64,000 nt of DNA from Carnobacterium sp. CP1 (GTDB lineage: Bacteria; Bacillota; Bacilli; Lactobacillales; Carnobacteriaceae): positions 1,178,001 to 1,242,000 of the forward strand of contig NZ_CP010796.1 of NCBI RefSeq assembly GCF_001483965.1, read 5' to 3'. Of the stretch, positions 1 to 64,000 are shown in pieces. The position numbers and the translations under genes are program-made. The stretch's first letter is position 1. Each line of letters starts with the position of its first letter. The notes beneath the pieces are model-generated. The model did not search any database and was not told the DNA's origin. It saw only the letters and a program-made list of their open reading frames with translations.

Positions 1-468
1 TGACAAACGATTGATAAAAATGCCGACATGAAGATTTATTTCTTCTACTGCTGCTAAACTGACAATGCGCCGTTCAGCTCTTCTAACGGTCGTCCTAGCC
101 AAATGCAGTAAACTCGCAACGGGATGACCGCCTGGCAAAACAAAAGATTCGATTGCATCTGGAATTTCTGCATAAACATCGATTCGCGATTCAATCCATT
201 TGATCATTTCTTCTGTTACCTTATAGTCTTTTTTCCCGTGGGGGGTCGCCAAATCTGTCCCGCAATCAAATAAACTGTGCTGCAGTTCAATTAGTTCACT
301 TTTTAAAGATTCGTCTTGTTCGCTCATCTGACTGATTATGTATCCGATCAAAGAATTGGCTTCATCAATCGTCCCATAGGCTTCTACTCGTACAGAATCT
401 TTTTTGACGGTACGGCCGCCAATGATATTTGTATTTCCGTAGTCGCCTCTTTTTGTATAGATTTGCAT
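1..468 (-). CDS. PduO-type ATP:cob(I)alamin adenosyltransferase, C-terminus cut by window edge
   Basis: Translating the minus strand from an ATG at 468 gives an open frame of 156 codons that runs off the left edge. It begins MQIYTKRGDYGNTNIIGG and contains LPGGHPVASLLHLARTT followed by VRRAERRIV, the signature of the PduO family. These enzymes transfer the 5'-deoxyadenosyl group of ATP to cob(I)alamin, making the coenzyme of diol and glycerol dehydratases, ethanolamine lyase and similar enzymes. An AGAGGTGA ribosome site lies 6-10 bases upstream of the ATG. A terminator separates it from the upstream hydrolase gene, so it starts its own unit or belongs to a cluster beyond the edge. The family call is firm from the motif; which B12 enzyme it serves cannot be seen. 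Confidence 0.9.
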   Translation of the reverse strand, partial: MQIYTKRGDYGNTNIIGGRTVKKDSVRVEAYGTIDEANSLIGYIISQMSEQDESLKSELIELQHSLFDCGTDLATPHGKKDYKVTEEMIKWIESRIDVYAEIPDAIESFVLPGGHPVASLLHLARTTVRRAERRIVSLAAVEEINLHVGIFINRLS

Positions 469-580
469 TTAATGTTCACCTCTTTCTTTTTACCCTTTCT
501 CTCTAAATCACTATATATCATATTGATTTCATTTTCAACCACTACATAATGTGTTTTTATTTCTTTTTAGCTAAAAAGAA

Positions 581-634
581 AAGAAGTTCAAATTTTAACT
601 AGCTGCTACCAACAAGTAAGAATTCGAACTTCTT
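581..634 (-). terminator. Intrinsic terminator after the CocE-type hydrolase gene
   Basis: Nine-base arms AAGAAGTTC (581-589) and GAACTTCTT (626-634) with further imperfect pairing inside. On the minus strand the stem is followed by a T-rich run, as expected for ending the transcript of the 641-2734 gene. Confidence 0.7.
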
Positions 635-640
635 TAACAT

Positions 641-2734
641 TTATTTTTCTACCATCAGAGTGAGTTTAGAAGGGTATTTTCCTCCCGAAAGAATGGTCTG
701 ATCAGCAGGAATCGTTTTAACTGCATTTGGACCTTTTTTCGTATTGCTGTGCGGGAAAATATAATTCTCCGCGCTACTTGTAATATCCAATCTTAATTGG
801 TGACCAGAAAAGAATTGGTTAGAAATTTTAGATGTTTCGATCTCATAATAATAGACTTCATTTGGAACAAGATAAGAGGGCTGGCTAAAACTTTCTCTAA
901 AACGGGCACATAATATTCCCTCTGCTAAGTTGGTTGAAGTTCCATTAGTAGAAACATCTGTTAAGCGAACTACCCAATCTGTATCGACTGCTGTACTTTT
1001 AGCGTAAAAGCCTACTTTGATTTGACCTGTAATGGTCGTTTCAGAAACAAAAGGTTCCGTTGTATAACAAAGAACATCTTGGCGTTTTTCAACTGCATGA
1101 TAATCATTTGGAAAACAAATCTCATTTTCTGATAAATTAATCAAATGCGGTACAGGATGATCGGGATCGTAGGTGAAATAATCTTCTTTTTCTTTTTCAG
1201 ATTTCGCTTTGATCAGCTTGCCATCTCCAGATGAGCTTCTCGCGTCATGTGTACTGGTTAAATAATAAGTCTCTTCTTGGGTAAATTCAGGAGGCCACTG
1301 GGTGGCAGTTTTCCATTTATTTTCATTAACAGTATAGTATTCAATGGCAGGTCTAGTGTCTACACCATTGTCGTTATTTTTCAAAAAGCGTTCAAACCAC
1401 AAGAGATGCTGTAAATCAATATCATGCCTTAATGCAGCATTGCCTAAAGCAATCTCTCCCAAATCGCGATTAGCATTGCCTTTGTGCAGCCAAGGTCCTA
1501 AGATGATTTTACGTTTATTCTTTGGATAAGCAGTTGTTACCTGAATAGCTTCTGTTGTGCCAGCACCATTGTCATCGTACCAACCTGAAATAATTAAGGC
1601 TGGTACGTTAATGGCTTCTTTACGCGCAAACCAGTTCATTGTATCCCAATACTCATCATAAGATTTGTGTTTAAGTGCTTCATTGAAGCTTTCAAGCGGG
1701 TGCCCAAGACCAACTTCAGCTATTTTTTCTAATGGCCGGATTTTCATTAATTCAGCCCAGTCCTCGCGTATCATCAAGTCTGGATTAAATTTTTTCTCTG
1801 ATAAAGCAAAACCTAAAGGAATTCCACCAGAAATAAGGGCTCCGCCTTTACGACGCATATCCACAAATGGGCTCCCAGCTGTCACAATACTGACCAATGC
1901 TTTTAAATGCGGATTTCCAGAAGATGCTGCAGCCCATTGAACAAAACCGCCATATGAACCGCCTAGCATTCCAATCTCTCCATCACACCATTCTTGCTGA
2001 ACCAGCCAGTTAAGTGTATCGTCCCCATCTTCACGTTCATGAGCCATGCTGGTATAGTTTCCTTCTGAATCATTCCGACCGCGTACATCTTGGAGTACGA
2101 CTGCATACCCTCGCTGTACAAAGCGATAATGGCTTTCAGAATACCGTTCTTTTCCATAAGGAGTTCTGGCCATGATAACGGGATAAGAAGTCTTTTCTGA
2201 GTCAGGCAGCCAGATTTCGGTCGATAAATGAACGCCATCGCGCATTTTGACCATAGCATTATCCATTTTCTTTACTCCATACGGCTGATCTACCATCAGC
2301 TGATGTTCTTTCCATTCTTTTAGAATAGTCGCATCTTCATGACCTTCTTTAATAAAAACAGTTGTGAATTCTCTATTGGTCGTTACCAAACCAACAAATT
2401 GCTGATCTTGAATAACAATATCCAGCGGCTCATTTTTTTGTCGTTCTGCCCAAAGATTCAGGGTCCATTCTGAATAGATACTTCCCCAACTTGTTTTGAC
2501 CCATTCGGGATGACTTTGCTCGGAAACAAAAGCTTTATAATTCTCTAAATGCTCTAATATAAAGCCAATATCTGCACGAACATAGCGTTTTAAAAACTCT
2601 TCATGTTCTTGATTAAATACTATCTCTGGCTGCCACTTTCCGGCAAAAATATCCCATAATTTGATTTTCACTTCTGCTTCAATAGAAAAAGTGGCCACTT
2701 TAATTCCTGTCTGATACAAATGATACTTTTCCAA
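641..2734 (-). CDS. CocE/NonD family (X-Pro dipeptidyl-peptidase-like) hydrolase
   Basis: A 697-residue protein of the CocE/NonD and Xaa-Pro dipeptidyl-peptidase class of alpha/beta hydrolases. The nucleophile elbow GGSYGG has its Ser near residue 260, the acid is in SGWYDDNG near residue 387, and the His is in GPWLHKGN near residue 417. The C-terminal ~200 residues resemble the jelly-roll domain of this class. No signal peptide is visible, so it is probably cytoplasmic. It starts 14 bases after the OppA-like lipoprotein gene, forming a two-gene operon. This suggests it cleaves an imported peptide or an acylated peptide-like compound; esterase and peptidase activities cannot be told apart from sequence. 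The N-terminal ~150 residues are not recognised. Confidence 0.85.
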   Translation of the reverse strand: MEKYHLYQTGIKVATFSIEAEVKIKLWDIFAGKWQPEIVFNQEHEEFLKRYVRADIGFILEHLENYKAFVSEQSHPEWVKTSWGSIYSEWTLNLWAERQKNEPLDIVIQDQQFVGLVTTNREFTTVFIKEGHEDATILKEWKEHQLMVDQPYGVKKMDNAMVKMRDGVHLSTEIWLPDSEKTSYPVIMARTPYGKERYSESHYRFVQRGYAVVLQDVRGRNDSEGNYTSMAHEREDGDDTLNWLVQQEWCDGEIGMLGGSYGGFVQWAAASSGNPHLKALVSIVTAGSPFVDMRRKGGALISGGIPLGFALSEKKFNPDLMIREDWAELMKIRPLEKIAEVGLGHPLESFNEALKHKSYDEYWDTMNWFARKEAINVPALIISGWYDDNGAGTTEAIQVTTAYPKNKRKIILGPWLHKGNANRDLGEIALGNAALRHDIDLQHLLWFERFLKNNDNGVDTRPAIEYYTVNENKWKTATQWPPEFTQEETYYLTSTHDARSSSGDGKLIKAKSEKEKEDYFTYDPDHPVPHLINLSENEICFPNDYHAVEKRQDVLCYTTEPFVSETTITGQIKVGFYAKSTAVDTDWVVRLTDVSTNGTSTNLAEGILCARFRESFSQPSYLVPNEVYYYEIETSKISNQFFSGHQLRLDITSSAENYIFPHSNTKKGPNAVKTIPADQTILSGGKYPSKLTLMVEK

Positions 2735-2748
2735 TGAGAAACACCTCT

Positions 2749-4404
2749 TTACTCTTTATACGCACCTTTGTAGTCATAAGGACTGCCAAAGTTATGTTGT
2801 ACAATTCCTTTTAGATTATCTTTTTGCAGCACGGTTGTAGATTGTTGATAAACCGGTACAATACCCGCATCTTCTTCAATAAGAATCGTTTCTGCCTTAA
2901 TCAAAGCTTCCCAACGAGCTTCTGGCTCATTCGCCAGGGTTGTTGAAGCTTCCTCCAATAAGCCATCATATTCTGAATTGCTGTAATTGGCATTTCCGCC
3001 ACTTAAATGATTAGCTAAGAAAGTCATTGGATCTTGGTAATCAGGACCCCAGCGACCAAATGCTAAATCGTAATCAGAATTTCTTGTTAGTTGAATAGAG
3101 TTTTGCAACGGAACTGCTCGAATTGTTAAGTTTAAACCAGGTAGTGTGTCTTGTAATTGACTTTGCAAATATTCGGCAACTTTCTTATCTGCTTCTCCGT
3201 CACTTGTTAATAATTCAATTTTAATGGTTTCGCCTATCTCCTTTTGTGCTTCTTTCCAATAACTTAACGCTTGGTCTTTATCCGTTACCAGGAAATCTCC
3301 TGCTTCTTCGCGGAAATCTTCTCCCGTTTCTGGATTTTTAACAAAGCCATGCGGCACAAATCCATAAGTAGCTACCGAACCATCTTGTAACACGTTGTTT
3401 ACCAATGCTTCCTTGTCTACTGCATACCCTACAGCTTTTCGGACATTCTCATTGGCAAAAATAGTATCTGAACCATTTCGTAATTGGTTCATTCTAAAAT
3501 AAGAAACATAAGCATTCGGTGTTGAAAGGTATTCCGGATCATTTTTTCTTTGGTTTACGTATTCTCCCGAAATAACGGCTTGATCCAGTTCGCCTGCATC
3601 ATATAGATTCAATGCTGTTCCAGTTTCTTTAATAACTTGGAAATCAATTTCATCTGCTTTAACATTTTCTGCATCCCAATAATCTTTATTTTTGACTAAT
3701 GACCAACTTGACCCAGCATTTGACCAATCTGTCATTGTAAAAGGTCCGTTGTAAATCATATGATCGCTCGTTGAGGCATAAGCATCTCCTTCTGACTCAA
3801 CATACTCTTCATTTTGCGGATAGAAAGGATTAAATGCTAAAAGAGATAAGAAATAAGTCGTTGGATTTTGTAATTTAACCTCTAAAGTATAGTCATCTAC
3901 TGCTTTTACTCCAAGTTCATCAACGGACTTTTTGCCTAACGTAATTTCACTGCCGTTTAAAATAGTTCCATCTAGAAGAAAGGCGTAGTTGGCTGCTGTA
4001 TCAGGATCCGCCAGTTTTTTCCAAGCATACACAAAATCATGTGCTGTCACTTTTGTGCCATTAGACCACTTAGAATCTTCTCGCATTTTAATCGTATAGG
4101 TTAAGCCATCTTCAGAAATGTCCGGCATGCCCGCTGCTAAAGCAGGAACTACATTGTCTTCTTCATCTAACCGATATAATCCTTCAAAAACTTGGCTTTG
4201 CGCGGTAAAGCCATCAGAATCTTGTGACAAAAGACTGTTCATGGAGCCGATTTCTTGGACAGCCATTAAACTAATTGTTTGTTCAGTCGAATTTTTTTGA
4301 GAACTAGATGCTGCTGTCCCATCTGTCTCTGCGTTTTCGCATGCCATTAATAAGCTGGTTAAAGCTACTAGTGTACTTCCGGCTATCTTTCTTTTGACTG
4401 TCAT
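2749..4404 (-). CDS. OppA-like peptide ABC transporter substrate-binding lipoprotein
   Basis: A 551-residue solute-binding protein of family 5 (OppA/DppA type). The N-terminus is a lipoprotein signal with lipobox LMAC, giving lipid attachment at Cys22. Family hallmarks include YTIKMREDSKWSNGTKVTAHDFVYAWKK in overall pattern (residues roughly 100-130) and FGRWGPDYQDP near residue 445. It is expected outside the membrane, passing oligopeptides to an OppBCDF permease, but no permease or ATPase genes are adjacent. It is the first gene of an operon with the downstream hydrolase. A GAGGAGG ribosome site precedes the ATG. It resembles the second orphan binding protein at 44030-45667, so the two may share one permease elsewhere. 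Confidence 0.92.
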   Translation of the reverse strand: MTVKRKIAGSTLVALTSLLMACENAETDGTAASSSQKNSTEQTISLMAVQEIGSMNSLLSQDSDGFTAQSQVFEGLYRLDEEDNVVPALAAGMPDISEDGLTYTIKMREDSKWSNGTKVTAHDFVYAWKKLADPDTAANYAFLLDGTILNGSEITLGKKSVDELGVKAVDDYTLEVKLQNPTTYFLSLLAFNPFYPQNEEYVESEGDAYASTSDHMIYNGPFTMTDWSNAGSSWSLVKNKDYWDAENVKADEIDFQVIKETGTALNLYDAGELDQAVISGEYVNQRKNDPEYLSTPNAYVSYFRMNQLRNGSDTIFANENVRKAVGYAVDKEALVNNVLQDGSVATYGFVPHGFVKNPETGEDFREEAGDFLVTDKDQALSYWKEAQKEIGETIKIELLTSDGEADKKVAEYLQSQLQDTLPGLNLTIRAVPLQNSIQLTRNSDYDLAFGRWGPDYQDPMTFLANHLSGGNANYSNSEYDGLLEEASTTLANEPEARWEALIKAETILIEEDAGIVPVYQQSTTVLQKDNLKGIVQHNFGSPYDYKGAYKE

Positions 4405-4579
4405 ATTAAATCCTCCTCTTAAAATAATTTCATTCCTTTTTTATTAATTAACCAAATATTAGAATAAGGTTAAATTAAGGTTATAAAACAATGTAACACT
4501 ATTGGAATGGCAATTCAATACTTTTAAATGTTTTGATATTTATGTACTTATTCTTATACTAAACTAATCATTAAAAAGA

Positions 4580-4627
4580 AGGACAAAAATGAACTAGAAT
4601 AGTAACTTTCTAGTTTATTTTTGTCCT
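4580..4627 (-). terminator. Intrinsic terminator after the Crp/Fnr regulator gene
   Basis: Long stem: AGGACAAAAATGAACTAGAA on the left pairs with TTCTAGTTTATTTTTGTCCT on the right, with a few mismatches and a loop near 4600-4606. The A-rich left flank gives a U tail on the minus strand, matching the regulator gene that ends at 4645. Confidence 0.8.
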
Positions 4628-4644
4628 TTACTAATTGTTTCAAT

Positions 4645-5358
4645 TCAATTTAACAATAAGCCATCCAAGTCCAACACTTTGATTAATTTATGTGTTTTTT
4701 GTTCGATCAGACCTTGTGCTTCTAATTCTGTAAACTTTCGACTGATTGTTTCTGGAGTAGTTCCTAGATAAGAAGCTAGGTCTTTTTTGCTCATAGGCAA
4801 TTCGATAGTATCCGTTTGATTTTCACTATCGAAACATTCAGCTAAAAATAATGCGATGCGTGTCTCTACTTTTTCAGTGGCGAAGCGCATGGATTGTTTT
4901 TCCGATTGCGCCAGCCGCTTAGAAAATTCCGTTAGCACTTTTAAAGAAATCGTTGGATATTGTAACAATAAATTTTGAAAATCAGTACGTTTGATCCTAC
5001 AAACACTAGTCTCTACCATGGCTTCGGCAAACGATACATAGGTGGTTTCAGTGAATAATGCCAATTCTCCTGTAAAATCTCCCGGCATTAAAATGCGAAC
5101 TAACTGTTCTTTTCCGCTTTCTGATAAACGATAAACTCGGATTTTCCCCTTATTGACAATAAACAAAGAATCGGACTGTTCTCCGGCGTGGTAAACAGTT
5201 TCGCTTTTTTTATAGTTTATAGAATGGATGGTTTTTGTTATTTCGTTCATTTGTTCTTCTTCTAAGTGGTTAAAAATTGGAACCAAAGAAACGCACGATT
5301 TATGTGAATGTGAATGATGGTGCGGATTATGACCAGCACCGGTATCTTCTTTTCTCAT
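4645..5358 (-). CDS. Crp/Fnr family regulator of FLP type with His-rich N-terminus
   Basis: A 237-residue regulator: cyclic-nucleotide-binding-like beta-roll (about 30-145), dimer helix, then a winged helix. The recognition helix reads PETISRKF, which keeps the Glu-x-x-Ser-Arg pattern that lets FNR read TTGAT half sites. The four-Cys iron-sulfur set of E. coli FNR is missing. Cys22 and Cys120 remain (plus Cys175); Cys120 sits where FNR has Cys122. This resembles lactobacillar FLP, which senses redox through a disulfide between two such cysteines. Residues 9-22 are unusually rich in His (HNPHHHSHSH then KSC), which may bind metal. It sits downstream of a metal-binding protein gene whose promoter carries a perfect FNR box. 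Family is certain; the signal is inferred. Confidence 0.9.
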   Translation of the reverse strand: MRKEDTGAGHNPHHHSHSHKSCVSLVPIFNHLEEEQMNEITKTIHSINYKKSETVYHAGEQSDSLFIVNKGKIRVYRLSESGKEQLVRILMPGDFTGELALFTETTYVSFAEAMVETSVCRIKRTDFQNLLLQYPTISLKVLTEFSKRLAQSEKQSMRFATEKVETRIALFLAECFDSENQTDTIELPMSKKDLASYLGTTPETISRKFTELEAQGLIEQKTHKLIKVLDLDGLLLN

Positions 5359-5467
5359 TTTTTTCCCCTCCGGTAACCTAATATAACTCTATTTGCCAAT
5401 TTTTCAAACTGTCTTCTGTCATTATAACTCTAAAGCTAGCTGCTTACAGCACTTCATTTACAAATTG

Positions 5468-5503
5468 AAAAAGATTCTAACGAAACAACGTCAGAATCTT
5501 TTT
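5468..5503. terminator. Terminator after the heavy-metal-binding protein gene
   Basis: Arms AAAAAGATTCTAACG (5468-5482) and CGTCAGAATCTTTTT (5489-5503), one mismatch, six-base loop. It lies just past the 5512 stop codon and separates the metal-binding gene from the regulator gene. Confidence 0.88.
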
Positions 5504-5511
5504 GCTGGCTA

Positions 5512-5733
5512 TTAAGATACCTTGACAGACAAAACTGGATAACCTAGTTTTGTAATGGTTTCTTCAATTTTATCCGCTTTAATTTCGTTTTCATCAAATT
5601 CGGTTCTGACTTTGCTGGAATTGAACATCAATTTTGCAGATTCAACACCTGCTGTTTTGCTTAGAGTTGTTTCAATTTTTTTGATACAAGATGGACAAGT
5701 TAACGGTTCTAATTGATAAACGGCTTTACTCAT
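5512..5733 (-). CDS. Heavy-metal-associated (HMA) domain protein
   Basis: A 73-residue single HMA domain of ferredoxin-like fold, the size of CopZ-type metallochaperones. The metal site is TCPSCIKK with Cys13 and Cys16 (CxxC). Unlike most CopZ proteins (MxCxxC), the residue two before the first Cys is Leu. Such domains carry Cu(I), or sometimes Zn/Cd, in the cytoplasm. No P-type ATPase gene is adjacent. It is followed by the Crp/Fnr-type regulator gene, and its promoter has an FNR-type box at the class II position, so its expression likely depends on that regulator and on redox or metal state. The AGGAGG ribosome site is well placed. Confidence 0.88.
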   Translation of the reverse strand: MSKAVYQLEPLTCPSCIKKIETTLSKTAGVESAKLMFNSSKVRTEFDENEIKADKIEETITKLGYPVLSVKVS

Positions 5734-5850
5734 GTTTGTTTCCTCCTATACTTTATTTGTATTTTTAAAGCTAGTAAATAAAAAGCAGGATGCAAATCGA
5801 GCTTTTCGCTTTATTGTTTCTGATTTGCTCTTGTTCTTATTTCTACTGTT

Positions 5851-5892
5851 AGTATACCGGCTGCTCTTCTAACAAACATTGATGCTGATCAA
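5851..5892 (-). promoter_or_regulatory. FNR/FLP box with class II promoter for the HMA gene
   Basis: TTGATCAGCATCAA on the minus strand (5879-5892) is a perfect TTGAT-N4-ATCAA FNR box. Downstream on the same strand is TATACT (5856-5851), a good -10 element. Taking +1 seven bases after it (5844), the box centre falls at -41.5, the classical distance for class II activation by FNR/CRP proteins. No strong -35 hexamer is needed in that arrangement. The HMA gene starts about 110 bases further on. The box could also affect the divergent mvaA gene, though it lies ~200 bases away from its start. Confidence 0.82.
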
Positions 5893-6087
5893 GTTTAGCC
5901 GATTATTTTTCAGTATGCAGGTTATATAGGATTATCGCTTTGTCAGTTCCTTATCAACCATTAGCGTTGATTTAATAGTTAAGGTTTCTCTTAAGATAAT
6001 AACTTTAAGCTAGAGCTGGGCATCGTTCTATGCTAAGATAATAAACGAGCTAATTTTCTACTTTATATATAGAAAGAGGTTTAAAAA

Positions 6088-7377
6088 ATGGCTGCTGCTT
6101 ATTTTTCAAAGTTTTATAAAAAATCCAAACAAGAAAAAGTCCAAGCACTTTTAGAGGCACAAATCCTTACATCAGAGGATGAACAGTTTTTAAAAGAAAC
6201 TCCTCTTTTATCTGACGGATTGGCTAATAGTATGGTAGAAAACCAATTGACACAATATGCTTTGCCCTTAGGTGTGGCGCTGAATTTAATAGTGGATGAC
6301 AAAGAATATGCTGTCCCGATGGTTACTGAAGAACCTTCTGTAGTTGCTGCAGCCAGCTCTGCTGCCAAACTTATTGCTCAAGCAGGCGGATTTGAAACCT
6401 GCATAACAAAACGGCGGATGATCGGACAAGTGGCGTTAAAAGCAGTTCCAGATACAACACACGCTCAAAAACAATTAAAGCTACATAAAAAAGACATCCT
6501 TAACAAAGCTAATCAAGCTCATCCTTCTATCGTAAAACGTGGCGGCGGAGCAGACGATATCGCGATTCGTTTGATTGAAGCGACTGAAGAGTCTCCTGAA
6601 TTCTTAGTCGTTCATGTTTATATCGATGTTCAAGAAGCAATGGGAGCTAATATCGTCAATACTATGATGGAGGCTATTGCTCCTTATTTAGAACTATTGA
6701 CCGAAGGAAAGGTTTTAATGAGCATCCTTTCAAACTACGCTACAGAATGCTTAGCGACTGCTACTTGCAGAGTTCCGTTAAACTTATTAAAGCGTGGTGA
6801 TTTGTCAGGTGAAGCAGTCCGCGATCGTTTAATCGAAGCTGCTCAATTTGCCTATGCTGATCCTTATCGAGCTGTAACCCACAACAAAGGGATCATGAAC
6901 GGCATTGATGCGGTTGTTTTAGCAAGCGGCAATGACTGGCGGGCAATTGAAGCAAGTGCTCATGCCTATGCTGCTAAATCAGGACAATACCGGGCTCTTT
7001 CCACTTGGAAAAAAGCTGATAATGGAGATCTACTCGGCAGTTTGACCTTGCCCATGCCCATTGGTTTTGTTGGAGGATCAATCTCCATTCACCCCACTGC
7101 TCAATTCAGTCAGCGTTTACTAGGTGTTAAAAATGCTAAAGAATTAGAATCAGTGATTGTTTCCATTGGACTAGCACAAAATTTTTCAGCTCTTAAAGCT
7201 TTAGTAACGGAAGGCATCCAAAAAGGGCATATGGGACTGCACGCTAAGTCTTTGGCAATCAGTGCTGGAGCAACGGATCATTGGATTGAAGCAGTTGCCG
7301 ATGAGTTAAAAAAAGCACCTCATATGAACTTGGAAACTGCTAAAGCTTTACTAGATAAAGCAAAAAACAACTTGTAA
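6088..7377 (+). CDS. mvaA: Hydroxymethylglutaryl-CoA reductase, class II
   Basis: A 429-residue class II (bacterial) HMG-CoA reductase. In the mevalonate route of Lactobacillales this enzyme reduces HMG-CoA to mevalonate in the cytoplasm, feeding isoprenoid and undecaprenyl-phosphate synthesis. Expected catalytic residues are visible: Glu in VTEEPSVVAAAS (81/82), Lys267 in THNKGIMNG, Asp283 in GNDWRA and His385 in MGLHAKSLA. The substrate loop ETCITKRRMIGQ is not typical of the eukaryotic class. It has a GAAAGAGG ribosome site and is separated by 66 bases from the downstream dedA-like gene on the same strand. HMG-CoA synthase, often next to it in this order, is absent here. Confidence 0.95.
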   Translation: MAAAYFSKFYKKSKQEKVQALLEAQILTSEDEQFLKETPLLSDGLANSMVENQLTQYALPLGVALNLIVDDKEYAVPMVTEEPSVVAAASSAAKLIAQAGGFETCITKRRMIGQVALKAVPDTTHAQKQLKLHKKDILNKANQAHPSIVKRGGGADDIAIRLIEATEESPEFLVVHVYIDVQEAMGANIVNTMMEAIAPYLELLTEGKVLMSILSNYATECLATATCRVPLNLLKRGDLSGEAVRDRLIEAAQFAYADPYRAVTHNKGIMNGIDAVVLASGNDWRAIEASAHAYAAKSGQYRALSTWKKADNGDLLGSLTLPMPIGFVGGSISIHPTAQFSQRLLGVKNAKELESVIVSIGLAQNFSALKALVTEGIQKGHMGLHAKSLAISAGATDHWIEAVADELKKAPHMNLETAKALLDKAKNNL

Positions 7378-7443
7378 TATATTAGACTATTATTCTTTAA
7401 TGCATGAAGTAAAAAAATGATTTTAACACTAAGGAGATTAATT

Positions 7444-8061
7444 ATGGAAGCTTGGATTCAAGGTATTATGGAACAATTTGGTTATATCGGGGTAGCATTT
7501 TTAATTATGATCGAGAATGTTTTTCCGCCGATTCCATCAGAAGTTATTTTAACCTTTGGCGGTTTTATGACGACAGGCACTAGTTTAAATATTCTGGGAA
7601 TGATTATTGCTTCAACCATTGGTGCTGTGATCGGTGCTGTGATTCTTTATGGTATTGGGTTGTTGTTAGATGTTGCACGGTTAGAAAAAATCGTAGACCG
7701 TTGGGGTCATATCTTACGTTTAACTAGAAAGGATATTCATAAAGCCGATCGCTGGTTTGATAAGCATGGCGTATGGACTGTTTTCTTTTGCCGTTTCATT
7801 CCGCTGATCAGAAGTTTGATTTCAATCCCAGCCGGAATGTCCAATATGAACTTCGGACTATTTATTACTTTGACAACTATCGGTACATTGATTTGGAATA
7901 CCATTTTGATTTATTTAGGCGCCGCTGTAGGTTCACAATGGGAAGTTATCGTCCATTATATGGACATCTATTCGCACATCGCTTACGCTGTGATTGCCAT
8001 TGCTGCAATTGCTTTTATCATTTGGTTCTTCAAAAGAAAAAAAACTGAAAAAACCAACTAA
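7444..8061 (+). CDS. DedA family membrane protein
   Basis: A 205-residue DedA (VTT/SNARE-associated) protein. I start at 7444 because AAGGAG lies seven bases upstream; an in-frame start at 7417 lacks such a site. Hallmarks are the early FPPIPSEVIL segment in a re-entrant loop, and FCRFIPLIRSLISIPAG with the conserved Arg residues near residue 115. About four to five membrane segments are predicted, with a basic C-terminal end. Some DedA members (UptA type) return undecaprenyl phosphate to the cytoplasmic face; whether this one does is inference. Location after mvaA, and the DUF368 protein at 62863, fit a lipid-carrier theme. Confidence 0.9.
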   Translation: MEAWIQGIMEQFGYIGVAFLIMIENVFPPIPSEVILTFGGFMTTGTSLNILGMIIASTIGAVIGAVILYGIGLLLDVARLEKIVDRWGHILRLTRKDIHKADRWFDKHGVWTVFFCRFIPLIRSLISIPAGMSNMNFGLFITLTTIGTLIWNTILIYLGAAVGSQWEVIVHYMDIYSHIAYAVIAIAAIAFIIWFFKRKKTEKTN

Positions 8062-8069
8062 TACTAAAT

Positions 8070-8127
8070 AAAACCCCTGTAAGTCATGAGAGATTCTCTG
8101 CTCTAACGACTTATAGGGGTTTTTGTT
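8070..8127. terminator. Bidirectional terminator between dedA-like and ubiB-like genes
   Basis: AAAACCCCTGTAAGTC (8070-8085) pairs with GACTTATAGGGGTTTT (8108-8123), followed by a T run. Convergent genes on both sides are served by the same hairpin. Confidence 0.9.
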
Positions 8128-9720
8128 CTAGAGATTGCCGGATCGAATAATGGAAATCAAAAGCCACAATCCTAAAAAGCCAGCAGCTAAAAAGCCTGCT
8201 ACTCCAATAATAGACAGCTGTGTACCTTTTGTGGCTATGACAACAAAAGCGGATGCAATGATTAAAGCAGAAACAATGAGAGCAAAAACTAAACGATTCA
8301 CCATTTTATTGATACCTATCCATTTTTCGTCCATACCTGCCAAGTCGATTGTAAATTTGCTGCGTCCATTGATCAAGTCATCTAAAAAAGTCGATAGCTG
8401 ACTTGGCAATTTAGCTGAATGACTAACAAATTGATACGTTCGCAACAATGCTTCTTCCGTATCTAATAAATCACGTGCACTAAACGTTCCGCTTGTTTTC
8501 AGGTAACTTTTTGTGATCTGTATCAAATTAGCTTCTGGCGATAAATCGGTAATGACTCCTTCTAAGATAGTCATTGATTTTACCAAGGTAATTAGATCAC
8601 TGGGCATTGCCAAATTGTGCCTGCTGGTCATTTCGAACATATCGGTTAAGACACTGGCAATATGGATATTGCTCAAATTAGTCGAAAAATACGTATCAAA
8701 CAGATAAGACAAATCTTCATATAATTCATTGCGATCCACTCGGCCTTTTTGAATGCCCATCTGCAAAATCAAATGAATCAATAAATTGATATCTTTTAAA
8801 ACAATAGCTTTCAATAATTGGTTCAATACTTCTTTATTCGGTTTAGATAATTCTCCCATAATACCAAAATCAATGTAGTAAATCTTTCCTTCTTTGATAA
8901 TCAAATTTCCTGGATGAGGATCTCCATGGAAAAAACCATCGTGAAAAACTTGAGATAGATAAGATAACAGTAATTTTTGGCCAATATCGTCCAAATCATA
9001 TCCTGCATCAAGCAATGCTTCTGTATGTGTTACTTTCAATCCTTCGATATATTCTTGGACGATCACTCGTTTTGAACTAAGTTCTGTAAACACTGCGGGA
9101 GCACCAACACAGGCAATATCAGCGTTTAATTCTTTAAATTTAAGCATGTAATGTACTTCGTTGCGAAAATCTAATTCAACTTTAGTCGTTTCCCGAATCT
9201 CTTTAAATGCCGCAACTGGATCGACCACAATTTCTTTCAACATGTTTTCAGCTTTAGATACAATTCTAATGAATAAATCGATATCTCTTAAAAAGCTTTC
9301 TTCTATACTAGGCCGTTGAACTTTTAAAACCACTTCTTTCCCATTCAATAACCGACCGCGGTGAACCTGCGCAATTGAAGCACTAGCAATGGGTTTTCTT
9401 GCTACACTTTCAAAAACATCTTCTAATTCTTGGTTAAATTCTTCTCTAAAAATTCTTCGAACATCTTCAAATGGAAAGGGTGGAGCAGCATCTTGCAGTT
9501 TAGACAATTCATCAATGTATTCTTTCGGCAAGATATCTCTTCTTGTTGAAATGATTTGTCCTATTTTAATAAAACTGGGACCCAATTCTTCAAAAGCTTT
9601 ACGTAAATTTTTCGGGTCCAACTCTTTTTTTTGAGTCCGAATTTTTGTATTGTAAATATGTCCAAAACCATAAGCCGTCAATACCCCAACAATTTCTCTA
9701 AATCGATCACGATCTCTCAC
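8128..9720 (-). CDS. UbiB/AarF (ABC1/ADCK) family atypical kinase
   Basis: A 530-residue UbiB/ABC1 protein. It has the family KxGQ motif (KIGQ, about 52-55), the Ala-rich loop ASASIAQVH (about 112-120) replacing the usual kinase Gly loop, Lys133 in VVLKVQRP, FHGDPHPGN around 264-272 and IDFG at 283-286. Two hydrophobic segments at the C-terminus (roughly 470-525) anchor it to the membrane. Relatives support quinone or other isoprenoid lipid metabolism, probably as ATPases. The start is GTG with a GGAG site. The phasin-like gene lies 36 bases upstream in the same operon. Its substrate here is unknown. Confidence 0.93.
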   Translation of the reverse strand: MRDRDRFREIVGVLTAYGFGHIYNTKIRTQKKELDPKNLRKAFEELGPSFIKIGQIISTRRDILPKEYIDELSKLQDAAPPFPFEDVRRIFREEFNQELEDVFESVARKPIASASIAQVHRGRLLNGKEVVLKVQRPSIEESFLRDIDLFIRIVSKAENMLKEIVVDPVAAFKEIRETTKVELDFRNEVHYMLKFKELNADIACVGAPAVFTELSSKRVIVQEYIEGLKVTHTEALLDAGYDLDDIGQKLLLSYLSQVFHDGFFHGDPHPGNLIIKEGKIYYIDFGIMGELSKPNKEVLNQLLKAIVLKDINLLIHLILQMGIQKGRVDRNELYEDLSYLFDTYFSTNLSNIHIASVLTDMFEMTSRHNLAMPSDLITLVKSMTILEGVITDLSPEANLIQITKSYLKTSGTFSARDLLDTEEALLRTYQFVSHSAKLPSQLSTFLDDLINGRSKFTIDLAGMDEKWIGINKMVNRLVFALIVSALIIASAFVVIATKGTQLSIIGVAGFLAAGFLGLWLLISIIRSGNL

Positions 9721-9756
9721 AGATGCTCTCCACCTCCTGCTTTTTAAGTCTTATTA

Positions 9757-10059
9757 TTATTTGTTGATCAGTTTATCAATCGTTTCGTTTAATTGATCAA
9801 CCTTCTTCTCTAATTCTTCAATATCTTTTCGTTGTGCAACATTCATAGCCATCAATAATTCTTGCACATCTTCTCGACTCAATTCTTCCTCTGAGTTTTT
9901 CTCTTTTTTCTTCCGGACTAATTCTTGACTTAATAACTTCCCTTGATCAACTGTCAGCCTGCCTTTAACAACCAGTTTGTTAAGGGTGTCTTCCATTTTT
10001 TCATACGTTACAGATGCTCCGCCAATACCAGCTAAGATTATTTTTTTAAATTCATCCAT
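9757..10059 (-). CDS. Phasin-like coiled-coil protein
   Basis: A 100-residue protein. The N-terminal part (about 1-45) has the KKIILAGIGGASVTYEKM and KLVVKGRLTVDQGK pattern seen in small phasin-related proteins. The C-terminal half (about 65-100) is a regular heptad coiled coil (IEELEKKVDQLNETIDKL). Phasins coat polyhydroxyalkanoate granules, but no PHA synthase is seen here. In this family of gene pairs the protein stands directly upstream of ubiB/aarF, so it is more likely a membrane- or lipid-associated partner of that kinase. An AAGGAGGAAAAAA ribosome site precedes the ATG. Confidence 0.75.
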   Translation of the reverse strand: MDEFKKIILAGIGGASVTYEKMEDTLNKLVVKGRLTVDQGKLLSQELVRKKKEKNSEEELSREDVQELLMAMNVAQRKDIEELEKKVDQLNETIDKLINK

Positions 10060-10230
10060 TGTTTTTTTCCTCCTTGTATTTTTATCAACAGCTATCCTGT
10101 TTCGTGTCGTTAGCAGTTAGAAGATGGATTCTCTAGAGGTGTTGTTATTCTCATTAGTATACCATGAAACCGCTTCACTTGAGATATTTTTTCTTTTTTT
10201 ACTTCTTCTCGTTAGACGATTTTTAGATAG

Positions 10231-10266
10231 AAAAAGAAGCAGTCTAAAACCTGCTTCTTTTTCTTA
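10231..10266. terminator. Terminator after the 63-residue protein gene
   Basis: AAAAAGAAGCAG (10231-10242) pairs with CTGCTTCTTTTT (10251-10262), with A and T tracts on both sides. It can stop the minus-strand transcript of 10298-10489 before it enters the phasin-like gene. Confidence 0.85.
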
Positions 10267-10297
10267 TTGGAAGATTAAAATCAATTTGGTATATTGC

Positions 10298-10489
10298 TTA
10301 GTTAGCATCTGCATTCAAGACATATTCATAAGCTGTAATTTTACCTTGTGTGCGTTGGATCTCAAGTTCATTTTCAATGTAATTAATTGAATTCCCTAAA
10401 TCTTCCGTACGCTTTGTCGTAAGGCGATCCAATTCTTTTTTTGATTCATTCAATAAACTTGTTACATCTGACTCAGTCATATAACTCAT
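10298..10489 (-). CDS. Small uncharacterised protein, 63 residues
   Basis: A charged, helix-rich small protein (MSYMTESDVTSLLNESKK at the start; ELEIQRTQGKITAYEYVLNA near the end). I do not recognise the family. A clear AGGAGG ribosome site lies eight bases before the ATG and a terminator follows within 40 bases, so it is probably a real single-gene unit. No signal peptide, membrane segment or Cys residues are visible. Confidence 0.7.
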   Translation of the reverse strand: MSYMTESDVTSLLNESKKELDRLTTKRTEDLGNSINYIENELEIQRTQGKITAYEYVLNADAN

Positions 10490-10507
10490 TATAAATTCCT
10501 CCTAAAA

Positions 10508-10770
10508 AGTAATTTTGCTACAAGTTAAGTATACCCTCCTTAAAATTAAATAACAATTAACTACACTTTTGTTCCTTTGTTCTTTTTACCGACTACCAAC
10601 AATCGGCTTCATTACACTGACTCTTTAGATCAATGATTGTTTGCCTTATCTAACGTTTTGTTCTTATTACTTTAGTTAATATGCTTAATTAAGTCCCAAC
10701 AAGCAGAACTATCAAGATTGTGGACTACATACATTTCATTTATTAACATCAATAATGTTCGAACCACAAA
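10508..10770. other. Intergenic stretch without recognised gene
   Basis: AT-rich sequence between the 63-residue protein and the CBS protein terminator. I see no open frame with a ribosome site and no known RNA. It should hold the promoter of the 63-residue gene. Confidence 0.5.
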
Positions 10771-10805
10771 AAAACGCATAACAGCTTTATACTGTCATAC
10801 GTTTT
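10771..10805 (-). terminator. Terminator after the CBS/CorC membrane protein gene
   Basis: AAAACGCATAACAG (10771-10784) faces CTGTCATACGTTTT (10792-10805): outer AAAACG/CGTTTT and inner ACAG/CTGT pair. The A-rich left flank provides a U tail on the minus strand. Confidence 0.75.
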
Positions 10806-10831
10806 AAGGGTTCAGTGATTGTCTGATCCTT

Positions 10832-12202
10832 TTATTGCAGTTGAAGCTGGTCATTTGATACTATTTTCTGGACAGCTGCCTTATTGTCAACACTGTCTGC
10901 ATTTCGTTCAATAAACAGACTCATTACCCTTGAACCTTCAATTTCATTAGCTGTAAAAACATAATTTTTATGCTTTATACTGATTTTTTCTCCTTTTTGC
11001 GGAATATTTCCATATTCAGTTATAAAGTATCCGGCAATAGAATCTACATTGTTTGATTTAATGTTGGTATCAAAAAATTCATTGAACTTGGAAAGAGGCG
11101 TTGATCCAGCTACTAAGTAACGATTTTCAGTTAACTGTTCGACTAATTGATGCGTTTCATCGTATTCGTCGTCAATATCGCCTACGATTTCTTCCAATAA
11201 ATCTTCTAATGTTACGATTCCTACTGTTCCTCCATACTCATCATTTAAAATAGCAATCTGATTACGCGTATGTTTCATTTCATACAGCAAATCATTCATA
11301 TAGATGGTTTCCGGAACAGATAATGGGGTATTCATAATTTCTCTAATATTAATTTCATCAAGGTTTGTTGTCCTAGAAGCTTGCAATAAGCTTTTTACGT
11401 GCAAGACACCGATAATGTTATCTTTGTCAGTTTCATACACAGGAACACGTGAATATCTGCAATCCAATAATAGTGGAATGTTTTTTTTATTTCCATCCTT
11501 ATAGTCGATCATAAAAGTATCGGTTCGAGGTACCATGATCTCTTTGGCCATTTTCGTATCCATTGACATGACGCCTCTTAACATCGAGAATTCGTTAAGG
11601 TCGATGGCTCCTTCTTTTTGACTATTTTCTAAGTAAGCACGAAATTCATCACGAGTCATCTTCTCTTCTTCATTGTTAAAATCAATCGGAGTCATTCTTT
11701 TCAAAATGCTGGTTGAGAATGACAGTAGTTTCACGAAAGGCATAGCAAACGTTTGAACGAGTAATATAGGGCCCACAGTTAACTTTGCAATTTCTTCAGC
11801 TTTTTGCAAGGCTACTTGTTTTGGATACAATTCACCAAATACGAGCGTAATATAAGAAAGTGCGATGGTCACTATTACAACAGCAATTTGTTCCCCACCA
11901 GGAACATTCGTTAAAATCGGTTTTAAGCGAACAGCAAAACTAGTTGCTGCGGATGCACTTGAGAAGAATCCAGCTAACGTAATAGCTACTTGGATAGTGG
12001 CTAAAAAATTATCTGGGTTGCCTAATAATTTTAGAATGTTAAGCGATTTTTTATCTCCTTGTAAAGCAGTCTCCTTTATTTTGCGTTGATCTAATGAAAC
12101 AAATGCCATTTCTGCTGCTGCAAAAAATGCATTAAGTGCGGTCAATATTACTATGATCAGAATCTGTACTGCTAACGACTGACTATCGGGGTCTGAGTCC
12201 AT
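10832..12202 (-). CDS. CNNM/CBS/CorC-domain membrane protein (hemolysin C family)
   Basis: A 456-residue member of the TlyC/HlyC-related family. It has an N-terminal CNNM (DUF21) membrane domain of about three to four helices (roughly 8-155), a CBS pair (about 215-335, with VPRTDTFMIDY and NDEYGGTVGIVTLEDLLEEI), and a C-terminal CorC_HlyC domain (about 350-435, including VAGSTPLSKFNEFF and DSIAGYF). Relatives such as MpfA and CNNM proteins export magnesium or divalent cations; the historic 'hemolysin' name is usually misleading. It is flanked by its own terminator and is probably monocistronic. Confidence 0.92.
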   Translation of the reverse strand: MDSDPDSQSLAVQILIIVILTALNAFFAAAEMAFVSLDQRKIKETALQGDKKSLNILKLLGNPDNFLATIQVAITLAGFFSSASAATSFAVRLKPILTNVPGGEQIAVVIVTIALSYITLVFGELYPKQVALQKAEEIAKLTVGPILLVQTFAMPFVKLLSFSTSILKRMTPIDFNNEEEKMTRDEFRAYLENSQKEGAIDLNEFSMLRGVMSMDTKMAKEIMVPRTDTFMIDYKDGNKKNIPLLLDCRYSRVPVYETDKDNIIGVLHVKSLLQASRTTNLDEINIREIMNTPLSVPETIYMNDLLYEMKHTRNQIAILNDEYGGTVGIVTLEDLLEEIVGDIDDEYDETHQLVEQLTENRYLVAGSTPLSKFNEFFDTNIKSNNVDSIAGYFITEYGNIPQKGEKISIKHKNYVFTANEIEGSRVMSLFIERNADSVDNKAAVQKIVSNDQLQLQ

Positions 12203-12356
12203 CTATCATTGTCTCCTTTTTCTTTTTTGTATTTTTTTGTAATTATACAATACTACCACAATTCAAATTAAAATTCTACTGGATTTCAGTAAATAATTTC
12301 CGTTCTGTTAAATCTAATACAAAACAGCTTTGTTGAAGGATTAATGGCCGTTTAAA

Positions 12357-12405
12357 TTGACAAAAAATCTTTAATGGTATACTTTTAGAGAAGAGAAGCG
12401 CTTCT
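12357..12405 (+). promoter_or_regulatory. Promoter with cre/LacI-type operator for the sugar ABC operon
   Basis: TTGACA (12357-12362) and TATACT (12378-12383) are separated by 15 bases; the -10 is extended by TGG just upstream, which helps with the short spacer. The dyad AGAAGCGCTTCT (12394-12405) begins a few bases after the expected start point. Its AAGCGCTT core equals that of CcpA/LacI-family operators, so binding there would block initiation. No LacI-type gene is adjacent, which favours CcpA. Confidence 0.7.
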
Positions 12406-12588
12406 ACGAAAAAAGGGTTGATTTGGTTCTCTATTGATTATTTGGAGGTTCTCGGCATGATCTCTGAAAGTAGTTGAAGTAGGTTTTTAGCAAACTGATT
12501 ATTGAGAAATGCTTAAATGTAAGGGCTTGCTTTTTCTAGCTTTCCAATTTTGATAAAGCAACCTTTTATACATAAAAAAGGAACTAGC

Positions 12589-12637
12589 AGGAGGTGATCC
12601 CATAAAAGCTATCAATGGTTTATGTCATTATAAATGA
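12589..12637 (+). other. Perfect anti-16S Shine-Dalgarno with possible 11-codon leader
   Basis: AGGAGGTGATCC (12589-12600) matches the complement of the 16S rRNA 3' end over 12 bases, far longer than any ribosome site in the window, yet no normal start codon follows at proper distance. Seven bases after GGAGG is ATA (12602), opening an 11-codon frame that ends in TGA at 12635-12637. An ATG at 12615 opens a 14-codon frame to 12659 but lies too far away. It sits ~95 bases before the binding-protein gene, whose own ribosome site is weak. Confidence 0.35.
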
Positions 12638-12694
12638 ACTTTTTAAATCATTATTTTAACAGACAACTAATAAAAAAGATGGGATGGGAAAAGC

Positions 12695-14035
12695 ATGAAA
12701 AAATTTACTAAGCGTTCTTTAGTGTCACTCGTTTTGTCTGTAGGAGCTGTATTGCTGTTAGCAGGATGCGGCAGCAATAACGATTCCGCTACTGGAAAAC
12801 CAGGCACCAATGCTGGTGATGGACCAGTTGAAATTGAATTTTGGAGTTTCTGGGGATCCGGCCCACGGAGCGAAGCAGTCAACAAAATTATTACTGATTT
12901 TAATGAAAAACAAGACGACATTGTGGTAAAACATGTTTATCAGCCTTGGGGGGACATTTGGACAAAATCTCTTGCTTCAGTAGCTGCAGGAAATCCGCCA
13001 GATGTAATCATTCAAGACATCAACTCTGTAAAACAACGTGCAGACGCAAATCAAGCCATCAATCTTCAACCATATATTGACAAAGAAGATGAAGAAATCG
13101 AATCGCGCTTTTATCCTCAGCTTTTAGATGCAGCCACCTATGAAGATGAAGTTTATGGTCTTCCTTTCAACACAGATACTCAGGTCCTATTTTATAATAA
13201 AGACTTATTTGAAAAAGCTGGTTTAGATCCAGAAACCCCTCCTGCAACTTGGGCTGACTTAGAAGAATATGCTTCAGCTCTAGAAGAAAAAGACGGCGAC
13301 AAATGGAAAACTATCGGGTTTTATCCGCTTTGGAGTACTGGCGAGGATGTCTGGGCTATCAACGCTGATAATGGTACCAGCTGGTTTGATAGTAAAGATG
13401 AAGTAAAAATCAACACACCTAATAAAGTCGAATCGTTACAGTGGGTGTTAGATTGGCAAAATCATATCGGTAAAAGCACTGTAGAATCTTATGAAGCTGA
13501 ATTTGGAGCTGGTATAGCCGATCCATTTGTTTCGGAACTTGTGGCTATGAGAGGTCAGAATATCAATTACTTTGTTGAACTGCAGCAATTGGACCAAGAC
13601 GTCAATTTTGGCGTTGCTCTTTTACCAGAAAAAACAGAAGGATCTGGTCACTATAGTTGGGGTGGAGGCTTTACAGCCGAGATTCCTTACGGTGCTAAAA
13701 ACCCAGATGCTTCATGGGAATTCATTAAATATTTAACTAGTGATGATGTTCAAGAATACTGGGGCTCACAAGGTTTTGATATTATGGCTAACCAGTCTGC
13801 TAATGAAAGCTTAGCAAAAAGTTCTGAACTTGACGAGAATGGACAAATGATTTATGAAATAGCTAATGAGGCTCTTGAAACAACTGTCATCACGCCTGTC
13901 CCCCTTTCTGCACCTGACTATTTACCTTTAGTCAATACAGAAATCGATGCGGCTATGTTAGGAAACAAATCAGCCAAAGAAGCTTTGGATGATGCACAAA
14001 AATCTGTAGAAAATCTTGTTGAACAAAACAACTAG
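12695..14035 (+). CDS. Sugar ABC transporter substrate-binding lipoprotein (family 1)
   Basis: A 446-residue family 1 (MalE/UgpB-like) extracellular binding protein. The lipoprotein signal ends in LLAGC, giving lipidation at Cys25. The mature start (VEIEFWSFWGSGPRSEAV) and PPDVIIQD segment are typical of carbohydrate binders, and aromatic residues in WSTGEDVWAINADNG and HYSWGGGF may line the ligand site. Substrate cannot be read: an oligosaccharide or glycerol phosphodiester-type ligand is possible. It heads an operon with two permeases and a DUF624 protein; a hairpin after it probably gives more binding protein than permease. Confidence 0.93.
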   Translation: MKKFTKRSLVSLVLSVGAVLLLAGCGSNNDSATGKPGTNAGDGPVEIEFWSFWGSGPRSEAVNKIITDFNEKQDDIVVKHVYQPWGDIWTKSLASVAAGNPPDVIIQDINSVKQRADANQAINLQPYIDKEDEEIESRFYPQLLDAATYEDEVYGLPFNTDTQVLFYNKDLFEKAGLDPETPPATWADLEEYASALEEKDGDKWKTIGFYPLWSTGEDVWAINADNGTSWFDSKDEVKINTPNKVESLQWVLDWQNHIGKSTVESYEAEFGAGIADPFVSELVAMRGQNINYFVELQQLDQDVNFGVALLPEKTEGSGHYSWGGGFTAEIPYGAKNPDASWEFIKYLTSDDVQEYWGSQGFDIMANQSANESLAKSSELDENGQMIYEIANEALETTVITPVPLSAPDYLPLVNTEIDAAMLGNKSAKEALDDAQKSVENLVEQNN

Positions 14036-14064
14036 TTCTTCCACTGTATAAACAAACTTGCAAA

Positions 14065-14140
14065 AAAAGCTATGGCAGCAAACTTGAAAGGTAGCTTAAT
14101 TAAAAAGTTGCCTTTCAAGCTTGTCCTAGCTTTTATTTTT
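14065..14140 (+). terminator. Attenuating hairpin between binding protein and permease genes
   Basis: AAAAGCTA (14065-14072) pairs with TAGCTTTT (14127-14134) and CTTGAAAGG (14083-14091) with CCTTTCAAG (14111-14119), followed by a run of T. It is a full intrinsic terminator, but permease genes on the same strand lack another clear promoter, so partial read-through is likely. Confidence 0.8.
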
Positions 14141-14208
14141 TTACTAAACATACTTAGCTCTTAGCGTTTCAAACGTCGCTTTCAAAAAAAAGAAATGTGG
14201 TGAATTCG

Positions 14209-15144
14209 ATGCTATCTCGAAAACAAAATAAGAATAAAACAAAATGGACTAAATTAAAACGACAAGAAGCTTTATGGGGACTTCTTTTTGTTTCTCCTTT
14301 TATTATTGGTTTTGTTGCCTTTTTAATGGGACCGATGCTTTTTTCTTTATATGGAAGTTTTACAAACTACAACCTAACTTCTAAGATGGATTTGATTGGG
14401 TTCAACAATTATAAAAGAATGTTTACACAAGATGGTTTGTTCTGGAAATCCCTTTACAATACTCTTTATTACGTTGTGTTCAGTGTCCCTCTAAATGCAG
14501 TTGGAGCGGTTTTAATGGCCGTATTATTGAATCAAAAAATGCGGGGAATAAAATTTTTTAGAACTATTTTTTATATGCCCGCTATTCTATCAGGAGTTGC
14601 TGTTTATGTATTATGGATGCAATTGCTGGCCCCTTCCACCGGATTGATCAATACTGTTTTAAGTTACATTGGTATTACAGGACCTGCCTGGCTGTTTGAT
14701 CCCCAATGGACAAAACCAGCACTTATTATTATGAGCTTGTGGAGCGTAGGCGGTTCAATGCTGCTTTTCTTAGCTACATTGCAGAACGTCCCCACGCAAC
14801 TTTATGAATCTGCAGAATTAGATGGAGCGAATACTTTCAAACGCTTTTGGCATATCACACTGCCGATGATCACCCCGATTATTTTTTATAACGTGGTCAC
14901 ATCGATCATCGGATCTTTTCAAATTTTCCAAGAGGCTTACATTATGACCGATAGTGGAACAGGCGGACCTGCCAACTCTCTGCTTTTCTATAATTTGCAT
15001 ATGTGGAATAAAGCCTTTGTAGCTTTTGATATGGGCTACGCTATGGCGATGTCTTGGGGATTATTCTTCATTGTCTTTATTTTAACACTCATCAACCTTA
15101 AACTTGCGCCTCTCTGGGTACGGTATGAAGGAGGGAATAGTTAA
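14209..15144 (+). CDS. Sugar ABC transporter permease, MalF type
   Basis: A 311-residue inner-membrane permease with six hydrophobic segments. The EAA loop that contacts the ATPase is visible as ESAELDGANTFKRFWHITLP near residue 205. I use the ATG at 14209; GTG codons at 14197 and 14200 are in frame but are better read as part of the GTGGTGA ribosome site. The stop overlaps the next start by one base (TAATG), so the two permeases are translationally coupled and likely form a heterodimer. Confidence 0.92.
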   Translation: MLSRKQNKNKTKWTKLKRQEALWGLLFVSPFIIGFVAFLMGPMLFSLYGSFTNYNLTSKMDLIGFNNYKRMFTQDGLFWKSLYNTLYYVVFSVPLNAVGAVLMAVLLNQKMRGIKFFRTIFYMPAILSGVAVYVLWMQLLAPSTGLINTVLSYIGITGPAWLFDPQWTKPALIIMSLWSVGGSMLLFLATLQNVPTQLYESAELDGANTFKRFWHITLPMITPIIFYNVVTSIIGSFQIFQEAYIMTDSGTGGPANSLLFYNLHMWNKAFVAFDMGYAMAMSWGLFFIVFILTLINLKLAPLWVRYEGGNS

Positions 15145-16040
15145 TGGAAAAAACTGTTGCAGCAACGGAAGCCAAAATAACTGTAAAAAAGAATCATTTT
15201 AAAAGTAAGAAAAAATCAGAAAGAACATTAAAGATAATTATTTTTATCTTATTGATTACTGTGAGCATCGTTTTGATGTCTCCTATTGTTTGGATGATTT
15301 CAACTTCATTGAAGCCGATGTCGGAAATAGTCCGTATTCCTCCAACACTGTTTCCTAAAGAAATTCATTGGGAAAACTATGTTGAAACCATTAAAACTTT
15401 CCCGTTCTTCCGTTATGCTTTGAATACTTTATTTATCACTTTCTTTGTTGTTATTGGAAATGTGTTATCTAATTCTTTTATTGCTTATGGTTTTGCAAAA
15501 ATCAGTTTTCCTGGGCGCAATCTCTTGTTTTCACTTGTCTTAACAACTATGATGATTCCAGGATTTGTTACCATGATTCCGCAATACGTCTTATTTTCAA
15601 AAATCGGCTGGGTCGGAACGTATTTGCCGTTAATCGTACCCTCGTTTTTTGGAAATGCCTTTAGTATTTTTATTATGCGGCAATTTTATATGTCCATCAG
15701 CAACGAATTAGTTGAAGCAGCTAAAATAGATGGAGCGAATCACATTTATATTTGGAGCCGTCTGATGATTCCTTTAACAAAGCCTGCAATCATTACGATT
15801 GCTATTGGTGCTTTTAACGGAGCATGGAATGACTTTCTAGGGCCTTTGCTTTATATTCATGAGGAATCAATGTACACACTTCAAATTGGATTGAAGACTT
15901 TCCAAAGTCAAGCTACTGCGCAATGGAATTATTTGATGGCTGGTGCAACCTTAGTCTTGCTGCCTACTGTCTTGCTCTTCTTCTTTGCACAACGTTACTT
16001 TATCGAAGGTATGGATTTAACGGCTGGTTCTAAAGGGTAG
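15144..16040 (+). CDS. Sugar ABC transporter permease, MalG type
   Basis: A 298-residue permease of the MalG/UgpE type with six membrane segments after a basic N-terminus. The EAA loop reads VEAAKIDGANHIYIWSRLMI, near residue 190. Starts at the ATG that overlaps the stop of the first permease. No ATP-binding subunit is encoded in the operon; importers of this kind in Firmicutes commonly share a distant MsmK-type ATPase, which I infer here. Confidence 0.93.
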   Translation: MEKTVAATEAKITVKKNHFKSKKKSERTLKIIIFILLITVSIVLMSPIVWMISTSLKPMSEIVRIPPTLFPKEIHWENYVETIKTFPFFRYALNTLFITFFVVIGNVLSNSFIAYGFAKISFPGRNLLFSLVLTTMMIPGFVTMIPQYVLFSKIGWVGTYLPLIVPSFFGNAFSIFIMRQFYMSISNELVEAAKIDGANHIYIWSRLMIPLTKPAIITIAIGAFNGAWNDFLGPLLYIHEESMYTLQIGLKTFQSQATAQWNYLMAGATLVLLPTVLLFFFAQRYFIEGMDLTAGSKG

Positions 16041-16089
16041 ATGACAAATTTACCTTTAGTTCCAGAGTTTTCGTTAGGAGGTTCAAATT

Positions 16090-16713
16090 ATGGAAAAAAA
16101 GAAATTCTCAGAAGCCATTATTGTCGGTACTGAATGGGCAGCCCGATTAGCTACATTGAACCTTGTTTTTATCTTATTTTCAATTCCGCTGATCACATTG
16201 ATTCCCTCGTTGGTGGCTTTATTCGAAGTCATTCGGAGTTGGGAAAAAGGGAATAAAAAAATCCCGATTTTCAAAACATTTTTTTACGAATTTCGAAAAA
16301 GCTTTTGGCATAGTTATAAAGTAGGATTGCCTTTACTTCTTATCAGTGTCGTCTTGATCGTAGATATCTATTACACGGCAGGACAAACATCTGATGGATT
16401 ACTTATCCTGCGCTATGCCATTTACACTTTGACCCTTTTATTTAGTATTATGGTTCTTTACAGTTTCCCTATTTTTGTTCAATACAAATTGCCGATTTAC
16501 AAAGTTTATTTTTTAGCACTGACTATTGGTCTCACGCAGCCTTTCGTGACCTTGTCTATGCTGCTTACTGTAGCAGTTGTTATTGGCGTAAATGTATTTT
16601 GGCCGGCATTAAGTTTTTTCTTTTCGGTCAGCGTCATTGCTATGGTCGCCTTTAAAATGGCCTCCCACTCTTTGCAAAAATACGATACAACTGAACCAGT
16701 CCCTTCAGAATAA
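16090..16713 (+). CDS. DUF624 (YesL family) membrane protein
   Basis: A 207-residue protein with about four membrane helices. The N-terminal pattern AARLATLNLVFILFSIPLI and the GNKKIPIFKTFFYEFRKSF segment mark the DUF624/YesL family, which is repeatedly found with family 1 sugar ABC importers of Bacillales and Lactobacillales. Function is unknown; it may assist assembly or regulate the permease. It is last in the operon, 49 bases after the second permease, with an AGGAGG site, and is followed by a strong terminator. Confidence 0.87.
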   Translation: MEKKKFSEAIIVGTEWAARLATLNLVFILFSIPLITLIPSLVALFEVIRSWEKGNKKIPIFKTFFYEFRKSFWHSYKVGLPLLLISVVLIVDIYYTAGQTSDGLLILRYAIYTLTLLFSIMVLYSFPIFVQYKLPIYKVYFLALTIGLTQPFVTLSMLLTVAVVIGVNVFWPALSFFFSVSVIAMVAFKMASHSLQKYDTTEPVPSE

Positions 16714-16760
16714 GAATTAAGGACTCTTTTTAAAGAGTTGCTTTGCGGCCGTTCTAATAG

Positions 16761-16811
16761 AAAACGTGCTCTGCCTATTGCAATAACAATAGGCAATGCA
16801 CGTTTTTTTTA
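16761..16811 (+). terminator. Terminator of the sugar ABC operon
   Basis: AAAACGTGCTCTGCCTATTG (16761-16780) pairs with CAATAGGCAATGCACGTTTT (16787-16806), nearly perfect over 20 bases, followed by eight T. It can also serve the convergent gene at 16845. Confidence 0.95.
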
Positions 16812-16844
16812 CATTCAAATTTGAGGTCGGCTTAGAGCGTGACT

Positions 16845-17336
16845 CTATTCCTTTTTTTCAGCTTCTTCAGCATCCAGCTTCAGACACCAAATGGCTATAA
16901 CAACGGTTAACGCCATTACAGTATCTTCTTCATGATCCACATCTAAGACAAAAACATCTCCAATAGAAAGGAATTTTTTCTTGAACGTAGCAATGGTGCC
17001 AAAACCTTTTTTAATATGGAAGTCATCTTTTTCTACATGTCCGGTGATTTTCCAATCTAATTTTTCAATCGTGTAATCCGAACCAATCAAGTTTTTATCT
17101 TTTTTAAGCACCGCTACCTTTTTATCCATTTGGTAAACCGTATATTTAGGTGAAAACCCCATTTTATTTTCCTCAATAGAAGCTACTTCTTTGCCTTCCT
17201 GATCTTGAATATGGACTTTATTTCCAATCGAAAGCAACTCGCTTTTAACCTCGTAAACAACGTTATCCTGCTCGTCTCGAACAATCAAAGTATCGCGCCA
17301 TGAAAAACGTTTTTCCTTAATAAATAGTTTCATCAT
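16845..17336 (-). CDS. LURP-one-related / YxjI-type protein
   Basis: A 163-residue protein of the LURP-one-related (Tubby-like beta-barrel) family, with alternating beta-strand sequence such as FIKEKRFSWRDTLIVRDEQD and SPKYTVYQMDKKVAVLKKD. These proteins may bind phosphoinositide-like lipids in eukaryotes; the bacterial role is unknown. No signal or membrane segment. It stands alone, convergent with the sugar ABC operon. Either of the two first Met codons may start. Confidence 0.82.
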   Translation of the reverse strand: MMKLFIKEKRFSWRDTLIVRDEQDNVVYEVKSELLSIGNKVHIQDQEGKEVASIEENKMGFSPKYTVYQMDKKVAVLKKDKNLIGSDYTIEKLDWKITGHVEKDDFHIKKGFGTIATFKKKFLSIGDVFVLDVDHEEDTVMALTVVIAIWCLKLDAEEAEKKE

Positions 17337-17450
17337 TACACCAGCTTTCTTTTAGTTATCCTCTATCGTCCCCCCATTATAAAGCTATAAGATATTGTTT
17401 GCCACTTTAAGCTCACTACTAAAAGGTTTTGATTGTCTATCGGTTAGACG

Positions 17451-17921
17451 TTAGACTTTTAACTTTTTTTCAAAGATGAGCATATCGATAGCTGGAATAC
17501 CATCTTCCACGATTGGTTCTGGATAATGAAGAAAGAAATCTTTTTTTATACTATTTATTCTGAATCCTGCTTTTTGATAAAAAACGATAGCTGAGATGCT
17601 AGAGTTAGCCGTACCAACGACCATCGTGTTAAACCCTTTTGCAGCATAATGGCTTTCTGCAAGTGCTAGTGTCTGCTTTCCGATGCCTTGTTCTTGATAA
17701 CGTGGTTCGATAGCGATGTTTTTTATTTCGACCGTTTGCGGATCGGAAAAGGTAAACAAGATGACTCCAATTGTTTTTTTTTCTATTTGGATCAAATACG
17801 CTTCGCCCTTATTAAGGTAGCGATCAACCATCGCTTCGCTTTCATCAGCCAGTAAGAAAAGCTCTAGATACTGCGTGCGCTCCTTGACCGCTAGTTTTTC
17901 GAAAACCACCTTTTGGTTCAT
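17451..17921 (-). CDS. GNAT family N-acetyltransferase
   Basis: A 156-residue acetyltransferase. The acetyl-CoA binding motif A reads IAIEPRYQEQGIGKQTLALA near residues 75-95, with Gln-Gly-Ile-Gly-Lys as the P-loop-like core. The start is placed at 17921, because GAGAGG lies nine bases upstream; the ATG at 17930 would touch that site. Acceptor is unknown. The gene lies directly downstream of an ABC ATPase relic. Confidence 0.87.
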   Translation of the reverse strand: MNQKVVFEKLAVKERTQYLELFLLADESEAMVDRYLNKGEAYLIQIEKKTIGVILFTFSDPQTVEIKNIAIEPRYQEQGIGKQTLALAESHYAAKGFNTMVVGTANSSISAIVFYQKAGFRINSIKKDFFLHYPEPIVEDGIPAIDMLIFEKKLKV

Positions 17922-17934
17922 CTCCAACATCCTC

Positions 17935-18150
17935 TCATTTCTCAGTCGTTTTTAACTGCTTCATTGTTTTCAGCAGTTGTTCGATAAACCTCGTTTGTGC
18001 ATAACGTTCAGCTAAGACATTCAATAAGGTTGTTTTACAAGAGCCGTTTCGCCCTATGATTTCAATTCGACCATTTTCATAAACATACTATTCAGGGATA
18101 GCAAAAAGCTGGTTTTTCACAATTGTGTACTTCAATTAACACAAAAAAAC
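17935..18150 (-). pseudogene. Relic of an ABC transporter ATPase gene
   Basis: Minus-strand codons from 18087 to 17935 read ENGRIEIIGRNGSCKTTLL and then NVLAERYAQTR, clearly a Walker A region in which the last Gly of GxxGxGK is replaced by Cys. It stops at TGA (17935-17937). A TAG lies at its upstream end and the preceding sequence, in another frame, reads VLIEVHNCEKPAFCYP, resembling the strand before a Walker A. So frameshift, stop, lost Cys/Gly residue and missing C-terminal two-thirds all mark decay. It resembles ABC-F type ATPases, but the piece is too short to be sure. Confidence 0.7.
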
Positions 18151-18497
18151 CTCCTTCAACTCTGAAGAAGATCGTTTCTTGGGCTATTCTTAATAAACCT
18201 AACCGCATTAGGATAAGGTTTAGGCAACTACAGCTCATTGAAATCAATCCACTTTCAGATGTTTTTATTCATACCAAATAAAGCCAGATCAGCTTTTCTT
18301 TTGTTATTTGGTCGTTAAAATTTTCTGCTTTAAAGTGAATTACTTCACAGCTTCCTTACCTATGCTTTCCTAAATTCTAAACTCAAATTTAGTATAGTTG
18401 CTCTTCTCCTATTAATCAAGTAATGGGACCATATGGAAAAAGAAGGATACTATCGATTTTTTTAAATAGGTAGGGATTTAAACTCTTTATTATATTC
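18151..18497. other. Intergenic stretch with small hairpins, no gene
   Basis: No open frame with a ribosome site. It holds possible short hairpins, for example CCTAA/TTAGG elements around 18197-18225 and CCAAATAA with TTATTTGG near 18276-18322. Likely degenerated sequence next to the ABC relic. Confidence 0.45.
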
Positions 18498-18653
18498 AAA
18501 AGAAGTTTGCCTACCTTATTGATAGAAATTCCAAAGACTTAAGGTGCTTAAAAGAAGTTTGCCTACCTTATCGGTAGAAATTCAAAAGACTTAAGGTACT
18601 TAAAAGGAATTTGCCTACCTTATTGATAGAAATTTCAAAGACTTAAGGTACTT
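18498..18653. repeat. Tandem repeat, three 52-bp units
   Basis: Three head-to-tail 52-bp units at 18498-18549, 18550-18601 and 18602-18653, differing at only a few bases each. Every unit begins AAAAG(A/G)A(G/A)TTTGCCTACC and contains ACCTTA and, ~24 bases later, its inverse TAAGGT. The unit is not a multiple of three, so it is not coding. There are no spacers, so it is not CRISPR. A related copy, with the same AAAAGGAGTTTGC lead and GGACCTTA/TAAGGTCC arms, occurs at 50979-51126. Confidence 0.92.
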
Positions 18654-18684
18654 AAAAGGGTTGGGATGCTTATCCATTATGCTA

Positions 18685-18700
18685 TTGCCTAGATAGGCAA
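18685..18700. promoter_or_regulatory. Near-perfect dyad after the tandem repeats
   Basis: TTGCCTAGATAGGCAA: seven-base arms around a two-base centre. The arm TTGCCTA equals the start of each upstream 52-bp unit, so the repeats could pair with the TAGGCAA arm. It could be an operator for the DMT transporter gene at 18872, or the end piece of the repeat element. Confidence 0.5.
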
Positions 18701-18871
18701 CCCTTAATCTTATGTTTTAATTTTTTTTCATAGATTTTTTTATTTCTATTATTTTACGATCATTTTGTGCTACTATAAATAAGGCGAAATTAACAGACGT
18801 TTTAGCATTCATTCCATTGTCTGTTCTACATAAGTTATTCGCAAATTTATAAATATGAAAAGGTGAAGAGT

Positions 18872-19765
18872 ATGTGGTTTGTTTTTACATTGATCTCTAT
18901 TTTCTCTTGGGGAGCAGCAGATTTATTTTATAAGAAAGGAACAAATCCAAAAGACCCTTACAGCCATTTAAGAATTGTGATGATGGTCGGTCTAGTTATG
19001 GGTATTCATGCCTTTTGGACGATTTTATTTACCGATATTTCTTATGATCCCATGAATATCATTCGTTACTTACCGGTTTCCAGCATGTACATCCTTTCGA
19101 TGACGATTGGATATATTGGATTGCGTTATATCGAACTATCCGTTTCATCCCCTGTGATGAACTCATCCGGAGCTATTGCCTCTTTGCTGACATTCATTTT
19201 TCTAGGGCAAGTCATGACCGGTCTGCAGTTTTTTGCTGTTGCTCTTATTTCAGTGGGTATCTTGTTGTTGTCCATCTTTGAAAAAAGAGAAGCTGATTTG
19301 GACAGAATGAGACACAAAGAAAAAATTGATCGAAAATATCAAATTGGTGCACTTGCCATTATTTTACCCATCTTATATGCCATTATCGACGGTGTTGGGA
19401 CTTTTGCTGATGCTTTTATCTTAGATAAAGTTATGAGTGAAAACCAAGCCAACACTTCTTATGAGCTTACATTTCTGATTTGTGCTATTTTAGCTGGTAT
19501 TTACCTGATTGGTATAAAAAAACAATCGTTTAATCTTTTTGAAGAAAGAACAAAAGGCTATGCAGCCTTGTTTGAAACGTTCGGACAATTTTTCTACGTC
19601 TATGCTATCGCGGGCAATGCTATTATTGTCACACCCCTGATTTCTTGTTACAGTATCGTTTCAGTCATTCTTTCCCGCATTTTCTTAAAAGAAAAATTAA
19701 CCAGAAGCCAATACTTAGTTATTGCAGGTATTATGGTCGGGATCTTCATCTTAGGTTTTGAATAA
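18872..19765 (+). CDS. EamA/DMT family transporter
   Basis: A 297-residue membrane protein with about ten hydrophobic helices and EamA-like halves (FSWGAADLFYKKG at the start, SVILSRIFLKEKLTRSQYLV near the end). Start chosen at the ATG 18872 because AAAGGTGA lies just upstream; the GTG at 18863 is part of that site. Family members move metabolites across the membrane; substrate unknown. Promoter region lies between the 52-bp repeats and the gene. Confidence 0.9.
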   Translation: MWFVFTLISIFSWGAADLFYKKGTNPKDPYSHLRIVMMVGLVMGIHAFWTILFTDISYDPMNIIRYLPVSSMYILSMTIGYIGLRYIELSVSSPVMNSSGAIASLLTFIFLGQVMTGLQFFAVALISVGILLLSIFEKREADLDRMRHKEKIDRKYQIGALAIILPILYAIIDGVGTFADAFILDKVMSENQANTSYELTFLICAILAGIYLIGIKKQSFNLFEERTKGYAALFETFGQFFYVYAIAGNAIIVTPLISCYSIVSVILSRIFLKEKLTRSQYLVIAGIMVGIFILGFE

Positions 19766-19769
19766 ATAA

Positions 19770-19816
19770 AAGCGGTCTGCTCTTCTCAATGAGAAAAGCA
19801 GACCGCTTGTTTTTTT
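19770..19816. terminator. Bidirectional terminator between DMT transporter and YhgE/Pip gene
   Basis: AAGCGGTCTGCTCTTCTC (19770-19787) pairs with GAGAAAAGCAGACCGCTT (19791-19808) around a three-base loop, followed by a T run. Confidence 0.93.
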
Positions 19817-22736
19817 ATGCTGTTAACGTTTCTTCGTTCTCTGTTGTCTCAACATTTTTCTTTTGAGAAACGGTCATAAACAGCAACAATAAACCGCTGA
19901 ATACTACAAATACACTCAGTAAAATCAAGATACTTTGCATGTATAAGTTTTGACCCATTCCTCCAGTGATGGCTTGTCTGAAACCATAAATAGAGTAAGA
20001 CATCGGCAAGAAAGGATGAATCGCGTTAAAGAAGCTATTTGTCAACGGCATCGGGAATGTTCCACCCGAACCGCCCAGTTGAACAATCAATAATAACATG
20101 GCGATAAAGCGTCCAACGTTATCTAATGTGATGGTCAGGAATAAGACGATCGACATGAACGCTAATCCTGCTAACACAGCCATTACAAAAAATTGCCCTA
20201 CTGCTTGTACTTGTAAACCAAGCAGCAATAGAATGCCACCTTCGATCAAAGCCATTAAGACAGCGACTGGCAGTGCAACTGACATTTTACTAGCCCACCA
20301 TGCCAATCCAGATTTACCAGCGACGGCTTTTTTACGAACAGGGTAAATCGTATTAAACACCACTGCGCCGACATACAAGGCCATTGACATAATGTAAGGA
20401 GCCAGCGCTGCACCATAATTTGGTACATGACTGTATTCTTTGTGTGTTAATTTAGTCGGGTCTGAGAACATCGTAAAATTAGCATCTGTTGGATTGATGT
20501 CATTCACTGTTTCTGCCCCGTCTAGTAAACTAGTGGCTAAGGTGTGGGTGCCATCTTTCAATGTATCCAATCCTTCACCTAAGGTTTCTGATCCATCGGC
20601 TAATTGAGTAGAACCATCATTGATTTGGTCTGCTCCATTTGCTAATTGACCGGCCCCGCTAAGCAAGGCTCCAGAATTTTGAGTTAATTGATTGGTTCCT
20701 TGCGCCAATTGAGCCGAACCAGCATTTAATTGGTTGACTCCATCAATCAGTGTTGGCAATTTACCAGCTATTTGGTTGATGCCGCCGCTTAATTCTGTTG
20801 CTCCTGAATTTAGAGCTCCAGAGTTGGCTATTAACTGATCCGCACCATTTTGCAATGTGCTGACGCCATTTGTGTATTCAGTAATTCCTGATACTAAGCC
20901 ATTGTCGCCTTGCAATCCGCTTTGAAGGGTTGCTAGGCCTTGATTCAATTCAGACATCCCTTGAATGACGCCTTTATTAGATCCTTCACCAGTTTGGTTT
21001 AAAGCCGTCTGAACAGCTGTTAATCCGCCACGCAATTCTGTAATAGCTTGAGCTGCGCCAGGTAAAGCAACATTTGAGCTTTCAGCTAATTCATTGACCG
21101 AAGCCATTAACGTAGGCAATTCTTCAGTCAATTTCTTTAGACTTGTCATTTGATTTGCTAGTTCGGTAGCCGCCGCTCCTGCATTGGTAGCTTTTTCTCC
21201 GACTGCAGCAACACTCTCTCCAGTTGTTGCTGCTTGTTTCCCTACAGCTGACACATGTTCAGCTGCTGCTGCTGTTTTTTCACCGATACTTTCAAGTGAA
21301 GCAGCAGTAGCTGTTCCTTGTGCCTGCAGTTCTTCTTGTAAAGCTCCCAACAATTCTGCTTGTTGAGTTTCGTCTAAGCTTTGAAACGCTGCAGTACTTT
21401 GAATGGTACTAAGTGTACTGGCTGCATCCGTTTGAGCTTTTTCTCCTAGTGCTGCTGTATCTGTTCCAATGCCTGCCAGATTGGCGCCGGCAGTCGTTAA
21501 ATTATCTTTCATACCTGTTAGGTTTGTACCAGCTGTTGTCAAATCAGCTTTCATACCTTCCAAATTTGCACCGACATTGGTTAACGATCCAGTAATCGAT
21601 TCGGTATCTATTGAACTTTCTTCTCCATTTAGAGCAGCATTTAATTCTTGAATACCGGCATTGATCTGCGGCAAACCAGCAGTCAAAGCATCTAAATTAT
21701 CTTGGTTCTCATCAGACATACTGCTTCCGATTTGTGTTGATAGTTGATTCAAGCCGGCCAACAATTGGTCGCTGCCTGCTTTGACTTGACCTACTCCACC
21801 GCTGAGACTAGCAACGCCATTTTGGAGTTTAGCGTTGTTAGCCGTTAGTTGGCTTGCTCCAGCGTCTAGCTGACTGACACCTGCTGTATAAGCCGTTAAA
21901 CCACCTGCCAAATCAGATGCGCCGTTATTCAATTGAGTAACGCCGTCTTTTAATGGTCCGACATTAGAAGCTAGTTGTCCGGTCCCTTCATTCAATTGGG
22001 CAGCTCCTGTACTAAGTTGGGCTACACCATCTGTGTATTGTTCTAAACCGACTTCTAACGTTTCAGCTCCTTCACTGAAGGTCAGTGTACTTGACGCTAA
22101 TTTTTTTAAGTTTTCAGTAATTTCTCCATTACCTGTACTTAATTTATCTGCCCCTTCGTCTAGTTCACTAGAACCATCAGCAGCTTCTGAAAACCCTTCA
22201 CCGATCGTTCCGATTTGGTCAAATACAGCTTCAGTATAAGCCTTGGTCACATTGGCTGAAACTTCAGTTTGAATCTCTTTAACAGCCGATTTACTGATAA
22301 CTTCACCGATGAAGTTCAATGAGCCGTTTGTTTCATAAGTAATGTTCATCTTTTCAGGTTTGGTGTCCATCAATGTAGCAGCATTTTTAGAGAAATCCTT
22401 GGGCAATGTCATTACCATATAGTAATCACGATCTGCCAAGCCCTTTTGTGCTTCGCTTTCTGAAACAAAATGCCAATCTAATGCGTCATTGTTTTTTAAA
22501 TTATCCACCATTTCATGACCGACATCCAATTCTTTGCCTTCGTAGTCGACCGCTTCATCCAAATTCACAACTGCTACTGACAATTTGTCCGTATTGCCAT
22601 AAGGGTCCCAGTTCGATTTCAAGAAGAAACCGGCATATAAGATGGGGATAAATAAAATCACCAAACAAGAAATCAGCAACATTTTGTTGCTGGTTATTTT
22701 TTTCCATTCGCTTTTTATCATTTCTATCAAAACCAT
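19815..22736 (-). CDS. YhgE/Pip-family giant membrane protein
   Basis: A 973-residue YhgE/Pip-type protein. One membrane segment at about 18-37 is followed by a conserved region (VVNLDEAVDYEGKELDVG) and a long extracellular part up to about 745, rich in repeats of the type LxxGxxxLxxGxxxL and in Ala/Thr heptads, as expected for rods or coiled coils. The C-terminal ~200 residues hold about five membrane helices of ABC-2-permease-like type. Relatives include the lactococcal phage infection protein Pip, a phage c2 receptor, and proteins annotated as possible exporters. The gene follows an Rrf2-type regulator by 22 bases in an operon. Confidence 0.92.
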   Translation of the reverse strand: MVLIEMIKSEWKKITSNKMLLISCLVILFIPILYAGFFLKSNWDPYGNTDKLSVAVVNLDEAVDYEGKELDVGHEMVDNLKNNDALDWHFVSESEAQKGLADRDYYMVMTLPKDFSKNAATLMDTKPEKMNITYETNGSLNFIGEVISKSAVKEIQTEVSANVTKAYTEAVFDQIGTIGEGFSEAADGSSELDEGADKLSTGNGEITENLKKLASSTLTFSEGAETLEVGLEQYTDGVAQLSTGAAQLNEGTGQLASNVGPLKDGVTQLNNGASDLAGGLTAYTAGVSQLDAGASQLTANNAKLQNGVASLSGGVGQVKAGSDQLLAGLNQLSTQIGSSMSDENQDNLDALTAGLPQINAGIQELNAALNGEESSIDTESITGSLTNVGANLEGMKADLTTAGTNLTGMKDNLTTAGANLAGIGTDTAALGEKAQTDAASTLSTIQSTAAFQSLDETQQAELLGALQEELQAQGTATAASLESIGEKTAAAAEHVSAVGKQAATTGESVAAVGEKATNAGAAATELANQMTSLKKLTEELPTLMASVNELAESSNVALPGAAQAITELRGGLTAVQTALNQTGEGSNKGVIQGMSELNQGLATLQSGLQGDNGLVSGITEYTNGVSTLQNGADQLIANSGALNSGATELSGGINQIAGKLPTLIDGVNQLNAGSAQLAQGTNQLTQNSGALLSGAGQLANGADQINDGSTQLADGSETLGEGLDTLKDGTHTLATSLLDGAETVNDINPTDANFTMFSDPTKLTHKEYSHVPNYGAALAPYIMSMALYVGAVVFNTIYPVRKKAVAGKSGLAWWASKMSVALPVAVLMALIEGGILLLLGLQVQAVGQFFVMAVLAGLAFMSIVLFLTITLDNVGRFIAMLLLIVQLGGSGGTFPMPLTNSFFNAIHPFLPMSYSIYGFRQAITGGMGQNLYMQSILILLSVFVVFSGLLLLFMTVSQKKNVETTENEETLTA

Positions 22737-22758
22737 TCAACGCCTTTCTTAACGTGTG

Positions 22759-23238
22759 TTAACTTTCAATCACTTCGTTCCAATTTATTACTGGAATTTC
22801 TCGACGTCCGAGAGACTCGTAAATCAAATGCGCCACTGTTTGTTGACGAAGAAGATTTGTGTACTGCTCATCAGCTTGTCTAAAAACTTCTGTCAGCACT
22901 TTTTCTCCTTGGTTTGCTGTTGGCCCCATATCTGAAAAAACCTGGTTGATCATGCCTGTATTGGGGTACGTCACAATCGGTCCTTCCAGCGCTTCAACGA
23001 CTTCTAACAAGTTTACTTCTTCCGGCTTCTTCGCAAGCAGAAAGCCTCCATTGCTGCCAGAAACAGATGTTACTAGTCCATTCACAACTAATTTCCGAAT
23101 AATTTTTTTTACATAAGAAGGCGATGCTCCTTCTAGTCTTTGGTTAATAATATGTGAAGCAATTGGAAATTTTTTGTCTTGAGTCGCCAACAAAGTGATG
23201 ATACAAACTGCTTGTTCCAATCCCTTAGTCAAATTCAC
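22759..23238 (-). CDS. Rrf2 family transcriptional regulator
   Basis: A 159-residue Rrf2 winged-helix regulator when begun at the GTG 23238, which follows an AAAAGGGG site and gives the typical start VNLTKGLEQAVCII; an in-frame ATG at 23283 would add 15 unlikely residues. The wing GSNGGFLLAKKPEEVNLLEVVEALEGP is characteristic. The Cys triad that binds an iron-sulfur cluster in IscR/NsrR is missing, so it is likely a different sensor. It precedes the YhgE/Pip gene and probably controls it; a TCCAT-T-ATGGA dyad lies 48 bases before its start. Confidence 0.88.
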   Translation of the reverse strand: MNLTKGLEQAVCIITLLATQDKKFPIASHIINQRLEGASPSYVKKIIRKLVVNGLVTSVSGSNGGFLLAKKPEEVNLLEVVEALEGPIVTYPNTGMINQVFSDMGPTANQGEKVLTEVFRQADEQYTNLLRQQTVAHLIYESLGRREIPVINWNEVIES

Positions 23239-23285
23239 ACTCTCGCCCCTTTTCATTTTCACTTCATATTCAAATACATTCAATA

Positions 23286-23296
23286 TCCATTATGGA
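23286..23296. promoter_or_regulatory. Candidate operator of the Rrf2 regulator
   Basis: TCCATTATGGA is a perfect 5-1-5 dyad. On the minus strand it covers a CATAAT -10-like hexamer with TTCAAT 17 bases upstream, so a bound protein would block that promoter. Autoregulation by the Rrf2 protein is an inference. Confidence 0.4.
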
Positions 23297-23614
23297 CTTT
23301 CAATGTCTATGATTGAATTTACTCCTTTTCAGAAAAGAAATCAAGAAAAAAAAAGAAACATTAAAAAAACTTAATCTATTCACTCTTCTTTTTGAAAAAG
23401 TTCTTAAGGTCCTAATCTATTTTGTATAGAGTTTAGTTCTCCAGCCACTGTAGATTTAGCTAGTTCGTTGCATCGCAATGTTATTTTAAGCTGCTCGTTT
23501 TCAAAAAATAAAAATGAAACTTACTTTTTTCTTGAAGTTTGCTTTTTTATGGTGCACACTGAATGTAAAGGGTTTCTTTTTCACATTCCCTAGTTACTAA
23601 AGGAGGTTTTTTAT
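23297..23614. other. Intergenic region before the glcD-like gene
   Basis: No gene seen. It contains one CTTAAGGTCC motif (about 23402-23411) like half an element of the dispersed repeat family, and must hold the promoter of the 23615 gene. AAAGGAGG at 23599-23606 is that gene's ribosome site. Confidence 0.5.
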
Positions 23615-24979
23615 ATGTTATTAACAGACATCATTCAAGATGAAGAACGAATTTTCACTGGAAAGGCTATACCCGATACTTACCGTTACGATGAATACGT
23701 CGGCTTAACGGATGCGATTTATGCTGTGGCATTGCCTAAAACAAAAGAAGAAGTTCTTGAATTAGTTAAATTTGCTAATAAAGAAGATTTACCGATTATT
23801 GCGCGCGGTGCTGGAACGGGGTTATCTGGAGCAACTTCTCCTGTAAAAGGCGAATTGATCATTGATTTACACTTAATGAACCGGATTCTTGACTTAGATA
23901 CAGAAACGATGACGTTGACTGTAGAACCTGGAGTTTTATTGCAAGATATTCAAGAATACGTTGAGAGCCGCGGATACTTCTATCCTCCTGATCCTGGTTC
24001 TAAACATTCGTCAATTGGCGGAAATGTCGCGACTAATGCTGGCGGTATGCGTGCTGTCAAATACGGCGTGACCAGAGATTACGTCCGTGCATTAGAGGTC
24101 ATTTTAGCGAATGGCGAGGAGCTGAGTTTAGGCAGTTTGAACATCAAAAACAGTTCAGGCTATGATTTGAAAGATTTATTCATTGGTTCTGAAGGAACAC
24201 TTGGCATCACGACTCAAATCAAATTGAAGCTGATTCCACTGCCTAAAACCAGCTTATCTTTGGTAGCTGCTTTTCCTTCTTTAAGAGAAGCTACAGATGC
24301 TGTCTTGACCATTTTGAAAAACGGCGTTGATCCCACTGCATTAGAATTTTTTGAACGCGATGTCATTGAATTAAGCGAAAAAGAAAATAACCTTAAATTT
24401 CCTAGCCAAAAAGGTCAATCCTATTTATTGATCACATTAGATGGCGATGATTTTGAATCGATCCAGCGCCGTGTAACGTTGCTCGAAGCCAGTATTTTGC
24501 CGCATAATGCGGTAGAACTTATTTCTTTAACGGATCCGCTGCTGGAAGAAACGGCTTGGTTGTTGCGAGATAAACTGTTGACTGCCGTAGTGAACTATAC
24601 GGAACAAGTAACTCTTGATGAATCGGTTCCGATCAACCACATTTCAACTCTTTACCAGTACACCAAAGACCTTGAAGCAAATAGCGGCTTGAAAATGATC
24701 AGCTTTGGACATGCTGGTGACGGGAATTTGCATACGTGTGTAACACGTGGCGATATCACTGACCAAACAGAATGGGAAACCAAACGCGATGAGGTCTTGG
24801 ACTTGTTGTACGCTAAAATAAAAGAACTTGGCGGCTTGCCTTCTGCTGAACACGGCATTGGTATTATCAAAAAACGCCATTTCGAAAAAATGTTCGATCC
24901 TAATTATTTGAATTTTATGCGCCAAATCAAAAAAGTCTTCGATCCAGATGGGCGCTTGAACCCATCTAAAGTGATTTAA
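23615..24979 (+). CDS. FAD-linked oxidase, GlcD/D-lactate dehydrogenase type
   Basis: A 454-residue VAO-type flavoprotein. The FAD_binding_4 domain (about 30-215) shows ARGAGTGLSGATSP, PPDPGSKHSSIGGNVATNAGG and GSEGTLGI; the C-terminal FAD-oxidase domain includes GHAGDGNLHTC, with metal/substrate-binding His, and SAEHGIGIIKK. Such enzymes oxidise D-2-hydroxyacids such as glycolate or D-lactate and pass electrons to flavin or quinone acceptors. It stands alone between terminators, so physiological substrate is open. Confidence 0.92.
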   Translation: MLLTDIIQDEERIFTGKAIPDTYRYDEYVGLTDAIYAVALPKTKEEVLELVKFANKEDLPIIARGAGTGLSGATSPVKGELIIDLHLMNRILDLDTETMTLTVEPGVLLQDIQEYVESRGYFYPPDPGSKHSSIGGNVATNAGGMRAVKYGVTRDYVRALEVILANGEELSLGSLNIKNSSGYDLKDLFIGSEGTLGITTQIKLKLIPLPKTSLSLVAAFPSLREATDAVLTILKNGVDPTALEFFERDVIELSEKENNLKFPSQKGQSYLLITLDGDDFESIQRRVTLLEASILPHNAVELISLTDPLLEETAWLLRDKLLTAVVNYTEQVTLDESVPINHISTLYQYTKDLEANSGLKMISFGHAGDGNLHTCVTRGDITDQTEWETKRDEVLDLLYAKIKELGGLPSAEHGIGIIKKRHFEKMFDPNYLNFMRQIKKVFDPDGRLNPSKVI

Positions 24980-24982
24980 ACA

Positions 24983-25026
24983 GAATAGAGCTCTCTCAAC
25001 TTTTAGTTTGAGAGAGCTCTATTCTT
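24983..25026. terminator. Bidirectional terminator between glcD-like gene and gcvPB
   Basis: AGAATAGAGCTCTCTCAA pairs with TTGAGAGAGCTCTATTCT around a short loop near 25001-25008. Serves both convergent units. Confidence 0.95.
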
Positions 25027-26483
25027 TATTCTTTTTTATACGTTAAGATTAATTTTCTAGCAGCTTGTACTTCATCCATCCGTTTAACAAATGTTTGATG
25101 CGGAGCTTCCAAAACAACTTCCGGCGTTTCTTCAACTTCTTTAGCAATTTGGATCAGCGTATCTGCAAAAGCATCCAACGTTTCTTTGGTTTCAGTTTCA
25201 GTTGGTTCGATCATCATCGCTTCTTCTACAATCAATGGGAAGTAGACTGTCGGAGCATAGTACCCAAAGTCCAATAAACGTTTTGCCATATCCATCGTGC
25301 GAACTCCGAGTTTCTTTTGTCTTAAACCAGACAAAACAAATTCGTGTTTGCAAAACTGTTTATGCGAGACATCAAAATACGGCTCTAGTCGTTTGCGCAA
25401 GTAATTAGCGTGCAGCACAGCGCTTTCCGCTACTTGACGCAGCCCAACAGGCCCCATTGTACGGATATACGTATAAGCACGAACATTCACTCCAAAGTTG
25501 CCAAAATAGCCTTTAACACGTCCGATTGACAGAGGATAATTTTCTGCTAAGCCAAATTGTTCACCTTTTCTTTCAATGCGAGGAATCGGCAAGTACGGTT
25601 CTAAAAAGGCTTTGACTCCAACTGGACCCGAACCAGGACCGCCGCCGCCATGAGGTGTACTAAAAGATTTATGCAGATTCAAATGAACGATATCGAATCC
25701 CATTGCTCCAGGCGTTACTTTTCCCATGATCGCATTTAAGTTTGCTCCGTCATAATACAACAAGCCGCCTGCTTCATGGACGATTTCAGACATCGCTAAA
25801 ATATCTTTTTCAAATATCCCCAGAGTATTTGGATTGGTCAACATCAGTCCAGCAGTATCCGGTCCAACCTGTTTCTTCAGTTCTTCCAAATCAACTGTAC
25901 CTTCTTTATTAGATGGAATTTCGATCACATCAAAACCAGCAATAAAAGCACTAGACGGATTGGTTCCATGAGCCGAATCAGGCACCAAAATTTTTGTTCT
26001 CGTCTCCCCATCTCCATTTTTTTGATGAAAGGCTTTCATCATGATCAACCCAGTCCACTCGCCCTGTGCTCCGGCAGCAGGCTGCAATGAGATGGCATCC
26101 ATACCAGAAATAACTTTTAAATCTTCTTGTAGCTCATACATCAATTCAAAGGCGCCTTGCACCGTTTCAGCCGGTTGGAACGGGTGGATCTTGGCAAACC
26201 CAGCTAAACGTGCGACGTCTTCATTAATCTTCGGATTGTACTTCATTGTACAAGAGCCTAAAGGATAGAAACCATTATCTACACCAAAATTTTTATTCGA
26301 TAAAGCCGTATAGTGGCGCATCAATTGCGGTTCTGAAACTTCCGGCAATTCTGCAGGCGCTTTGCGAACCAAATGCGCGGGAAATTTAGCTGTCAAATCA
26401 ATTGAAGCTACATCGCTTTCAGGAAGACTAGAAGCGATTCGACCCGGTTGGCTAATTTCAAAAATCAAGTCATTGTAGTCCAT
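25026..26483 (-). CDS. gcvPB: Glycine dehydrogenase (decarboxylating) subunit 2
   Basis: A 485-residue P-protein subunit 2 of the two-subunit type. The PLP-binding Lys is in [20 protein letters not shown] near residue 272, after [10 protein letters not shown] and YYDGANLNA. With subunit 1 it decarboxylates glycine and transfers the aminomethyl group to lipoyl-GcvH. I start at the ATG 26483, which overlaps the TGA of gcvPA by one base (TGATG); the TTG three bases earlier is unlikely. Last gene of gcvT-gcvH-gcvPA-gcvPB. Confidence 0.96.
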
Positions 26484-27832
26484 CAATTTATCATCCCTTC
26501 CAGTACCTCAACAAATCCATCTATTTCTTCTTTGGTTCGTTGTTCCGTCACAGCTACCAACATATGATTTTTGAATCCATACTCTGATTCTAAATCATAT
26601 CCGCCGATCATTTTGTGTTCAAGCAGTTTTTCATTGGTTTGCCGTACTGAAAAAGGCAATTCAACGACGAATTCATTGAAAAATGGAGCCTGGTTATTAA
26701 TGGCAAAGCCTTTTTCTTGTAGCCGTTTTGCCATATAATCAGCTTTTTCGATATTCAACTGAGCCATTTTTTGAATGCCTTCTTTTCCTAATGCTGACAT
26801 AAATACAGCTGAAGCTAATGCATTCAAAGCTTGGTTGGAACTCATATTCGACGTTGCTTTTTCGCGTTTGATGTGTTGTTCTCGTGTTTGCAAGGTCAAG
26901 ACAAATCCGCGTTTGCCCTCTTTATCTACCGATTGCCCGACAATACGTCCAGGCAGTTTGCGAATGTATTTTTTCTTGACAGCAAAATAACCGCAATGCG
27001 GTCCTCCAAATGACATGGCTAAGCCCATTGGCTGCATGTCCCCCACAACAATATCGGCTCCTAAATTTCCGGGTGCTTCCAATAAAGCCAATGCTAATGG
27101 GTTTGCAACAACGATCAATAACGCTTTTTGCGTTTCAGCAATAGCTTTGATCTCTGCTAAATCTTCAACTGAACCAAAAAAGTTCGGGTATTGCACAATA
27201 ATAGCGGCTGTATCTGAAGTCACTTGTGCTTTCAATGCAGTTAAATCGGTTATATCATTGCTTAACACAGCTTCTTCCATTTGATAATCGAATCCTCCAG
27301 AGACGGTTTTTAGTACTTCACGGCCTTGTGGATGGACACCTCTCGAAATGACCACTTTAGAACGCTTAGTTGTTCGAACAGCCAGTGTTGCCGCTTCTCC
27401 GATCGATGTGAACCCATCGTATAATGATGAGTTAGCAGCATCCATTCCCGTCAATTCACAGACCATTGTTTGGAATTCAAAAATAGCTTGCAGTTCTCCT
27501 TGACTGGCTTCTGCTTGATAAGGGGTGTAAGCTGTATAAAATTCAGATCGTGAAATCACATGATCGACTACGCTTGGAATATAGTGGTCATAAGTTCCAG
27601 CTCCTAAAAACAGCGAAAAACCATTCGTATGGCTGTTTTTATTCGCGAGCTGCTCCATTTTTTTCATTAAAGCAGATTCATGAACAGCTGCTGGAATAGC
27701 TAGATCTTCTGTTAGGCGAATATCAGCAGGGACATCAGCAAACAGTTCAGCAATTGATGAAATCTCTAGGGCTGCCAGCATCTCTTCTTGATCTTGCTGC
27801 GTATCCGGCAGGTATCTAAAATCATTTCCCAC
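26483..27832 (-). CDS. gcvPA: Glycine dehydrogenase (decarboxylating) subunit 1
   Basis: A 449-residue P-protein subunit 1, beginning [20 protein letters not shown], with [37 protein letters not shown] and [20 protein letters not shown] as family markers. It forms an alpha2beta2 enzyme with GcvPB. Two bases separate its start from the stop of gcvH, and its stop overlaps gcvPB, showing tight translational coupling. Confidence 0.96.
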
Positions 27833-27834
27833 AG

Positions 27835-28254
27835 TTATTCCTCCTCTGCGTTCGCTTCATCTTCTGCCAATTCAGCAATTAATGCAGCATAGTCTTCTTC
27901 ACTCAGCAGTTCCTCAAGTTCACTTGCATCAGACAATTCAATTTCAGACATCCAGCCTTCTTTAAACGGTCCTTCGTTGACTAATTCAGGAGCATCTTCT
28001 AGTTCTTCATTAACAGCTACAATTTTTCCAGAAACAGGCGAGAAGATAACGGAAGCCGATTTTGTTGATTCAACAGTCCCCACTTCGTCTCCTGCACTAA
28101 CGCTGCTGTCTGCTTCAGGCAACTCTACATAAACAACGTCCCCTAACTCTTTCGCCGCATATTCAGTGATACCTAAACGTATTTTATCTTTTCCGATCGG
28201 CATCACCCATTCGTGTTCTTCTGTATAGTATCTTTTCATATCGTTTTCAGTCAT
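27835..28254 (-). CDS. gcvH: Glycine cleavage system H protein
   Basis: A 139-residue lipoyl carrier protein. The lipoylated Lys lies in GTVESTKSASVIFSPVSG (about residue 65), and YYTEEHEWV opens the conserved domain. I choose the ATG 28254, eight bases after GGAG; the ATG at 28260 is only two bases from it. Compared with typical ~125-residue GcvH, it has a longer acidic C-terminal tail (LAEDEANAEEE). It shuttles the aminomethyl group between GcvP, GcvT and the lipoamide dehydrogenase, which is not encoded here. Confidence 0.95.
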   Translation of the reverse strand: MTENDMKRYYTEEHEWVMPIGKDKIRLGITEYAAKELGDVVYVELPEADSSVSAGDEVGTVESTKSASVIFSPVSGKIVAVNEELEDAPELVNEGPFKEGWMSEIELSDASELEELLSEEDYAALIAELAEDEANAEEE

Positions 28255-28329
28255 TTTCATTTCTCCTCTTTTATTATCAAATTTTAGTCAATGTTTTATC
28301 TCTACTCAAAAACAATTTATTTTATTGTT

Positions 28330-29439
28330 CTATCTGCGATAAAAAGGCGTTTTCATTACTAGTGCATCTACCAGTTTATTGCGCACTTCAACTTTTATAG
28401 ATGTTCCAAAGTTGCTTTCAGCGGCATCCAACAACGCTAATCCAATGCTTTTCCCTAAAGAAGGAGACCGTGTTCCGGAAGTCACTACGCCAATTTCTTT
28501 GCCGGATTCAGTATAAACTTTGCAGCCTTCACGTGCAATTCCTTTACCTGTCAATTCAAATCCTCTGATTTTTTTCTTCACTCCGCTCTCTCGTTGAACT
28601 GCAAGAACCGTTTTCCCAATAAAATCACTGTCCTTTTTGATTTTCACAGCAAAACCGATGCCAGCTTGCAGTGGTGTGATTTCTGCTGATAATTCATGTC
28701 CGTAAAGCGAAAGCGCCGCTTCCAAACGCAATGTATCTCGAGAACCCAGTCCGCATGGTTTTAATCCTTCAACTTCTCCCACCTCAACCAATTGGCGCCA
28801 CAGATTCTCTGTTTGAACAGCTTCTACATACAACTCAAATCCTTCTTCGCCAGTGTACCCTGTTCGAGAAATTAAAACATTTTCGATCCCTGCTACCGTT
28901 GCTTGTTGGACAAAACGAAAGGAACCTATGACACCTAAATCAACATCTGTTAATTTTTGTAAAATACTTTCGGCAGACGGTCCTTGCAATGCCAGTAACC
29001 CAATCGAATCAGAATAGTCTTCAAGTTTCACGTCACCCGTCAAATGCTCTTGCATCCATTTGAAATCTTTTTCAGTATTGCCGGCGTTGGTTGTGATCAA
29101 ATAACGGTTTTCTGCTAGTTTTGAAAGAATCAAATCATCAATCGTTCCTCCGTCCGGATAACACATCGCATGGTATTGTGCTTGGTTTAGTGCTACTTGG
29201 GTTACATCATTAGTCAAGAGATGGTTCAAATAAGACTCTGCATCTTTTCCTTCAATTAAAAACTCTCCCATATGAGAAGCATCAAATAAACCGGCATGAC
29301 TGCGCACTGCCTTATGTTCTTCAATAATACCTGTAAACTGGATTGGCATCGCCCAGCCACCAAAATCAATTAATTTAACCCCTTGTTTCTTATAGTATTC
29401 AAACATTGGCGTTTGTTTTAATGTGGTTTCTGAAGACAT
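28330..29439 (-). CDS. gcvT: Glycine cleavage system aminomethyltransferase T protein
   Basis: A 369-residue T-protein. Markers are FDASHMGEFLIEGKDA, GTIDDLILSKL with Asp, LISRTGYTGEEGFELYV, and RDTLRLEAALSLYGHEL. It moves the one-carbon unit from GcvH to tetrahydrofolate, releasing ammonia. First gene of the gcv operon with a GGAAGGAG ribosome site. The ~195-base upstream region has no glycine riboswitch that I can recognise. Confidence 0.96.
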   Translation of the reverse strand: MSSETTLKQTPMFEYYKKQGVKLIDFGGWAMPIQFTGIIEEHKAVRSHAGLFDASHMGEFLIEGKDAESYLNHLLTNDVTQVALNQAQYHAMCYPDGGTIDDLILSKLAENRYLITTNAGNTEKDFKWMQEHLTGDVKLEDYSDSIGLLALQGPSAESILQKLTDVDLGVIGSFRFVQQATVAGIENVLISRTGYTGEEGFELYVEAVQTENLWRQLVEVGEVEGLKPCGLGSRDTLRLEAALSLYGHELSAEITPLQAGIGFAVKIKKDSDFIGKTVLAVQRESGVKKKIRGFELTGKGIAREGCKVYTESGKEIGVVTSGTRSPSLGKSIGLALLDAAESNFGTSIKVEVRNKLVDALVMKTPFYRR

Positions 29440-29636
29440 TATTTCGCTCCTTCCGTTAGTTAAAAAATTTACTATGTAACTTAAACATCAATAGCAAGAC
29501 ACATTTTGTTCTTCAAGTAAATTATAATTCAAATCTTCGGTTTATTAAAGGTTATCGTTGAATTAACCTATTTAAAATTAGGATTGGTCTTCCTTTTAAA
29601 TTCCCTTTAAAGAACGCTTTTATGCCTCGCTATTTT

Positions 29637-29843
29637 TCAATTCGTTGAAGATGCTTTATCATTTTTTTCAGATGCTGCTTTTTCTCTGCTTTCTTCCCTA
29701 AAGGATTCTATTGAAGACGGCGGTTTTGGTTCTAGTGGAGGATCTTTTCTTTCAGTCAATAAGAAAATACCATATGCAACGATCGTTACACCTACTACGC
29801 TGGTCAATACACTAGTCGCTTTTTTCACATCTCTCATATCCAT
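29637..29843 (-). CDS. Small single-pass membrane protein, 68 residues
   Basis: One hydrophobic segment (SVVGVTIVAYGIFLL, about 14-28) followed by a Pro-rich stretch (DPPLEPKPPSS) and a charged Lys/Glu/Ser tail. Family not recognised. AAGGGG precedes the ATG. It lies upstream of gcvT on the same strand with ~200 bases between, so cotranscription with gcv is possible but unproven. Confidence 0.6.
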   Translation of the reverse strand: MDMRDVKKATSVLTSVVGVTIVAYGIFLLTERKDPPLEPKPPSSIESFREESREKAASEKNDKASSTN

Positions 29844-29996
29844 TTGATTGTACCCCTTTTTTGTCCAAGTTGCCTTAATTGTCTCCAGTATTTTCTCCTG
29901 CTTCTATTGTATAAGTTTTGCTCCAAGGTTTCCAATTAAATAGGATTATAAATAGGAACACAGTTTCATTGCTCGTGAGTACTTTATAAATTGAAA

Positions 29997-30037
29997 AAGA
30001 CAAGAAAAGCGGAGCAAACCCGCTTTTCTTGTCTTAA
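29997..30037 (-). terminator. Terminator of the alpha-glucoside PTS operon
   Basis: AAGACAAGAAAAGCGG (29997-30012) pairs perfectly with CCGCTTTTCTTGTCTT (30020-30035). Confidence 0.93.
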
Positions 30038-30046
30038 CTAATTATC

Positions 30047-31372
<1,326 letters not shown>

Positions 31373-31393
31373 TTATATCTTCCTTTCTAATTT

Positions 31394-32995
31394 CTATTCA
31401 TCGTCTTCTTCTCTGCCTAAGTACTGGTCTACAGATTTTCTAACACTATTGACTTGCAGTCCATAAACCACTTGAACATTTTGGTCTTTAATGATGACCC
31501 CGCTAGCTCCCGTTTCATTTTTCAAAATAGCTTCATCAACCATCCCAGGCTCATTCAGCGTTAGCCTTAACCTCGTATAACAGTTGGTTACTGTATTGAT
31601 ATTTCCCGCGCCTCCTAAGGCATTGACAATAATACTGGCCATGCCGGTTCCTTCTTGAGGTTGAACACCAGCAGTTTTTTTGCCTTTTACTTCATTGTAT
31701 TCTTTTTTAGAGTACAATTTTGTTTCCTGGCCGGCTTCTTCGCGTCCGATCGTTTTAAAATTGAATTTCAAAATCAAAAAGCGGAAAGTAACATAGTAAA
31801 GAACAAAGAACAGAAGTCCAACTAAAATATACATTGGCCAGCCGGTCTTTTCGATTCCCAATGGCAAATTGTATAATAAGAAATCAATAAACCCATTCGG
31901 CCCGATAGCTCTAACATTTAAGAGATTCAGAACGACCATACTTAGTCCGCTAAACACCGCATGAATAACAAATAAAAGAGGTGCGATAAACATGAACGAG
32001 AATTCAATTGGTTCTGTAACACCAGCAATAAATGACGTCACAACAGCTGGTATCAAAATGGCTTTAGCTTTTCCTTTATTTTCAGGACTAGCTGTTTGGT
32101 ACATGGCTAAACAGGCACCGATCAAACCAAACATTTTAGAAATACCACGCGCATCCCAGATAACGCTTGGAGAAAGAACGCTTACACTTGGATCAGCAAT
32201 TTCAGCATAATAAATATTTCTTGCTCCTTCTAGCAGTTGTCCTCCCACTTCCTGAATTCCGCCTAACGAAGTATACAAGAACGGTGTGTACACTAAATGA
32301 TGCAAACCCGTTGGGATCAACAAGCGTTCTAATGTACCGTATAAGAAAATACCGAAGTTTCCACTTTGATTGATCAATGTTCCTAAACTGTTAATTCCGT
32401 TTTGGAAGAAGGGCCAAATATAAGTAAACGCAATTGCTAATAAGACCACAACTGGAATCAAGACAATAAAGACAAATCGAGAACCGCCATAGATTTGGAA
32501 AGCGTTGTTAAATTCTTTATCCGCAAATTTATTATGAACGAATGCGGTCACGATTCCTAAGATGATCCCCAAGAAAACACCCATATCCAGTACTTGAACA
32601 CCCATAACTAATGATTGTCCAGTTCCTTGTAATGAGTCTGCTTCAACTAAAATTCCTTTTAGTTCCATAAATTTGTTCATTGCATTGATAAATACCAAGT
32701 AACCCAGCAAAGAGGTAAACCCTGCTTCTGATTTTTTCTTTTTAGCCAATCCTACAGCTAAACCAACACAAAATATCAGCCCTAAGTTATTTAAGATCGA
32801 CACCAATGATCCAGATAATATCATTCCAAATCCTGTTGTGATTGGATTGTCAAAAAACGGAACTGTTTCAATGAGTTTTGCATTGGTAAACAAATTTCCG
32901 AGTGCAATCAGAATCCCTGCAATCGGCAGAATCAGTACTGGAATGAACATCGCTTTTGAAAATCGCTGCATGCCGTCCATCAATTTTGTCTTCAT
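31394..32995 (-). CDS. PTS alpha-glucoside-specific EIICB component
   Basis: A 533-residue PTS permease: IIC membrane domain first (about 1-420, with SFIAGVTEPIEFSFMFIAPLL), then IIB domain with phosphorylated Cys in NTVTNCYTRLRLTL (about 475). It resembles GlvC/MalB/SimB-type permeases. It takes up and phosphorylates alpha-glucosides; a IIA domain is missing and would be borrowed from a glucose-type enzyme. First gene of an operon with the GH4 hydrolase; a cre-like site lies in its promoter region. Confidence 0.94.
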   Translation of the reverse strand: MKTKLMDGMQRFSKAMFIPVLILPIAGILIALGNLFTNAKLIETVPFFDNPITTGFGMILSGSLVSILNNLGLIFCVGLAVGLAKKKKSEAGFTSLLGYLVFINAMNKFMELKGILVEADSLQGTGQSLVMGVQVLDMGVFLGIILGIVTAFVHNKFADKEFNNAFQIYGGSRFVFIVLIPVVVLLAIAFTYIWPFFQNGINSLGTLINQSGNFGIFLYGTLERLLIPTGLHHLVYTPFLYTSLGGIQEVGGQLLEGARNIYYAEIADPSVSVLSPSVIWDARGISKMFGLIGACLAMYQTASPENKGKAKAILIPAVVTSFIAGVTEPIEFSFMFIAPLLFVIHAVFSGLSMVVLNLLNVRAIGPNGFIDFLLYNLPLGIEKTGWPMYILVGLLFFVLYYVTFRFLILKFNFKTIGREEAGQETKLYSKKEYNEVKGKKTAGVQPQEGTGMASIIVNALGGAGNINTVTNCYTRLRLTLNEPGMVDEAILKNETGASGVIIKDQNVQVVYGLQVNSVRKSVDQYLGREEDDE

Positions 32996-33037
32996 TATTT
33001 TTTCCCCCCTGTTATCTTTTATGGTTTCAGTTTATCG

Positions 33038-33052
33038 TGTAAGCGCTTCGTT
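33038..33052 (-). promoter_or_regulatory. cre-like site upstream of the alpha-glucoside PTS operon
   Basis: GTGTAAGCGCTTCGT fits the CcpA consensus WTGNAANCGNWNNCW at all fixed positions but two. It lies ~45-60 bases before the PTS start codon, next to a TATACA -10-like hexamer on the minus strand, in a position suited to repression. Confidence 0.65.
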
Positions 33053-33075
33053 GTATAGCGTTTTTGGCATTAAAA

Positions 33076-33105
33076 AAACGTGTTCCAGTAAACTGAAACA
33101 CGTTT
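33076..33105 (-). terminator. Terminator of the RpiR regulator gene
   Basis: AAACGTGTTCCAGT (33076-33089) pairs with ACTGAAACACGTTT (33092-33105), one mismatch, two-base loop, A-rich left flank. It touches the regulator's stop codon and separates it from the PTS operon. Confidence 0.85.
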
Positions 33106-33881
33106 CACAACTCAATTTTATTTTTATCTGAATTTAATAGCTGTAGGTATTCTTTCATTAAGTACTCGAACAACATGAGCAATCTTGGAAAAAAGACCGT
33201 CGGCAACATATTGCGATCGTCTAACTTATTGTTGTCCATTATTTTAAAATTGAGATCGGACAATTCTGCAACCCTGTTCTTTGTTTCCTTAGTAAAGGAG
33301 ACCGTAAAAATATTGCTTTCGTTAGCAATCGTCAACTTTTCAATAACTTGCTGTGTTTCCCCAGATTTTGAAATAACGACTAATGCACCGATATCTTGTA
33401 GATTGTTTTCAAAAACACCTATTGAGTCGGTTCCTGTTGCAATAGTCGCTTTTCTTCCTAATACCAATAACTTTTTATATAAGTATTCTCCAGCAATAGC
33501 GGAAAAACCTGTTGCATAAATAAAAATATGTTTTTGCGGCAAAGATAAAACGTTGGAGATAAACAATTCAACATCTTGTAAAGTCTGATCTTTTAATAAA
33601 TCTTGTTGGTTAATACTAAATAGCCCATCTGTGTAATCATTGAGATCAACTGCTGCTTTTTTCACCATTGGCAGCAATTGGTAATAAAGGTCAATAAAAC
33701 CCGTATACCCTAATTTTTGAGCTAACCGAATAACAGTGGACGGAGAGGTATAGTTTTCTTTCGCAATCTCTCGAACCCCCATTTGTAAAACATCGTCAAT
33801 ATTTTCGAGGATGTACTTTAAAATTTTGATATCTAATTCAGTTAGGTTTTTTCCTTGAATCAATTTGCTGACATCAATCAA
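33105..33881 (-). CDS. MurR/RpiR family regulator of the alpha-glucoside operon
   Basis: A 258-residue RpiR-type regulator: HTH_6 domain (about 1-80, with NYTSPSTVIRLAQKLGYTG as recognition part) and SIS sugar-phosphate domain (about 105-240, with YATGFSAIAGEYLYKKL and ISKSGETQQVIEKL). Such proteins sense phosphosugars. It lies directly upstream of the PTS and GH4 genes on the same strand, as GlvR-type regulators do, and is likely their regulator, responding to a 6-phospho-alpha-glucoside. Confidence 0.9.
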   Translation of the reverse strand: MIDVSKLIQGKNLTELDIKILKYILENIDDVLQMGVREIAKENYTSPSTVIRLAQKLGYTGFIDLYYQLLPMVKKAAVDLNDYTDGLFSINQQDLLKDQTLQDVELFISNVLSLPQKHIFIYATGFSAIAGEYLYKKLLVLGRKATIATGTDSIGVFENNLQDIGALVVISKSGETQQVIEKLTIANESNIFTVSFTKETKNRVAELSDLNFKIMDNNKLDDRNMLPTVFFPRLLMLFEYLMKEYLQLLNSDKNKIEL

Positions 33882-34016
33882 TTTTATCCGCTCCTACTCT
33901 TCCCAGCTTGATCTAACTGTTTTAATTATAACTAAGATAAGGACGAACTACAATTAGCCGAGAGTTTCTAACGTGCATCCTTGCCAGTTTTTATGGTCCT
34001 TCCTCCAAATAAATTC

Positions 34017-34907
34017 TTAATCTCTTTCATAATGTGTCGTTTTTCTATGCTTCATTTTTTTAAAATCAACTTCAGAAACCAAAACCCCCATTAAAATCAC
34101 TGCTGCCCCGATAGCCATTTGCAGGGTTATCTGTTCCTTTAATAAGACCATCGAAAATAACATGCCCCATAATGACTCCATCGAAAGAATGATGGCTGTT
34201 TCGGTGTCTGTGGTAAAGCGTTGTGCAGCTGTTTGAACCATAAATCCAACCATAGTAGAAAAAACACCTAAATACAAAATGGATAAACTGCCAGTCACAT
34301 TCGTTAGAGATGGAAATGCGTCTCCTCTAAAAACGTTAACAACCAAGCCGCATAAGGTTGCTACTCCCATTTGTACGATCATAATGGCAAAAATATTTTC
34401 TTTGCGGACAAATCGGCTTGTAAAAATAAGTTGCAGCGAAAAGAACACAGCACAAATCAACGTTAAACTGTCGCCTATGTTAAAACCATGGAATCCTTCT
34501 AATGATAATAAACCAATACCGATAATAGATAAAAAAGCGCCAATATAAGCTCTGATAGAAATTTTGTTTTTGAATAGCAACAGACCAATAAAGGGCACTA
34601 GAACGACACTGATTGCAGTTAAAAAAGCATTTTTAGAAGGAGTTGTGTAGGTCAAACCGACCGTTTGAAAAGCAAATGCTAAATACAACAAGATACCTAG
34701 TATCCCGCCTCTTACTAACGTTGTTTTAGTGATTCTTTTTAACATATTAAAAAACAATACCACCATGACGACAAACGCCACCAAAAAGCGGCCAGTCATA
34801 AGCTGGTAAGGATTTAATACATCTAGTGCCACATCACTGACAACATATGCAGCTCCCCAAATAATAGTGACAAGCAATAATCCTAGTCTTCCAAGATTTC
34901 TTTTCAT
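34017..34907 (-). CDS. EamA/DMT family transporter
   Basis: A 296-residue protein with ten predicted membrane helices in two EamA repeats (IIWGAAYVVSDVALDVLNPYQ early; ILSMESLWGMLFSMVLLKEQ late). Drug/metabolite transporter superfamily, substrate unknown. Not closely tied to neighbours: the RpiR gene ~110 bases downstream is on the same strand but has its own spacing and probably its own promoter. Confidence 0.92.
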   Translation of the reverse strand: MKRNLGRLGLLLVTIIWGAAYVVSDVALDVLNPYQLMTGRFLVAFVVMVVLFFNMLKRITKTTLVRGGILGILLYLAFAFQTVGLTYTTPSKNAFLTAISVVLVPFIGLLLFKNKISIRAYIGAFLSIIGIGLLSLEGFHGFNIGDSLTLICAVFFSLQLIFTSRFVRKENIFAIMIVQMGVATLCGLVVNVFRGDAFPSLTNVTGSLSILYLGVFSTMVGFMVQTAAQRFTTDTETAIILSMESLWGMLFSMVLLKEQITLQMAIGAAVILMGVLVSEVDFKKMKHRKTTHYERD

Positions 34908-35067
34908 TTTCTAACTCCTTTACGCGTTTCTTCATTGAACAGTTTACCATGGACCGCTTAAAAATAGTTCTCTCTTTTTAAAATTAGAAAACCGCAGCAA
35001 TTTTCCATCTATAAACACGTCTCTTTATGAAGAACAAAATCATATCAGTACTCTTCTTCAGTTTTTT

Positions 35068-35076
35068 TGCTATAAT
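35068..35076 (+). promoter_or_regulatory. Extended -10 promoter of the 57-residue membrane protein
   Basis: TGCTATAAT: a consensus TATAAT with the TGN extension. A poor -35 is usual with such elements. The start codon is 36 bases downstream. Confidence 0.7.
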
Positions 35077-35111
35077 GAAAAAGAAGAAACAACAGTTGTT
35101 GGAGGTGGAAT

Positions 35112-35285
35112 ATGTTTAATATATTTGGAAAGATCATGATCGTTATCGGACTTATTTTAATTATTTTTGGCTACTTTGGACCAGTTAAATCAGGAGACCC
35201 TATTATCGGCTCTATTTTTATTTTAGTTGGTTTAGCTATGCTGGCATTAGCTTTTGTTGTTGGAAAAGACAATCCGCGCGTGTAA
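35112..35285 (+). CDS. Small two-helix membrane protein, 57 residues
   Basis: ATG at 35112 with GGAGGTGG just upstream opens a 57-residue protein starting MFNIFGKIMIVIGLILIIFG and ending AFVVGKDNPRV. Two hydrophobic helices (about 7-22 and 32-50) are joined by a short GPVKSGDP loop. Family not recognised. A consensus extended -10 promoter and a strong terminator flank it, so it is a complete small unit that length-limited gene finding would miss. Confidence 0.82.
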   Translation: MFNIFGKIMIVIGLILIIFGYFGPVKSGDPIIGSIFILVGLAMLALAFVVGKDNPRV

Positions 35286-35296
35286 GGAAAAGCAAT

Positions 35297-35334
35297 AAAA
35301 TAAGCTGAGCATATCAATGCTCAGCTTATTTTTA
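35297..35334. terminator. Bidirectional terminator
   Basis: AAAATAAGCTGAGCA (35297-35311) pairs with TGCTCAGCTTATTTT (35318-35332). It ends the small membrane protein unit and overlaps the end of the DUF1003 gene. Confidence 0.94.
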
Positions 35335-35841
35335 GTATTTTTTTTCTAAGTTGTCCATTCTTTTCTGCATATCAGCTTGCTGCATCAGAATCTTGTCTAA
35401 TTTGTCATGAATGTCTTCTGATAATATTTCAGATTTTAAGTTAACTTTAAAATCATTTTCAGCAGTTTTGCGGTCGCGTTCGGCTTGTCTGTTCTGACTC
35501 ATTAAAATGACTGGGGCTTGAATCGCTGCTACACAAGACAAAACCAAGTTTAACAAGATAAATGGATAAGGGTCAAATGAATGATTTCCAGTAAGTTGAT
35601 TGAATACGATCCAACCTAAGAGAGTAGCTAAAAAAATAATGATAAATTTCCAACTGCCAGCAAAAAGAGTGATGCGATCGGCTAAGCGTTGACCAAATGT
35701 CATGGAAGTACGTTTTGTATTAACTTCTTTAGAGACTTTAGTATCCTTTAGAATTTCAATGATTTCTGCTGCATCATTGGTTAACAGTTCTTCGTCTAAA
35801 ATGATTTGAGCCAATTCTTCTCGCGTAACTTTATCTCTCAT
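35332..35841 (-). CDS. DUF1003 membrane protein
   Basis: A 169-residue DUF1003 protein. Core: FGQRLADRITLFAGSWKFII, then a second helix (ILLNLVLSCVAAIQAPVILM) and the invariant-looking SQNRQAERDRK. Two membrane helices (about 65-120) and a C-terminal coiled coil (QADMQKRMDNLEKKY). Function unknown. Single-gene unit. Confidence 0.9.
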   Translation of the reverse strand: MRDKVTREELAQIILDEELLTNDAAEIIEILKDTKVSKEVNTKRTSMTFGQRLADRITLFAGSWKFIIIFLATLLGWIVFNQLTGNHSFDPYPFILLNLVLSCVAAIQAPVILMSQNRQAERDRKTAENDFKVNLKSEILSEDIHDKLDKILMQQADMQKRMDNLEKKY

Positions 35842-36019
35842 CAGATGCCGCCTCCACTTGTGCTTATTTTTCTTTTAGTATAGCACCAAAGTTAAAAAAG
35901 AGCGGTAAATTACTTTGTTTGAACCAACATAATTATTCGGCTTCGTTTCATCACGCTTTGTGTAATCTCTGGTTAAATGGTATTCTAAAAGAAAATGAAT
36001 CCATAGGCAGGTAGTTCAA

Positions 36020-36826
36020 ATGGTAAACAATCTTAATCTTTCAAATCGAGTTTCACAGAATTATAGTCTTTTGACAAAAAAGGATAAACAAATTGCAACG
36101 TTTATATTAGAACAACAAGATCAAATTGATCACTGGAATATTAAAGACTTAGCTCGTCTCACGGAAACTTCCAATGCGACAATCACTAGATTTTGCCATA
36201 AACTTGGGTACCGCAGTTTTTCAGAATTCAAAACATTTATCAGTCAAGAATCCATTGTTGCGCCTGCGCCAGTTCACTTAACAGAGAAAATAACCGATTA
36301 TTATACCCAATTGGTTCACTCTTCTTCTCAATTGATCGACCACACAAAAATCGGAGAATTGGTTAATGCCATTCAACAGTCAAATAAAATTTTGATTTGT
36401 GGTTTAGGAAGTTCTGGGTTGAGCGCCATGGAATTAAAATCCCGGTTGACACGTATGGGACTGACCGTTGATGCCATCACGGATCCGCATATGATGTTGA
36501 TGAGTGCTACTTTATTACAAAAAGGCGATTTGCTCATTGGCATTTCTAACTCTGGCGAAACAGATGCTGTTGTTGAAGCCTGTGAAGTTGCTAAAAAGGA
36601 AGCTGCGACTATTTTTGCTATAACCAATCGCAATCACACCAAATTAACCGATATTGCCACCGGTATTTTATTTGCTTCTGATAACCGGACCATTACAGAC
36701 CAACGTTTTATCAATAGTCAGTTGCCTATTCACTTTATTTTAGATATTTTATGTTATGCTTTACTCGAAAATGAGACCTATTTAGCGAAGCACAAAAAAA
36801 CATTAGCTTCCCTAAACTTGGAATAG
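36020..36826 (+). CDS. MurR/RpiR family regulator
   Basis: A 268-residue RpiR-type regulator with HTH_6 (about 1-80; ETSNATITRFCHKLGYRSF) and SIS domain (about 110-240; GLGSSGLSAMELKSRL and ISNSGETDAVVEACEV). Sensed phosphosugar unknown. It has no same-strand metabolic neighbour: the next feature is the fluoride riboswitch. The nanE/PTS unit 5 kb away would be a candidate target, only as a guess. Confidence 0.9.
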   Translation: MVNNLNLSNRVSQNYSLLTKKDKQIATFILEQQDQIDHWNIKDLARLTETSNATITRFCHKLGYRSFSEFKTFISQESIVAPAPVHLTEKITDYYTQLVHSSSQLIDHTKIGELVNAIQQSNKILICGLGSSGLSAMELKSRLTRMGLTVDAITDPHMMLMSATLLQKGDLLIGISNSGETDAVVEACEVAKKEAATIFAITNRNHTKLTDIATGILFASDNRTITDQRFINSQLPIHFILDILCYALLENETYLAKHKKTLASLNLE

Positions 36827-36936
36827 TTTCATCAAACCGTTTTAGTTTCTTGAAAAAGCAGGGGTAAAGCTGCACATCTGCATTCGTTTATTTCTTGAAT
36901 TTTATTTTTTTTCATGCTAATCTTAGTGCAATAAAG

Positions 36937-37000
36937 TAAATAGGCGATGGTGTTCGCCCTTAACTATCATAGTAAGTTTATGATTAATGACGCCTACTTA
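36937..37000 (+). ncRNA. Fluoride riboswitch (crcB motif)
   Basis: TAGGCGATGGTGTTCGCC (from about 36941) followed by CTTAACT and, ~35 bases on, ATGACGCCTAC is the conserved pattern of the fluoride aptamer. GGCGATGGTGTTCGCC forms the hairpin and TAGGCG pairs with CGCCTA. It stands right before a CLC-F gene, the classic target. The 3' aptamer strand is shared with the terminator, so fluoride binding should prevent termination. Confidence 0.95.
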
Positions 37001-37048
37001 AGAAAACGTACGTCCGTATGTTTTTTTAAGTAGGCGTCATTTTTTTTC
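36987..37048 (+). terminator. Riboswitch-controlled terminator before the CLC-F gene
   Basis: ATGACGCCTACTTAA (36987-37001) pairs perfectly with TTAAGTAGGCGTCAT (37026-37040), followed by T8. The left arm includes the aptamer's CGCCTA, so aptamer and terminator are mutually exclusive. Confidence 0.95.
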
Positions 37049-37083
37049 ATTAGAACGAGCTAGCAAGAAAAAGGAGGAAAAAA

Positions 37084-38331
37084 ATGGTAACGAAAGAATT
37101 TTTTTCAAAAAACAGCTTTATAGCAATCGCTGTTTATCTTTTTAAATGGATCAGTATAGCTGGGGTGTTGAGTCTTTTGATCGGCTCTGTTTCAGCTTTC
37201 TTTTTAATAAGCTTGGATTGGGTCACTCAACTACAAACTACTTATACTTGGCTGCTGTACTTATTGCCTTTTGGAGGGGCTTTAATTTCTTTTTTGTATA
37301 AAAAAGTCGGAAAAAATGCTATTCGCGGAAATAATTTGGTTATCGAACAAGCCAATGGAAATGAAGAGAACATTCCTCTTCGGTTGGTTCCTCTAACCTT
37401 GTTTGGAACACTGACCACTCATTTGCTTGGCGGGTCTGCTGGCCGCGAAGGTACCGCTGTTCAAATGGGTGGAGCGTTGGCAGAAGCTATTGGAAAACTG
37501 ATCCGCTTAACTAAATCTGACCGTAAAATCATTGTGATTTGCGGCATCAGCGGTGGATTTAGTGCCGTTTTTGGAACGCCTATAGCGGGCACTGTATTCG
37601 GTTTGGAAGTATTGGCTTTAGGTTTGATTAGACATGAAGCTTTACTGCCCAGCTTTTTTTCGGCTTACTTCGCAAACCTTGTTACTAAAAGTTATGGCGT
37701 GACGCATGCAGTGTATGAAATGGAAGCAGCTCCTGATGCTAGCGCTACTTTATTGGTAAAATTGATTGCGGCAGGAATCGCATTTGGACTTATTGGGTTA
37801 ATTTTTAGCCGCTCAATTGTTTTGATAAAAAAATATTATGCTAAATGGATGCCAAACCCTACTGTTCGAACATTCATTGGCGGATGTGTTATTCTAATTT
37901 TCGTCTGGGTCATCGGCCGCGCTTATCTGGGGTTGAACTTGCCTTTGCTTGCTCAAGCCTTTACCGGTGATTCAGGCCCTTATGATTTTTTAGGAAAATT
38001 GATTTTCACTGTTTTTACACTTGGTACAGGTTACCAAGGTGGAGAAGTTACGCCGTTATTTGTGATTGGTGCTACTTTGGGAAGTTCATTAGCTGTTTTG
38101 CTTCATTTACCGATCAGCTTTTTAGCTGGACTAGGTTTTATAGGTGTTTTTTCAGGAGCTACCAATACGCCGATTGCTTGTTTTATAATGGGGATTGAAT
38201 TATTCGGGTCTGAAAATGCTGTCTATCTATTTTTGATTTGTGTCATCAGCTATCTTTGCTCGGGAAACTCAAGTATTTATGCTTCTCAAAAAGTTGGTAT
38301 AGAAAAAGGCAGCTTATTCTTGGAAGATTAA
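37084..38331 (+). CDS. CLC-F fluoride/proton antiporter
   Basis: A 415-residue CLC-family membrane protein. The sequence RGNNLVIEQ (about 81-89) takes the place of the chloride-selective GSGIP, as in the fluoride-specific CLC-F branch, and GREGT (120-124) carries the gating Glu. About ten helices are seen. It exports fluoride against protons. Placement directly after a fluoride riboswitch makes the assignment firm. AAAAGGAGG ribosome site. Confidence 0.95.
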   Translation: MVTKEFFSKNSFIAIAVYLFKWISIAGVLSLLIGSVSAFFLISLDWVTQLQTTYTWLLYLLPFGGALISFLYKKVGKNAIRGNNLVIEQANGNEENIPLRLVPLTLFGTLTTHLLGGSAGREGTAVQMGGALAEAIGKLIRLTKSDRKIIVICGISGGFSAVFGTPIAGTVFGLEVLALGLIRHEALLPSFFSAYFANLVTKSYGVTHAVYEMEAAPDASATLLVKLIAAGIAFGLIGLIFSRSIVLIKKYYAKWMPNPTVRTFIGGCVILIFVWVIGRAYLGLNLPLLAQAFTGDSGPYDFLGKLIFTVFTLGTGYQGGEVTPLFVIGATLGSSLAVLLHLPISFLAGLGFIGVFSGATNTPIACFIMGIELFGSENAVYLFLICVISYLCSGNSSIYASQKVGIEKGSLFLED

Positions 38332-38367
38332 GCCTCTTTTTTAATTTTATTCATTAATACCTCATTG

Positions 38368-38417
38368 AAAAAAAGTACCGCTCTTCGCTGAATAAACGAA
38401 AAGCAGTACTTTTTTCA
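38368..38417. terminator. Terminator between CLC-F and trkH-like genes
   Basis: AAAAAAGTACCGCT (from 38368) pairs with AGCAGTACTTTTTT (to 38416) with one mismatch. Convergent units on both sides. Confidence 0.85.
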
Positions 38418-38423
38418 ATTTGT

Positions 38424-39869
38424 TTATTTTTTCCAAGTACTTGGAGAAAATAAAATAATCATCGGAAATATTTCCAATCTTCCAGCAATCATCACGAAAG
38501 ACAATAACACTTTTAGCCATCCTGATAATTCTGAAAAATCGCCGGTCAAGCCTAACGTACTAAATCCTAGGCCAATGTTATTAAACGTCGCTACAACTGT
38601 ACCAAAAGCTGTTTCAAAGTCGGAAAAGTCTAGACTAACGATTAATATCAAACTAATAAAGATAACTAAATAAACCAATAAATAGTTTAGTACTCTACGA
38701 AGGATATCGCGATCCACTGTTTTATTATCGTATTGCACAGCAACAATGCGATTGGGATGACGAATCCGTTTAAATTCTGCAAAAGCCGATTTTAACAGCA
38801 AGATAACTCGTGAAATTTTTAGACCACCCGCTGTTGAACCAGCACTTGCTCCGACAAACATCAGTAGTAATAAAATCACTCGTGAAAATAAAGGCCAGTG
38901 TCCAAAATCTACAGTTAAAAAACCTGTTGTAGTGATCACAGAAGAAACTGAAAAAAATACATCTCTAAACATTCTTCCAAATGAATGGTAGGTACTGAAT
39001 AAGTTCAAACAAATCAATAAAAAGGCTGAACCAATAATCATAAAATACCAACGCAATTCTTCACTGCTGAAGGCTTCTTTGACATGTCGGACCAAAATAA
39101 GGTAATAGATGTTGAAGTTGACACCAAATAAAATCATTCCCACACTTAATACTGTCTCGATATAGGCGCTGTCATAAGGTTCTATACTCCCATTACGAAT
39201 GCCAAATCCGCTAGTTCCTGCTGCTCCAAAAGCATGCAGCAATGATTCAAAAAGATTCATTCCGCCAAAAAGCAGCAAGACAACCATTATAGCGGTCATC
39301 GAAAGGTAAATCAGGTACAAAATCCTTGCTGAAGAAGAAAGTTTAGATACTAACTTACCGAAAACAGGACCTGACACTTCTGCTTTCATGATATGAACAG
39401 ATTCCGAACCGATTTGCGGCATGATAGCCAATGCAAAAACAAGGACTCCCATTCCGCCTACAAGTTGAGTGAAACTGCGCCAAAATAACATGGAATGCGA
39501 AAGGGCTTCAACATTTTGAATAACACTTGATCCCGTTGTAGTAAAACCACTGGTAGTTTCAAAAAAAGCATCTATCAGAGAAGGTATGTCGCCGCTGATA
39601 ACGAAAGGGAAAGCACCAAAAAAGGATAATAGAACCCACGATAATGAGACGATCACAAAACCTTCTTTGGCGTAAATCTGCCTTTCCTCTATTTTACTTC
39701 TAGATAACAAATAACCGGTTGCGGTTAAAAATAAAATAGGAATCAGAAAACTTAATTGATATAAACTGTCTTCTCGATAAATAAAACTGACAATTAGAGG
39801 AATGATCATTAAAACAGCTTCTATTCTAAGTATCCCGCCAATAATGTATTTCACCATAGCATTATTCAT
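38424..39869 (-). CDS. TrkH-family potassium uptake channel subunit
   Basis: A 481-residue TrkH/KtrB-superfamily membrane protein with selectivity-filter-like loops (ETTSGFTTTGSSV near 115; GAAGTSGFGIRNGS; SVITTTGFLTVDFG; NNIGLGFSTLG). It pairs with the TrkA-type gating protein encoded just upstream. I start at the ATG 39869, which overlaps the end of trkA by eight bases and has AAGG upstream; a longer in-frame reading to 39911 would overlap it by 50. Confidence 0.93.
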   Translation of the reverse strand: MNNAMVKYIIGGILRIEAVLMIIPLIVSFIYREDSLYQLSFLIPILFLTATGYLLSRSKIEERQIYAKEGFVIVSLSWVLLSFFGAFPFVISGDIPSLIDAFFETTSGFTTTGSSVIQNVEALSHSMLFWRSFTQLVGGMGVLVFALAIMPQIGSESVHIMKAEVSGPVFGKLVSKLSSSARILYLIYLSMTAIMVVLLLFGGMNLFESLLHAFGAAGTSGFGIRNGSIEPYDSAYIETVLSVGMILFGVNFNIYYLILVRHVKEAFSSEELRWYFMIIGSAFLLICLNLFSTYHSFGRMFRDVFFSVSSVITTTGFLTVDFGHWPLFSRVILLLLMFVGASAGSTAGGLKISRVILLLKSAFAEFKRIRHPNRIVAVQYDNKTVDRDILRRVLNYLLVYLVIFISLILIVSLDFSDFETAFGTVVATFNNIGLGFSTLGLTGDFSELSGWLKVLLSFVMIAGRLEIFPMIILFSPSTWKK

Positions 39870-41238
39870 TTTTCTTAACCTTCTTTGATTCCCAGATATC
39901 ATCAATATCATTAAATGTACGCTGTGTACTAACTACTATGACATGATCTTTTGGTTTAATTACATCTTCTCCACTAGCGAAAATGACTTTCTTTTTCCTA
40001 ATGATATAAGCAATCAAAAGATTGTTTTTTGTATTCAATTCATGTAACGGTATGTTAATGATGCGGCTATTTTCCTTTACTCTGAATTGAAGAACTTCAA
40101 CTTGGTCATCGGCCAAACGATAAAGTGCTTCAACATTTGAACCTTGAGAATTTTCTAGTGAACGAACAAAACGAATGATGCTGTTTGCGATAATTCGTTT
40201 TGGTGTCACAATAGACTGTAACCCTACGCTTCCTAAAATTTTCATCAATGAGATGCGGTTGATTTTAGTAATGATTTTTTTCATATCTTTTTTAGCAGCA
40301 TACATGGAATTAATGACATTTTCTTCATCGACACCTGTTAAGCTGATAACTGAATCATACATTTCCATTCGTTCTTCATCTAGGAAGCTTTGATCGGTTC
40401 CATCGCCATTGATCACCACAACTTCTGGAAAATGACTGCTTAATTCAAATGCTTTATCTTCATTTTGCTCAATGACTTTAATATCTAAGTTTGAAGGGGC
40501 TAGTAAGGTTAACAAGTAATAGGTGATCCTGCCGCCTCCAATAATCAAAACTGATTTGATTTTTTCCTTATAAGTCCCAACAGCTTTATAGAACTTGTTC
40601 AAGTGTTTTTGGGCTCCTGTTACATAAATGCGGTCACCCTTCTTTAAAATAGCATCACCAGAAGGAATAAAAGCCGTTTCCCCTCTTAGAACGATCATAA
40701 CCATAATGTTTTTATAGTGATTTTTAAAATCAATTAAACTAATATCAATTAATGAGCTATTTTCACCAATTTCCATTTCTACCATGCTTACTCGACCATT
40801 AACAAAAGATTCGACGCTTAGAGCTGAAGGAAATTTAATCAAATTAGCCATATGCTTAGCAGCTTCTAGTTCCGGATTGATCATCATTGTCAAACCTAGA
40901 CTCTTTTGTACAAAATCCATATGAGAGGAGTATTCTCGGTTCCGGACCCTTAAAATAGTGTTTTTAGCCCCTAACTTCTTGGCTATAATAGACGAAATCA
41001 TATTGATTTCATCTTTTTCTGTAACTGCAATAAATATGTCACATTCAGAAACAGCTGCTTCTATCAGGACATCATAGTTTGCTCCATTGCCAACAATGCC
41101 GATAATATCGGTTTTATTTGTGATTCGATCTAAAATTCTACTATTTGCTTCAATGAGGACCACATCATTTCCTTCTGTGGAAAGTGCAGTACAAAGAAAT
41201 TCTCCAACTTTCCCTCCACCTACAATAACGATTTTCAT
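39862..41238 (-). CDS. trkA: TrkA-family potassium uptake regulator
   Basis: A 458-residue protein with two RCK units. Each has a Rossmann NAD(H) fold (IVGGGKVGEFLCTALSTEG at about 4-22; LIIGGGRITYYLLTLL at about 230) followed by a TrkA-C domain (about 140-215 and 370-450). It gates the TrkH channel in the cytoplasm. First gene of trkA-trkH, translationally coupled. A TTTTGTTTC/GAAACAAAA dyad lies ~70 bases before its start. Confidence 0.94.
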   Translation of the reverse strand: MKIVIVGGGKVGEFLCTALSTEGNDVVLIEANSRILDRITNKTDIIGIVGNGANYDVLIEAAVSECDIFIAVTEKDEINMISSIIAKKLGAKNTILRVRNREYSSHMDFVQKSLGLTMMINPELEAAKHMANLIKFPSALSVESFVNGRVSMVEMEIGENSSLIDISLIDFKNHYKNIMVMIVLRGETAFIPSGDAILKKGDRIYVTGAQKHLNKFYKAVGTYKEKIKSVLIIGGGRITYYLLTLLAPSNLDIKVIEQNEDKAFELSSHFPEVVVINGDGTDQSFLDEERMEMYDSVISLTGVDEENVINSMYAAKKDMKKIITKINRISLMKILGSVGLQSIVTPKRIIANSIIRFVRSLENSQGSNVEALYRLADDQVEVLQFRVKENSRIINIPLHELNTKNNLLIAYIIRKKKVIFASGEDVIKPKDHVIVVSTQRTFNDIDDIWESKKVKKNE

Positions 41239-41597
41239 AGTACCTTGTATCCTCCAAGCTATTTTATATTTATATATATCCTTTTTAAGAATAAAAAATG
41301 TGGTTTTGTTTCCTATTTAAATTGAAACAAAATAGTCACAGAATGCTTTTCAGAAAAACCATTCATGCGCTATATTATCACTCTATAGGTAAACATTCTA
41401 GTCTTAACATAGCTGATGGAGTTTTTTTTCGCAACTATATGATTCTTTTAATAAAAAATGGGCCATCTTTCCTTAATTTATGACTTGTTCAAATAGTTTG
41501 CAACAGTTTTTCTAGATATTTCTTGAAGCTGTCTGCACATTCACTTAAAAAAGACCAAAAAACAATTTAAAAAATCCGTCTCTTTACAACTAAATAA
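41239..41597. other. Intergenic region upstream of trkA
   Basis: No gene seen. It contains a perfect nine-base dyad TTTTGTTTC (41304-41312) / GAAACAAAA (41324-41332) that could be an operator, and the trkA promoter should lie here. No ydaO-type (c-di-AMP) riboswitch pattern was recognised. Confidence 0.45.
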
Positions 41598-41640
41598 ACT
41601 CACAGCTAGAAGTCGGTTTTGACTTCTAGCTGTGAGCTTA
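41598..41640 (-). terminator. Terminator of the nanE operon
   Basis: ACTCACAGCTAGAAGTC (41598-41614) pairs with GACTTCTAGCTGTGAG(C)T (41621 onward). A-rich left flank gives the U tail. Confidence 0.92.
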
Positions 41641-41644
41641 TTTA

Positions 41645-42331
41645 TTAACTGTTCATTTTGTCTACAAATGCTTTTGTGATCAATTGTGGTCTTGTGATAG
41701 CACTTCCGACCACCATTGAATAAACGCCTAATTCTTGGCAACGTTTTGCTTTTTCAGGAGTATCCACATGTCCTTCTGCAATTACCGGAATTTTGACTGT
41801 TTTTAAAATTTCTTTTAGTCTGGCAAAGTCTTCATCAGCGATATTGTGGCCTTCTGATTCTTTTGTATAACCCATCAATGTCGTTGAAACACAATCGAAA
41901 CCTAATTTTTCTGCCTCAACAGCTTCTTCGATTGTTGAAATATCTGCCATCAATAAAACATCTGGATATTTTACACGGATGTTTTGAACAAAATCTGATA
42001 ACTTTTCACCATTGGGACGTTTGCGGCAAGTTGCGTCCAACGCAATCATTTCACAACCCGTTTCCGCTAACTCGTCTATTTCTTTCATTGTTGCGGTAAT
42101 GAAAATTTCTGAATCTTCATAATCGCGTTTTACGATTCCAACGATAGGCAATTTCGTATTTTTCTTGATTTCAATGATATCTTCTTTTGAATTGGCACGG
42201 ATACCGCTAGCGCCGCCTTCTTCAACAGCTACTGCCATGCGGCCCATAATATATGAACTGTGCAATGGTTCGTGTGCTAAAGCTTGACATGAAACGATTA
42301 ATTTTGATTTTACTTGTTTTAACATATTCAT
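41645..42331 (-). CDS. nanE: N-acetylmannosamine-6-phosphate 2-epimerase
   Basis: A 228-residue TIM-barrel NanE. Markers: LIVSCQALAHEPLHSSYIMG, GGASGIRANSKEDI, PIVGIVKRDY, ALDATCRKRP and VIAEGHVDTPEKAKRC. It converts ManNAc-6-phosphate to GlcNAc-6-phosphate in amino-sugar/sialic acid catabolism. Four bases follow the PTS permease gene, so the permease probably supplies ManNAc-6-phosphate. Confidence 0.95.
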   Translation of the reverse strand: MNMLKQVKSKLIVSCQALAHEPLHSSYIMGRMAVAVEEGGASGIRANSKEDIIEIKKNTKLPIVGIVKRDYEDSEIFITATMKEIDELAETGCEMIALDATCRKRPNGEKLSDFVQNIRVKYPDVLLMADISTIEEAVEAEKLGFDCVSTTLMGYTKESEGHNIADEDFARLKEILKTVKIPVIAEGHVDTPEKAKRCQELGVYSMVVGSAITRPQLITKAFVDKMNS

Positions 42332-42335
42332 TTAC

Positions 42336-43874
42336 TTATTCATCTCCTAATAATTCGGTTACTTCATTTTTGATGACCGTCACTTGCGGGCCGTAAATAA
42401 CTTGAACTCCATTTCCTTTGATCACGACGCCTTTGCTGCCGGTTTCCTGCAACTGAGCTTCGTTAACTTTTGTCCCATCCTTAACAGTAACACGTAAACG
42501 AGTAGCACAGTTATCTACATTGACCAAGTTCTCTTCTCCGCCTAAAGCGTTGATGATATTAAGTGCTCGTCCTTCTGGCTTTTCTTTGCTTTCAGCTACT
42601 TCTAGTTTATCTGTCCGTCCAGGCGTTTTGAAATTGAATTTTAAAATCAAGAACTTGAAAGTGAAATAATACAAGAAGAACCAAACGATCCCTATAACGA
42701 TAACATACATCCAATGTGTTTTGGCATTTCCTTGCAAAACTCCAAATAGGATAAAGTCAATAAATCCGCCAGAGAATGTTTGCCCGATGGTAATTTCGAA
42801 AATGTGAGCCATCATAAAGGCTAAGCCATCAAAAAATGCATGTACGACATATAATGGTGGTGCAATAAATAAAAACGAGAACTCAAGCGGTTCAGTGATT
42901 CCTGTTAAAAAAGAAGTTAAAGCTGCAGATAACATCAGCCCGCCGACAACTTTTTTATTTTCAGGTTTAGCGGTTTTGTAAATCGCATAAGCAGCTCCTA
43001 CCAAACCAAACATCATTGTGATGAAACGGCCAGACATGAAACGTGAAGTTCCTTCAAAGAATTGTGTTGTTGAAGGATCGGCCAATTGAGCGAAGAAGAT
43101 ATTTTGTGTTCCTTGAACTAGATGGCCACCAACTTCCAATGTTCCACCTAAAGCGGTTTGCCAGAAAGGCAAGTAGAAAATATGGTGTAGTCCAAAGGGT
43201 CCTAAAAGTCGCAAGATAAAGCCGTAGAAGAAAGTTCCGATGTATCCAGTTGCATTAACGACATCTCCGATACTAAAAATAATTCCTTGGAAGAAAGGCC
43301 AAACAAAGTACATGATCGTACCTAAAATAATGGCTCCTAAAGAAGTGACGATCGGAACAAAACGTGAACCTCCGAAGAAACCGAGATACTGCGGCAATTC
43401 AATTTTATAATAACGGTTATGCAGCCAAGAAGCCATGATTCCTACTACTAAACCACCAAAAACACCAGACTCAAGAGTTTGAATACCTAGTGTAACGCCT
43501 TGACCAACAGCAGCTAAATCTTCCGTAACCAACTGGCCAGTAAGCCCTAGAATAGCATTTGTTGTTGAATGCATTACGAGGTAACCGATCAACGCAGCCA
43601 ACGCAGCTGTACCTTTATCATTACGAGCTAGTCCAATAGCAACACCGACCGCAAAGATGACAGGTAAATTAGCAAAGACGATATTTCCGGCACTGCTCAT
43701 GACTGTAAAAATAGCTTGCAGCCAACTCACATCTAAAACCGGATAAGCACTAACGGTGTTCGGGTTTGATAAAGCGCCACCAATTCCAAGCAACAAACCT
43801 GCTGCTGGTAAGATTGCAATCGGTAACATAAATGATTTTCCAAATTGTTGTGCTTTTTCAAAGAATGTTTTCAT
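42336..43874 (-). CDS. PTS EIICB permease, glucose/amino-sugar family
   Basis: A 512-residue PTS protein: IIC (about 1-400, with LTGITEPLEFSFLFIAPPL) and C-terminal IIB with Cys in VDNCATRLRVTV (about 455). It belongs to the glucose/GlcNAc/maltose superfamily. Operon with nanE points to ManNAc or a related amino sugar as substrate; this is context inference. No IIA domain. Its promoter overlaps a cre-like dyad. Confidence 0.9.
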   Translation of the reverse strand: MKTFFEKAQQFGKSFMLPIAILPAAGLLLGIGGALSNPNTVSAYPVLDVSWLQAIFTVMSSAGNIVFANLPVIFAVGVAIGLARNDKGTAALAALIGYLVMHSTTNAILGLTGQLVTEDLAAVGQGVTLGIQTLESGVFGGLVVGIMASWLHNRYYKIELPQYLGFFGGSRFVPIVTSLGAIILGTIMYFVWPFFQGIIFSIGDVVNATGYIGTFFYGFILRLLGPFGLHHIFYLPFWQTALGGTLEVGGHLVQGTQNIFFAQLADPSTTQFFEGTSRFMSGRFITMMFGLVGAAYAIYKTAKPENKKVVGGLMLSAALTSFLTGITEPLEFSFLFIAPPLYVVHAFFDGLAFMMAHIFEITIGQTFSGGFIDFILFGVLQGNAKTHWMYVIVIGIVWFFLYYFTFKFLILKFNFKTPGRTDKLEVAESKEKPEGRALNIINALGGEENLVNVDNCATRLRVTVKDGTKVNEAQLQETGSKGVVIKGNGVQVIYGPQVTVIKNEVTELLGDE

Positions 43875-43912
43875 TTTTTTCGCTCCTTTAACTTTTTCAT
43901 TTCTGTTGCTTT

Positions 43913-43941
43913 ATTCTACTTCATGAAAATGTTTTCGTCAA
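43913..43941 (-). promoter_or_regulatory. Promoter with cre-like dyad for PTS-nanE
   Basis: On the minus strand TTGACG (43941-43936) and TAGAAT (43918-43913) are 17 bases apart, a strong promoter. Between them lies CGAAAACATTTTCA (43937-43924), differing from the ideal cre TGAAAACGTTTTCA at two bases. A protein bound there would occlude RNA polymerase. CcpA is the obvious candidate; a NanR-type operator is possible. Confidence 0.75.
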
Positions 43942-43975
43942 CACATTTAAAAAGAAAATATTTTCTAAACAAAAA

Positions 43976-44010
43976 AAAGAAAGAAAACAAGCTGTTTTCT
44001 CTCTTTTCTT
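43976..44010 (-). terminator. Terminator after the second OppA-like gene
   Basis: AGAAAACA (43982-43989) pairs with TGTTTTCT (43993-44000), extended by A-rich/T-rich flanks with a U tail on the minus strand. Confidence 0.7.
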
Positions 44011-44029
44011 ATCAAACTTACTTTTCAGT

Positions 44030-45667
44030 TTATTCCTCTATTGAGACTAAGCGATAAGAAACTGTTCGTCCTAACGGCAAAACTAATAAATTTTTAACTT
44101 CAGGCGCCAACAAGTAAGCTTGTGCGCCTTGGTAAATAGGCGTGATCACGGCATCTTGCTCGATCAATAGTTTTTCTAATTCCAACATTTTTTCCCAACG
44201 CTTTAATGGGTCGATGGCTAATGTAGATTTGACCTCATTAATGCCTTGATCGTAGGCTTCACTCACATATCCACTTGTATTTAAACCGCCGGTAGATTGA
44301 TAAATTTCTAAAAAGTTAATAGGGTCTTCATAATCAGGTGTCCAAGTTGAAAAGGCCATATCAAATTCGCCTTGTTCGGTTAAATTCAAACGATTTTTTA
44401 ACGGCACATTTCGCAAACTAATGGATAAACCTGGCAGATTCTGTTCGAATTGTGCTTGTAAAAATTCGCCAGTTTTTTTAGATGCTTCTGTGTCCGATGT
44501 TAATAATTCCAATTGTATTTCTGTCTGTCCCAACTCTTTTTTTGCTGTTTCCCATTCAGCTTGTGCGGCTTCAACATCGTAGGCTAAAAAATCCCCGTTT
44601 TCAGCACGAAAATCTTCATCGGTTTCGGGATTGCTGGCATAACCCGCTGGTATGATTCCATTTAACGGTTGAGAACCATCATTCAAAACAGTATTGGTAA
44701 AGACTTCTTTATCGACTGCTAAAGATAAAGCTCTTCGCAAGTGCACATTTCCAGTGATCTCGCGCTTTTCATTGTATGAAACGTATCCGTATAAAAACTT
44801 TAATTGATCATGATAATCCGGTGAATCTTGGTACTGTTTGGCATATTCATTGGCTAACGTGGTGTATTGAACATCTCCGCTATCAAACAAATTCACGCCG
44901 GTACTGGTTTCTTTAATAACTTCAACATCGATTTGTTCCATTTTAACGTTTTCGGCATCCCAATACTCAGGGTTTTTGGTAAAGGTCCAGTTCAAATTGG
45001 TTCCGTTCCATTTGGAAATGGTAAAAGGTCCATTCGTGACGACTTTATCGCTATGCGTTCCATACTGTTGTCCTTGATCGCCAGCAAAATTTTTATTTTG
45101 CGGGAAAAACGGGGTGCCTGTTAATAATTTTGGCAGATAAGTAATCGGGTTTTCTAAAGTTAACTCCAGTGTTTTTTCATCTACTGCTTTTACCCCTAAT
45201 TCCTCTAAAGCCATTTCTCCATTACGGATAGCTGCAGCATTTTTAAAGATATCCATTTGATTTGAACTAGGTGAACCATTTTCAGGATCAACGACTTTTT
45301 GAAAAGCATAAACAAAGTCTTCTGCTGTAACAGCATCTCCATTTGACCACACAGCCTCTCTCAACTTAAATGTATACGTTTTGCCATCTTCACTTACATC
45401 CGGTTCACTTTCAGCTAATCCTAGCTCGGGATTATTTTTGCCATCAATCCGATACAGCCCTTCAAAAATTTGCCCAATAGCATCAGAACTCGTAACATCG
45501 CTATACAAAGCACTATCTAATGTAGCTAATTCTCCTGTAGCCGTTGCGACCATTTTTTGCGGAACTTCAGCAGTATCTGAACCTGTTGAACTTTCCCCAT
45601 TGCCGCAAGCTGCTAACATAAAAATCCCCATCATCAAAAAACTGGTAACCCTCAACTTCTTTTTCAT
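44030..45667 (-). CDS. OppA-like peptide-binding lipoprotein
   Basis: A 545-residue family 5 binding protein. Lipobox MLAAC gives lipidation at Cys21. Typical segments are VWSNGDAVTAEDFVYAFQKV (near 105), VTNGPFTISKWNG and FSTWTPDYEDPINFLEI. It captures oligopeptides outside the cell. As with the 2749-4404 protein, no permease or ATPase is next to it, so it is likely an orphan receptor for a shared Opp permease. Single-gene unit with its own terminator. Confidence 0.93.
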   Translation of the reverse strand: MKKKLRVTSFLMMGIFMLAACGNGESSTGSDTAEVPQKMVATATGELATLDSALYSDVTSSDAIGQIFEGLYRIDGKNNPELGLAESEPDVSEDGKTYTFKLREAVWSNGDAVTAEDFVYAFQKVVDPENGSPSSNQMDIFKNAAAIRNGEMALEELGVKAVDEKTLELTLENPITYLPKLLTGTPFFPQNKNFAGDQGQQYGTHSDKVVTNGPFTISKWNGTNLNWTFTKNPEYWDAENVKMEQIDVEVIKETSTGVNLFDSGDVQYTTLANEYAKQYQDSPDYHDQLKFLYGYVSYNEKREITGNVHLRRALSLAVDKEVFTNTVLNDGSQPLNGIIPAGYASNPETDEDFRAENGDFLAYDVEAAQAEWETAKKELGQTEIQLELLTSDTEASKKTGEFLQAQFEQNLPGLSISLRNVPLKNRLNLTEQGEFDMAFSTWTPDYEDPINFLEIYQSTGGLNTSGYVSEAYDQGINEVKSTLAIDPLKRWEKMLELEKLLIEQDAVITPIYQGAQAYLLAPEVKNLLVLPLGRTVSYRLVSIEE

Positions 45668-45806
45668 AAAGACCCTCCTTTTATGAGCTTAACATTCCTT
45701 TTTCTAACCTAACAGCATATAGTTTTAGCTTAGCTTTCTAAATTATGACTGTCAATTTTAAAGTACTTACTTTATGAAAGAATTTAGATAAACCAACCGA
45801 CAAAAA

Positions 45807-45845
45807 AACTCAAGCTCCTTTCTCTTTTATGTAGGAACTTGAGTT
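45807..45845 (-). terminator. Terminator after the TrhA/hemolysin III gene
   Basis: AACTCAAGCTCCT (45807-45819) pairs with AGGAACTTGAGTT (45833-45845), one mismatch, with A7 on the left flank. Confidence 0.88.
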
Positions 45846-45870
45846 GATCATTTTTTAGTTTTTTTATTGT

Positions 45871-46518
45871 TTAGGTATATAACAAGATTGCAAAATACAT
45901 AAATCCAGTTCCGGTCATTACAAACAAATGCCATAAAACATGCATAAATTTTACGGAACGCATGCTGTAGAAAGCTGCTCCAATGGTAAAAGCCAATCCG
46001 CCAGCTAACAATAGGCCAAAGCCATTCGTGCCTAATCCCGCATAAAGTTCTTTGATCGCTACCATACACAACCAACCCATGCCAATATACAACACTGTCG
46101 ATAAATTTTTAAACTTTTCAATCCAAAGACTCTTGTAAATAATTCCTAAGATAGCAATGACCCATACGACATAGAATAATGCCCAGCCTTTTGCGCCGCC
46201 TATTGTGATCAAACACAACGGTGTATAACTTCCAGCAATCAAGACATAGATACTGCTATGGTCAAAAATTTTAAATAATTTTCGGGCGCGCGTGAAAATC
46301 AAACTGTGGTAAAGGGTCGAACATAAGTACAGCAAAATCAAAGAAGCACCAAAAATACTATAGGATACTATCTCCAACGTGGAACCTGTTTGCGCCCCTT
46401 TTAAGAGTAAGACGATTAATCCAGCGATACTCAATCCGACACCAATACCATGAGTGACCGCGTTTAGAACTTCATTTGTGATTAAGTATCGTTTAGAAAA
46501 AACTTCATTTTTTTTCAT
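45871..46518 (-). CDS. TrhA/hemolysin III (PAQR-like) membrane protein
   Basis: A 215-residue seven-helix protein when started at ATG 46518, eight bases after GGAGGAAG; a longer in-frame reading to 46617 has no such site. Metal-type residues of the PAQR fold are visible in NAVTHGIGV, CSTLYHSLIF, FDHSSIYVLIAG and KFMHVLWHLFV. Relatives affect membrane fluidity homeostasis; true haemolysis is doubtful. Confidence 0.92.
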   Translation of the reverse strand: MKKNEVFSKRYLITNEVLNAVTHGIGVGLSIAGLIVLLLKGAQTGSTLEIVSYSIFGASLILLYLCSTLYHSLIFTRARKLFKIFDHSSIYVLIAGSYTPLCLITIGGAKGWALFYVVWVIAILGIIYKSLWIEKFKNLSTVLYIGMGWLCMVAIKELYAGLGTNGFGLLLAGGLAFTIGAAFYSMRSVKFMHVLWHLFVMTGTGFMYFAILLYT

Positions 46519-46706
46519 CTTGCTTCCTCCGTTCCCTGTCATTTGATTCCAACGCGCTTCTTTCGAGAGCAACGTTCTTTGTTTTTTTATTTTATCATAG
46601 AACACATAACTATGCAAACTAGTTAACGAAACTAGATTGCGTTCGTGGCAAATGTTTCTTTTTAGGATAAATGTTTAAAATTGTGGCCGAAATGTGGCAA
46701 AACCTA

Positions 46707-46734
46707 TTGTATTTTTTTTTTTTTAGTTTATACT
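46707..46734 (+). promoter_or_regulatory. Promoter upstream of the Spx-like gene with a T13 spacer run
   Basis: TTGTAT (46707-46712) and TATACT (46729-46734) with a 16-base spacer. The spacer contains 13 consecutive T (46712-46724). The gene starts 90 bases downstream. Homopolymer slippage would change the spacing. Confidence 0.6.
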
Positions 46735-46823
46735 ATTAATTGTAAGGGTTTACTTAATCCTTTCTTCTTCGCTCCACTTGCTTAGCTCAACATCTGTTTT
46801 GACTTAATAAGGAGGACATAAAA

Positions 46824-47228
46824 ATGATTACTTTATATACATCCCCAAGTTGTGCGTCTTGCCGAAAAGCGCGTGCATGGTTGGAAGCAAACCACATAGA
46901 TTACTTAGAAAAGAATATCTTCAATGAACCGTTATCGATCGCTGAACTTAAATCAATTCTAAGGCTGACTGAAAATGGTACGGAAGAAATTATTTCTTTT
47001 CGTTCGCAAGTCTTTCAAAGTTTAAATATTTCTTTAGAGGAGATGCCTTTACAAGAATTGCTCGAATTGATTCTGAAAAACCCAGGTTTAATTCGCCGCC
47101 CCATCTTAATCGATGAAAAAAGGCTGCAAGTCGGGTTTAACGAAGAAGATATTCGCCGGTTCTTACCTCGAGATGTCCGGAAGTTAGAACTGCAAGAATT
47201 ACAAAAACAATTGCCGATGGGCTATTAA
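46824..47228 (+). CDS. spx: Spx/ArsC family transcriptional regulator
   Basis: A 134-residue Spx-type protein: thioredoxin-like fold, redox switch CASC at Cys10-Cys13, [26 protein letters not shown] near the C-terminus. Spx binds the RNA polymerase alpha subunit and switches on thiol-stress genes upon disulfide formation. Length matches B. subtilis Spx (131). It has an AAGGAGG site and is monocistronic. Lactobacillales often have several paralogues, so it need not be the main Spx. Confidence 0.9.
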
Positions 47229-47243
47229 CAACAAAAAATTAAA

Positions 47244-47286
47244 AAAGGCTCAGCAAAGGGAATAACCCTTACTGAGCCTTTTATTT
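47244..47286. terminator. Bidirectional terminator between spx and DUF454 gene
   Basis: AAAGGCTCAGCAAAGGG (47244-47260) pairs with CCCTTACTGAGCCTTTT (47266-47282) with a small internal mismatch. Confidence 0.92.
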
Positions 47287-47671
47287 ATTCGTTTTCATTG
47301 ATTTTTCTTGTTTTAACAAAGAATAATAAAACAACGGTTTGAGTAACAAGCATCAGGCCCAACATCACTTTAATCAATAAAATAGGAACAAAATAAATAG
47401 ATATTCCTACCATAATATAAATGCTGATCAACATCTTTATTTTTTTATCAATTGAGATAGAGCGGTGCTCTAAATATTCCCCCACATAATTTTGGTAAAG
47501 TTTTGTTGATTTCAACCACCAGTTGAACTTTTCTGAGCTCCGAGTAAAACAGTAAAGTGCTAATAGCAAGAACGGCGTAGTAGGCAGTAACGGTAAGAAC
47601 GAGCCAATAGCTCCAAGAACAAATGACGCCAAGCCAATGATGATCAAACTGTATTTTTTTAATTGTTTCAT
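47285..47671 (-). CDS. DUF454 (YbaN family) membrane protein
   Basis: A 128-residue DUF454 protein. The hallmark LGAIGSFLPLLPTTPFLLLA lies near residues 18-37, then CFTRSSEKFNWWLKST. Three to four membrane helices. Start set at ATG 47671, after GAGGAAGG; the longer frame from 47719 has no site. Function unknown. Confidence 0.9.
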   Translation of the reverse strand: MKQLKKYSLIIIGLASFVLGAIGSFLPLLPTTPFLLLALYCFTRSSEKFNWWLKSTKLYQNYVGEYLEHRSISIDKKIKMLISIYIMVGISIYFVPILLIKVMLGLMLVTQTVVLLFFVKTRKINENE

Positions 47672-47815
47672 ATAACCTTCCTCACCTACTTTATTTCTTT
47701 TCAGCTCTTTTAGTAGCATACGCCAAAAAAAGGATTAATTCAAGGATAAGAAAGCAGCCATGTGAAAGTTTGTTCTAATTCATTCTTTATGAAATCAGTA
47801 TAATTTTGATAAAAA

Positions 47816-47848
47816 AGAACCAGTTGTTTTAACTATCACAACTAGTTC
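47816..47848 (-). terminator. Terminator after the M19 dipeptidase gene
   Basis: GAACCAGTTGT pairs with ACAACTAGTTC with one mismatch; A6 on the left flank. Confidence 0.8.
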
Positions 47849-47862
47849 AGTCCAGCAGTTCA

Positions 47863-48798
47863 TTATTTAGGCAAATGTTCTAAAAAATTTCGGCCGGTAA
47901 AACCTGCAACTTCTTCTTTAGTGAATGTTTCGCACAAAGCCAAAATCAAGTTTTGTACTTCGCCTGCATGTGTCAATCCTTCAATATGCGAACTGATTCC
48001 ATCAAAGTCAGATCCAAAACCGATGTTAGCAACCGCTCCTAAATCCACTAATGCCTCAATATGACGCACTAGGTCCGGTATCGCGGCTCCTTTTAATTCT
48101 CCTTCGTCAACTGTAAAAGGCGGATTGTAAACGACGTGTATCATGGCATCTCTTTTAACCAAAGCTTTGATTTGATCGTCGTTTAAATTTCTAACGTGGC
48201 GGCATAAACGCAACACATTGGAATGTGTCGCAATCGGATATTTCGCTGCTTCCATGACGTCCCAAAAACCCTTGACACTTAAATGAGCCACATCCGTAAA
48301 GACTTTTCGTTCATTTAAGCGTTTAACGATTTCAAAACCAAAAGATGTTAACCCCCCGCCTCTTGGTTCTTGAATACCGTCTGCGGCTAAGTTAGCAGGA
48401 TTCCATGTCAGCCCTACGGATAACACCCCTAAATCTAACAAGTGGTCTAGCTTTGTCAAATCATTTCCAATCGCTTCAACTCCTTCTAACGTTAAAAAGG
48501 AACCAATTTCGCTTTCTTGCAGAGTATGTATATCTTCCCATTGCTTGATTTGTTTCATTTCAGGATTCTTAGCTAATACTTCTTCTTGATAATAAGTGAT
48601 TTGTTCCAAAGCTGCTGCGTACTTTTCTTCTACGACAATAGCGGGATCAAGAAAAATAGCAAAAGCTTGGATTTTTACTTTTCCTTCTTTTAGACGGCTT
48701 AGGTTGACATTCAATTCTTTTGAATCTTTAAAACTTAGTTGTCCTTTAGCTTCTTGTAGTTTTAATAATGCATCACAATGCAAATCGATCACATTCAT
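47863..48798 (-). CDS. Membrane-dipeptidase family protein (peptidase M19)
   Basis: A 311-residue M19 dipeptidase. Metal ligands: His7 and Asp9 in IDLHCDA, Glu in LTLEGVEA (near 120), His in FTDVAHLS and in ATHSNVLRLCRHVRNL. Bacterial members hydrolyse dipeptides, including D-residue substrates, in the cytoplasm. Shorter than eukaryotic forms and without a signal peptide. Adjacent VTE5/VTE6-like gene on the same strand 83 bases upstream; no functional link is evident. Confidence 0.92.
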   Translation of the reverse strand: MNVIDLHCDALLKLQEAKGQLSFKDSKELNVNLSRLKEGKVKIQAFAIFLDPAIVVEEKYAAALEQITYYQEEVLAKNPEMKQIKQWEDIHTLQESEIGSFLTLEGVEAIGNDLTKLDHLLDLGVLSVGLTWNPANLAADGIQEPRGGGLTSFGFEIVKRLNERKVFTDVAHLSVKGFWDVMEAAKYPIATHSNVLRLCRHVRNLNDDQIKALVKRDAMIHVVYNPPFTVDEGELKGAAIPDLVRHIEALVDLGAVANIGFGSDFDGISSHIEGLTHAGEVQNLILALCETFTKEEVAGFTGRNFLEHLPK

Positions 48799-48881
48799 CG
48801 TTTTCCCTACTTTCTATTGGTTCCTCATTTTTCATTAACTGCTTTTATTTTAACACATCCTTGTTAATGGAACGCAACTAC

Positions 48882-50279
48882 TCAAACAAATAAGACAAAT
48901 AAAAGTCCCGTCACCATTACGGTCACAAAGTTAATCACATCGTTGGTAATAAACCCTAAGCCGGAAACCTGTTCGAGCAGTTGACCATTTTGAGTTTTGC
49001 GTTCTGTTATCCCACTTGCACTTTTATATTTGGCTTGCAAAGTACTGCCAAATACACTGTCTATCACTGTTCCAATAAAACCGAATAACCACACCATCAA
49101 AAAAATTTGGACAGAATACTGACCTAAAGCTAATAAAGCGATTATACCTGAACCTACGATACCACTAAGCAGACCCAACACACTTATTCCGCCAGACAAC
49201 CCTGTTTGTAAAGGCTTCAGCGTTAAAATCGAAATCGGCGGCTTGCTGCTCAGCATGCCTACCTCTGAAGAAAAGGTATCGGCACTAGCTGCAGCAAAAC
49301 TAACCAACGCTGCCAATTTAAACGCATCATTTTGAGTTAAGCAGGCAATAAGTACAAAAAGAACAGCTGGAAGAGCATTCGCAATCACTTGTACAGAACC
49401 ACGTGTGCCTTTTCGTTCGTGTAACTGAGTCGCTGCAACTTTTTGCTCTATGCCAAGTTTGCTCAAACCACTTCCGAGACCCGCAAAAAGGATCATTGCT
49501 GAATAAACCGTCCACCCGCCGAACACATACAACACTGTTCCGACTAGATAAGCTGTTAGACAAGATCTGGCCGTTAGTGCATCGACTAACCAAGCTACAA
49601 ATAGAATGAATACAGTCAAAACACTGTTAACAATCATACCGGTCAGCAGCGGAAAACTAAATAAATACAATAAAACAGCTATTCCAATTGGAAAACTTAA
49701 ATTGTCGTAACCCCTAGTCGTAAATAACTCTAAAAGCATACCGCAAAAGCCAGCCGCCACTCCAACCAGAATGAAAGGAACCGGTAAATAGATATAAGCA
49801 AGAAAACCAGTAATGACGGCTACTACACTAAAAACTGTTACTGAACCTTCTAGTGTTTTGTCGCCAAATTTAGCGGGTAATTTAATTTTGCCCCATTTTG
49901 TTCCTACGACTGCTGCTAAACCATCACCATAAGCCATACTCAAGATTCCGCCTAAAGCTAAATAAAGCTTATCCAAATACAAAGCGCTGCTAATAAGCAG
50001 CAACAAAGATACTGCGTACCAGACCGTTCCAAATGTTTTATTTTCTGACCGTTCCATGGCCTTGATCAAACCTTTTTCAACAGACAGGTAATTCATTATG
50101 ATCGCTAGCATAGGAACGATTGCTGCTGCTATAGGCGACGTAAAATAATACAATGCAATAAAAACCCAATTCCCTAATAGGATATGGATAAGTTTGCGTG
50201 AACTTTCTTCTTTCAAGTGCCATTTTTTTGCATCAGCGAAACGCCGCTTAAGATGACTCTCACATACACCAATGACCAA
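48882..50279 (-). CDS. Fused polyprenol kinase (SEC59/VTE5-like) and DUF92 (VTE6-like) protein, N-terminus apparently frameshifted
   Basis: The main frame (465 residues from a TTG at 50279) joins two membrane domains. The first (about 1-215) is dolichol/phytol kinase-like: SSRKLIHILLGNW, YGDGLAAVVGTKWGKIKL and GDKTLEGS. The second (about 225-465) is DUF92, with HERKGTRGSVQVIANALP, SADTFSSEVGML and GLSGGISVLGLL. In plants and cyanobacteria, VTE5 and VTE6 phosphorylate phytol in two steps to phytyl diphosphate; a fusion suggests salvage of a polyprenol to its diphosphate. Upstream, another frame from TTG 50305, with GGGAG eight bases before it, reads METNALGVIWSLVYV, a good missing first helix. 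So the gene probably starts there with a +/-1 shift near 50265-50275. Confidence 0.85.
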   Translation of the reverse strand: MVIGVCESHLKRRFADAKKWHLKEESSRKLIHILLGNWVFIALYYFTSPIAAAIVPMLAIIMNYLSVEKGLIKAMERSENKTFGTVWYAVSLLLLISSALYLDKLYLALGGILSMAYGDGLAAVVGTKWGKIKLPAKFGDKTLEGSVTVFSVVAVITGFLAYIYLPVPFILVGVAAGFCGMLLELFTTRGYDNLSFPIGIAVLLYLFSFPLLTGMIVNSVLTVFILFVAWLVDALTARSCLTAYLVGTVLYVFGGWTVYSAMILFAGLGSGLSKLGIEQKVAATQLHERKGTRGSVQVIANALPAVLFVLIACLTQNDAFKLAALVSFAAASADTFSSEVGMLSSKPPISILTLKPLQTGLSGGISVLGLLSGIVGSGIIALLALGQYSVQIFLMVWLFGFIGTVIDSVFGSTLQAKYKSASGITERKTQNGQLLEQVSGLGFITNDVINFVTVMVTGLLFVLFV

Positions 50280-50481
50280 ATAACTCCTAATGCATTTGTT
50301 TCCAACTTTTGTACTCCCTTCAAGATAACAGATACTGTTCTCTTTATTTTACCTTGTGGATCACAAATTGCAACGAATGGTTTTCAATCAAAAGAAGGGT
50401 TTTCCTACTCTTTTATGATTGCCTTAAACTTGCTCTTTAATTCATTTCGCAATAACATTAATTACAATCGTTATTTTTATC

Positions 50482-50689
50482 GCAAAAAAAAAGGCACTGA
50501 CAAAAGCCAGTACCTTTTCCGACAATATTTATTTTCATAAATAGGTCCCATGAATTCCACAAAACAGAGGGGTCCAAACACCTGCATCTCGCAGTTGTAC
50601 CTAAGTACGGTGTGCCTTGTCTAATTCTAACCACTAGTCGCCGCAGCGAAATGACCGAAGTCACCTGGTCAGAGTCAACTCATCGCATG
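50482..50689 (-). ncRNA. Unassigned structured RNA, ~205 nt
   Basis: A minus-strand unit bounded by a promoter and a strong terminator. Predicted helices in order: AGGTGAC-TTCG-GTCATTT (a UUCG-capped hairpin), TCGC-TGCG-GCGA, GTAC-TTAG-GTAC, CTGC-GAGAT-GCAG (the last two enclosed by ACAC/GTGT), TATTTAT/ATAAATA, and the terminator AAGGTACTGGC/GTCAGTGCCTT with T9. An internal AAGGCAC could pair with GTGCCTT of the terminator, so regulated read-through into the kinase-fusion gene is possible. I find no SRP, tmRNA, RNase P or T-box signature; a 68-codon frame across it is dubious. Could be an independent small RNA or a cis leader. Confidence 0.7.
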
Positions 50690-50695
50690 TATAGT

Positions 50696-50724
50696 ACTAT
50701 ACCACAGGATATCTTTATTTACAA
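50696..50724 (-). promoter_or_regulatory. Promoter of the structured RNA
   Basis: On the minus strand TTGTAA (50724-50719), 17-base spacer, TATAGT (50701-50696). Expected start near 50689. Confidence 0.75.
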
Positions 50725-50978
50725 GTCTTATTGATTTTTTTTAAAATGATTTCCAAGTTGTTCTAACAAGGCGAGACCTTGAATACAAAAAAGCACTTCA
50801 AAAGCTCATAGAAGCTTGTTGCTTTGTCAAATCCCCCTTATATATCGAGTGATATTTAGGATCGTACTGCAATAGAAAATTTTATAGAATTAGAAGGAAT
50901 AAATGTGCGGATAAATTTTTTTCAAAAAATTCTTTCTTATACCTCTTTATTAAAAATGTGAATTTAAAATCCTACAGT

Positions 50979-51126
50979 ACTCAAAAGGAGTTTGCGGACC
51001 TTATCCAATGTTTTCCCTACTAGTTAAGGTCCATATCCTGGTTTTAAGGACCTTAAGTCAGTTATTCCATCCTTGATAGGGTCCTTAACAAGAATTGCTC
51101 CACCAATCCAATCAAGACGGACCTTT
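50979..51126. repeat. Second locus of the dispersed ACCTTA/TAAGGT repeat
   Basis: AAAAGGAGTTTGCGGACCTTAT (from about 50983) resembles the lead of the 52-bp units at 18498-18653. GGACCTTA (50996-51003) pairs with TAAGGTCC (51025-51032), then the 13-base palindrome TTAAGGACCTTAA (51044-51056), GGGTCCTTAA (51079-51088) and GGACCTTTTCGG (from 51119). The motif alternates direction, giving nested hairpins. No open frame. The rest of 50725-51181 shows no gene. Confidence 0.75.
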
Positions 51127-51181
51127 TCGGGCGTAGCCGAAAAGCACAAAATTAAAAAAACTCTCAAAATATTTCGAACTA

Positions 51182-51817
51182 TTAATTCTCAAGTTGTTCT
51201 AACCAGGCTTTTGCAATGACTGCATGTCCTGCTAGCGTTGGATGAACGCCATCTTGACCAGTCCAATAAGCATAACTTTGTTTCATCCCCAGCGCATTCA
51301 GTCTCTCATCTAATGCCACAAAATCTGTTTCATATTCTTTTGCTAGTTTGCGAATAACTTGAATTCTTGAATTTAAATCTATCCGCCATTCCTTTCTATA
51401 TATGGGATGCGGTAAAACAAAAGGTTCCATTAAGATAATTTGGGCGTTGGTTCGTTCTTTAACAGTTTGTAATAAGATACGGTAGTAGAATTCAAATCTA
51501 TCGATAGACTCTTGTGTTCCAAACGCTTCCGTTCCCACATTATGCCAGGTATCATTGATCCCAATCAAAATCGAGACAATATCAGGATCCAGAGCTAAAC
51601 AATCCTCTTCCCACCGGTTTGCCAAATCAGTGATTTTATTGCCGTCTATACCGCGATTTACTAGCGACAGATTTAATTCAGGATAACGTTCCAATAAAGC
51701 AGCCGCTACCAGTAAAGGATAACCGTAGCCTAAATCTGTTGGATCTTCACGTCTGCGATTTGCATCGGTTATACTGTCTCCAATAAATAAAATGGTCGCT
51801 TCTTTCTTTAGTTCCAT
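51182..51817 (-). CDS. SGNH/GDSL family esterase
   Basis: A 211-residue cytoplasmic SGNH hydrolase. Block I GDSITD holds Ser15, block III GIND, block V DGVHPTLAGH holds the Asp/His pair. Start placed at ATG 51817, nine bases after AGAAGG; the GTG at 51826 touches that site. It lies 29 bases after a ROK kinase gene in one operon, so a role in removing acyl/acetyl groups from sugars is plausible. Confidence 0.91.
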   Translation of the reverse strand: MELKKEATILFIGDSITDANRRREDPTDLGYGYPLLVAAALLERYPELNLSLVNRGIDGNKITDLANRWEEDCLALDPDIVSILIGINDTWHNVGTEAFGTQESIDRFEFYYRILLQTVKERTNAQIILMEPFVLPHPIYRKEWRIDLNSRIQVIRKLAKEYETDFVALDERLNALGMKQSYAYWTGQDGVHPTLAGHAVIAKAWLEQLEN

Positions 51818-51846
51818 GTAATACACCCTTCTGACTGTTTTTTCGC

Positions 51847-52713
51847 TTACTGTAAATAATTAGCTACTGCGCCAATTAAATTTGCATCATTCTTGAACTC
51901 ACAGGTTCTAATCAATGGTTTGAATGGTGCAATTTTAACTGTTTCTAAAATTTTATCAAATTCTTCTTCTAATTTTTCTACTAAACCAGCCTTATTTGAA
52001 ATTCCGCCTCCAATTAAAATAACTTCTGGGTCAAAGCTATATTGCAAGTTATAAATACCACGGGCTAAATAGGTATAGAAGGTCGCTGCTTCCTCTTGCG
52101 CTATCTGGTCGCCTTCATCTGCAAGTTGAAACATTTTTTTTCCTGAAATCGTTTCAGGTTCGTAGCCTTTTCTTTTCGCATAACGTTTAGCCATATTAAC
52201 AGCTGTCGCTAAAGTACTGAATGTTTCATTTTCTGTCATTAACATAAACCCAAATTCCCCGCCGAATAGGTGCTTGCCGTGTTGAATTTGACCGTCTACG
52301 ATCACCGCTCCGCCGATTCCTGTTCCGACCACAACAAATAAGACATTTTTTAATCCTTTAGCCGCCCCTTTCCAAATTTCGGCTAAAGCGGCACAATTGG
52401 CATCGTTTTCAAAAGTTACGGGACAGTTAAGAACGGTTTCCAGTTCATCATAGATTGGAAAGTTATGTAAATAAGGCAGAGCACTCGCACCTTCAATAAT
52501 GCGTTTTTCTTGGTTCACTGCCCCAGGAGAACTGAACGCCACTCCATCGATCGTAAACGTTTCTTCTGCTGTCTCTTTGATTCTTATTAAACTGCTTTTC
52601 ATTTCTTCCCAAGTAGCTGGCGTCTTTAAATTGCCTTTATGGCTTAACTCTTCATTTTCCCAAACGCCATATTTGATAGACGTTCCGCCAATATCGATTG
52701 TCAATAATGTCAT
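51847..52713 (-). CDS. ROK family sugar kinase, BglK-like
   Basis: A 288-residue ROK protein with DIGGTSIKYG phosphate loop, catalytic Asp104 in FENDANCAALAE, and GTGIGGAV. The CxCGxxGC zinc motif of typical ROK glucokinases is absent: GGEFGFMLMTENET stands there, as in beta-glucoside kinases. Substrate is probably a hexose or beta-glucoside. No DNA-binding domain, so it is a kinase rather than a repressor. First gene of an operon with the GDSL esterase. Confidence 0.9.
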   Translation of the reverse strand: MTLLTIDIGGTSIKYGVWENEELSHKGNLKTPATWEEMKSSLIRIKETAEETFTIDGVAFSSPGAVNQEKRIIEGASALPYLHNFPIYDELETVLNCPVTFENDANCAALAEIWKGAAKGLKNVLFVVVGTGIGGAVIVDGQIQHGKHLFGGEFGFMLMTENETFSTLATAVNMAKRYAKRKGYEPETISGKKMFQLADEGDQIAQEEAATFYTYLARGIYNLQYSFDPEVILIGGGISNKAGLVEKLEEEFDKILETVKIAPFKPLIRTCEFKNDANLIGAVANYLQ

Positions 52714-52735
52714 TTTGTCACACTCCTCTCTATAA

Positions 52736-52750
52736 GAATAAGCTATTCTT
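52736..52750. promoter_or_regulatory. Dyad upstream of the ROK kinase gene
   Basis: AGAATA-AGC-TATTCT, perfect six-base arms, 23 bases before the kinase start codon. Candidate operator; no regulator identified. Confidence 0.4.
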
Positions 52751-52818
52751 TTAAAAAAAGCTAGACAAAAGTAAAACCCTTACATTCTATCTTTTTATTC
52801 CTTTTGATATGCGTTTTA

Positions 52819-52848
52819 TTGGTATTTACTATTTTTCTGCTCTATACT
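52819..52848 (+). promoter_or_regulatory. Promoter of the 136-residue protein gene
   Basis: TTGGTA (52819-52824) and TATACT (52843-52848) with an 18-base spacer; the gene starts 58 bases downstream. Confidence 0.6.
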
Positions 52849-52906
52849 TAGTCTAGGGTTTTCTTATTCAACCGTGACGTCAGATAGCAAGAGGAGGCAT
52901 CACAAT

Positions 52907-53317
52907 ATGAACGAAAAGACTATTTTGGATTATTTAAAACGGCATGGTTTAGAAGCCATACCTGGACAAACAATCTTTGCTGAAAAACTGCCCACTAAAA
53001 AAAATTGGTTTAAAAAGTTACTTGGAATGGAGAAAAACAAACCCTATTGCATTAACTTTTCTAAACATGAACTCGTACTCATGCCCTTAGATACAAAAAC
53101 TGATTCATTAAAAGAAGGAGTTTACAATCAAATCCCTTTAAGTGAGATTGAAAAAATACGGTTTGAAAAGCCGGCAGCTGATAATGAATTGATTGTGGAT
53201 TATAAAAACACTCAAAAACCTGCAGAACATTATTTTATTCCACAAGAATATACCGCCACTCCTTGGCACAGCAAAAACTTGATGCATTTAATTGAACAAT
53301 TCGGATCCGAAAAATAG
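52907..53317 (+). CDS. Uncharacterised 136-residue protein
   Basis: Starts at ATG 52907 after GAGGAGG; a longer frame from 52874 lacks a site. Begins MNEKTILDYLKRHGLEAIPG. The middle has alternating strands (CINFSKHELVLMPLD, QIPLSEIEKIRFEK, NELIVDYKN), suggesting a small beta-rich, possibly PH-like domain, with a helix at the end. No signal peptide or membrane helix. Own promoter and terminator. Family not recognised. Confidence 0.75.
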   Translation: MNEKTILDYLKRHGLEAIPGQTIFAEKLPTKKNWFKKLLGMEKNKPYCINFSKHELVLMPLDTKTDSLKEGVYNQIPLSEIEKIRFEKPAADNELIVDYKNTQKPAEHYFIPQEYTATPWHSKNLMHLIEQFGSEK

Positions 53318-53323
53318 CTTCTT

Positions 53324-53367
53324 AAAAAGAAAAAACAGACCATAAAAATGGTCTGTTTTTTCTTTTT
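53324..53367. terminator. Bidirectional terminator
   Basis: AAAAAGAAAAAACAGACCAT pairs with ATGGTCTGTTTTTTCTTTTT around a four-base A loop. Serves the 136-residue gene and gloA. Confidence 0.96.
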
Positions 53368-53374
53368 AACTTTT

Positions 53375-53755
53375 TTAGTTTTGAATAACTTCAATTTTAT
53401 ATCCATCTGGGTCCATCACAAAAAAGTAACTTGCTGCGCCGTCAGATAAACCTTTTATATCTGTCATGTCGCACTTCAATGCTGTATATTCTTCGTGTGT
53501 TGCTTTTAAGTCATCCACACCAACAGCAATGTGACCATAACCGTTTCCTAAGTCATATGGTTCTGTTTGACCATAGTTATAAGTCAACTCTAATTCATAG
53601 CCGCCTTCTTCGATAGCTAGATAAACCAATGTGAATTTAAACTCTGGATAATCCAAGCGACGAACTTCTTTAAACCCTAAAACAGACGTATAGAAATCCA
53701 TCGATTTGTCTAAGTCTCTTACACGCACACAAGTGTGCAACATTTTTTTAGCCAT
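53375..53755 (-). CDS. gloA: Lactoylglutathione lyase (glyoxalase I)
   Basis: A 126-residue glyoxalase I of bacterial, Ni/Co-type length. Metal ligands expected at His6-7 (MLHTCVRV), Glu in YELELTYN, His in YGHIAVGV, Glu in YKIEVIQN. Family signature: DKSMDFYTSVLGF. It converts the hemithioacetal of methylglyoxal with a thiol cofactor to a lactoyl thioester. Neighbours on the same strand are a second VOC protein and an aldo/keto reductase of methylglyoxal-reducing type. Confidence 0.94.
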   Translation of the reverse strand: MAKKMLHTCVRVRDLDKSMDFYTSVLGFKEVRRLDYPEFKFTLVYLAIEEGGYELELTYNYGQTEPYDLGNGYGHIAVGVDDLKATHEEYTALKCDMTDIKGLSDGAASYFFVMDPDGYKIEVIQN

Positions 53756-53830
53756 TTAACAAAAACTCCTATCTCTTATTTTATTGCCTACAATCCTCAT
53801 TTTAACGTATCTCACGCTTTTATACAAAAG

Positions 53831-54211
53831 TTACTCATGTAGCTCGATCGGCAAGTCGTCTGGATCTTTAAAAAAAGTAAAATACCCGCCTGTATATTCG
53901 TCTCGGCGAATCGGCTCAGTTTCGACTCCTTTTTGGTTTAATTCAGCTACTGCTTCATCAATATCGTTAACGTAAAAACACAAATGTCTCAGGCCAGCAG
54001 CTTCCGGCATAGAGGGACGTTCTGGCGGGTCAGGAAAAGAAAATAACTCAATTTCACTTTCGCCAATTTTTAAATCTAATTTATAAGAGTCTCTTTCAGG
54101 ACGGTAATTTTCTTGAATAATTTCCAATCCCAAAATATTGGTATAGAAGTCTTTAGATTTTTGATAATCAGAAGCAATGATAGCGACATGATGAATTCGT
54201 TTAAAGTTCAT
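53831..54211 (-). CDS. VOC family protein, YaeR-like glyoxalase superfamily
   Basis: A 126-residue vicinal-oxygen-chelate protein: RIHHVAIIASDYQKSKDFYT, IELFSFPDPPERPS, GLRHLCFYVNDI and DDLPIELHE give the likely ligands His, Glu, His, Glu. Close to YaeR-type proteins, whose substrate is uncertain. Sits between gloA and the aldo/keto reductase gene, gaps of 75 and 81 bases. Confidence 0.9.
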   Translation of the reverse strand: MNFKRIHHVAIIASDYQKSKDFYTNILGLEIIQENYRPERDSYKLDLKIGESEIELFSFPDPPERPSMPEAAGLRHLCFYVNDIDEAVAELNQKGVETEPIRRDEYTGGYFTFFKDPDDLPIELHE

Positions 54212-54292
54212 TTAAAACACCTCTCCATAAAATTGAACCCTCTTATTCTATTGTTATCTAGAACAAAAAGGCCCAATTAAAAGTTCACTTGA

Positions 54293-55282
54293 CTAACGTT
54301 TCAAAATCTTTTCAATTTCTGCTAATTCTGAAAGAGAAAAATCAAGGTTATCTAATGCTTTTACATTATCTTCGATTTGGCTTACTTTGCTGGCTCCAAT
54401 CAAAACGCTCGTAACTTTTCCATCTCTTAAAATCCAAGATACAGCCATTTCAGCTAATGTCTGACCGCGGCGTTTCGCAACTTCATTTAGCGCTCTTGAT
54501 TGCTCTAACGTAGCTTTCACTTTTTCTTCATCTAAGAATTGACTCGTTGTCCGACCAGCTCGTGAATCTTTCGGTATACCGTTCAAATAACGGTCTGTCA
54601 ACATACCTTGCGCTAAAGGACTAAACGCAATGGACCCTAATTGGTTTTCTTGTAAAACGTCTTGTAAACCATCTTCTATCCAACGGTTATACATACTGTA
54701 AGAGGGTTGGTGAATAATGAATGGCGTTTTTAATTCTTTGAAAATTTTTGAAATTTCAGCTGTTTGTTCGGCAGAATAATTAGAGATTCCAATATATAAG
54801 GCTTTGCCTTGGCGAACCATTAAGTCCAATGCTTGCGCTGTTTCTTCAAAAGGTGTATCCGGGTCTGGACGGTGAGAATAAAAAATATCAACATAATCTA
54901 ATCCCATCCGTGTCAAACTTTGATCAATACTAGCCGTCAAATTCTTTTTAGAACCAAACTCGCCATAAGGACCTGGCCACATATAATAACCAGCTTTACT
55001 TGAGATGATCAGTTCATCACGGTATGGAAGCAAATCTTTCTTTAAAATACGGCCAAAATTTTCTTCGGCACTGCCCGCTGGAGGACCGTAGTTATTGGCT
55101 AAGTCAAAATGCGTGATTCCCAAGTCGAATGCACGGTGAACCATTTTACGGCTGTTTTCAAATAAATCCACGTCACCGAAATTGTGCCACATTCCTAAAG
55201 ACAATGCTGGCAATTTTAATCCACTGTTCCCTACACGATTGTAAATCATATTGTTGTAACGATCTTCTGCTGCTTGATACAT
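54293..55282 (-). CDS. Aldo/keto reductase, YghZ/AKR14 type
   Basis: A 329-residue aldo/keto reductase. Tetrad: Asp and Tyr in FDLANNYGPPAGSAEENFG, Lys in ISSKAGYYMWPGPYG, His in YSHRPDPDTP. The GYYMWPGPYGEFGSKK loop marks the YghZ (L-glyceraldehyde 3-phosphate reductase) group, which also reduces methylglyoxal with NADPH. Clustered with gloA and a VOC protein, forming a probable aldehyde-detoxification group. Confidence 0.92.
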   Translation of the reverse strand: MYQAAEDRYNNMIYNRVGNSGLKLPALSLGMWHNFGDVDLFENSRKMVHRAFDLGITHFDLANNYGPPAGSAEENFGRILKKDLLPYRDELIISSKAGYYMWPGPYGEFGSKKNLTASIDQSLTRMGLDYVDIFYSHRPDPDTPFEETAQALDLMVRQGKALYIGISNYSAEQTAEISKIFKELKTPFIIHQPSYSMYNRWIEDGLQDVLQENQLGSIAFSPLAQGMLTDRYLNGIPKDSRAGRTTSQFLDEEKVKATLEQSRALNEVAKRRGQTLAEMAVSWILRDGKVTSVLIGASKVSQIEDNVKALDNLDFSLSELAEIEKILKR

Positions 55283-55482
55283 TCAACCACTCCAGTTCTT
55301 TGGTCTATTCTCTTTCATTTTTATTATAACGCTTTCAACTAAAGAAAACAATCTATTGGAGGAGACAGAAGTTCTTAATAACTCGTGACAGTAATTTAGT
55401 TTTCTTTTTAGAGTGTTAAAAATTGACTCTGTTTTTTATTCGAGAGAAAATAAAGGTACTACTATCAAAAGGAGCGATTTCT

Positions 55483-55884
55483 ATGACTCAATCTGTTTTT
55501 CCATTTCTCATGTTTAATGGCGATGCAAAAGAAGCTTTAACCTTTTATTCCTCTGTCTTCAAAGATTTCAACCTGATTTCTATGAAAGAAAATGACGGTA
55601 TTGTGCTTCACGCTATTTTTTCTATTAAAGGACAGCAAATTATGGCCATCGATAATACAAATGGAGATACTCATCACTTTTCACCGGCTATGTCTTTGTT
55701 CGTCACTTGTGCTAACGAAGAAGAGCTGGAAACGACTTTTACTAAACTGAAACACAACGGCACTGTGATGATGCCTCTTGCTCCTTTGCCGTATGCAAAA
55801 AAATTCGGCTGGATCGCCGATAAATACGGTGTCAATTGGCAATTGAATCTGCATTTAGATAAAGACCAGGAACCTATTTTTTGA
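55483..55884 (+). CDS. PhnB-like VOC protein
   Basis: A 133-residue protein of the PhnB/3-demethylubiquinone methyltransferase-like VOC group: FPFLMFNGDAKEALTFYSSVF at the start, IMAIDNTNGDTHHFSPAMSL in the middle, FGWIADKYGVNWQLNL at the end. ATG 55483 follows AAAGGAG; the earlier in-frame ATG at 55423 has no site. Role unknown. Confidence 0.9.
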   Translation: MTQSVFPFLMFNGDAKEALTFYSSVFKDFNLISMKENDGIVLHAIFSIKGQQIMAIDNTNGDTHHFSPAMSLFVTCANEEELETTFTKLKHNGTVMMPLAPLPYAKKFGWIADKYGVNWQLNLHLDKDQEPIF

Positions 55885-56022
55885 TTTTTGGTTTTCTTGG
55901 TCCGCTTTGCATATCGTTTGATTATTCTTTGTTTAAACAACATAATTAACCTATAAAGAATCTTGCTTCTGTCAACTGTCGTTTGATTTAAACTTGATGT
56001 ACTGCCGTAGAAAGGATGATCA

Positions 56023-56157
56023 ATGATGACTACTTTGAATGCAATGTTATTGTTAAAATTCATTTTCACTCTTAGTTTAGTTTTCCCACTCTTCATTGCT
56101 TCTTATTTCTTCCGTCTTGTACACACTAAAAAATTGATTCCAGTCCGCAACCATTAA
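56023..56157 (+). CDS. Small membrane peptide, 44 residues
   Basis: Begins MMTTLNAMLLLKFIFTLSLV and ends KLIPVRNH; one hydrophobic helix (about 8-30) with a basic C-terminus. AAAGGATG ribosome-like site upstream, terminator 30 bases downstream. Family not recognised; could be a membrane micropeptide. Confidence 0.5.
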   Translation: MMTTLNAMLLLKFIFTLSLVFPLFIASYFFRLVHTKKLIPVRNH

Positions 56158-56185
56158 TGTTATCAATCTAAGAACCCTTTACTGT

Positions 56186-56227
56186 AACAATGGTTTTCAG
56201 TATATTGCTGAAAACCATTGTTTGTTT
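56186..56227. terminator. Terminator upstream of the AEC transporter gene
   Basis: AACAATGGTTTTCAG (56186-56200) pairs perfectly with CTGAAAACCATTGTT (56208-56222), then TGTTTTG. Confidence 0.92.
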
Positions 56228-56323
56228 TGTAGTTCAAACGATTGGTTTTTTCTTACTCTCTTAAAATAAGAATCATGTATACTAGTACTATGTAACTTTT
56301 CAAAGACTGGATGTGAAAAATAA

Positions 56324-57244
56324 GTGAATGTCTCTGGCATCATTTCAGAACAATTAGGCATTATGTTTCTGCTGATTTTATTTGGGTACTTGCTGGTAAA
56401 AAAAGAGGTCTTAGATACTTCAGTAACCAAACAAATCGCTAGTATGTTAACAACTTACATAACTCCCACCATTCTGATCATGTCTTTTCAACAAGACTAC
56501 GAGTGGGCACAACTAAAAGGGCTCTTCATCACCATGGGGACTGGCTTTCTCTTAATTGGATCAAGAATCGCAGTCAATCGACTTGTTTTAAAAAAAGAGG
56601 AGCGAATTGACCGTTATGCTGCTATTTTTTCGAATTCAGCTTTCGTTGGTATTCCCTTGGTTATGGCTGTTCTTGGCTACGAAGGTGTTTTTTATATGAC
56701 CGCTTATATGACTGCAACGACTCTCTCTCAGTGGACGTACGGCATCTATACCCTGTCAGGAGACCGCAACCTGATTACACCACGAAAAGCTATCTTTAAT
56801 CCTGCAACGATTGGAGCTATTATCGGCTTAACACTCTATGTCTTACAAATAAAATTGCCTTTTGTTGTTTCTGAAGCATTGTACACGATAGGAAATTTGA
56901 ACACACCTTTAGCGATGGTTTTATTAGGGAGTTACGTAGCCCGCAGTAAATTGCTCGAGGTTTTCACTTCATTAAAAGCCTATTGGGTGAGTCTCTTACG
57001 CTTAGTGATTTTGCCAATCGTTGGATTAGGCATTCTTTGGCTGCTGCCCATTGACGATTATTTGATTTTGATGGTTTTATCCATTGCTTCCTGTGCGCCG
57101 ATAGCCGTTAATACTGCACTGTTCTCACAAATTTACGGCGGTGATTATGAGTATGGAGCGCGATTAGTCATTTTATCTACTTCGCTCTCTATTATTACTA
57201 TGCCGCTGATACTGATGTTATCTGATTTTGTTTTTAAATTATAA
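56324..57244 (+). CDS. AEC family (auxin efflux carrier-like) transporter
   Basis: A 306-residue membrane protein of about ten helices in the AEC/BART superfamily: LGIMFLLILFGYLLVKKEVL early, FSNSAFVGIPLVMAVLGYEG, and CAPIAVNTALFSQIYGGD late. Bacterial members carry organic acids such as malate or lactate. Starts at a GTG after GGATGTGA. Own transcription unit. Confidence 0.91.
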   Translation: MNVSGIISEQLGIMFLLILFGYLLVKKEVLDTSVTKQIASMLTTYITPTILIMSFQQDYEWAQLKGLFITMGTGFLLIGSRIAVNRLVLKKEERIDRYAAIFSNSAFVGIPLVMAVLGYEGVFYMTAYMTATTLSQWTYGIYTLSGDRNLITPRKAIFNPATIGAIIGLTLYVLQIKLPFVVSEALYTIGNLNTPLAMVLLGSYVARSKLLEVFTSLKAYWVSLLRLVILPIVGLGILWLLPIDDYLILMVLSIASCAPIAVNTALFSQIYGGDYEYGARLVILSTSLSIITMPLILMLSDFVFKL

Positions 57245-57249
57245 GACCA

Positions 57250-57290
57250 AAAGCCCGTCTCAGTGTCTATTACTGAGACGGGCTTTCTAG
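57250..57290. terminator. Bidirectional terminator
   Basis: AAAGCCCGTCTCAGT (57250-57264) pairs perfectly with ACTGAGACGGGCTTT (57272-57286). Convergent genes. Confidence 0.93.
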
Positions 57291-57297
57291 GGTATTT

Positions 57298-58536
57298 TTA
57301 AATTTCCGCTTTTGTCAACTGTTTAACTGTTTCATAGACCACTTCGATGCCTTTTTGTATCTGCTCATAATCTGTCCACTCTTCAGGTGTATGACTTAAA
57401 CCGTCTTTACTTGGAACAAATACTAATCCAACTTCTGTAAACCCGGCAAAAACCATAGCATCGTGTCCAGCACCACTAACCATCGACCGTGATTTTAATC
57501 CTAATGCCTCAGAATTGGCCGTTAATTGCTGGTGAATTTTTCCAGATAATTGAACCGGCTGTTGATACAACATCTCTTCGATTTCAGCCGTTATCCCCAT
57601 GGGAGTTCTTGTTTGAATGATGGTTCTAACTTGTTGGTCAACGGCTTGAACACACGCTTCTGATTTAGAGCGGATGTCTACAGTGAATACAACAATATTC
57701 GGAATCACATTTGCACCGTTCGGGTAAACCGTTAATTTGCCAACTGTCAGTACAGTAGCTTCTTCAGCCTCTATTGCTAACTGGGGCAAATCTGCTAGTA
57801 TCTGAACCGCTGCAGCCAACGCATCTCGTCTAGCATCCATTGGTGTCGTTCCAGCATGTCCTGCTCGCCCAGTGATGGTGACTTTAAGTTCCGTCATTCC
57901 GACGATCGTCTCTACGATCCCTACATCTTCACCAGCATCTTCTAAAACAGGCCCTTGCTCAATATGCAATTCAATGAACGCTTTAACATCTTTGCCTGTC
58001 CGTCTTGCTTCGGGTAATTGATTGCCGTTAAAGCCTAATGCAAGCATGGCTTCATTCACTGAAACTCCAGAAGCGTCTTTCATACTGATCAAACTTTCTG
58101 CTGAAACTTGACCGGCAAGCATTCGGGAACCTAATAAACCAGACCCAAAACGGGAACCTTCTTCTTCAACCATTGCTATAATTTCCAATGGATAGACCGG
58201 TTGTAGTTGATTTTCTTGGAATAAAGCCGCAACTTCCAATCCGGTCACAACACCAGCTGGACCATCAAATGCACCGCCATTGGGTACGCTATCAAAATGC
58301 GAACCGACAATAACCGCTGGCAAAGATGCATCTTTCCCTTCCAACCGACCATAAATATTGCCAACCGCATCTTCCCGAACTTTTAAACCCACTTGTTTCA
58401 TCTGTTCTTTCAGATAGGTTCTAGCTAATTGATCTTCAGGACTATACGTTAACCGCGTGGTCCCTGTTCCCGGTGTTGCAGTAAACAAACTTAAATCTTC
58501 GAGAAATGTTTTGATTCTGTTTTGATTGCTTTGCAT
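57298..58536 (-). CDS. M20 family amidohydrolase (N-carbamoyl-L-amino acid hydrolase/allantoate amidohydrolase type)
   Basis: A 412-residue zinc/manganese hydrolase. Metal ligands: His80 and Asp91 in GSHFDSVPNGGAFDG, Glu in VEEEGSRFG (near 127), His in FIELHIEQGP (near 190). The lid domain starts around 210 with GRAGHAGTTPMDARRDAL. This subgroup cleaves carbamoyl or related amides; exact substrate unresolved. Monocistronic. Confidence 0.91.
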   Translation of the reverse strand: MQSNQNRIKTFLEDLSLFTATPGTGTTRLTYSPEDQLARTYLKEQMKQVGLKVREDAVGNIYGRLEGKDASLPAVIVGSHFDSVPNGGAFDGPAGVVTGLEVAALFQENQLQPVYPLEIIAMVEEEGSRFGSGLLGSRMLAGQVSAESLISMKDASGVSVNEAMLALGFNGNQLPEARRTGKDVKAFIELHIEQGPVLEDAGEDVGIVETIVGMTELKVTITGRAGHAGTTPMDARRDALAAAVQILADLPQLAIEAEEATVLTVGKLTVYPNGANVIPNIVVFTVDIRSKSEACVQAVDQQVRTIIQTRTPMGITAEIEEMLYQQPVQLSGKIHQQLTANSEALGLKSRSMVSGAGHDAMVFAGFTEVGLVFVPSKDGLSHTPEEWTDYEQIQKGIEVVYETVKQLTKAEI

Positions 58537-58643
58537 TGTAGACCTCCTCTTTTTTTGAACGAAATTCTTTTATGTTTGGATAAACCGTTCTTTTTCTTTT
58601 AACTTTAACATAAAAAAGATTTTGAGAAGACTGTTAGGCAGAA

Positions 58644-58687
58644 AAAATTCGCATTAGAGTTTTTTTAACCTCTACTGCGAATTTTTT
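58644..58687 (-). terminator. Terminator of the mgl region
   Basis: AAAAATTCGCATTAGAG (58644-58660) pairs with CTCTACTGCGAATTTTT (58671-58687), one mismatch. Confidence 0.92.
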
Positions 58688-58696
58688 ATTAATAAC

Positions 58697-58876
58697 TTAA
58701 CTCAATAATGCAAATCCTAAGACGACGATCAATGATACAACAATCCCCAAAATAAACTTATTCATTGATTCAACACTAACGTCAATTTTTTCATAGAGCG
58801 AATCTTTTCCAAGTGTTTGTTTTACTTTCGTTTGATCTTCTGGTTGTGTGAGGTCAACGTGTTCTATTTCTTCCAT
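58697..58876 (-). CDS. Small C-terminally anchored membrane protein, 59 residues
   Basis: ATG at 58876 opens MEEIEHVDLTQPEDQTKVKQ, ending in a hydrophobic segment FILGIVVSLIVVLGFALLS. So a charged cytoplasmic head with one C-terminal membrane anchor. It lies 28 bases after mglC and before the operon terminator, so it is likely the last mgl-operon gene. Family not recognised; ribosome site (GAGAGTGG) is only fair. Confidence 0.72.
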   Translation of the reverse strand: MEEIEHVDLTQPEDQTKVKQTLGKDSLYEKIDVSVESMNKFILGIVVSLIVVLGFALLS

Positions 58877-58904
58877 ATTGAACCACTCTCATTTCCTTTA
58901 GTTC

Positions 58905-59924
58905 TTATTTTTTAACAATGTATTTACGAACGTCAATCGAAACTGCTAAAATAATGATCAACCCTTTGATAATGTATTGAAGATACGGGCTGACACCAAC
59001 AAATGTCAAACCATAGTTGATAAACTGTAAGATAACAACTCCCATAATGACTCCGGGGATCGTTCCAACTCCGCCTGAGAAAGAAACTCCGCCAATAACA
59101 CTAGCTGAAATAGCATCAAGGTCATAGTTCAATCCTGTATTACTCGTTGTCGAACCAATACGAGCGGCTTCTAAGAAACCAGCAATTCCGTATAATACAC
59201 CTGAAATAATGAAAATAATCATAATGTTTTTAACGATATTTACACCCGAAACTTCAGCTGCTTCTGTGTTCCCACCGATAGCATACATATTTTTCCCTAA
59301 TTTCGTCTTGTTCCAAACAAACCACATGATTACAGAGATAATAGCAGCGTAAAAAATCACATAAGGTAATTTAACCGGTCCGATATCAACGGTGTTACGA
59401 ACTAGGCTGGTGTAGCGTGTGTCTAGTGAGCCAATCGGCTGTGCACCATTTGGCGGACGATCGATGTAAATACACGAGAGGCCGTAAGCAATCAACTGAG
59501 TTCCTAAAGTAATAATAAAAGCATGTACTTTTAATTTTGCTACACCAAAACCATTAATAGCACCAAACATCATCCCTACTGCAATAGCCGCTAATAAGGG
59601 CAGAATAAGAGGAAGCGCTGGCAAATCAGGGTACATTCTTGACGCATACGATGTACTTTGTGCTAACGAAGAAGCGACTACTGCACAAAGACCTAAAATC
59701 CGTCCGGCTGATAAGTCGGTACCTTTTAAAATAATTAAGCCTGCTGCACCTAACGCCATAATGATTCGCGTAGAAGCTTGTCCTAATATATTCGTAATAT
59801 TTTGCAATGAAATAAAGGAAGGCTCCATGATGATAACCACCAACATTAAAGCTCCTAATACCATGTACAAAGAATAATTTAGTAAAAAATCGTTTAGATT
59901 CATTCTCTTTCGAGTGTTTTCCAT
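58905..59924 (-). CDS. mglC: Galactose/methyl-galactoside ABC transporter permease
   Basis: A 339-residue RbsC/MglC-type permease with about ten membrane helices: GLIILKGTDLSAGRILGLCA, FGAINGFGVAKLKVHAFIIT LGTQ pattern, and SASVIGGVSFSGGVGTIPGV near the end. Third gene of mglBAC; moves the sugar through the membrane with MglA as ATPase. Confidence 0.94.
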   Translation of the reverse strand: MENTRKRMNLNDFLLNYSLYMVLGALMLVVIIMEPSFISLQNITNILGQASTRIIMALGAAGLIILKGTDLSAGRILGLCAVVASSLAQSTSYASRMYPDLPALPLILPLLAAIAVGMMFGAINGFGVAKLKVHAFIITLGTQLIAYGLSCIYIDRPPNGAQPIGSLDTRYTSLVRNTVDIGPVKLPYVIFYAAIISVIMWFVWNKTKLGKNMYAIGGNTEAAEVSGVNIVKNIMIIFIISGVLYGIAGFLEAARIGSTTSNTGLNYDLDAISASVIGGVSFSGGVGTIPGVIMGVVILQFINYGLTFVGVSPYLQYIIKGLIIILAVSIDVRKYIVKK

Positions 59925-59981
59925 AGTTGCACCTCTCTTATAAAGATCTTGTAAGTTATGCGAATTTTCTTAGTGGATGAT

Positions 59982-61481
59982 TTAAATAAACTTCGCTGAT
60001 AACCTTAAAATCTCTTCTTGGGTCATATTTTTTGTTTCATCTATTCCCGCTACTCGTCCATTAGACATCACGAGCATTCGGTCACTAATGCCAATCAGTT
60101 CAGCCATTTCACTGGAAACAACAATAACTGATTTGCCGCGATTAGCCAATTCTAAAACCAATTGATAAATTTCATACTTGGCCCCTACGTCAATCCCACG
60201 TGTGGGTTCATCTAATAAGTATATGTCTGCATCCGTTAGCAACCACCTGCCAATGATGACTTTTTGCTGATTCCCGCCTGATAAACTTCCAATATGTGTT
60301 TTAGCACTTGGCGTTTTAACATTCATGCTTTTAATCACTTGTTCTGTATCTATAGCCATCATTTTATCACTGACCATGCCATACTTCGTATACTGATTTA
60401 AATTAGCGATCACAGCATTAAATGTAATGCTTAGCCCGCCAAAAATACCGGTAGCTCTCCGTTCTTCTGTGACAAATGCAAAGCCGTTATTAATTGCATC
60501 ACGTGAATGATTATTATGGATGATTTTCCCATTCAGCTTAATTTCTCCTTTATCATGACGAGCTACTCCAAAAATATTTTCGAGTAATTCCGTTCTTCTT
60601 GAGCCAACCAAACCAGCGATACCCAATACTTCTCCTTTTCGTAAAGTAAACGAGACACCTTGAATGGACGGTTGATACGTCGCCGTTAAGTTCTTCACTT
60701 CCATAACAACTTCTCCAGGAACATTCGTTTTAGGCGGGAATCGATCGTTTAATTCGCGTCCAACCATCAGATTAATGATTTTTCCCATTGTTAATTCTTT
60801 TGAAGGTGTCGTACTGACCCATTGTCCGTCACGCATAATAGTAACTTCATCAGAAATTCGCAAAATCTCTTCCATTTTGTGAGAGATATACACCACCGCA
60901 CAGCCTTCTGCTTTTAATTGATTGATGATTCGGAACAAATGATTCACTTCTTTTTCAGAAAGAGACGAAGTCGGTTCATCCAATACTAAAATTTTTGCAC
61001 CATAACTAACAGCTTTAGCAATCTCTACCATTTGTCGTTGGGATACTGACAATGTACCGATTTCTTTTCGAGGGTTGATATCAATGTCTAATTCTTTAAA
61101 TATTTTTTGGGTATCTTCGTACATTTTTTTTTCATCTACCAAAAAACCTTTCATTGGAAATCTTCCCAACCAAATATTTTCCATAATGCTTCTGCGCATC
61201 ACTTGATTTAATTCTTGATGGACCATTGAGACACCATGCTCCAATGCATCTTTAGGGTTCGTGAAGTTTGTCGGAATACCATCAATTAAAATTTCTCCTG
61301 CGTCTTCAATATAAATACCAAAGAGGCACTTCATTAAAGTTGACTTTCCCGCCCCGTTTTCTCCCATTAAAGCATGGATGGTTCCAGGTCTTAATTTTAA
61401 CTGAGCTTGGTCCAACGCCTTCACCCCTGGAAAAACCTTGTCAATATCTCGCATTTCCAGGATGTAATTGGATGCTGCCAT
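59982..61481 (-). CDS. mglA: Galactose/methyl-galactoside ABC transporter ATPase
   Basis: A 499-residue duplicated ATPase. First half: Walker [13 protein letters not shown], signature [14 protein letters not shown]. Second half: degenerate Walker [13 protein letters not shown], signature [15 protein letters not shown]. This asymmetry is normal for RbsA/MglA. Start ATG 61481 after AAGGCGGTG; the GTG at 61490 is part of that site. Confidence 0.95.
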
Positions 61482-61524
61482 AGAAATCACCGCCTTTTAT
61501 CAAACTTTTTTCTGTTAAAAGAAT

Positions 61525-61558
61525 AAGAATTGATAGACGGAAAATCCTATCAATTCTT
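61525..61558 (-). terminator. Hairpin between mglB and mglA
   Basis: AAGAATTGATAG (61525-61536) pairs perfectly with CTATCAATTCTT (61547-61558). No long U tail, so more likely an mRNA-stabilising or partial-termination element that raises binding protein over ATPase. Confidence 0.75.
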
Positions 61559-61645
61559 ATGCAGTTTTTAGTACGTTCTACTATTCGTAGAATATAAAGG
61601 ATGGCTTTTCTTGAGAATAAAGAAACCGAGTCCTAAATGAGCTGG

Positions 61646-62671
61646 TTACTCACCAGAGTAAGCTTGATAAGGAATACGAATCGAGATACCTGTATCATCG
61701 TATTCATAATCTGTATCTTCAATATAGTCTTTGCCTTGTGCAGCATTTACACCTAAAGCAAAAATTGCGTCAGCCATTCCAACTGCATCTTGCTTAACGG
61801 TACCTGACATATAATTCTTAGCAATCAAATCCACTGCTTCATCGGTTGCATCAACACCAAAAACCGGGATGAATTTATCCTCATCATTGTTATAGCCGCC
61901 GGATTGTAAAGCTGCAATAGCTCCTGATGCCATTGAGTCATTGTTAGCTAAAACCATTTCAATGTTGTCGCCTTCACGTGACAACCAAGCTGAAACAGCT
62001 GTATTGGCTTTATCAGCATCCCAATTCGCTACTTGTTGACCAATCTCTTTTACTTCAATATCAGCATCTCTAATAGTAGAAACCGAGAACTGTGTACGAG
62101 CAATGGCTTCAGGATTATCAGCGTCTCCCATTAACATCACGTAATTCAAAACACCATCACCGTTTTTATCGAGAGCTTTATCTGAATTCCACAACTCAAC
62201 GGCCATTTCGCCTTGAATAACACCAGCCTCTTCAGGCTTCGTTCCGACAAAGCGAGCTTTATCATAGCCGTTTAACACATCACTATCTGGCTCACGGTTG
62301 AAGAAGATAACCGGAATATCAGCTGCCGAAGCTTTATCAATAACCGTTTGAGCAGCTCCCGTATCAACGACATTAACCAATAAAACTTTTACGCCTTTTT
62401 GAATCAAAACGTCAATTTGATCGTTTTGTGTGGCTTGGTCTCCTTTAGAGTCATTCATCAATAACTCCACATCTTTATTATCTTTTGAAGCCTCTTCTAA
62501 TGCTTGTCGAACAGAAGAAATATACGTATCATCATATTTATAAAAAGCTACTCCTATTTTATCTCCATCCCCTGTTGCATTGCCTTCTGCGGATGAATCC
62601 CCACAGGCACTCAATGTTCCAATAGTTAATAATGCAGCTGACCCCAACAAAAACTTTTTAAATTTACTCAT
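61646..62671 (-). CDS. mglB: Galactose/glucose ABC transporter substrate-binding lipoprotein
   Basis: A 341-residue periplasmic-binding-protein-type lipoprotein. Lipobox LSAC, lipid at Cys23. Ligand residues typical of MglB appear in FFNREPDSDV, DADKANTAVSAW and LANNDSMASGAI, and FGVDATDEAVDLI. The DKNGDGVLNYVML segment keeps a DxNxDG calcium-type loop like E. coli MglB. Start ATG 62671 after GGAGG. A perfect cre site lies upstream. Confidence 0.95.
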   Translation of the reverse strand: MSKFKKFLLGSAALLTIGTLSACGDSSAEGNATGDGDKIGVAFYKYDDTYISSVRQALEEASKDNKDVELLMNDSKGDQATQNDQIDVLIQKGVKVLLVNVVDTGAAQTVIDKASAADIPVIFFNREPDSDVLNGYDKARFVGTKPEEAGVIQGEMAVELWNSDKALDKNGDGVLNYVMLMGDADNPEAIARTQFSVSTIRDADIEVKEIGQQVANWDADKANTAVSAWLSREGDNIEMVLANNDSMASGAIAALQSGGYNNDEDKFIPVFGVDATDEAVDLIAKNYMSGTVKQDAVGMADAIFALGVNAAQGKDYIEDTDYEYDDTGISIRIPYQAYSGE

Positions 62672-62704
62672 TTCCAAACCTCCGAATAGATGTATTTGCT
62701 TTAC

Positions 62705-62719
62705 ATGTAAACGTTACCA
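62705..62719. promoter_or_regulatory. cre site upstream of mglB
   Basis: ATGTAAACGTTACCA matches WTGNAANCGNWNNCW at every fixed position. It lies ~35-50 bases before the mglB start, so CcpA bound there would repress the operon. GalR/RbsR-type repressors read similar sites. Confidence 0.85.
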
Positions 62720-62807
62720 TTTTATTAGCTCATCGCCTATGTGATTTCATACTTTTTCTGTTCAAAATGATACGATAACAATATTTATTGATCTTCGCAG
62801 AAAAAAA

Positions 62808-62837
62808 CAGAACCAATATGTTATACCATTGGTTCTG
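62808..62837 (-). terminator. Terminator after the DUF368 gene
   Basis: CAGAACCAAT (62808-62817) pairs perfectly with ATTGGTTCTG (62828-62837); A7 on the left provides the U tail on the minus strand. Confidence 0.88.
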
Positions 62838-62862
62838 CTGTATTAAATGAATGTTTTTTTGT

Positions 62863-63759
62863 TTAACGAGCTTCTTTTTTGCCTAATTGGTAAATTCCAT
62901 AAAAACAACCAACCAATAGCACTATACCCACCAAAGCAAACGGTAATGCATCGGAACTCTGTAAATCATTCAGTGCATGTGTGTTGTACAAGATAGCAAA
63001 TGGCGAAGCCAATACCAAACCTAAAATTCCGCTATACGTTAACGAGCTATAATTTTCAAATAAAAACTCTATCGCTTTACTGATCAAAAAGATCCCAATC
63101 AAAACACCGATTCCGAAAATAAACAGAACAATGAAATTTGGCAGAATCAAATCCATATTACCTGTCCGTAAAGCCGTTAAGAAACTTGTGATTGTATTGA
63201 TGATCGAATAGTAATAACCTAAGACCATCAAAACTAACGAGCCGCTCATCCCTGGTACCACCATCGTCGCCGATGCAATGATTCCTATAACAAATAATTT
63301 GAGCAAACTTAAAGGATCTAATTGAATCGCTGTAAAAGAAGCTTCCGACCCTTGCAGTAGTGGCAGGACTGTAACTACCGCAAACATAAGAACAAAAGCC
63401 AGACCGTGGGTAAGCGAGAAGGTTTGACCGTGCTTTTTTAGACCTTCTTGAAGCGATTGCCATAAAATCGGAACGCCGCCTAAAATCAATCCTACAAAAG
63501 CCAAAGCGGTCGGCAACGTATAGGCACTCAATAAAAATTCAATTGTATAGGTAAACGCAACAATTCCAATGCCTGCTCCTGCTAAAATCGGAAGCAAGGT
63601 TTTCAAACTATCTTTCCAATTTTTAAATAAATGACTGATTGAGGAAATTAAACGATCATAAATGCCCAATGAAACGGCCATCGTTCCTCCACTTACACCC
63701 GGAATAATATTAGCTACTCCGATAACCATGCCTTTTAACAAATCTACTAAATACTTCAT
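62863..63759 (-). CDS. DUF368 (PopT-type) polyprenyl-phosphate transporter
   Basis: A 298-residue DUF368 membrane protein with about eight helices. Markers: GMVIGVANIIPGVSGGTMAV at the start, and the inverted-repeat partner ATMVVPGMSGSLVLMVLGYY near 165. DUF368 proteins such as PopT return undecaprenyl phosphate across the membrane for cell-wall synthesis. Start ATG 63759, six bases after AGAGG. Monocistronic. Confidence 0.92.
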   Translation of the reverse strand: MKYLVDLLKGMVIGVANIIPGVSGGTMAVSLGIYDRLISSISHLFKNWKDSLKTLLPILAGAGIGIVAFTYTIEFLLSAYTLPTALAFVGLILGGVPILWQSLQEGLKKHGQTFSLTHGLAFVLMFAVVTVLPLLQGSEASFTAIQLDPLSLLKLFVIGIIASATMVVPGMSGSLVLMVLGYYYSIINTITSFLTALRTGNMDLILPNFIVLFIFGIGVLIGIFLISKAIEFLFENYSSLTYSGILGLVLASPFAILYNTHALNDLQSSDALPFALVGIVLLVGCFYGIYQLGKKEAR

Positions 63760-63867
63760 TCTCATCCTCTTTCTCTTTAAACTCTATGCTAATTACCATC
63801 ATAACAGAAGTGACCTGTAAGTGGAATGTCATACGCTGCAACTATTTCTTATCTTTTAGGCTAAAAA

Positions 63868-63876
63868 TGGTATACT
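63868..63876 (+). promoter_or_regulatory. Extended -10 promoter of the right-edge gene
   Basis: TGGTATACT: TGN extension plus TATACT; the start codon is ~85 bases downstream. Confidence 0.6.
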
Positions 63877-63961
63877 TAAAAGGTTGGAAAGAATAGAACT
63901 TGTCTAAGAAGCTGTAAAGTCATAATGTTTTGTTAAGAATTTTTTTGGAGGAATTTAAAAT

Positions 63962-64000
63962 ATGAAATTAAAAATCGTTGGTTTGTTTGCCTTAATGTTG
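63962..64000 (+). CDS. Start of a secreted or lipoprotein gene, cut by window edge
   Basis: ATG at 63962, eight bases after GGAGG, opens MKLKIVGLFALML, a basic N-region and hydrophobic core of a signal peptide. The remainder lies outside the window, so function cannot be stated. Confidence 0.7.
   Translation, partial: MKLKIVGLFALML

Follow-up and report, generated by a model that had tools for sequence, protein, structure and literature searches.

The RNA gene and its neighbors

The window, a 64,000-nucleotide stretch of Carnobacterium sp. CP1 DNA, carries on its minus strand (50484-50688) a gene for an RNA of approximately 205 nt that belongs to the Ref68/Lacto-3 family (RF02840; Rfam match 50687-50552). 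The 5' end of this RNA was placed from the promoter and the edge of conservation and the 3' end from the terminator. A sigma-70-type promoter (TTGTAA-N17-TATAGT, its -10 element preceded by TG) lies on the same strand at 50696-50724, some 8 nt ahead of the first nucleotide of the RNA, and an intrinsic terminator (AAGGUACUGGC-UUUU-GUCAGUGCCUU followed by U, the T9 run of the DNA) lies at 50484-50516, also on the minus strand, where its helices (10 and 11) covary. The -10 region is conserved in relatives, and the RNA begins with A in 74 of 87 cases. The original prediction of a structured minus-strand RNA with a promoter and terminator of its own was thus confirmed at the positions claimed, and the UUCG-capped hairpin, three-way-junction modules and T9 terminator that it described are legible directly in the sequence. 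A single copy of Ref68 was found in this genome.

The search against Rfam identified the RNA as RF02840 ("Enterococcus sRNA 68 (Lacto-3 RNA)") with a score of 67.5 bits (the cut-off being 44 bits) and a match to model positions 1-124 of 124. This match, an outcome that the original prediction had itself counted against its view that the RNA fits none of the common families, disposes of that view and excludes a new RNA class. 6S RNA (RF00013), which the prediction had named among the models to be searched, has its gene at a separate locus of the same genome and gave no match here at E values up to 10, while ncr1015, MicC, STnc40 and other sub-threshold Rfam matches at the locus were far under cut-off. 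The family had therefore been catalogued already, under an entry name that mentions neither target nor function, and what is new is its 23S rRNA target, described below.

An additional possibility, namely that the RNA is a cis-acting leader or attenuator of the polyprenol-kinase fusion gene, was refuted by comparison of relatives. This gene (48882-50279, minus strand) encodes a DUF92 domain (PF01940, residues 221-457) fused to a membrane part at the N terminus, for which Pfam gave no match. It lies approximately 200 nt downstream of the RNA on the same strand and, in the window, the internal AAGGCAC of the RNA is able to pair with the terminator arm GTGCCTT as had been noted. However, this antiterminator pairing is absent in those relatives whose terminators read AAGTACTGAC..GTCAGTACTT, and the linkage is no better conserved, since in three genomes of the same genus (L005, L007 and L008) the gene after the RNA is that of a dipeptidase (M19, assigned from the Pfam match of the window's own copy) rather than the DUF92 gene. 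For the latter, a separate promoter-like site was also noted (50373-50346). Thus, regulation of the DUF92 gene in cis retains virtually no probability, and the RNA is a free-standing gene. Among five genomes of the genus, only in the window's species was the DUF92 gene seen to separate the dipeptidase gene from the RNA. Failure of the cis interpretation leads one to expect an RNA that acts in trans, which fits the finding that the genes on both sides of the RNA differ between families across the order.

Elsewhere in the window, a fluoride riboswitch (RF01734, 49.6 bits) was noted on the plus strand at 36934-37003, approximately 80 nt upstream of a gene (37084-38331) for a 415-aa membrane protein that by eye resembles a CLC-type channel or antiporter.

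Secondary structure

The fold of the full-length RNA was more stable than that of shuffled sequences (z = -4.0) but z rose to -0.75 when the terminator was removed, which indicates that most of the folding signal is that of the terminator and that energy by itself proves little. The structure was therefore named from the window sequence and counted on an alignment of 17 sequences from the family, in which the 59 proposed pairs were 96.8% paired. Two-sided changes were found in 25 of these 59 pairs, compared with a mean of 10.5 for shuffles and 0-5 for slid partners, so that the covarying pairs expected from the original prediction are present within the family (n = 17 sequences). When 52 sequences were aligned with MAFFT, the resulting covariance model contained zero base pairs; P1 is evidently too variable for automatic order-wide alignment, hence the use of the 17-sequence alignment.

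All structural elements lie on the minus strand. The P1 three-way junction (50626-50673; helices 1-3, seven pairs with two-sided changes) is composed of a stem (50673-50666/50633-50626), the UUCG hairpin (50665-50650) and a second hairpin (50649-50638); in streptococci and several other groups it is reduced to a single hairpin, with retention of the 5' tail and the P4 loop. The P2 closing helix, GACAA (50621-50617) with UUGUC (50525-50521), encloses P3, P4 and P5 (50521-50621). This helix (helix 4) was 100% paired with two-sided changes in three of its five pairs, and the variants GAUAA/UUAUC, GACAG/CUGUC and GGUAG/CUACC occur in relatives. Within P2 are the P3 module (50577-50616; helices 5-7), which has the root GGCAC/GUGUU and two inner hairpins, the P4 hairpin GGACCC/GGGACC with a 20-nt loop (50544-50575; helix 8, two-sided changes in 3/5 pairs) and the P5 hairpin UAUUUAU-GAAA-AUAAAUA (50526-50543; helix 9). 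In contrast with the window RNA, the RF02840 model ends at the P4 apical hairpin and is without P2, P5 and the terminator. When the window RNA was folded to minimum energy, the tail was paired with the P4 loop (AUGAGUU/AAUUCAU). This modeled pairing might represent a closed resting form, which may need to be opened.

Complementarity of the 5' tail to helix 90

The 5' tail of the RNA, AUGCGAUGAGUUGA (50675-50688, minus strand), is the complement of TCGGCTCATCGCAT of 23S rRNA, which corresponds to E. coli positions ~2506-2519 (counted by hand from A2503) in the 5' strand of helix 90 (H90). We take this target to be the 5' side of H90 beginning at U2506, a peptidyl-transferase nucleotide. The tail, the 13-mer variants of which were compiled from 87 RNAs, is a near-invariant sequence of 14 nt (consensus AUGCGAYGAGUYGA) that directly follows the -10 region at the RNA start. 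Apart from the RNA gene itself, complements of the tail with at most two mismatches were confined to a single sequence, TCGGCTCATCGCA, in nine places of the genome. The surroundings of two of these places are 23S rRNA and eight of the nine recurred with a longer 23S pattern; at no more than one mismatch, the 23S gene (nine places) is the sole multi-copy complement of the tail. The tail-23S duplex consists of 14 pairs out of 14, including G-U, with a calculated energy of -21.1 kcal/mol, whereas the best of 200 shuffled tails run against the 23S region reached -17.4.

This complementarity was maintained across the 100 genomes from which both sequences were available, 83 of which had 14/14 pairs and 16 of which had 13/14. 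The positions at which the tail varies are mostly opposite a G of 23S rRNA, or opposite A/G2513, and the variants that keep the pair include U or C facing G2509 and G2508, A to G facing U and, in G198, C to U facing G2516. C in the tail position that faces 2513 was confined to genomes with G2513 (25 of 25) and was seen in none of 54 with A2513, and the combination arose twice, once in enterococci and their relatives and separately in genus g14. G2513 of the latter genus was predicted in writing before its 23S sequences were read, and all seven genomes with 23S rRNA read GGCTCGTCGCA, different from every other genome of family f9 examined.

One recurrent tail change breaks a 23S pair. The tail UGCGAUGAGGCGA (GAGG), in which G faces G2509 to give one G.G mismatch, is carried by G020, G281, G076 and G103, by G062, G131 and G145, and by G069 (family f4; genera g9, g16 and g33). 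An additional candidate contact, between a P3 loop GGAU and AUCCU of 23S rRNA beside the tail site, was rejected as not conserved because the window loop is GAGAU.

Co-variation of the P4 loop with helix 89

A second site of complementarity to 23S rRNA was found in the P4 loop, where UGUGGA (50556-50561, minus strand) is the complement of UCCACA in the apical loop of helix 89 (H89; E. coli ~2473-2478). Two loop types, UGUGGA and UGUGAA(C), occur among the RNAs, and the H89 apical loop (~2472-2478) is either GUCCACA or GUUCACA. The loop type matched the 23S sequence in 55 of 55 genomes, UGUGAA being associated with UUCACA and GUGGA with UCCACA. For 30 further genomes, the loop was predicted in writing from 23S rRNA before the RNAs were read, and all 30 predictions were correct, including those for two genomes with deviating tails (G279 and G198) that were scored by eye. 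Another 16 genomes, g14 included, all fit as well (16/16); these were found with a pattern that allowed either loop type and their loop predictions were unwritten beforehand. In total, the loop residue opposite position 2474 was complementary in 101 of 101 genomes, which are related genomes from a collection in which many drafts are missing 23S rRNA. An automatic recount scored one genome as a mismatch and skipped G198. The mismatch was attributed to G069, in which a chance P3 match competes with the P4 loop, and on inspection both G069 and G198 obeyed the rule for 2474.

As an unbiased control, the 23S columns that vary among 54 genomes (698 in all) were compared, and a single column separated the loop types, namely the predicted partner at 2474. 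With the two contact sites left out of the 23S tree, six changes were counted in each partner and all six were in step. Independent pairs were in agreement throughout, whether counted on well-supported branches (four pairs) or on all branches (six pairs), with p = 0.125 in a sign test of the four well-supported pairs. Since the pairs are too few for a sign test to fall below 0.05, weight is placed on the column control and the prospective tests. A single base change would re-match the loop to an altered H89 loop.

The P4 contact can be as short as 6 bp. In the window's family, the invariant P4 loop CUGUUUUGUGGAAUUC could pair further along H89 with small bulges, for a calculated energy of -12.8 kcal/mol. 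The loop UGUGAGCC of L026 (G191) is predicted to pair with GUUCACA by means of one G-U.

Taken at the level of sequence, these results make it almost certain that the RNA pairs with 23S rRNA. Base-pairing sRNAs typically have a conserved 5' end that is single-stranded, as this RNA does and as would be expected if tail and loop acted on mRNAs and 23S rRNA were a coincidental or sponge target. Such an explanation is highly improbable in view of a loop-23S co-variation that is exact to the residue in the 101 genomes and unique to one of 698 columns, and of a tail for which 23S rRNA is the only multi-copy complement.

Distribution of the RNA

Most families of the order Lactobacillales carry Ref68, the gene of which is intergenic and single-copy. 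One RF02840 match per genome was obtained from 18 of 18 genomes of the window's family and from 147 of 295 genomes of the order with strict filters. The RF02840 model, with the filters used, misses genus g14 and many streptococci. A two-motif pattern (tail plus loop), to which the RNAs of the window's family do not conform, was found in 150 of 395 genomes of the order, and its reversed control in none of the genomes listed. This pattern recovered most streptococci and the lineage f9/g14, the latter without a listed RF02840 match. Genus g14 (L199 and L209-L214), detected by the motif pattern alone, is a divergent branch with tail C and the loop UGUGAAAC.

RF02840 was not found outside Lactobacillales and the motif pattern gave five matches there, two of which lie in open frames as long as 498 and 592 codons and resemble coding sequence; nothing convincing was seen beyond the order. 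Within the order, the tail-plus-loop match was noted in no genome of families f7 and f8, even though the 23S target was the same in those that were checked, which indicates that the function is dispensable or done otherwise in these families, where the RNA was lost, never gained or replaced. No RNA of the RF02840 family could be recognized by name in the Grad-seq papers on enterococci and pneumococci that were examined, and searches that mostly covered journals open without subscription returned nothing relevant on a target or function of Ref68/Lacto-3 or on pairing between bacterial sRNA and 23S rRNA.

Proposed role in ribosome assembly

The best-conserved parts of the RNA are two co-varying antisense elements, one in the tail for H90 and one in the P4 loop for H89, as expected for the functional class of chaperone-type rRNA-pairing RNAs. 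Judged from sequence comparisons, Ref68 is probably (at a probability of roughly 0.6) a single-copy housekeeping RNA that acts in trans as a folding chaperone for the peptidyl-transferase center (PTC) during assembly of the 50S subunit. Constitutively made, it would base-pair in trans with the PTC region of precursor 23S rRNA, the 5' tail occupying the 5' strand of H90 (~2506-2519, including U2506) and the P4 loop meeting the apical loop of H89 (~2472-2478) in a loop-loop contact. The two contacts would flank the 3' strand of H89 and A2503-G2505 and would keep H89 separate from the H90 strand, or the two in register, so that misfolding or early closure of the PTC is probably avoided. The RNA would be let go once H90-H92, and then H89, dock. 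The sequence comparisons support the complementarity, its conservation and the coordinated changes; pairing on the precursor rather than on mature subunits, a chaperoning effect and the mode of release are what we infer.

The location of the two sites bears on the stage at which pairing could occur. H90 is buried in the finished large subunit, and simultaneous contacts at both sites would thus need an open PTC. In the mature subunit, the H89 loop lies close to the surface and would be within reach of an RNA that acts on mature or translating ribosomes in stalling, hibernation or antibiotic tolerance, but pairing of the 14-nt tail with the buried H90 strand would require unfolding, and we regard an action of this kind as very improbable. 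In 50S intermediates of Bacillus subtilis, the A-site helices that are late and disordered are H89 and H90-92, and the latter can be present before H89 is (PMC12560758). The need for an open PTC, together with the late folding of these helices, suggests an assembly chaperone.

All of the pairing evidence would apply equally to an RNA that acts as a brake, either by blocking PTC folding or by marking free 23S rRNA for decay at times when the production of ribosomes has to stop, and a 14-bp duplex of -21.1 kcal/mol that persisted over H90 would indeed prevent the native PTC fold. However, the near-universal single copy, the conserved promoter with its A start and the lack of any sign of a regulated context fit better with a housekeeping function, and a purely inhibitory RNA would be expected to have been lost more often. 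A brake is accordingly considered unlikely. Less likely still is that Ref68 guides a modification enzyme to the PTC, where A2503 and U2504 are among the nucleotides between the contacts. Two-part pairing around a short target resembles that of guide RNAs, and the bracketed segment holds known modification sites. Against such guidance, the known bacterial enzymes for this segment, for example RlmN at A2503, work with no guide RNA in species without Ref68, and the distance in the RNA from the start of the tail to the loop varies widely (75-131 nt).

With folding of the PTC as the preferred function, Ref68 would act late in the making of the ribosome, at a step that drugs target (H89/H90 folding), and the finding would apply to Streptococcus and, going by the name of the RNA family, to Enterococcus. 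We know of no bacterial small RNA with the job of helping to build the PTC. The broader view of Ref68 as an order-wide, snoRNA-like RNA for PTC assembly, and so as the first RNA in bacteria to chaperone or guide rRNA in trans, is one that we favor with some reserve.

Comparison with known systems

Among bacterial RNAs, 6S RNA is likewise a single-copy, order-wide, structured RNA of about 200 nt, encoded in the same genome by a separate gene. The late-folding PTC helices to which Ref68 would bind are also those on which RbgA, YphC and YsxC act (PMC12560758). In contrast with Ref68, which is an RNA and was limited to Lactobacillales in the searches run, these factors are protein GTPases.

Eukaryotic non-modifying snoRNA chaperones (snR190, U3, U14 and snR10) are, as proposed for Ref68, RNAs that act in trans with separate antisense elements to precursor rRNA. 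Inspection of the 17-sequence alignment by eye for box C/D elements (RUGAUGA/CUGA, k-turn) revealed no closing C/D pair, and AUGA in the tail belongs to the 23S complement rather than to a C/D box. For snR190, pairing is predicted with domains I and V of 25S rRNA and a role as folding chaperone has been proposed, with no known modification (PMC8536713). Ref68 differs from snR190 in that it is bacterial, has its own promoter and terminator and contacts H89 and H90, both in domain V. By analogy, and with no suggestion of common descent, snR190 appears to be the nearest functional parallel. If the proposed role is correct, bacteria too have a trans-acting RNA for precursor rRNA, in the manner of the eukaryotic snoRNA chaperones.
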